Positions 1-21,808 of a stretch of 21,808 bases of DNA are shown piece after piece (the first letter of the stretch is position 1; every line of letters begins with the position of its first letter). The notes under the pieces are model-generated. The model searched no databases. It worked only from the letters and a program-made list of their open reading frames with translations, and was not told the origin of the DNA. Source of the DNA: a virus. Both the position numbers and the translations under genes were made by a program. The stretch is from IMG/VR virus record IMGVR_UViG_3300025418_000879, positions 1-21,808 of that record; one strand, given 5' to 3'.

Positions 1-609
1 ACCATGCACCGCCTGTATATAAACACCCACATGCTCTGAATCAGTTGCCCGCATTATTTCTCTTGCGATGTCATTGCATAGCTCTTCTTGCAAAGTGCCA
101 CGCCTAGCACACCACTGAGCAATACGAGTGTACTTACTAAGACCAATGAGCTTATTAGCGGCAATGATCCCGATATAAGCAACTCCGCTAACAGGCTGAT
201 GATGATGACTACACATACTCCGCAACTCACTCCGCACAACCAACATACCCTCATATCTATCTTCTGAATCATTTGGAAAAGCTGTTGCATCTGGTGCTGG
301 ATCATATCGACCTCCCATAATTTCGTTGTAATACATCTTAGCCAATCGTTTAGCTGTACCCTTGCTGTTAGGGTCAAATGTGCGATCAATAAGTAAGGCA
401 TCCAATACGCCTTCAAAAGCACGTGTAGCTTCCTTAATCAATTTTTCTTTATCCCCTTCCGTAACGTATTCACTGATGTTGTCACCAGCCCAGTATCTCT
501 TACCGTCCTTGTTCATACGGGCACGAATAACTTCGCTAAGTGGTCTACCGTGTTCGCTTGGTTTAAGATTTTCTATCTTTTGTTCTTCGGGTGATGTATA
601 TTTAGGCAT
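1..609 (-). CDS. folE: GTP cyclohydrolase I (FolE), 3' end cut off by the window
   Basis: Converts GTP to 7,8-dihydroneopterin triphosphate, the first step of both folate and 7-deazaguanine (preQ0/queuosine) synthesis. About 203 residues are visible, beginning MPKYTSPEEQ, and the frame is still open at base 1. The diagnostic core is clear: CSHHHQP near residue 132 carries the Cys and His zinc ligands of the family (CEHHxxP in bacterial FolE). It is followed by an IGLSKYTRIAQWCARR stretch, a TLQEEL motif and finally QAVHG, just before the expected second zinc Cys. The ATG at 609 is chosen because a GAGGAAAA Shine-Dalgarno lies just upstream, inside the end of the preceding gene, which it overlaps by 8 bases. 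Translation is therefore probably coupled. FolE alone in phages is compatible with folate or nucleotide metabolism. Here the TGT-fold and QueD-fold genes nearby favour deazaguanine synthesis. Family assignment is very secure; pathway role is inferred. Confidence 0.93.
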   Translation of the reverse strand, partial: MPKYTSPEEQKIENLKPSEHGRPLSEVIRARMNKDGKRYWAGDNISEYVTEGDKEKLIKEATRAFEGVLDALLIDRTFDPNSKGTAKRLAKMYYNEIMGGRYDPAPDATAFPNDSEDRYEGMLVVRSELRSMCSHHHQPVSGVAYIGIIAANKLIGLSKYTRIAQWCARRGTLQEELCNDIAREIMRATDSEHVGVYIQAVHG

Positions 610-1000
610 TATTTTCCTCTGCTAATTTATTAATAATTTCTTGTTGCTCTTGTTGCTTAATCTTATTTAGGTCGTAGTGTTCAAATCTACGACTATATTT
701 CATGGACGGCATTAAGGCCGCTTTTTCAAACATATCTGCCTGCTTAGTTGTAACAGCAAACACATAACCTTGTATATCACCTGTAACTTTGTTATTTGCT
801 ATCTTAGCTACCCCGCGATGTTTGCCTACTAAACAATGCCAGCTTGTATAATACTCTGGTTCAATTGATTGGGCAAATGCTGTTACTTTTTCGTCGTTTG
901 GAGTAACACCCCACGCAATATAAAGGTTATCAGCTTTATATAAACGGTTGTATTCTCTTTTGCCAGAGGTTAAATTTGTAATTCGTTCGTGTAGTATCAT
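602..1000 (-). CDS. conserved-looking hypothetical protein upstream of folE
   Basis: A 132-residue protein that I do not recognise. It is mixed alpha/beta in look, with a lysine- and glutamine-rich helical C-terminus (residues ~110-132). There is no signal peptide, membrane segment or obvious metal-binding motif. The reading frame is clean, and its last codons hold the ribosome-binding site and start of folE, so the two are probably co-translated. The start at ATG 1000 has no Shine-Dalgarno and lies at the point where the promoter just upstream should begin transcription. The message may therefore be leaderless. No other in-frame start occurs before the Met near residue 87. Function unknown; operon position suggests a role linked to FolE. 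Confidence 0.72.
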   Translation of the reverse strand: MILHERITNLTSGKREYNRLYKADNLYIAWGVTPNDEKVTAFAQSIEPEYYTSWHCLVGKHRGVAKIANNKVTGDIQGYVFAVTTKQADMFEKAALMPSMKYSRRFEHYDLNKIKQQEQQEIINKLAEENNA

Positions 1001-1006
1001 ACTGTT

Positions 1007-1035
1007 ATTATACAGATTATTTAGGTCTATGTCAA
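1007..1035 (-). promoter_or_regulatory. consensus sigma70 promoter for the 132-aa gene and folE
   Basis: On the minus strand TTGACA (1035-1030) is followed after exactly 17 bases by TATAAT (1012-1007). This is a perfect housekeeping-sigma promoter. The -35 box overlaps the stop codon of the upstream DegT-like gene. The predicted start site falls within a base or two of the ATG at 1000. Confidence 0.82.
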
Positions 1036-1610
1036 ATCTTAAACGGAATTTTACGACAATCTGGATACTCTACTTCCTGGCATTGAGGTATAATAGCAGG
1101 TAACAGTTCACTACCTTTTGCGCACAACTCCAAAGTTGGGCAATAATGATAACCTAAAATTAATTCAGTTTCATCGGGCCAAGGAATGTGTAAATCTCTG
1201 CCGTCGGCTCTTTGTCGACTAAACTTGTTGTATGCTGCTTCATCATCCAATAGGATAGCACCTACCTTTCCTAACTGTAAAGGTTTGGTCCAGCCAAAAC
1301 TTAAACATTGGAATTGTCCTGGGCGGTACATACTGCGTTCAAGCCTGCGAGCAGAATCCCAGATACGAGTACCTTTAAATTGATATTCGCCTGACCACTG
1401 TTCGCTGGTAAGTTCAAATTGTATACCAAGATGATACATAAGCATAGGTACACTTAGATAGGTATGGGCTGTAAATTCTGTTTGTTTAACGCCATCGTGA
1501 CGGAAACAAAGCTCGAGAGCATGGGTACAGCCATCAGTTACTACTACGTAGGGCGCACCCGTATAGTCCGCTAGGTCTTGTTCAAATTTAAATAGCGCAT
1601 CAAAACTCAT
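1032..1610 (-). CDS. short DegT/DnrJ/EryC1-type PLP aminotransferase-like protein
   Basis: Resembles the PLP-binding large domain of sugar aminotransferases of the DegT/DnrJ/EryC1 family, which put amino groups on nucleotide sugars or bind PLP in related reactions. Visible landmarks: TDGCTHALEL (residues ~25-34, the phosphate-binding SGTxAL-like turn), AHTYLSVPM (~48), IWDSARR (~83, the aspartate that pairs with the pyridine nitrogen) and SFGWTKPLQLGKVGA (~104, containing the Schiff-base lysine). At 192 residues it is about half the usual ~370, because the small C-terminal domain is absent. It overlaps galE by ATGA and ends in the -35 box of the next promoter. A paralogue sits at 15829-16503. 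PLP-fold membership is well supported; whether it is an active transaminase is uncertain. Confidence 0.83.
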   Translation of the reverse strand: MSFDALFKFEQDLADYTGAPYVVVTDGCTHALELCFRHDGVKQTEFTAHTYLSVPMLMYHLGIQFELTSEQWSGEYQFKGTRIWDSARRLERSMYRPGQFQCLSFGWTKPLQLGKVGAILLDDEAAYNKFSRQRADGRDLHIPWPDETELILGYHYCPTLELCAKGSELLPAIIPQCQEVEYPDCRKIPFKI

Positions 1611-2554
1611 TGATTATACCAGGCCCAAGCATGACGCACAATATCTTCTAACTGATACTTAGGAGCCCACCCAGCGACTTGTGTAAATTTATCGGCATCG
1701 GCTGTAAGTGTAGCAGGATCGCCTTTGCGTTCGCCACCAATGCTGAGTAACACACGCTGACCTGTTACCTGCTCGGCCATATGTACAATTTCCATATTGC
1801 TATGGCCAGCTTTAGTTCCTAAATTATAAACCCCACTTGGAACAGCCAACCCAATAGCACGAACGTGAGCTTCTGCTAAATCATCTACGTGAATGTAATC
1901 ACGAACACAAGTACCGTCCTTGGTAGGATATTTGTTACCATAAATTAAAAAGTCTGCGTTATCTTTAATGCTTTCCAATACACGAGCAATAATATGTGTA
2001 GCACCAGGCTCTTGCCCATGCCGACCCTTGGGATCTGCCGAACAAGCATTAAAGAAACGAAAAGCTACATACTCTTGTCCATAAGCACGATAATACGCTT
2101 CTAATGCCCATTCAATAGCTAACTTAGTTTGGCCATAAGTACTGATAGGTTCTGCTGGATCAATTTCTTGGCAAGGCACCATAACAGGATTACCATAGGT
2201 ACTTGCGGAACTGCTAAAGATAATCTTTGGGCGCCAAGTAAACTTATCTTTAATTTTATCTAACAAGCGGATGGTTTTAACTACGTTGTTATCAAAGTAA
2301 ATTTGTGGATCTGTTACACTTGGCCCAACTAGACTTGTACCGGCACAATGCACAATAGCTTCCGGTTGACCTTCTGTCATTAGTCGATCAAACTCTACAC
2401 TATCAAAATCGCATTGCTCAAACCAATCAAATCGACCTGCTAAGTGTTCGGGTAACGGGCGTAGATCAACGCCAACAACTTGATGCCCTTGGTCTTTAAG
2501 TTTAAGTGCTATCTGTCCGCCAATATAACCACTAATACCTGTTATAATAATCAT
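1607..2554 (-). CDS. galE: UDP-glucose 4-epimerase-like NAD-dependent sugar epimerase (extended SDR)
   Basis: Cytosolic enzyme interconverting UDP-glucose and UDP-galactose, or the N-acetylated forms, using bound NAD. The N-terminus has the Rossmann GxxGxxG (GISGYIG, residues 6-12). Residues SSSASTYG (~114-121) carry the catalytic Ser/Thr, and YGQTK (140-144) the Tyr-xxx-Lys pair. RFFNACSADP (~166) and the DGTCVRDYIHVDDLAEAH stretch (~213) are classic GalE signatures. At 315 residues it is slightly shorter than E. coli GalE (338). It overlaps both neighbours by ATGA, so glycosyltransferase, epimerase and DegT-like gene form one tightly coupled operon. It probably supplies the sugar donor used by the glycosyltransferase. 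Exact substrate cannot be read from the sequence. Confidence 0.93.
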   Translation of the reverse strand: MIIITGISGYIGGQIALKLKDQGHQVVGVDLRPLPEHLAGRFDWFEQCDFDSVEFDRLMTEGQPEAIVHCAGTSLVGPSVTDPQIYFDNNVVKTIRLLDKIKDKFTWRPKIIFSSSASTYGNPVMVPCQEIDPAEPISTYGQTKLAIEWALEAYYRAYGQEYVAFRFFNACSADPKGRHGQEPGATHIIARVLESIKDNADFLIYGNKYPTKDGTCVRDYIHVDDLAEAHVRAIGLAVPSGVYNLGTKAGHSNMEIVHMAEQVTGQRVLLSIGGERKGDPATLTADADKFTQVAGWAPKYQLEDIVRHAWAWYNQ

Positions 2555-3726
2555 TTAAATTTTGCCTCAGCTACATGATCACGATATCGATTACCGGCAC
2601 GATTCCATTGCTCGCCTTTGCCTTCTAAAATATCTACAATGCGATCAACAGTACCATCAGTCCATGCGCTAATCTTGCCCATATTTTTATGTGGAGCTTC
2701 TAATAAGGGTGTTAGTTTGTTCATAGCATCTTCTTGCGACCAAGGAATATAAAGACGTTCTGGATCGTTAGCAAAAGTTTCTGGAAAACTGCGATAAGCA
2801 GGATATAGTACGTTACAGCCAAGAGTATCAGCTTCTGATACGGTATTAGATACCCAGTCCTGTAACGCACAATTAAATAGCACGCGACTATCGTTAACAA
2901 GATTATAGTAATCGTTTTTAGATAAGTTTTCGTAAATTTGTAAATCGCCATTGTCGCTCATTTTACGAGCACGTTTTACATAGTCAGGATTATTACTACG
3001 CAATGGACCACCTGAGAAAATGGCAAAACTTGTATCAGGATGTAGACGTTGATACTCTTCGGCTAAATCCATAAAGAAGCCAGGTTGTTTCTCTTGATCA
3101 AAACGAGCCGCAAATGCTACCCGTTTTTGGCGCTGGTCAAATGGTTTGATTGTATTGTTAACACGCTCTAAAACTTCTGCCTTGCCAAAAGCAAGTCCAG
3201 AGATATTATAAATTGGAGCAGACCAGTTAGCAATTCGCATATGAGCTACCATCTCTTCGTTGGTGGCTAATACGCCTGTTACAAATTCATTGACCATAGC
3301 TTCATAGGTACTCATCCACTTGGCCATACCCCAAACGTGTACAAAATCATCTGGATCCACCGATTGGGCCAAGCATCTAACAAAAATCTTTGGCCTATAC
3401 TTTGGATCTACTTGATCAAGGATATATGGTAAAGTTTCAATACCAGGAGCAAACATATCTTCGAAATAGATAATATCGTCGCTTGTAACTTCTCCTGCTT
3501 TCATCATCTTAACAAGATTCATCATTTGACTCATACTAAAGTAACTACGACCATGGGCATCCAATACCTGACCAACAGAAATAGCACCTGTATCATCTAA
3601 TGTTTCGCCCGGTACATATACTACATCTAATCCACGCTTTTCAAACACACGCTTATTCCATTCGGTGAGTTGTAACGTGTACCTTGATTCATAATTTTCT
3701 AATCCAATGTAGATCAGCTTTCTCAT
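2551..3726 (-). CDS. GT-B fold glycosyltransferase, GT4-like
   Basis: A 391-residue glycosyltransferase-like protein. The C-terminal half has the GT4 pattern: VAFAARFDQEKQPGFFMDLAEE (here split as VAFAARFDQEKQPG at ~203 and FFMDLA after it), the equivalent of the RLxxEKG donor-domain start. NDSRVLFNCALQDWVSNTVSE then TLGCNVLYP (~275-305) corresponds to the EX7E-type donor-sugar motif. The N-terminal domain is more divergent. No membrane segment or signal peptide is seen, so it acts inside the infected cell. It is the first gene of the operon with GalE. Start ATG 3726 has an AAAGG Shine-Dalgarno ten bases upstream and a consensus promoter about 45 bases further. The acceptor (surface glycan, protein or DNA base) is unknown. 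Confidence 0.83.
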   Translation of the reverse strand: MRKLIYIGLENYESRYTLQLTEWNKRVFEKRGLDVVYVPGETLDDTGAISVGQVLDAHGRSYFSMSQMMNLVKMMKAGEVTSDDIIYFEDMFAPGIETLPYILDQVDPKYRPKIFVRCLAQSVDPDDFVHVWGMAKWMSTYEAMVNEFVTGVLATNEEMVAHMRIANWSAPIYNISGLAFGKAEVLERVNNTIKPFDQRQKRVAFAARFDQEKQPGFFMDLAEEYQRLHPDTSFAIFSGGPLRSNNPDYVKRARKMSDNGDLQIYENLSKNDYYNLVNDSRVLFNCALQDWVSNTVSEADTLGCNVLYPAYRSFPETFANDPERLYIPWSQEDAMNKLTPLLEAPHKNMGKISAWTDGTVDRIVDILEGKGEQWNRAGNRYRDHVAEAKFK

Positions 3727-3751
3727 TTAATACCTTTCGATGGCTATGTAT

Positions 3752-3761
3752 GATAAATACT
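3752..3761 (+). promoter_or_regulatory. possible T4-type late promoter for the first HNH gene
   Basis: GATAAATACT lies 33 bases before the ATG of the endonuclease gene and matches seven of the eight bases of the T4 late element TATAAATA. The same TAAATACT core occurs before the second HNH gene. The motif is short and AT-rich, so chance is possible. Confidence 0.35.
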
Positions 3762-3771
3762 TATGTGTTAT

Positions 3772-3800
3772 ATTATACAGGTAAAAATTACTAATGTCAA
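3772..3800 (-). promoter_or_regulatory. consensus sigma70 promoter for the glycosyltransferase-galE-DegT operon
   Basis: TTGACA (3800-3795) is followed by 17 bases and TATAAT (3777-3772) on the minus strand, again a perfect match. The -35 hexamer covers the plus-strand ATG (3794-3796) of the HNH endonuclease gene, so the two divergent genes share these bases. Confidence 0.82.
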
Positions 3801-4708
3801 CTAAAAAACTTACGCAACAAGATTTTCTGGACAAATGCAAAAAAAGACACGGCAATCAGTTCGATTATTCAAACGCCATTTATATAAATGCGACTACAAA
3901 AGTTGAAATTAAATGCTCTGTTTGTCAACATAGTTGGAACGTTATACCATCTAACCATTATTTTACTGGGTCCGGATGCCCTAATTGTAAAGCTATATCA
4001 AGCAAAAAACGAAATAAAGCAAAATACAATAATGATTGGTTTATTAAAAAAGCAATATTAGCACACGGTCTACAATACGATTACTCATCTACTCAGTATT
4101 TAGACAATAACACAAAAGTTACAATAAAATGTCGCCAACACGGAATATTTAAACAGTGGCCAAGCGATCATATGCGCGGTATTGGATGTAGTAAATGTAG
4201 CGGTAATAATAAAAAAACTAATAAACAATTTATAGCAGAAGCATCGGCTATATTTCCTAAATATGATTATTCGTCAGTTGATTATAAGGGAGCTCATACT
4301 CCGGTTACTATTATATGTCCAGAACACGGAACATTTAAAATTAAACCAAATGGCATATTAAATAAGACTGGATGCGGCAAATGTTCAACTTCTCGACAAC
4401 TAACAACTAAAATACAAAAAGGTATTATACGCAATCCTGATGATATTTCAGACTACGAAAAATACCGTGCTGAGGTATGGAAAATATCAAATCAACAATA
4501 TCAAAAATATTATTATCAGATAAATCCAACTAATGTTCGCCGCGGATTAAAAAATCACCTTGATCACAAGTATTCTATACAGCAGGGGTGGCAGAATAAA
4601 ATACCTGCGATCATTATTGGCGGTTGGAAAAATTTACAAATATTATCAAGTAAATTAAATCAACAAAAAAGTAATAAATGTAGTGTTTTACTTGAAGATA
4701 TATTGTAA
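3794..4708 (+). CDS. free-standing HNH homing endonuclease with three zinc-ribbon repeats
   Basis: A site-specific DNA nuclease that spreads its own gene between related phage genomes. Residues ~10-65, ~80-125 and ~134-177 are three copies of one module. Each starts with a (Y)DYS...VxIxC strand and ends in GCxxC (GCPNC, GCSKC, GCGKC), a DNA-binding zinc ribbon as in DUF723-type proteins. The C-terminal domain (~220-304) contains NHLDHKYS, then GGWKNLQIL and NQQKSNKC, the His-Asn-His core order of phage HNH enzymes. The last ~85 residues align closely with the second endonuclease at 5013-5741, while the N-termini differ. It lies alone on the plus strand, ends one base before the opposing gene at 4710, and is richer in A+T than its neighbours. 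All of this fits a mobile gene. Confidence 0.88.
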   Translation: MSTKKLTQQDFLDKCKKRHGNQFDYSNAIYINATTKVEIKCSVCQHSWNVIPSNHYFTGSGCPNCKAISSKKRNKAKYNNDWFIKKAILAHGLQYDYSSTQYLDNNTKVTIKCRQHGIFKQWPSDHMRGIGCSKCSGNNKKTNKQFIAEASAIFPKYDYSSVDYKGAHTPVTIICPEHGTFKIKPNGILNKTGCGKCSTSRQLTTKIQKGIIRNPDDISDYEKYRAEVWKISNQQYQKYYYQINPTNVRRGLKNHLDHKYSIQQGWQNKIPAIIIGGWKNLQILSSKLNQQKSNKCSVLLEDIL

Positions 4709-4709
4709 G

Positions 4710-4940
4710 TTACGCATGGCGACGATAGCCTGAGAATCTGCGAGCGTCTTCTTCCCACATATTCTTTACGTTTTTGCCCTGTACAAACTTGTTGTACTGT
4801 TGCCAAGCGTAAGCCTTAAAGTTATAAAGATCATTCTCGTTGTAGCGATATCCATGATCTACGCAAAATTCTAAAAACTTTGCTAGGTCTTCTTGAACAG
4901 CTAACGCACGAGGGTTAGGTTTGTAATGGACTTTACCCAT
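4710..4940 (-). CDS. small hypothetical phage protein between the two endonuclease genes
   Basis: A 76-residue, charged, probably helical soluble protein that I cannot assign. It begins MGKVHYKPNP and is rich in aromatic residues (Tyr, Phe, Trp) in its second half. The start ATG 4940 has a good AAAGGAAA Shine-Dalgarno eight bases upstream, which supports it as a real gene. It has become isolated from the minus-strand genes on both sides by the plus-strand homing endonucleases. It was probably the last gene of the clamp/deazaguanine operon before they inserted. No terminator is evident between it and the QueD-fold gene apart from the inserted gene. Confidence 0.7.
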   Translation of the reverse strand: MGKVHYKPNPRALAVQEDLAKFLEFCVDHGYRYNENDLYNFKAYAWQQYNKFVQGKNVKNMWEEDARRFSGYRRHA

Positions 4941-4980
4941 TTTGTTTCCTTTAATAATATACTGCGATTAATAAAATAAT

Positions 4981-4990
4981 ACTAAATACT
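4981..4990 (+). promoter_or_regulatory. possible T4-type late promoter for the second HNH gene
   Basis: ACTAAATACT sits 22 bases before the ATG at 5013. It shares the eight-base TAAATACT core with the element before the other endonuclease gene. It matches the T4 late consensus TATAAATA at six of eight positions, so it is weak alone; the parallel placement is what makes it worth listing. Confidence 0.28.
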
Positions 4991-5012
4991 ACAACGACAG
5001 AGAGATAGAACC

Positions 5013-5741
5013 ATGCCTAAATTATTAAACCCTACACCTAATAATACTTGTTTATATTGCGGATGTCAAGCATATTGGATAAGTGTCAACTCCAAACAAC
5101 TTCGATGCGCGGAAAAAATTAGCCGATGCCCGGGGGTAATTAAAAAAGCGCAGGCATCTCGCGATGCTAATACTACGCCAGAAGAACGAAAAGCCCATAT
5201 GAAAAAAATGAGTGAGCGGGGCAATGCTGAACTTAAAAAACTTCATAATGATCCTGATTGGCTTGCTAATAAATCTGAAAAAATATCCGAAGCAGTTGAA
5301 AAGCGTGGTGGACATAGCGGCAGTAATAATCCTATGTTCGGTAAAAAACATAAAAACTCAAGTAAGAAAAAACAGGAAATAAAAGCACATTCTCGTGATC
5401 CTAAATGCTATGAGCAGGCTACTGAAACTAAAATTAAAAATGGCATTGCTATTCCTAAACACTTAAAAACTGATTTTGAATTGTACGAAGAAAAAGTTGA
5501 TAACATTACTTACACAAGTTGGCGATGGCATCAAAATAAAATCAATCCTAACAATTTACTACGCGGTACCGATTATGAGTTAGATCATAAATTTAGTAAA
5601 ACCGCAGGATTTATTAATAATGTTCCTCCAGAAGTAATAGGTCATTATGCTAATCTTGAATTGATTCCTAAAAATGAAAACAGATCTAAACGGACAAAAT
5701 GTTCTATTACCCTTATTGAATTGTACAAATCAATTAAATAA
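5013..5741 (+). CDS. HNH homing endonuclease with zinc-finger and NUMOD3 DNA-binding modules
   Basis: A second 242-residue mobile nuclease. An N-terminal four-Cys zinc finger (C13, C16, C32, C39) is followed by a basic helical linker and a NUMOD3 element (GSNNPMFGKKHK, residues 103-114), a known DNA-contacting module of GIY-YIG and HNH homing enzymes. The HNH domain (~150-242) contains TDYELDHKFS, then PPEVIGHYANLELI and KNENRSKRTKC. Start ATG 5013 is preceded by an AGAGAG weak Shine-Dalgarno. It converges on the QueD-fold gene with an eight-base tail-to-tail overlap. The nuclease domain is clearly homologous to that of the gene at 3794-4708, with a different targeting half. This suggests domain swapping within one nuclease lineage. 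Confidence 0.9.
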   Translation: MPKLLNPTPNNTCLYCGCQAYWISVNSKQLRCAEKISRCPGVIKKAQASRDANTTPEERKAHMKKMSERGNAELKKLHNDPDWLANKSEKISEAVEKRGGHSGSNNPMFGKKHKNSSKKKQEIKAHSRDPKCYEQATETKIKNGIAIPKHLKTDFELYEEKVDNITYTSWRWHQNKINPNNLLRGTDYELDHKFSKTAGFINNVPPEVIGHYANLELIPKNENRSKRTKCSITLIELYKSIK

Positions 5742-6171
5742 CAATTGATTGCGCAGGACGAGTAGTATTGTAATCAATAATACAACCACACTCACCATCT
5801 TCGCTTACACTAATCTTCATATTACGACCTGGGTATTTGGCGGCCAACTGTACATACAAGTCGTCCGATAGCATTTCCACGCTCTTGTAATCAATATCAA
5901 TAGCTTGTGTAGCAAACAATGATTCACAATAGTTAAGTACCTGGTGAAATTCCAGTTCTCGGTCGTTATGGAATATTTCAATCTGTACATTAAACTTAAA
6001 CAAGTGTCTATGTCTATTACCGAGATACGATACATCTGCTAACGCAGGATCTGTTTCGGCTGCTGGATATTTGTGAAATCCAGCCTTCTGAAAATTTACA
6101 TAAATCCAGCGTTGAGCCTTGCTCATAATTCTTACTGCTGTTTCTGCTAATATCTGTTGTCTTTGATCCAT
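5734..6171 (-). CDS. T-fold protein of the QueD / 6-pyruvoyl-tetrahydropterin synthase type
   Basis: QueD turns dihydroneopterin triphosphate (the FolE product) into 6-carboxytetrahydropterin on the way to 7-deazaguanine. The family's order is visible: a His in FQKAGFHKYP (H33), the zinc pair in NRHRHLFKFNV (H54, H56), then ELEFHQVLNY matching the IIDFxxLK strand-helix, SVEMLSDDLY matching TxExLA, and SVSEDGECGC, where E124 matches the substrate-binding Glu of KETxxxGC. However, the Cys normally four residues before the zinc pair is Leu here, and the DHxxLN catalytic stretch is missing. It may thus be inactive as QueD or have a different pterin-like substrate. Length 145 is near the usual ~120-150. 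It lies downstream of the TGT-fold gene in the same operon. Confidence 0.68.
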   Translation of the reverse strand: MDQRQQILAETAVRIMSKAQRWIYVNFQKAGFHKYPAAETDPALADVSYLGNRHRHLFKFNVQIEIFHNDRELEFHQVLNYCESLFATQAIDIDYKSVEMLSDDLYVQLAAKYPGRNMKISVSEDGECGCIIDYNTTRPAQSIVI

Positions 6172-6172
6172 G

Positions 6173-6469
6173 TTAAGCCTTCCAAAGTTCCATTGCTATG
6201 ATTTTACCAACTTCTTCTGCTACATCTTTACCCTCAGCAATAATATGAGTACTATAAGTATTACGACTATTTTTATCATCGTATCTGCGAGATTGTAAAA
6301 TAACTCCGCCTTGCGCTGGCATTACATTAAATGATAGACCGTTAACGTCAATAGACGGACCGCTACCATCAACTTCGGTGAGGCTAATACAATCATCATC
6401 TCGGTCAATACGCATATATCCAGCACCTAGCCAGTTTAGCATAGCGAGTCTCCATTTTCTTGGAATCAT
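6173..6469 (-). CDS. small hypothetical phage protein
   Basis: A 98-residue protein of unknown function. The centre has beta-strand character (SFNVMPAQGGVILQSRRYD, residues ~46-64), followed by a Thr/Ser-rich strand and a C-terminal helix carrying EDVAEEV-like charges (sequence EGKDVAEEVGKII, ~80-92). The start ATG 6469 has a GAGGTAAT Shine-Dalgarno and overlaps the preceding stop by four bases; it ends one base before the QueD-fold gene begins. It is therefore co-translated with genes of the putative deazaguanine operon. No cysteines, membrane segments or known motif are seen. Confidence 0.72.
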   Translation of the reverse strand: MIPRKWRLAMLNWLGAGYMRIDRDDDCISLTEVDGSGPSIDVNGLSFNVMPAQGGVILQSRRYDDKNSRNTYSTHIIAEGKDVAEEVGKIIAMELWKA

Positions 6470-6981
6470 TGTATTACCTCGTCTTTAGTGTATTTAGACC
6501 AGTCAGTGAACACCGCACGTTTTTGTAAGTCGTGTAGCGAGTGACACCAGACGCCTGGGTTTGTTGCCGCAAAGTCTCGGTCATCAATTTTAATAGTTGC
6601 GTTGTAGCCATATTGTTTGATATAAGGTAGTTTAACACTAATCATTGGAATAAAATTGTGAAACTCTACTAATGCAGATTCAAGTAGGCCTTCGGCTTGT
6701 TGTACATCCAAATCAAGTGTACATAACCAACCAGCTTCTAAACAGTCCTGTACCATTACTTCCCATTCGCGCCAAGCGTCGGCATCGTTGTTTGCTAACG
6801 CAGGAAAACTTTGATTAGCACCAAAATAAATATGCTCGATGTTGTTATTCTTAGCTTCTTGTTGTACTATTTGCGAATCTTGTAGGCCTACTACAAACAA
6901 TGTACGCAGACCAAAAGCCGCTGTATGCTCAACCTCTGTACCAATAAACATTGACACATTATCATGACCAGTTCTATTCAT
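6466..6981 (-). CDS. hypothetical protein of about 171 aa in the deazaguanine operon
   Basis: Unrecognised but with the look of a folded alpha/beta enzyme. It has hydrophobic strands TLFVVGL, HIYFGAN, LCTLDLDV and MISVKLPY alternating with helices, and a C-terminal segment NATIKIDDRDF then GVWCHSLHDL that looks like a conserved active-site or binding region. I place the start at ATG 6981 rather than the in-frame GTG at 7005. That ATG lies two bases after the stop of the upstream coiled-coil gene, with a GAGAAAAAGA purine run in front of it, and the eight extra residues add nothing recognisable. It may be a partner of the TGT-fold enzyme next door. No known catalytic motif is visible. Confidence 0.75.
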   Translation of the reverse strand: MNRTGHDNVSMFIGTEVEHTAAFGLRTLFVVGLQDSQIVQQEAKNNNIEHIYFGANQSFPALANNDADAWREWEVMVQDCLEAGWLCTLDLDVQQAEGLLESALVEFHNFIPMISVKLPYIKQYGYNATIKIDDRDFAATNPGVWCHSLHDLQKRAVFTDWSKYTKDEVIQ

Positions 6982-6982
6982 A

Positions 6983-7177
6983 TTAATCTTTTTCTCGACT
7001 GCCACTTAAATTATCTTGTTTAAGTGTAACAAGTTCTGTTTTTAAACGCAACCGTTGCTTCTTCAAATCGTTTAATTCGACATCATCAAACACACCAGTT
7101 TTTTCTAAACCATCAATTTTTTTATCTAAACGGTGATGTTCTTCTTCTAAATGTTTGATTCGATTTGTAAAACTCAT
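6983..7177 (-). CDS. short coiled-coil protein, DUF465/YdcH-like
   Basis: Sixty-four residues forming an antiparallel helical hairpin by pattern: RIKHLEEEHHRLDKKIDGLE (residues 6-25), a short turn with FDDVE, then LNDLKKQRLRLKTELVTLK (36-54). The second helix with KKxxLRLKxEL is characteristic of the small DUF465 (YdcH) family of bacterial proteins, whose role is poorly known. A strong GGAGG Shine-Dalgarno (7186-7182) precedes the ATG at 7177, which overlaps the stop of the TGT-fold gene by one base. It may be a structural or regulatory partner of an operon neighbour. Identity as DUF465 is by pattern only. Confidence 0.72.
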   Translation of the reverse strand: MSFTNRIKHLEEEHHRLDKKIDGLEKTGVFDDVELNDLKKQRLRLKTELVTLKQDNLSGSREKD

Positions 7178-8727
7178 TATGCCTCCAATTGGTCAAGTTT
7201 GTTTTCATCAAATTCGGCATCATCTCCATCGATACCATCCTCTACCTCTTCAACATCAAATAAATTATTAAACATAGCACGGGCATTTACAGTTTTTTTG
7301 CCTTTAAATCCGCGAGTGCCAATAATGTCCATCCAATAACGGTTATAGTGTTCAATGATAGCTTCAGCTTCAGCTCTATCCGGAGTAGCAAAAATGGCAT
7401 CAACAATGTCTTTAAAGCGAGCATGATCGCCATTTTCATTCCACATCATCTTGGGCCATGTACCAGAATCATAAGCACGGTTAGCACGTTGTACTGATTC
7501 CAAGTGCATCCAAACGTTATGCCCCATTAACAATGCGTAACTAAAACTATCCCAGCTTGTCTTGCCTTCTTTACCTATCTTATTTAGGTCGCCTGGTTTG
7601 TAGATACAAATATCTTTCATTGTTAGTTGTTTGCTAATTGGAGACTCGTCAAAGTGTGAAACAAAACCTTCGGCCACTACGGTTGGACCATATGGGCGAG
7701 AATCTGTAGAATACTTTTTATCATCTACAATAGGACTCATGCGATAGCACCATTTGTCATTGTGTGGCAAATCAATATGATGATACACCTGTCCATTAGC
7801 CGTAGCTAAAAATGGTGACGCACAGTCAAAACTAATAGTAAAGGCTGGATTAACATATTTACGAACAGCACGTTGAACGTCGGTCAATAGTACCGCCCAT
7901 TCTAATTTACTTGTGCCCAGGAAGTGCATCCAGTCGTGAACGCCTTCTTGTAATAAATTATCGTGACGTAATGCTACAAGACGCTTTAGCACTAAATGTA
8001 TATCACACATATTTTGACCACCCATTGACCAACCATTAAAATGTGTATCAGGATACTTAACAGGATCGCAATAGTCCTTCATCAAGTCATACCATTTGTC
8101 TGCTTCTGCGTGATTAGACCCTTGTAATACGTTTAAAAATTTAGCACCGCCATTTTTCACACCTTTACGGTTGGCCATAAAGTAATCGTTATTGTATTTG
8201 GTAGCATCAACCGCTTCTTGGTATGTAGTAATGCCACAAGCCTTGCTGGCCTTCTTATCGTGAATGACCCAGGTGGGAATATCTAATATCATGCCATAGT
8301 CTGCTACACCGTCTAACCATTTCAAAATAGCTTCACGTTTTTTCTGAGCTTTAGGGCAACCGCTGCCGGCTTTCCAGTCACCTTCCCAAAGTCCTTTGGC
8401 AATCTGAAATCCTCCTGAGTCACCTAATATAAAAGAGCCCGGGTCACGATTGCGAACCATATCTTCAGACCAGTCTTGTTTATTAAGATCTAAGTTGGCA
8501 TGGCCGCCTGAGTAGAGCGACCACTTATAAGGAAACAGACCTTTTTGCGGATCTAACCAGTTCAGCATTTCCATGTCTTTGATCCCGGCAGGCATACGAG
8601 CTGGATCTACATAAGGCCCGTTAACAGGATCACGCTGTTTGCCAATAAAGGTAGCGTAGAAACCTGAAATAGCTGGTAAGAATACAGCGTAGTCGTTTTG
8701 CTTGGCAGTTAGGTTATCTTGGGTCAT
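7177..8727 (-). CDS. tRNA-guanine-transglycosylase-fold protein, candidate DpdA-type DNA base exchanger
   Basis: TGT enzymes exchange a guanine for a 7-deazaguanine; the phage DpdA branch is thought to do this in DNA. The TGT landmarks appear in the right order: GDSGGFQ (residues 102-108; D103 is the base-binding/general-acid Asp), MILDIPT (~146), FLNVLQGSN (~198-206, as in TGT VQGG), FNGWSMGGQ (~220-228, as in FxGxxxGG), HFLGTS (~258, as in YLMGVG), and ISFDCASP (~288-295, matching FDCxxPTR of TGT; D291 would be the nucleophile). The Cys-rich zinc site of bacterial TGT is not seen, and the C-terminal ~200 residues are different and acidic at the end, unlike TGT. At 516 residues it is longer than TGT (~375). 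It overlaps the radical SAM gene by ATGA. The fold call is strong; DNA rather than tRNA as substrate is inferred from its phage setting. Confidence 0.8.
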   Translation of the reverse strand: MTQDNLTAKQNDYAVFLPAISGFYATFIGKQRDPVNGPYVDPARMPAGIKDMEMLNWLDPQKGLFPYKWSLYSGGHANLDLNKQDWSEDMVRNRDPGSFILGDSGGFQIAKGLWEGDWKAGSGCPKAQKKREAILKWLDGVADYGMILDIPTWVIHDKKASKACGITTYQEAVDATKYNNDYFMANRKGVKNGGAKFLNVLQGSNHAEADKWYDLMKDYCDPVKYPDTHFNGWSMGGQNMCDIHLVLKRLVALRHDNLLQEGVHDWMHFLGTSKLEWAVLLTDVQRAVRKYVNPAFTISFDCASPFLATANGQVYHHIDLPHNDKWCYRMSPIVDDKKYSTDSRPYGPTVVAEGFVSHFDESPISKQLTMKDICIYKPGDLNKIGKEGKTSWDSFSYALLMGHNVWMHLESVQRANRAYDSGTWPKMMWNENGDHARFKDIVDAIFATPDRAEAEAIIEHYNRYWMDIIGTRGFKGKKTVNARAMFNNLFDVEEVEDGIDGDDAEFDENKLDQLEA

Positions 8728-9731
8728 AAAAATTTATCAAAAAATGGTGATACGTGCACAGTATTAGATTTATTATAACTGATTTGTCTAACAATGTCAA
8801 CAAAATGTTGATGTTCAGGATGGTCAGGATCGGCTACATTGTGTTCAAAATAAGAATCCCAAGTAGTCCAATCACTCAAAGGTTGTATATCACATTTTAC
8901 ATCTAATCTTTTTCCTAATTCAATAAAAGCTGGCAAATCTTTGTAGTTGGCCTGTTGTACAACAAAACTTATACGCACTTCGCTTGTTCCTCGGTTCTCC
9001 GCTATCCATTCTAAATTTTCTATTAGATTTTCCCATTTGCCCGGTCTGCGTACCTGTTCATAGACGTCTTTAGATGCCGCATCAATGCTAATGTAGTAAG
9101 CATATACTGGTAAATTTGTTTTGGGCATTATTTTTTTAAGCAATAACCCGTTTGTTCCTAAAGTAAAATATTGATTAGATTTGGGTTTATAGTTGAGCAC
9201 CAACTCTCTTAGTATAGGGCTGGCAATAGCATCGCCTGACCCGCCTAAACTTATAAGTATATCTTTGTCAAACTTTTCTAACCAGGTCAAAATACGCTTG
9301 ATGTAGTCTTTTTTTAAGTCAAACTCAGGTCCGTCTTCGAGCATAAACATTTCTCTGCGACAGCTAGGGCAGGCTAAATTACAACTATTATCAATATTAA
9401 TACTTAGACTATAGTGAGTTTGTTGTTTGTTATGTTTTGTAACACCACAATGTGTAACAGCGCACCAAGTATATTTTTTCTGATCAATATCGTCCTGTAG
9501 TATTTTTGCTACTGGAGAATTCCATATACTTTCTAAACTATCGAAATCAGTTATTTTTCCTACCGGAACAGGTAACCATGCTTCACAATTACATAAGAAA
9601 CAGTTACCTTCAAAATCAACGCTGACATGACGACGTGGCAAATCACAACTGTACATTATTGTATCGTTGTAATCTTTGCCACGTGCCATCGACCGTAGAG
9701 TAAACTCTAACGGTTTAATGCTATCAATCAC
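8724..9731 (-). CDS. radical SAM enzyme with an N-terminal SPASM/twitch-like cluster domain
   Basis: Residues 117-124 (CNLACPSC) are the CxxxCxxC motif that holds the SAM-cleaving 4Fe-4S cluster. SLGGSGDA (161-168) fits the GGE-like SAM-amine site, and FTLGTNGLLL plus YYISIDAAS are later core strands. In front of the core, residues ~29-95 have a second cysteine set (C29, C44, C47, C49, C90, C95) with VSVDFEGNCFLC and SLESIWNSP. This is the signature of the SPASM/twitch auxiliary-cluster domain, normally found after the barrel. The start is probably the GTG at 9731, overlapping the clamp stop as GTGA; an internal ATG at residue 15 is possible. It is not QueE-like (too long, wrong motif context). 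Substrate unknown; it lies between the sliding clamp and the TGT-fold gene, so a nucleic-acid or cofactor reaction is plausible. Confidence 0.82.
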   Translation of the reverse strand: MIDSIKPLEFTLRSMARGKDYNDTIMYSCDLPRRHVSVDFEGNCFLCNCEAWLPVPVGKITDFDSLESIWNSPVAKILQDDIDQKKYTWCAVTHCGVTKHNKQQTHYSLSINIDNSCNLACPSCRREMFMLEDGPEFDLKKDYIKRILTWLEKFDKDILISLGGSGDAIASPILRELVLNYKPKSNQYFTLGTNGLLLKKIMPKTNLPVYAYYISIDAASKDVYEQVRRPGKWENLIENLEWIAENRGTSEVRISFVVQQANYKDLPAFIELGKRLDVKCDIQPLSDWTTWDSYFEHNVADPDHPEHQHFVDIVRQISYNKSNTVHVSPFFDKFL

Positions 9732-10450
9732 TTACTTTGTGCTGGAAGAATAAAGTTATAACTAGCAAGTCCTGAATCGACAGTAATCATTGCCGCACCG
9801 TCATCGCTGATTTTCATAACTTTGTCGCCATACAAATCAAGAATACTGATTACAGTCTTGATTGGCCAGGACCAAGCACGTTTGAGTTGGCCTTTGACAT
9901 CGGGTTGGAATACAAAGTTGCCTGAGTGTGTTGAGTGATCACCAAATACAAATTTAAGATCACCGTCTTCTGTTTTGGCCTGGAACGTAGTTTCTTCTAC
10001 GTTGGCTGCCGCTTGCATTTTTAAACGCTGGATAGCTGCCGCAGTAGGTTCAAACTCAATACCCCAGTTGGCACCTTTAAACTTAACAGTTTTAAGTTTT
10101 TCATTAACAATTTCACTGGCCATAAAGCGATAGTTATTCTTAAAGTCGCCTGCTTTGTTTTCAAAGTTAATGCCATCTGGAGCACCTGTATCTTTGCGAG
10201 TAATATTTAACTTGGCATCTTCTTTGTATTCTTGTAGGTTCAATAATACTTTGAGCTTGCTCAAGTTAGGCATACCAAATGTACCAACAAAGTCAGCAAC
10301 GGGATTGGCAAACGTTCCTTCTACTACAACTGAACGATCTTCGGCCAAGCCAGAGATTGTAGTTTCTTTATCTGAGCCAGTAATTTTAACCAAATCAATT
10401 ACGCCCAAATCAAAAGTATGAGACACTAAGTCTAAGAGATGATCACGCAT
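9728..10450 (-). CDS. 45: DNA polymerase sliding clamp, T4 gp45 type
   Basis: The trimeric ring that holds the phage polymerase on DNA and, in T4, also activates late transcription. At 240 residues it is close to T4 gp45 (228). Recognition rests on the overall pattern: LVSHTFDLGVIDLVKITG near the N-terminus, a central FENKAGDFKNNYRFMA stretch with the conserved Y-R-xM/FxxA feature, and a C-terminal KVMKISDDGAAMITVDSG followed by YNFILPA. The start ATG 10450 has an AAAGGAAA Shine-Dalgarno, and a strong promoter lies upstream. Instead of the clamp-loader genes 44 and 62 that follow gp45 in T4, it is followed at once by the radical SAM and TGT-fold genes. Lysine-rich surface segments fit DNA threading. 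Confidence 0.88.
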   Translation of the reverse strand: MRDHLLDLVSHTFDLGVIDLVKITGSDKETTISGLAEDRSVVVEGTFANPVADFVGTFGMPNLSKLKVLLNLQEYKEDAKLNITRKDTGAPDGINFENKAGDFKNNYRFMASEIVNEKLKTVKFKGANWGIEFEPTAAAIQRLKMQAAANVEETTFQAKTEDGDLKFVFGDHSTHSGNFVFQPDVKGQLKRAWSWPIKTVISILDLYGDKVMKISDDGAAMITVDSGLASYNFILPAQSK

Positions 10451-10476
10451 TTTATTTCCTTTATGTAAGTAAGAGT

Positions 10477-10505
10477 AGTATAACAGAGTTATTTAGAATT
10501 TTCAA
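10477..10505 (-). promoter_or_regulatory. sigma70-type promoter for the clamp and deazaguanine-type operon
   Basis: TTGAAA (10505-10500), a 17-base spacer and TATACT (10482-10477) with an extended TG one base upstream of the -10 box. Transcription would start about 20 bases before the clamp Shine-Dalgarno and could run through the radical SAM, TGT-fold, coiled-coil, two unknown and QueD-fold genes, since these overlap or touch. Confidence 0.75.
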
Positions 10506-10516
10506 CTAAATTGGTA

Positions 10517-11443
10517 TTATTTTGGCATTATTCGTGCCAATATTTGACCGCCGCGGGTTGATGTAAGAACTCCAGGTTTTCTTAGCTCAATCCAGGTAAT
10601 AGCGCCTTGTGGTTCGTGCCATTCGTAATTTATTTCAAACCCGGCCGAATGTGCCAATTCTTTTACAAGATATCCGGGCGTATAACAACGCCACCCAACT
10701 TCGGCATATTTAACTGCCCCAGCATAGTCACAATTATTAAATGTAATTGCTAGTGTGCCGCCTGGCTTGAGTTTTTGATATAGCTCTATGAAATATTGTT
10801 TTATGACCTGTAAAGGTTTAAAATCAAAATACATAAAGGCAACACAGATACCGAACTGGCCGTCAGGTATATGCTCAAAGTACACTTGGTTGTTTATGTC
10901 ATCAATAGTATATTGTCTTACCCTATTTTTATACACATCATTAAAACTATCAATAGTGGGAGCCAATAAATCGTAACTATGATCTAAAACATATAATGGC
11001 TCGGCGCTCAACAGTTGCGTAATGAAATTTTCTTTAGCTGGGCGAATAAACATAGCGGCGTGTTGCCAGCCTACATAAAATTTCAATCTTGTTCTAATAA
11101 TATCTTTAACTTCTTCGTGAACATTTAATCTTAGATCTAAAATATGATCGGGTAAAAACTTTGGAAATTCTTCGTGCAATTGATAACTTAGCTGAAATAA
11201 CGGTTTTTCTTCCTGCTCAATAGTTAATTTTAAGTCTTGTTTTATTTTAACAAAAGTTTCATTAAATTCCTCAAGCGAATGATTTATTGCACTTAAGTTG
11301 CTAATTAGGTCGCTACTTTTAGTCAAATAGATAAACTGCTCCAACTCGGCGTTGACTAATCGGATAGTATTGGTCGTAGAAAGTTTATTCAATGTTTCTT
11401 GATAATAAACAAGGTCGCTTAGTTTTTTCATTTTAGAATTCAA
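10517..11443 (-). CDS. class I SAM-methyltransferase-like protein with helical N-terminal domain
   Basis: The second half resembles a Rossmann-type methyltransferase: YVLDHSYDLLAP (~151, motif I position), QFGICVAFMYFDF (~196, motif IV region), QKLKPGGTLAITFNN (~223-237, the post-motif LKPGG loop and strand), and AHSAGFEINYEW (~264). Motif I lacks the usual GxGxG, so SAM binding may be altered. Residues ~1-120 are predicted mostly helical. The frame opens inside the last codons of the polymerase gene (ATG 11443), but another ATG at 11431, one base after the polymerase stop, is an equally good start and would remove four residues. Neither has a clear Shine-Dalgarno, so reinitiation after gp43 is likely. 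Target (DNA, protein or small molecule) unknown. Confidence 0.7.
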   Translation of the reverse strand: MNSKMKKLSDLVYYQETLNKLSTTNTIRLVNAELEQFIYLTKSSDLISNLSAINHSLEEFNETFVKIKQDLKLTIEQEEKPLFQLSYQLHEEFPKFLPDHILDLRLNVHEEVKDIIRTRLKFYVGWQHAAMFIRPAKENFITQLLSAEPLYVLDHSYDLLAPTIDSFNDVYKNRVRQYTIDDINNQVYFEHIPDGQFGICVAFMYFDFKPLQVIKQYFIELYQKLKPGGTLAITFNNCDYAGAVKYAEVGWRCYTPGYLVKELAHSAGFEINYEWHEPQGAITWIELRKPGVLTSTRGGQILARIMPK

Positions 11444-14090
11444 ACAAATTAGTAAATGTATTTTCAGTATTAGTAGCTGATGCTAAATCCCAATCCAATA
11501 CACCAAGCAAATTATCTACTTTCTGGTCCACAACAGTAGCTTCCATTAAAGCATCATCAAATGGCAATTCAGTAAACCATGCGGGTAATCTGGTTTCATC
11601 CGTAGGATAGCCAATCGAAGTCCAACCCAAGGGATTAGGTTTTAATTTACATACAATAGTTTTCATACCATCGACAATCTTAGCAGAATAGTTATCGCTG
11701 TTCATACGACGTAGGTTATTCCAATTCAGTGCCGCACGAACGTGCCCGGGCATATTGGCCTTGCCTTCTTTTTCTTCTTTGGCACCGTATGCAGTTAAAT
11801 TGTTTACACGCTTAGGTGAACCTTTTTCCCAAGCTGGTCTTTCCATAAACTCATACTTGAACTCGCGAATGCGTTCTACAATGGCTTCGCGAGGAGTTCC
11901 TGTCAGGACCTTCTCAAGAATTTCATATAGGAACTCCTGGATAACCTTGGGAGTATCTGAACGCTTCAAGTCTAAGCCCATAGCTTTAATCTTACCTGGG
12001 TTACCATCTACGTCAAGGCGTTTGCCTTCTAAATCATAGATTAGCACGGCATAGCGTTTTTTAGTAATAAACAAACTATTGGACGCGACTAATTCGCGAC
12101 CTGCCTTAATAAGCTCGCCAGCTTCTCGCGGGCAATGGAATGCCTGCTCCATAAACGCAGGAAATGATTCGTTTACTTGATCAGCAATGTTGTCATATAA
12201 CTGAATACACATTTCTCTTGACCAGGTCATACGACCTTCGGCAACTTCTTTTTTGATAGCAGGCCAAGCAGTGAAGTAACAGGAGTCTGTATCACCATAG
12301 ATAATTGCTTCGCCCACGTGATCCTTAACGCCAGTTACACACTCGTTAATATAACCAGCCATATGTCGAGCGATTGCTCGTCCTGTTAAGGTAGTTGACT
12401 GCCCAATGCGTTTATCAAAAAAACGACAATGCGGATTTAAAATAGCGCCATACAAACTATTCAAGTTAATCTTTTTAACTAACTGTCGTTTATCCCAGAA
12501 GGCAATTTCTTTAGGATCTGTAGCGTCTTTCTTCTTGGCCTGTAATTCTTTACGTTCAGCATACCAACGCTCTAACAAGCCTGGAACAACACCCTTCTTT
12601 TCGTAAGTAACAATAGTGCCGTTGGCTGTTAGCATCCAAGGTTGATTACTGTTAAAGATCATATTCCAAACTTCTTTGGCAGAATGTACTGACTGGTCTC
12701 CGTCCTGCCAGTCAATAGTAATTTCTGTACCTGCTTGTTGTTCCATTACTGCTGTATATTCAAATGAGCCAAAGATATTTTCCCAGGCAGCCGCAAACGA
12801 TTTCTTTTTGTTTTCAACCAAATCATTAATATAGTGATTGGTAATAGTTGGGCGTAGCTGTCCTACAACAGTTTCCATTCCCATATTGAGCGCACGAATA
12901 GCTGATGGATATAGTGAGTTAATATCAACCGCTCCTACCCACTCATGTACACCTTTTTTAGGATAAGCAACATACGCACCAGCTGCCGCGGTATCTTCCT
13001 CGTCGCGATGTTTACGATTAGGCACTACAAGTTCGCGTTCGTGTGCTTCATTAATAATAGCCTGCTCTGTAACAGCTACCGCACCCATAACAGTTGGCAG
13101 TAATACAGTATTATCATGCGCAATTTCATTAGCTAGATCAATGAACTGTAGCTTCTTATCTAATTTGTCTAACAGTAAAGTATCCTGACGGTTATATTCA
13201 ATAAACTTTTTAAAGTTTTGATTATACAGTTGATCCAAGGTGCCTTCATAGGCTGTCTTAGTTTCGCCTAGCTCATATTCGCCAATGGCGTCTAAGCTAT
13301 AGCTGTGCCGCTCCTCATAGGTGTATTTGCGGTACAACTGCATATAGTCCATATGAACACGGCCTACTAGGTCATATGTTTCTGATTCAGCGCCAAATCG
13401 TTCAAAGGTTCGCGGTTTAGGGAATTGTCCCCACAAGCAAAAACGGCGTGTGTCGTCCTTACTTAACACCCGAGTGATGCGATTCACTGTGTAAGGTATA
13501 TCATAGCCTTCTGAATTCCAACCTGACAGTACGTCAGCATCCTCAATCAAATCTAGGAATGTTTTTAACATTTCCCCTTCGTCTGAGAATACAATAGTAT
13601 TTTCAAAATCCTTGGCAATATCTTGCCCTGTTTCAAGACTCATGTGTTTGGGTGGAATTACTAGTGTAACTAGTTGCTCCATCCACTGTAGATAAACAGA
13701 TATGGCTGTGACCGCATTAAACGGATCTGAAGTGGGAGAGAAGCCACGCTTTTGATCAAAGTCCACTTCGATGTCAAAAAATGCGACATTTAGTTTAGGA
13801 GAGTTTCGACCTTTGTAGTTGTTTTCTAGACAGCGAAAGATAGGGTTAATGTCAGACTCATAGAGGTTTTTACCCTTGGCCATGGCCTGTTCTTTGCGAA
13901 ATTCTTTACCGCTGCGAGTTGAGAAGCGAGTAACTGGAGTACCGTAGATGCTGGTAAACTTGCCATGAGGATCGTCATAATAAAACAAATACTCCGCAGG
14001 GTATTCTTTATAAACACGCTCGCCGTTGATGCGTTCTACAACGTGAATACGGTCATGCTCGCGATCATATAGTGAATCAACGTAACTCAT
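11433..14090 (-). CDS. 43: replicative family B DNA polymerase with 3'-5' exonuclease, T4 gp43 type
   Basis: Copies the phage genome and proofreads. At 885 residues it is complete (T4 gp43 is 898). Exonuclease motifs: FFDIEVDF (104-111), SGWNSEGYDIPY (189-200), YNRQDTLLLD (299-308). Polymerase motifs: AVDINSLYPSAI (A, ~387-398), KKINLNSLYGAI (B, ~539-550) and IYGDTDSCYF (C, ~597-606), with both catalytic aspartates present. The C-terminus ends NLFEF, resembling the clamp-binding tail (SLFDMFDF-like) of T4/RB69 polymerases, which fits the gp45-type clamp encoded nearby. No intein, split or frameshift is seen. Start ATG 14090 has only a weak AGAAAGA Shine-Dalgarno beneath a structured leader, suggesting translational control as for T4 gp43. 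Confidence 0.97.
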   Translation of the reverse strand: MSYVDSLYDREHDRIHVVERINGERVYKEYPAEYLFYYDDPHGKFTSIYGTPVTRFSTRSGKEFRKEQAMAKGKNLYESDINPIFRCLENNYKGRNSPKLNVAFFDIEVDFDQKRGFSPTSDPFNAVTAISVYLQWMEQLVTLVIPPKHMSLETGQDIAKDFENTIVFSDEGEMLKTFLDLIEDADVLSGWNSEGYDIPYTVNRITRVLSKDDTRRFCLWGQFPKPRTFERFGAESETYDLVGRVHMDYMQLYRKYTYEERHSYSLDAIGEYELGETKTAYEGTLDQLYNQNFKKFIEYNRQDTLLLDKLDKKLQFIDLANEIAHDNTVLLPTVMGAVAVTEQAIINEAHERELVVPNRKHRDEEDTAAAGAYVAYPKKGVHEWVGAVDINSLYPSAIRALNMGMETVVGQLRPTITNHYINDLVENKKKSFAAAWENIFGSFEYTAVMEQQAGTEITIDWQDGDQSVHSAKEVWNMIFNSNQPWMLTANGTIVTYEKKGVVPGLLERWYAERKELQAKKKDATDPKEIAFWDKRQLVKKINLNSLYGAILNPHCRFFDKRIGQSTTLTGRAIARHMAGYINECVTGVKDHVGEAIIYGDTDSCYFTAWPAIKKEVAEGRMTWSREMCIQLYDNIADQVNESFPAFMEQAFHCPREAGELIKAGRELVASNSLFITKKRYAVLIYDLEGKRLDVDGNPGKIKAMGLDLKRSDTPKVIQEFLYEILEKVLTGTPREAIVERIREFKYEFMERPAWEKGSPKRVNNLTAYGAKEEKEGKANMPGHVRAALNWNNLRRMNSDNYSAKIVDGMKTIVCKLKPNPLGWTSIGYPTDETRLPAWFTELPFDDALMEATVVDQKVDNLLGVLDWDLASATNTENTFTNLFEF

Positions 14091-14100
14091 TCAATCTTTC

Positions 14101-14154
14101 TGTGTCTTATGGCACACTGGCCCTGTATCATGCTCGTATGTGAGCGACTCATAC
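14101..14154 (-). promoter_or_regulatory. structured leader of the polymerase gene, possible translational operator
   Basis: Between the DsbA-like gene and gp43 the minus-strand RNA can form two hairpins. One is GTATGAG (14154-14148), loop TCG, CTC, a two-base bulge, then ATAC (to 14136). The second is GTGT (14117-14114) with ACAC (14105-14102), whose foot is about 12 bases before the ATG and next to the weak Shine-Dalgarno. T4 gp43 is known to repress its own translation through a leader hairpin; the sequence here does not obviously copy it. Seen by hand pairing only. Confidence 0.28.
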
Positions 14155-14157
14155 TGC

Positions 14158-14165
14158 TATTTATA
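14158..14165 (-). promoter_or_regulatory. perfect match to the T4 late promoter element, upstream of gp43
   Basis: TATAAATA on the minus strand, 68 bases before the polymerase ATG and overlapping the TAA stop of the DsbA-like gene. In T4-like phages this octamer is recognised by the gp55 late sigma factor. It may be fortuitous, because polymerase is usually an early/middle gene and the stop codon contributes three of its bases. Confidence 0.35.
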
Positions 14166-14421
14166 ATGTTTTGCCAACTTGAGTTAGGATTTGTTCTAGC
14201 AGTTCGTGATCTTGTTGTTCGCGACCAAATTCACTCTTGTGTGCAAGTTTAATTGCTTTTTTAAGAATACTTGGTTTAATTTCTAACTCTTCGGCAATAG
14301 CTTTAACTGTATCGTTTAACCCACCTTGTAGAGTTTCAATCTCCATAGTAACCTGCATACCTTCGTTGATAATTTGCTCGAGTTTTTTAGTTTGCTCGGC
14401 TGTAAATACGCGATCTGACAT
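14161..14421 (-). CDS. small DsbA-like double-stranded DNA-binding protein
   Basis: Eighty-six residues, all helical by pattern. T4 DsbA (89 aa) is a dsDNA-binding protein linked to late transcription. The shared shape is an N-terminal helix, then LNDTVKAIAEELEIKPSIL followed by KKAIKLAHKSEFGREQ (residues ~35-70), which corresponds to the DIRIRAKDELGVDGKMFN and ALYHKDNRDVFE parts of DsbA as I recall it. An acidic C-terminal helix follows. Strong AGGAG Shine-Dalgarno eight bases before ATG 14421, and a promoter upstream. It precedes the polymerase gene by about 70 bases and may share its transcript. Identity is by pattern and size, so moderate. Confidence 0.6.
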   Translation of the reverse strand: MSDRVFTAEQTKKLEQIINEGMQVTMEIETLQGGLNDTVKAIAEELEIKPSILKKAIKLAHKSEFGREQQDHELLEQILTQVGKTL

Positions 14422-14448
14422 TTAAATCTCCTGTTGTGTAATACTACT

Positions 14449-14476
14449 ATTATACACTAAGATTTAGCAAAAGCAA
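14449..14476 (-). promoter_or_regulatory. sigma70-type promoter for the DsbA-like gene and probably gp43
   Basis: TTGCTT (14476-14471), 16 bases, then TATAAT (14454-14449) with a TG immediately upstream of the -10 box. The start site would be about 20-25 bases before the ATG at 14421, leaving room for its AGGAG ribosome site. No other promoter of this quality lies between here and the polymerase gene. Confidence 0.65.
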
Positions 14477-14485
14477 GAGTATTTT

Positions 14486-14500
14486 GGTTAACGGTTAACC
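14486..14500. repeat. 15-base inverted repeat at the end of the DUF2061 gene
   Basis: GGTTAAC and GTTAACC separated by one base, covering the stop codon of the DUF2061 gene and lying ten bases upstream of the next promoter's -35 box. It has no T-run, so it is not a normal terminator. The spacing would allow a dimeric protein to bind there. Function is unknown. Confidence 0.4.
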
Positions 14501-14715
14501 TCTTTGCCCCAATCAATTCGATTCCAAATACGTTCGTGAAAGTAATACAAAATACTGTTTACTACCAAAGCGAAACTTACAACTCCTAGCCCAACCCAAG
14601 GGTTACCTGACGCAATCCAACCTCCAAAGAAATTGGTAATAGTTACAAGGATTCTCCAAGTTACTACCTTGCCCATACTGCGCATAGCTTTTTCAATCCA
14701 TTTTGTGTGAAACAT
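14488..14715 (-). CDS. DUF2061 small membrane protein
   Basis: Seventy-five residues with the DUF2061 layout: a basic N-terminal helix ending in KVVTWRILVTITNFF (~16-30), a first membrane stretch with a Gly-Trp turn (FFGGWIASG), a second membrane stretch (GVVSFALVVNSILYYFHE, ~44-61) and the family's closing HERIWNRIDWG motif (60-70). Bacterial members are small inner-membrane proteins of unknown role, sometimes in nitrogen- or sulfur-related operons. In a phage it could change the host membrane. No good Shine-Dalgarno or sigma70 promoter is apparent upstream in the 37-base divergent gap; only GGAT lies before the ATG at 14715. Confidence 0.82.
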   Translation of the reverse strand: MFHTKWIEKAMRSMGKVVTWRILVTITNFFGGWIASGNPWVGLGVVSFALVVNSILYYFHERIWNRIDWGKEVNR

Positions 14716-14752
14716 TTTTATATCCGTATGTATATAGTTAATAAGTATTGCT

Positions 14753-15838
14753 ATGAAACGAGCCGTGTTATGTGTATCTAATCCTTATGACTATATTGAT
14801 CAATTTGACAATTATAGTTTAATGATTATTAACCCCGAAGCTCCAGTACATCGAAAACAATATTTATTAGACCGTGCTGACTGGAGCATATTAATTACCA
14901 ATAACGGAACGCAGTATAGAGATGGTGGCGACTATCCTAACGAACGACTATTTTGGTATACAAGTGGAACTACAGGCGATAGTAAATTTTGTAGTTTTAC
15001 TCAAAAACAAGTTGATATACTTGCTAACAATATTGTCAATAGTTATAACATCACTAGTAACGATAGATATGTTGGCATTATGCCATTATGGCACGCTCAC
15101 GGCCAAGGGTTTTACTGGGCGACACAACTAGCCGGTTGCGAAACAAAGTTTTTACCTATTTCTGAAATTAGAAATATAGCTAACTACTCCCCGACATTCA
15201 TTACTGCGGTTCCTGATATTCTGAGAGTTATTGGCCAATTATCGTTTGACAATTTGCGATTTATTCGAGGAGCAAGTGCTCCTATGTCAAATAATCTATA
15301 TCAATATCTTAAAGACAAATTTAATGTTCCGGTAATTGAAGCATTTGGTATGACAGAAGCTCTTAGTCATTGTTTTACTAATCCACTCAGTGGTGAACAG
15401 CGTATAGGCACAATTGGATTGCCTGATGGAGTTGAAGCTGATATTATAGATCAGCAGTTATACATTCAAGGACCAACATTGTTTACTAGCGGGTGGTATA
15501 ATACAGGCGATTTAGCGGCCCGGGATGAAAAAGGCTATTATTATATTTTAGGGCGATCAATCGACAGGGTAAATATTAAAGGGTATAAAATAGATCCGTT
15601 AAGTATTGAGCAGCAATTAAAAGAAAAAATTTCTGAGATTGAAGATTGTGTAATATTTGGAAGTCAGCAAATAAATTGTATCTATACTGGCGATGTTGAT
15701 CGACTAGCTGTATCCAAAGCATTAACTGATATACATAATTTTTGTAAACCAAAGTTTATAGAACAGCACAATACTATTCCGCTTGTTAATGGTAAGATAT
15801 CACGCAAGTGGTTACAGGAAAAATTTAAATGCCGTTAG
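14753..15838 (+). CDS. compact AMP-forming acyl/aryl ligase (ANL superfamily)
   Basis: ANL enzymes activate a carboxylate with ATP to an acyl-AMP and pass it to CoA, a carrier protein or an amine. All main motifs are present: FWYTSGTTGDSK (67-78, phosphate loop), MPLWHAHG (110-117), EAFGMTEA (196-203), WYNTGDLA (248-255), GRSIDRVNIKGYKI (267-280, hinge and C-domain start) and a final NGKISRK (346-352) with the Lys needed for adenylation. The protein is only 361 residues against ~500-550. About 100 residues ahead of the phosphate loop are missing, so the N-terminal subdomain is minimal. The frame is open and intact, not a decayed fragment. It overlaps the DegT-like gene by 10 bases on plus. 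Substrate and acceptor cannot be read; the adjacent acyltransferase gene suggests it primes an acyl group for transfer. Confidence 0.9.
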   Translation: MKRAVLCVSNPYDYIDQFDNYSLMIINPEAPVHRKQYLLDRADWSILITNNGTQYRDGGDYPNERLFWYTSGTTGDSKFCSFTQKQVDILANNIVNSYNITSNDRYVGIMPLWHAHGQGFYWATQLAGCETKFLPISEIRNIANYSPTFITAVPDILRVIGQLSFDNLRFIRGASAPMSNNLYQYLKDKFNVPVIEAFGMTEALSHCFTNPLSGEQRIGTIGLPDGVEADIIDQQLYIQGPTLFTSGWYNTGDLAARDEKGYYYILGRSIDRVNIKGYKIDPLSIEQQLKEKISEIEDCVIFGSQQINCIYTGDVDRLAVSKALTDIHNFCKPKFIEQHNTIPLVNGKISRKWLQEKFKCR

Positions 15839-16503
15839 AAAATTATCCAAGAACAGAATTAGAAGTGTTAAAATTACAAGGGTATGACTTTAATCAAACC
15901 TGGGAAGTAGTTGACATATTTGAAAAAAAGATAGCCAAATATTTTGGAGCACCTTACGGTATTGCCACTGATAGCTGCACTCATGCCATTGAACTTAGTA
16001 TTAGATTATTAAATACTAACGCATTGGTTAGTATTCCCGCTCATACCTATATGAGCATTCCAATGATGTTAGAAAAGATAAAACAGTCGTGGCAGTTTAA
16101 AAACGTCCAGTGGGAAAAGTATTACTATCTTGATCCGCTTCCCATTATTGATGCTGCTCGATGCTGGGAATCAAACGTATATGTTCCTGGTAGTTTAATG
16201 ACCACTAGTTTTCAATTTAAAAAGCATATTCCTATTGGTCGCGGCGGCATCATATTAACTGATAATTACGAACACTACATAAAGCTACAACGTATGTGCC
16301 GCGACGGCAAAGATCGTAAATTATTGCAACAAGACGATGATATTATTGAAGTGGGCTATCACTATTATATGACTCCCGAAGATGCAGCTAGGGGCATAAT
16401 TTTATTTGATCAGTTACATAACAATCCGCATAGACTATGGTCGTGGCAAGATTATAAAATTCTAACTGATTATAATTTGTATAAAGATTGTTTAGTTTTT
16501 TAA
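15829..16503 (+). CDS. second short DegT-type PLP protein, paired with the ligase
   Basis: A 224-residue relative of the protein at 1032-1610. Matching landmarks are GAPYGIATDSCTHAIEL (~42-58), IPAHTYMSIPM (~74), PIIDAARCWES (~111, PLP Asp) and SFQFKKHIPIGRGGIIL (~128, Schiff-base Lys and the GxGG turn). It then has RMCRDGKDRK and VGYHYYMTPEDAARG, typical of DegT enzymes just before the small domain, which is missing. Two plus-strand genes are thus coupled: the ATG at 15829 lies within the ligase's last codons, with an AGGAAAA site upstream. Its end overlaps the opposing acyltransferase gene by 12 bases. Possible role: amination of the sugar that the acyltransferase acylates. Active transaminase status is uncertain without the C-terminal domain. 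Confidence 0.83.
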   Translation: MPLENYPRTELEVLKLQGYDFNQTWEVVDIFEKKIAKYFGAPYGIATDSCTHAIELSIRLLNTNALVSIPAHTYMSIPMMLEKIKQSWQFKNVQWEKYYYLDPLPIIDAARCWESNVYVPGSLMTTSFQFKKHIPIGRGGIILTDNYEHYIKLQRMCRDGKDRKLLQQDDDIIEVGYHYYMTPEDAARGIILFDQLHNNPHRLWSWQDYKILTDYNLYKDCLVF

Positions 16504-17076
16504 ACTTTTTGTTAAATATTGCCCAGCATACTTAATATCTTTAACAACGTTAGCAAACGCTAAAATTTCAATATCGTTAGCAATAGTTACTTTATTAGTA
16601 ATAGTTGCTCTAATGTTTATTACACAATGGTTGCCAACCGTTGATTTACCAGTTATCATTACTCCTGGTCTTAATATACAATTATTACCTAAATGGCTAC
16701 TATGACCAATTAAACTGTATGATCCTATAATGCAATGTTGCCCGACAGTAGAGTCAATAGATATATTACAAAATGGAAAAATAAAAGTTCCTGGTTTTAT
16801 TACTGGGTTAGAATCAATCAAACTAGTATCGTGAATAAAAGTAATTAAATCAAGATTTTCAGTATCAACTAATTTGATTAATTGTTTTCTTTCATCTAAG
16901 TCAATAGATACAGAAATAATATACTGATAGCTAGTTTTATCTGCTAGTTGAATAAAATCAGCTGGGTATATAATATCTACGGATTTAATTTTAGAGATTG
17001 CGCTATAAAATTCTTTAGTCATCGAAGACTCGGCATACCCAATAATTTTAATAGGTTTATTATTAGCAATTAGCAT
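16492..17076 (-). CDS. PglD/NeuD-like left-handed beta-helix acyltransferase
   Basis: Family members transfer acetyl or other acyl groups to amino-sugars (for example UDP-4-amino sugars by PglD). The N-terminal third is a small alpha/beta sugar-binding domain (KIIGYAESSMTKEFYSAI, ~10-27). From about residue 86 there are repeated hexapeptides ([I/V]-x-x-x-x): PVIKPGTF, CNISIDSTVG, CIIGSYSLIG, CILRPGVMI, STVGNHCVI, TIANDIEILAF. The GHSSHLG segment (H125, H128) sits where the catalytic His of PglD lies. The tail ends with an AGQY.. variant of the usual GxPAK. Length 194 matches PglD (~195-215). It is co-transcribed with the glycosyltransferase-like gene (14-base overlap) and converges on the DegT/ligase pair. 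Confidence 0.85.
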   Translation of the reverse strand: MLIANNKPIKIIGYAESSMTKEFYSAISKIKSVDIIYPADFIQLADKTSYQYIISVSIDLDERKQLIKLVDTENLDLITFIHDTSLIDSNPVIKPGTFIFPFCNISIDSTVGQHCIIGSYSLIGHSSHLGNNCILRPGVMITGKSTVGNHCVINIRATITNKVTIANDIEILAFANVVKDIKYAGQYLTKSLKN

Positions 17077-18136
17077 TTAGATACTCGTATAGTGGTTGAT
17101 TATTTCTTTCGCACACGTCCCAAAACTCTTTAGACTGTACATGGTTGTAATTGTGCTCGCTACTTTCTTTAGTCATTTCAAAAATTTCTTGCGGGGTCCA
17201 CTGGTTAAGAGATTCAATTAATTTAATAATTTTTTCTAATCGTATTAAATCGCCAAGTTCGTTGTCAAATGATAAATCTAAAGGGCCGTAGTTAAACTGC
17301 AATCCTAATTTTTGTAACCACTTATAAATATGACGTTGCCCAACTGGAATAAACGCAGTTTTTGATAATAAACATTTCCATGTTTTTTCAGTTACAAAAG
17401 GACCTGGTATTTCATATTCTTGATTGTTCTTATATAAAAAGCTATAGTGATAGCTTTTTTGCGTAAAATTTAACGCAGCTTCTTGATATGCTGTATTATT
17501 ATACGATCCTTCAATGTTATCGTCGGCTGGTAATAATATTTCTTTATTATTCCATTTTTCTCTGAAAAGTTTAATATAATGATCACATAGCTCGCTACCA
17601 GAAATATCCCAATTATGTATATTTTTTAAATGGTAGTGATTATTGTGTAGTGAAGCTACGACTTTATCTTTTAATAATTCCATTAATGCAGAAAAAATTA
17701 TTATTTTACTTTCTGAACGTCTATTAGTTAATGCGCTAGCGGTATATTGAATATTTTTAATAATAGGCCAATCTTTAGGCATACGATTAATTCTTAAATG
17801 TGCAGTATTATATTCGATATACTTTATACGATCAGTATCATAGCTATCAGGAATGTATGCGCTAGTTAGTTGAATTACCTTTCCAGCAACGTGTGTGGCG
17901 ACGTGTTCGGCTAACCCAAACATCAAGCTATCGCCACTTACGATATAATAATCATATCCTGGTGGTGGCGGTGGTGGGTATTCGCCGTTTGTCCCCCATT
18001 GTTGGTGTAAATAGAGATACCCGTTTTTATTTTTTAAATCTGCTACCCAAGGATACCAGTATTTAATTTGCTCAGAGTAATTGAGTTGATTTACTGGACT
18101 ATTAACTGTTTCGGGGATATAGGAAAAGCGAGACAT
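17063..18136 (-). CDS. putative glycosyltransferase with a GT10/exostosin-like EK motif
   Basis: A 357-residue protein that I only partly recognise. The region PFVTEKTWKCLLSKTAFIPVG (around residues 246-266, described by its ends PFVTEK and FIPVG) resembles the donor-site pattern of GT10 fucosyltransferase and exostosin-like enzymes (YxTEKxxxAxxAGxxPVxxG), where Glu and Lys contact the nucleotide sugar. The N-terminal half has a proline run (six Pro then GYDYYIVSGDS, ~53-70) and weakly hydrophobic strands. No membrane segments. Context with acyltransferase, DegT and ligase genes supports a role in sugar transfer. There is no Shine-Dalgarno before ATG 18136, and a palindrome sits directly upstream. 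It could also be an unrelated phage protein that shares the local motif. Confidence 0.6.
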   Translation of the reverse strand: MSRFSYIPETVNSPVNQLNYSEQIKYWYPWVADLKNKNGYLYLHQQWGTNGEYPPPPPPGYDYYIVSGDSLMFGLAEHVATHVAGKVIQLTSAYIPDSYDTDRIKYIEYNTAHLRINRMPKDWPIIKNIQYTASALTNRRSESKIIIFSALMELLKDKVVASLHNNHYHLKNIHNWDISGSELCDHYIKLFREKWNNKEILLPADDNIEGSYNNTAYQEAALNFTQKSYHYSFLYKNNQEYEIPGPFVTEKTWKCLLSKTAFIPVGQRHIYKWLQKLGLQFNYGPLDLSFDNELGDLIRLEKIIKLIESLNQWTPQEIFEMTKESSEHNYNHVQSKEFWDVCERNNQPLYEYLNANC

Positions 18137-18140
18137 AGGC

Positions 18141-18159
18141 AGATATTTAGTAAATATCT
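18141..18159. repeat. perfect 19-base palindrome four bases before a start codon
   Basis: AGATATTTA and TAAATATCT around one central base, ending four bases upstream of the ATG at 18136. As RNA it would fold over the place where a ribosome site is expected; as DNA it could bind a dimeric repressor. There is no T-run after it on either strand, so it is not a terminator. Confidence 0.5.
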
Positions 18160-18249
18160 AAGCTCACTTAATAGTTTTCGGTAGCGAATCGATTCCTAAG
18201 GGCAGCAGCCGCCCAGCCTCGCAACTAAGTGCGGTCCTAAGGCTATTCT
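18160..18249 (-). other. GC-richer structured non-coding gap, possible small RNA or leader
   Basis: About 90 bases without an open frame, noticeably richer in G+C than its surroundings. It can form several helices: GGGC/GCCC hairpin (18200-18214), CGCA/TGCG hairpin (18220-18233) enclosed by GCCT/AGGC (18216-18219 with 18240-18243), and the palindrome GAATCGATTC (18186-18195). CCTAAGG occurs twice (18195 and 18236). It does not fold as a tRNA by eye, and it lacks a terminator U-tract. Might be an RNA leader for the gene at 18136, a processed small RNA, or a remnant. Confidence 0.35.
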
Positions 18250-18321
18250 TTAAACGGGTGCGTAGGGATTCTTTGGTGTATCGAATCCGTCATCATCCGG
18301 GTATATTGGATAGTTGTTCAT
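18250..18321 (-). CDS. tiny overlapping ORF or frameshifted tail of the giant protein
   Basis: In the frame next to the giant gene's, an ATG at 18321 opens 23 residues beginning MNNYPIYPDDDG and ending NPYAPV, with a TAA at 18250. The peptide is compositionally protein-like (acidic, Pro/Tyr-rich) and continues past the giant gene's TGA at 18293. It could be a separate micropeptide, or the true C-terminus reached by a ribosomal or sequence frameshift. No Shine-Dalgarno stands out. Confidence 0.3.
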   Translation of the reverse strand: MNNYPIYPDDDGFDTPKNPYAPV

Positions 18322-21300
18322 GGTGTGGTTCCCAATCATATTTGACATTGACTACAACTCGGTTTTGTTTTGCGTAGTATGCTTTTGGATCAAATGTATC
18401 GTGGGTAACTTTAATGCGCTTGTGTGAGCCGTCGTCAAAGTATACTGTCCAGATATAATACTGACCTGGCTCAAGTTCGTCTACTTCGGTTTCCTCGGAG
18501 AGCGGAACTTGCTTGCCAGCCCACTTGCTAACTATTCGGTTACGTTCTTGTCTTTTTTTTAACTCTAACCGAGTTTTAGGATCTAAGGCCCAACCTGGTT
18601 TGTTGCTAGGAGCTGTTTCTAATTGTTTAGATGGTTCTTTTATTCTTGTGGCACGTGGTGCGTGACGTTGCCAGTATTCTTGATCTGCTTGATTTTTACG
18701 TGATAACTCAGCATCAAGAGCAGCCATCTTGCGTTCTAAGTCTTGACGACGCCGTTGATGTTTAGAAATTTTAGCATCAATAGCTGGCAAAGACTTTGCG
18801 GCAGCAATACTGCGCTCTACCTCAGGATCAGTTTCTTCTTCAGCAAAATGACTGCGACCCAATTTGTCTTGCAACTGTTCACGATTTTTGATAATCTTTT
18901 TAGCGCCAACTGGACCGGCCATACGACGACTAATATTGCTGAGTGCGTTGCTCATGCCTTCTTTGAGATAAGCAGCACGTGCGGCCTTATAGACTTCAGG
19001 TTTGGCTGTAAAGTTAGCAAATCGTGAGCCTTGTGCTACTGCCCACTCCATAAAGTTTACGGATTCTTCATGTGCTTTTTTGTTCTTGTTGTCCAAATAG
19101 CCACGCTTGTTAAGCGTAGCCCAACCAATAGCCTCGGCATCTTTTTTGCTGTGTCCTAATTTACGTTCACTTTTGGCAATGTGCTTTTGCATACGATCGA
19201 CCTTGGCGCCTTCGCCTACCTGGACATCTTCTTCGCAGCCGCCAACACCCTTGTTAGAAAATTCAGTAGGAGCTGGATCTGTACCTTTTAAGTAACCACC
19301 AAACTTAGGACCTGTTGGCTTATGTGCCGCCCAAGTCATAGAAGCTTCTTTAATCCCCATACCCGGTAATGTTGCTTGTTTATTAGCTCTTTGTTTTCGT
19401 TTAGCTATTTGTCTTTCGGCAGTCACAAATTTAGGATATACAACATTAATAAAATTTCTTGCTTTAGGAGATTCAATAAAAGAGTACCAACCAGCGGCAC
19501 TACCTAATATATCGCGCATTACGTCGGCTCGTTTAACTATATTGCTAATCCCCTGCATTACCTGGTTAATAGCAAAAATTTGAGATCTGTAGGCTGTAAT
19601 AGGTGTGCCTTCTATATCTAATGTCACGCCGGGAAGATTATCTATAAAGGCCTGCTTCATTTTTTCAACATTGGCATTCATTCTTATATTTTTTGCTCGT
19701 ATTGGATCATCAGTAGTTTGTGACGATACCGGCATAGTTTCCTGAGACGCCTCGGTCATAGCAGACAAATCTAAGGCAGGTAAAGTAGACAGATCAGACA
19801 TCTTATTAACACTCTTAGATGATAGTTTTGCGTTTGCTATCGCATTATCGGCTGCCTGTTTAACACTTGCTGTCGAAGGTTGTGTTGTCTTCTTAGTTTG
19901 TATAGTTTTTGTTGGTTCATTGACAGGATCATTGGCAGCAAAACTTGGTTTAGGAGCTGGAACGGCTACTTGTCCTGCCGCCGGCGCTACATTTGCTGGT
20001 TCTGTTGGTTCTGCTACAGGCCCGGTCTTAGGCACACTTAACCATCCACTAGTACTGGCAGTTGTTGGCTCTGCTTGAGCTTGTGCTGTTGTAGGATCAC
20101 TGGCAGTTGGAATTTCAGCTTTGATTCTTTTAACATCTGGCTCGCGACCTGCTTCTATGTCAGCCGCTCCTTTAGCAGCCTGTTTAGGAGTTAGAGCCAG
20201 GTCATTAACTTTTTTGGTCCATCTAACAAAACGAGCTTCTTTGTCTTTGAGTTCTTTATTAGTATCATCTATTTTATTGTAAAGTTCTTTTTCTTGTTTC
20301 TGCAGACGATCAATTTCTTGTTGTTGACGAGCATTTTCAACGTCGGTTTTATAAGCATGACCAACTACAGCTTCAAGATCAGATACTCCGGGGAATTCTT
20401 TACGATATTTTGTCATTGCCATTTTTACATTAGGATATCGTGTAGCAGTAGGCTTATCGTCTGATTGTATTTTAACATTTGGGGCCAGCTCCATTAAAGC
20501 TGACTCGGAGACATATGATGAATTTTTTGCCTTACGATCTAAATCTTTTATGGCCTGTACAATAATTTGTACGTTTGCGCGATTCCGTTCCATGCTTAAC
20601 ATACGCACTAACTTTTCACGTTGTGCTATATATTCTTTTTCGTTCTTGGGTTCTGGAAGGATATTTTCTTCTACACCTTGTTTCAGTCTACGCTCATAGT
20701 CGGCTATGATATCATCGCGATATTTGGGCGATTTAGCAATGGCGCGATTGACATGATCTGGATATACCTTAGCACGTTGTATATCTTTCTTAGTTACTTG
20801 CACATGATGTGTTGGATCTGGGTCATTGTCATAATCACCATCGTCATCATTTTCTTTTAGACCAATCATACGATATTCACCAGCTGGCGTTTTAACACCA
20901 ATTTGCATGCTGGGATATTTCATTTTAATATTTTGTGCGTGACGTTGGGCCTGTGGCTCACTGTCGTGTTGTTTAATGGCGATCCAATCGCCGCCTACTC
21001 GTTTACATACTGTATGCGGACTTGTAGTTACTGGACGATCCATTGATCTTTTCATTTCGCCTTCGTGCATATACTTTTCGGCACCAAGTGCTCCGTCAAC
21101 AACAAAAACTGTTTTGCCAGTTTTTTGATTCACAACAGAAACTTTGATGTCGTCGTAATCGGCCCATTCAATGGCTTCTGTTTTAGCTTGTTTCAAATCA
21201 TTGGATGTTAACATCAACTTGTTGAATGTATGATCTATAACTCCGTACTTATCCGCAGGATTTTTCCTTAGATTTAACTGTTCATAGTTTCCTTCAACAT

Positions 21301-21808
21301 TGTCATCAGGAATATTAAACGGAATTACTTGGCCTTCGTCCACGTGCTTGGGTTTTTTGTGGTGCTGTTTCATATTGATAGCAATAGCCGCTTGCTGGGC
21401 TGGACTGCCTGCTTCCTCAACCGGTTCAAGTTCTGTTTGTTCAGGTTCGCCGGCGGCAGAGTTTTGCCATTCATCTACATAGCCTTTAGTAATGCCGCGT
21501 TCTTTGTTAGCACGACGGCGCCAAGCCACATAGCCGTTGATGTCATTTACACCACCACCATGTTCATCAATGATAGGCATTAGCGTTACTTTGTCAGCTC
21601 TTGGATCACCTTTGGCCTGTAAACTTTTAATTAGATTGTCGTGATGCCGACGGGCCAAGTCATAAAATTCGTGACGCTTGACAGGTTTGCCTGCGATACA
21701 AACATAATATGGTTCTGGTTTTTTAAAGTCTTGATAACCTTCTTCTACATTCAACTTATAGTATTCATCGCGTTCGGCTTTGGCCTTGGCAAATTCATGG
21801 CGTAGTGC
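18293..21808 (-). CDS. giant modular protein of unknown function, 5' end outside the window
   Basis: At least 1171 residues; the frame is open to the right edge (first visible residues ALRHEFAKAK), so any start within the window is internal. Regions seen, counted from the edge: charged helices and an acidic DDDGDYDNDPDP linker near ~330; a heptad-like coiled coil containing QQQEIDRLQKQEKELYNK (~495-515); a long Ala/Pro/Thr-rich unstructured linker (~560-680); an Ala/Gln-rich helical part; a compact block with KVDRMQKHIAKSERKLGHSK and AIGWATLNKRG (~880-920); a second coiled coil (RRRQDLERKMAALDAEL); and a C-terminal beta domain with YYIWTVYFDDGSHKRIKV. No signal peptide, transmembrane span or catalytic motif is recognised. 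It could be a virion-packaged internal protein, or an assembly scaffold. Confident as a gene, not as a function. Confidence 0.88.
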   Translation of the reverse strand, partial: ALRHEFAKAKAERDEYYKLNVEEGYQDFKKPEPYYVCIAGKPVKRHEFYDLARRHHDNLIKSLQAKGDPRADKVTLMPIIDEHGGGVNDINGYVAWRRRANKERGITKGYVDEWQNSAAGEPEQTELEPVEEAGSPAQQAAIAINMKQHHKKPKHVDEGQVIPFNIPDDNVEGNYEQLNLRKNPADKYGVIDHTFNKLMLTSNDLKQAKTEAIEWADYDDIKVSVVNQKTGKTVFVVDGALGAEKYMHEGEMKRSMDRPVTTSPHTVCKRVGGDWIAIKQHDSEPQAQRHAQNIKMKYPSMQIGVKTPAGEYRMIGLKENDDDGDYDNDPDPTHHVQVTKKDIQRAKVYPDHVNRAIAKSPKYRDDIIADYERRLKQGVEENILPEPKNEKEYIAQREKLVRMLSMERNRANVQIIVQAIKDLDRKAKNSSYVSESALMELAPNVKIQSDDKPTATRYPNVKMAMTKYRKEFPGVSDLEAVVGHAYKTDVENARQQQEIDRLQKQEKELYNKIDDTNKELKDKEARFVRWTKKVNDLALTPKQAAKGAADIEAGREPDVKRIKAEIPTASDPTTAQAQAEPTTASTSGWLSVPKTGPVAEPTEPANVAPAAGQVAVPAPKPSFAANDPVNEPTKTIQTKKTTQPSTASVKQAADNAIANAKLSSKSVNKMSDLSTLPALDLSAMTEASQETMPVSSQTTDDPIRAKNIRMNANVEKMKQAFIDNLPGVTLDIEGTPITAYRSQIFAINQVMQGISNIVKRADVMRDILGSAAGWYSFIESPKARNFINVVYPKFVTAERQIAKRKQRANKQATLPGMGIKEASMTWAAHKPTGPKFGGYLKGTDPAPTEFSNKGVGGCEEDVQVGEGAKVDRMQKHIAKSERKLGHSKKDAEAIGWATLNKRGYLDNKNKKAHEESVNFMEWAVAQGSRFANFTAKPEVYKAARAAYLKEGMSNALSNISRRMAGPVGAKKIIKNREQLQDKLGRSHFAEEETDPEVERSIAAAKSLPAIDAKISKHQRRRQDLERKMAALDAELSRKNQADQEYWQRHAPRATRIKEPSKQLETAPSNKPGWALDPKTRLELKKRQERNRIVSKWAGKQVPLSEETEVDELEPGQYYIWTVYFDDGSHKRIKVTHDTFDPKAYYAKQNRVVVNVKYDWEPHHEQLSNIPG

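Follow-up and report, generated by a model that had tools for sequence, protein, structure and literature searches.

A putative DpdA-type transglycosylase branch in phages, encoded with a QueD-fold paralog and mostly without QueC

The locus

The window analysed here is the whole stretch of 21,808 nucleotides that forms positions 1 to 21,808 of the IMG/VR virus record IMGVR_UViG_3300025418_000879. The features on which the analysis turns are the following.

1..609 (-): FolE, GTP cyclohydrolase I, truncated at the end of the window (PF01227, E 1.1e-26)
2551..3726 (-): glycosyltransferase-like protein, conserved in the cluster
5734..6171 (-): QueD-fold paralog, 145 aa (AlphaFold2 pLDDT 95; top Foldseek matches E. 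coli QueD, probability 1.00)
6466..7005 (-): orf179, conserved protein, 179 aa
7177..8727 (-): predicted TGT-fold, DpdA-like transglycosylase, 516 aa
7825..7827 (-): D301 in the FDCASP motif of the transglycosylase
8281..8283 (-): D149 of the transglycosylase
8404..8421 (-): DSGGFQ motif of the transglycosylase, residues 103-108
8724..9731 (-): SPASM/radical-SAM protein (PF13186, PF04055), an optional neighbour
9728..10450 (-): probable sliding clamp, a tentative assignment (phrog_12062)
11433..14090 (-): family B DNA polymerase (phrog_262, E 1.1e-196)

Canonical QueD and QueE are absent from the window because it ends inside FolE. The radical-SAM protein, with a SPASM-like domain ahead of the radical-SAM domain, overlaps the transglycosylase start by 4 nt; elsewhere it usually lies several kb upstream. 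A 64-aa DUF465 protein (PF04325, E 2.4e-13) is found directly behind the transglycosylase at 6983-7177(-), and two ORFs resembling HNH-type homing endonucleases, 3794-4708(+) and 5013-5741(+), sit within the deazaguanine cluster on the other strand. The window also holds a pair of short ORFs, 1032-1610(-) and 15829-16503(+), that resemble DegT aminotransferases and have similar motifs, and around which sugar epimerase, acyltransferase-like and glycosyltransferase-like ORFs make up a gene set of the surface-sugar type.

Sequence and predicted fold of the transglycosylase

The ORF at 7177-8727(-) starts with ATG and encodes 516 aa, its coordinates being exactly reproduced. The five motifs that the first-pass annotation had read in TGT order were all located in that order, DSGGFQ at residue 103, VLQG at 200, GWSMGG at 232, HFLG at 268 and FDCASP at 300, and the zinc Cys cluster that it had described as missing is indeed absent, with no CxCxxC motif in the protein (E. 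coli TGT has CDCYTC at 302). Concerning the catalytic pair it had named, D103 and D291, the former holds, but residue 291 is a Tyr and the Asp of FDCASP is D301.

Conservation was analyzed across an alignment of 75 sequences, in which the relatives share 34-82% identity with the window protein. D103, D149, G203, G232, H268 and D301 are identical in 75/75 sequences, and Q202 is variable (61/75). Judging from the alignments, D103 would correspond to the general acid/base Asp of TGT, D149, whose MILD motif hhalign pairs with MIFD of E. coli TGT, would be the equivalent of the Asp that recognises the deazaguanine base, and D301 that of the TGT nucleophile, FDCASP being paired with E. coli FDCVMP. 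Since six positions are identical in all 75 sequences and a structure search with the predicted fold brings up TGTs, the motif set is not due to chance.

The AlphaFold2 model built from this alignment has a pLDDT of 90.7 and a pTM of 0.89, with low confidence in the C-terminal tail past about residue 475, and predicts a TGT-type TIM-barrel fold. With Foldseek, ten PDB entries reach E <= 0.001 (the best 4e-8, at probability 1.00), and every one belongs to the TGT family, be it bacterial TGT, archaeosine TGT or QTRT2. Against viral models (BFVD) the search retrieved the 596-aa A0A2I7SB39, the Motura TGT, R9TGF0 of phage nt-1 and M4SLA5 of phage phiST; the relative from Vibrio phage 2.275.O likewise has 596 aa. 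Sequence libraries gave no TGT family match, either in Pfam and PHROGs, scanned with the window protein alone and with each of the 75 relatives, or in NCBIfam and PADLOC, scanned with the window protein, and the transglycosylase and its profile found no match among PDB sequences.

A TGT-fold protein that has lost catalysis or taken on another role, much like the QTRT2 subunit, would agree with the variation at Q202 and with a sequence far from all known TGT families, but D103, D149 and D301 are invariant in all 75 sequences and biosynthesis genes co-occur with the protein, so that we regard this reading as very improbable.

Relation to TGT and DpdA families

The strongest relationship found is with the DpdA2 family of phage nt-1, which profile-profile comparison (hhalign) matches with a probability of 96 and an E of 3.3e-9 across the catalytic core, pairing DSGGFQ with DSGGLQ, MILD with MCFD, LQG with FHG, HFLG with HMLG and SFDCAS with SYDSST. 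Against 30 bacterial TGTs the same comparison is weaker (E 2e-4), and Pfam PF01702 (tRNA TGT) gives no match above its cut-off. For the 9g DpdA, hhalign returns a probability of 0.5 with no HMM match, and sequence homology to DpdA1 (9g type) was thus not found; H268 is invariant in the family, the alignment to the 9g protein, whose His at position 196 is lost in DpdA2 of the nt-1 type, being unreliable. At the level of single sequences, the best BLASTP pair with DpdA2 within a set of 126 sequences has an E of 2e-5, and nt-1 is not among the matches listed by tblastn of the window protein or of the 2.275.O relative against 50,697 phage records.

Pairwise similarity sets the family apart from the DpdA2, 9g DpdA, phiST and TGT sets, the nearest being DpdA2 and TGT. 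The profile match and this separation together argue that the transglycosylase is, as judged by sequence comparison, a separate branch related to DpdA2, neither a 9g-type DpdA nor a PF01702 member. A DNA-pattern search for a DSGG-type transglycosylase in CP220, phiST and HVTV-1 came back empty, the phiST type being DNGA by profile and fold.

The first-pass annotation had offered the protein as a DpdA candidate, and this proposal gains support from the fold, the key residues, the DpdA2 profile link and the co-occurrence of FolE, QueD and QueE. Its view that the protein diverges from tRNA TGT agrees with the missing PF01702 match, the lacking zinc site and the weak hhalign E, and its suggestion of a distinct DpdA branch with the pairwise separation.

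Distribution

The branch is large and missing from the protein libraries searched. By tblastn, 13 annotated phage records contain a family member, namely eleven PA5oct-like Pseudomonas phages (including Paride and Callisto), Sinorhizobium phage Phosso and Vibrio phage 2.275.O. Scans of IMG/VR confirmed at least 597 and at least 593 relatives, which we state as at least 590 contigs. Among 84,980 prokaryote genomes of GTDB, matches occur on two contigs, one of which has phage gene content though it is binned as a Phycisphaerae bacterium (L170), the other carrying a 130-aa N-terminal fragment (L171). The family is found almost only in viruses.

The PA5oct GenBank record labels its family member, EST35_0316, a hypothetical protein. 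A deazaguanine synthesis and incorporation system has already been stated for PA5oct by Iyer et al. 2021 (PMC7824862); deazaguanine goes unmentioned in the other Callisto and PA5oct papers searched.

Gene neighbourhood

The context of the transglycosylase was surveyed in 231 loci, many of them too short to display every neighbour, so that the counts that follow are to be read accordingly. The recurrent order is DNA polymerase B, clamp-like gene, transglycosylase, orf179, QueD-fold paralog, glycosyltransferase, FolE, QueD and QueE. Upstream, the polymerase is found beside the transglycosylase in 215/231 loci and the clamp-like gene just upstream of it in 221 of the 222 loci with enough upstream sequence, the radical-SAM protein appearing in 29/231. 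Downstream, and all on the same strand, come orf179 (196 loci, a median of 140 nt away), the QueD-fold paralog (188), the glycosyltransferase (163) and FolE (118). The identity of the clamp-like ORF at 9728-10450 as a sliding clamp is tentative: one of 16 relatives matches the processivity factor phrog_223 (E 6.7e-5), and the ORF has no match to T4 gp45 or in the PDB. For orf179, PHROG, Pfam and PDB sequence searches gave no match.

Individual records display the cluster at greater length. In a contig whose transglycosylase is 88% identical to that of the window (L008), the transglycosylase, orf179, the QueD-fold paralog, the glycosyltransferase, FolE, canonical QueD and QueE fall within 11.4 kb. 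In phage 2.275.O, QueF, YhhQ, QueC, FolE, QueE and QueD are found within 14 kb after the transglycosylase, and the gene that immediately follows the PA5oct transglycosylase is related to the window protein at 2551..3726. In Phosso (PV764938; L343, L281) the paralog, FolE, QueE and clamp-like genes cluster at about 149-156 kb, with the transglycosylase far off at 323 kb.

This neighbourhood bears on the nature of the substrate. The protein shares its fold and catalytic residues with tRNA TGT, and deazaguanine pathway genes serve tRNA in bacteria, which would suit a phage-encoded tRNA transglycosylase that modifies host or phage tRNA to aid translation. Against this stand the lack of a zinc site, as in nt-1 DpdA2 and 9g DpdA, the frequent position beside a DNA polymerase, a nearest relative that is a DNA enzyme, and the absence of tRNA genes from the window; we consider tRNA modification improbable. 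The relation to DpdA2, the location within a block of replication genes and the lost zinc site point instead to DNA as the target, which is very probably correct.

Deazaguanine genes and the QueD-fold paralog

The FolE and QueD-fold protein described in the first-pass annotation are both present, at 1-609(-) and 5734-6171(-), but the latter, though predicted to share the fold, is no typical QueD: its catalytic Cys is gone, and it marks a QueC-less branch. The ORF is predicted from its model to be a T-fold (QueD / PTPS) protein with the zinc His triad, H33 and H56 being kept in 74/74 sequences and H54 in 73/74. The catalytic Cys of QueD / 6-CPH4 synthase precedes the HxH zinc motif by four residues and is present at that place in the canonical QueD of 9g, 2.275.O and phiST; in the paralog a Leu (L50) replaces it in 74/74 sequences. 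These features suggest a putative 7-carboxy-7-deazaguanine (CDG)-processing enzyme, DpdL-like.

Among 21 long relatives, several of which are fragments, FolE is present in 20, QueE in all 21 and canonical QueD in 18, three being without it. The paralog occurs in 20/21 and a true QueC in one, Vibrio phage 2.275.O. In four relatives (L275, L276, L277, L278) a QueC-like gene beside QueE has the motifs of NAD synthetase (NadE) and was not counted as QueC. NadE and QueC share the ATP-pyrophosphatase superfamily, and a role of this adjoining gene in amidating CDG is conceivable from its sequence.

The pattern extends to 19 further records, in which the paralog is present without QueC in ten more family members, phiST and two phiST relatives, and QueC without the paralog in nt-1, KVP40, 9g, HVTV-1, CP220 and one 9g relative. 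Over the 40 phage records, 33 have the paralog only, seven have QueC only, and none has both or neither; the chance of this 33-to-7 exclusion is about 5e-8 when related phages are counted as independent, kinship being ignored. As phiST has canonical QueD plus the paralog and a transglycosylase of another type, the exclusion thus spans unrelated transglycosylases. In the simplest reading of these gene contents, the paralog and QueC would be alternative users of CDG. In the two phiST relatives (L363 4082-4996, L365 2489-3457) the paralog forms a fusion with a P-loop kinase-like domain, as read from its motif; phiST encodes this domain in an adjacent ORF of its own.

A CDG decarboxylase, DpdL, has reportedly been predicted in phages with dDG. 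Hutinet et al. already considered CDG as a possible modification for a phage lacking QueC. The main competing explanation has a DpdA-type enzyme insert preQ0, with FolE, QueD and QueE of the phage only boosting CDG and host QueC finishing the conversion to preQ0. Its appeal is that the nearest relative, nt-1 DpdA2, goes with dPreQ0 DNA (nt-1 DNA contains dPreQ0, dADG and dG+; PMC6884629), that the 2.275.O member sits with QueC and QueF, and that a host QueC could still act on CDG. QueC is nevertheless missing from 30 of the 31 long family-bearing records, every one of those 30 having the paralog, which a phage leaning on host QueC would not need, and preQ0 insertion seems to us possible but rather unlikely. 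Given the lack of QueC and the QueD-fold paralog in its stead, the balance tips slightly towards 7-deazaguanine or CDG, and not preQ0, as the inserted base.

Proposed function

With a confidence close to that given to the DNA target, we propose that the gene encodes a DpdA-type DNA transglycosylase fed by a QueC-less pathway, in which the paralog acts on CDG and the outcome is resistance to restriction. The observed parts of this explanation are the fold, the residues, their conservation, the gene association and the QueC/paralog exclusion. Phage FolE, QueD and QueE would convert GTP to CDG; with QueC lacking, the Cys-less paralog would probably take CDG, its reaction most simply being removal of the carboxyl to yield 7-deazaguanine. 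Covalent base exchange on an Asp is established TGT chemistry. By this chemistry, the transglycosylase would break the glycosidic bond of guanine in phage DNA with D301 as nucleophile, guanine leaving from a covalent intermediate on D301. The new base, held by D149, Q202 and the G232-G237 loop, would then attack with D103 as acid/base, so that deazaguanine stays in the strand. The altered DNA would resist host restriction enzymes, and protection from restriction is the likely purpose by analogy with PMC6884629.

In its widest form, the proposal is that a widespread, hitherto unmodelled DpdA branch in T4-like and jumbo phages writes 7-deazaguanine or CDG into the phage DNA, the QueD-fold paralog replacing QueC at the CDG branch point, perhaps at the replication fork via the neighbouring clamp. 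We put this forward tentatively, with slightly more doubt than belief.

Deazaguanine DNA, DpdA enzymes, their anti-restriction role and, from PMC7824862, the PA5oct system are already known. New, as far as the sources show, are the family as a branch of its own that the searched libraries lack, how widely it occurs, and the mutual exclusion of QueC and paralog, which predicts a base other than preQ0. The analysis puts a predicted function on a family that occurs in at least 590 environmental phage contigs and that carries the label hypothetical in well-studied Pseudomonas jumbo phages. Member phages are predicted to carry deazaguanine DNA, which would affect their restriction, sequencing and engineering, and the strict exclusion of QueC by the paralog offers a direct and testable rule by which a phage's genes would indicate its modified base.

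Comparison with known systems

The jumbo phage PA5oct has a family member together with FolE, QueD, QueE and the QueD-fold paralog; the passage of PMC7824862 that concerns it leaves the family and the QueC-less branch undefined. The tRNA-guanine transglycosylases (PF01702) share the fold, the catalytic Asp pair and the base-recognition Asp, and differ in the lack of a Pfam match, the absent zinc site and the C-terminus. Enterobacteria phage 9g DpdA is likewise a phage DNA transglycosylase without a CxCxxC zinc motif, encoded next to polymerase and clamp genes, but it has 317 aa, its profile similarity is undetectable and it goes with a Gat-QueC pathway to dG+. The TGT-like protein of Cellulophaga phage phiST (UniProt M4SLA5), presumably a DpdA3, is a structural match (probability 1.00) from a phage that also has the paralog, QueD, QueE and FolE and no QueC; it differs in its 259 aa, in DNGA in place of DSGG and in having no significant profile match. 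Closest is nt-1 DpdA2 (YP_008125322). Its similarity is at the profile level only, and nt-1 has QueC and no QueD-fold paralog, yet it shares the TGT fold, the DSGG-Q, MxxD, HxLG and S(F/Y)D motifs, the lack of a CxCxxC zinc site and the presence of deazaguanine genes nearby.
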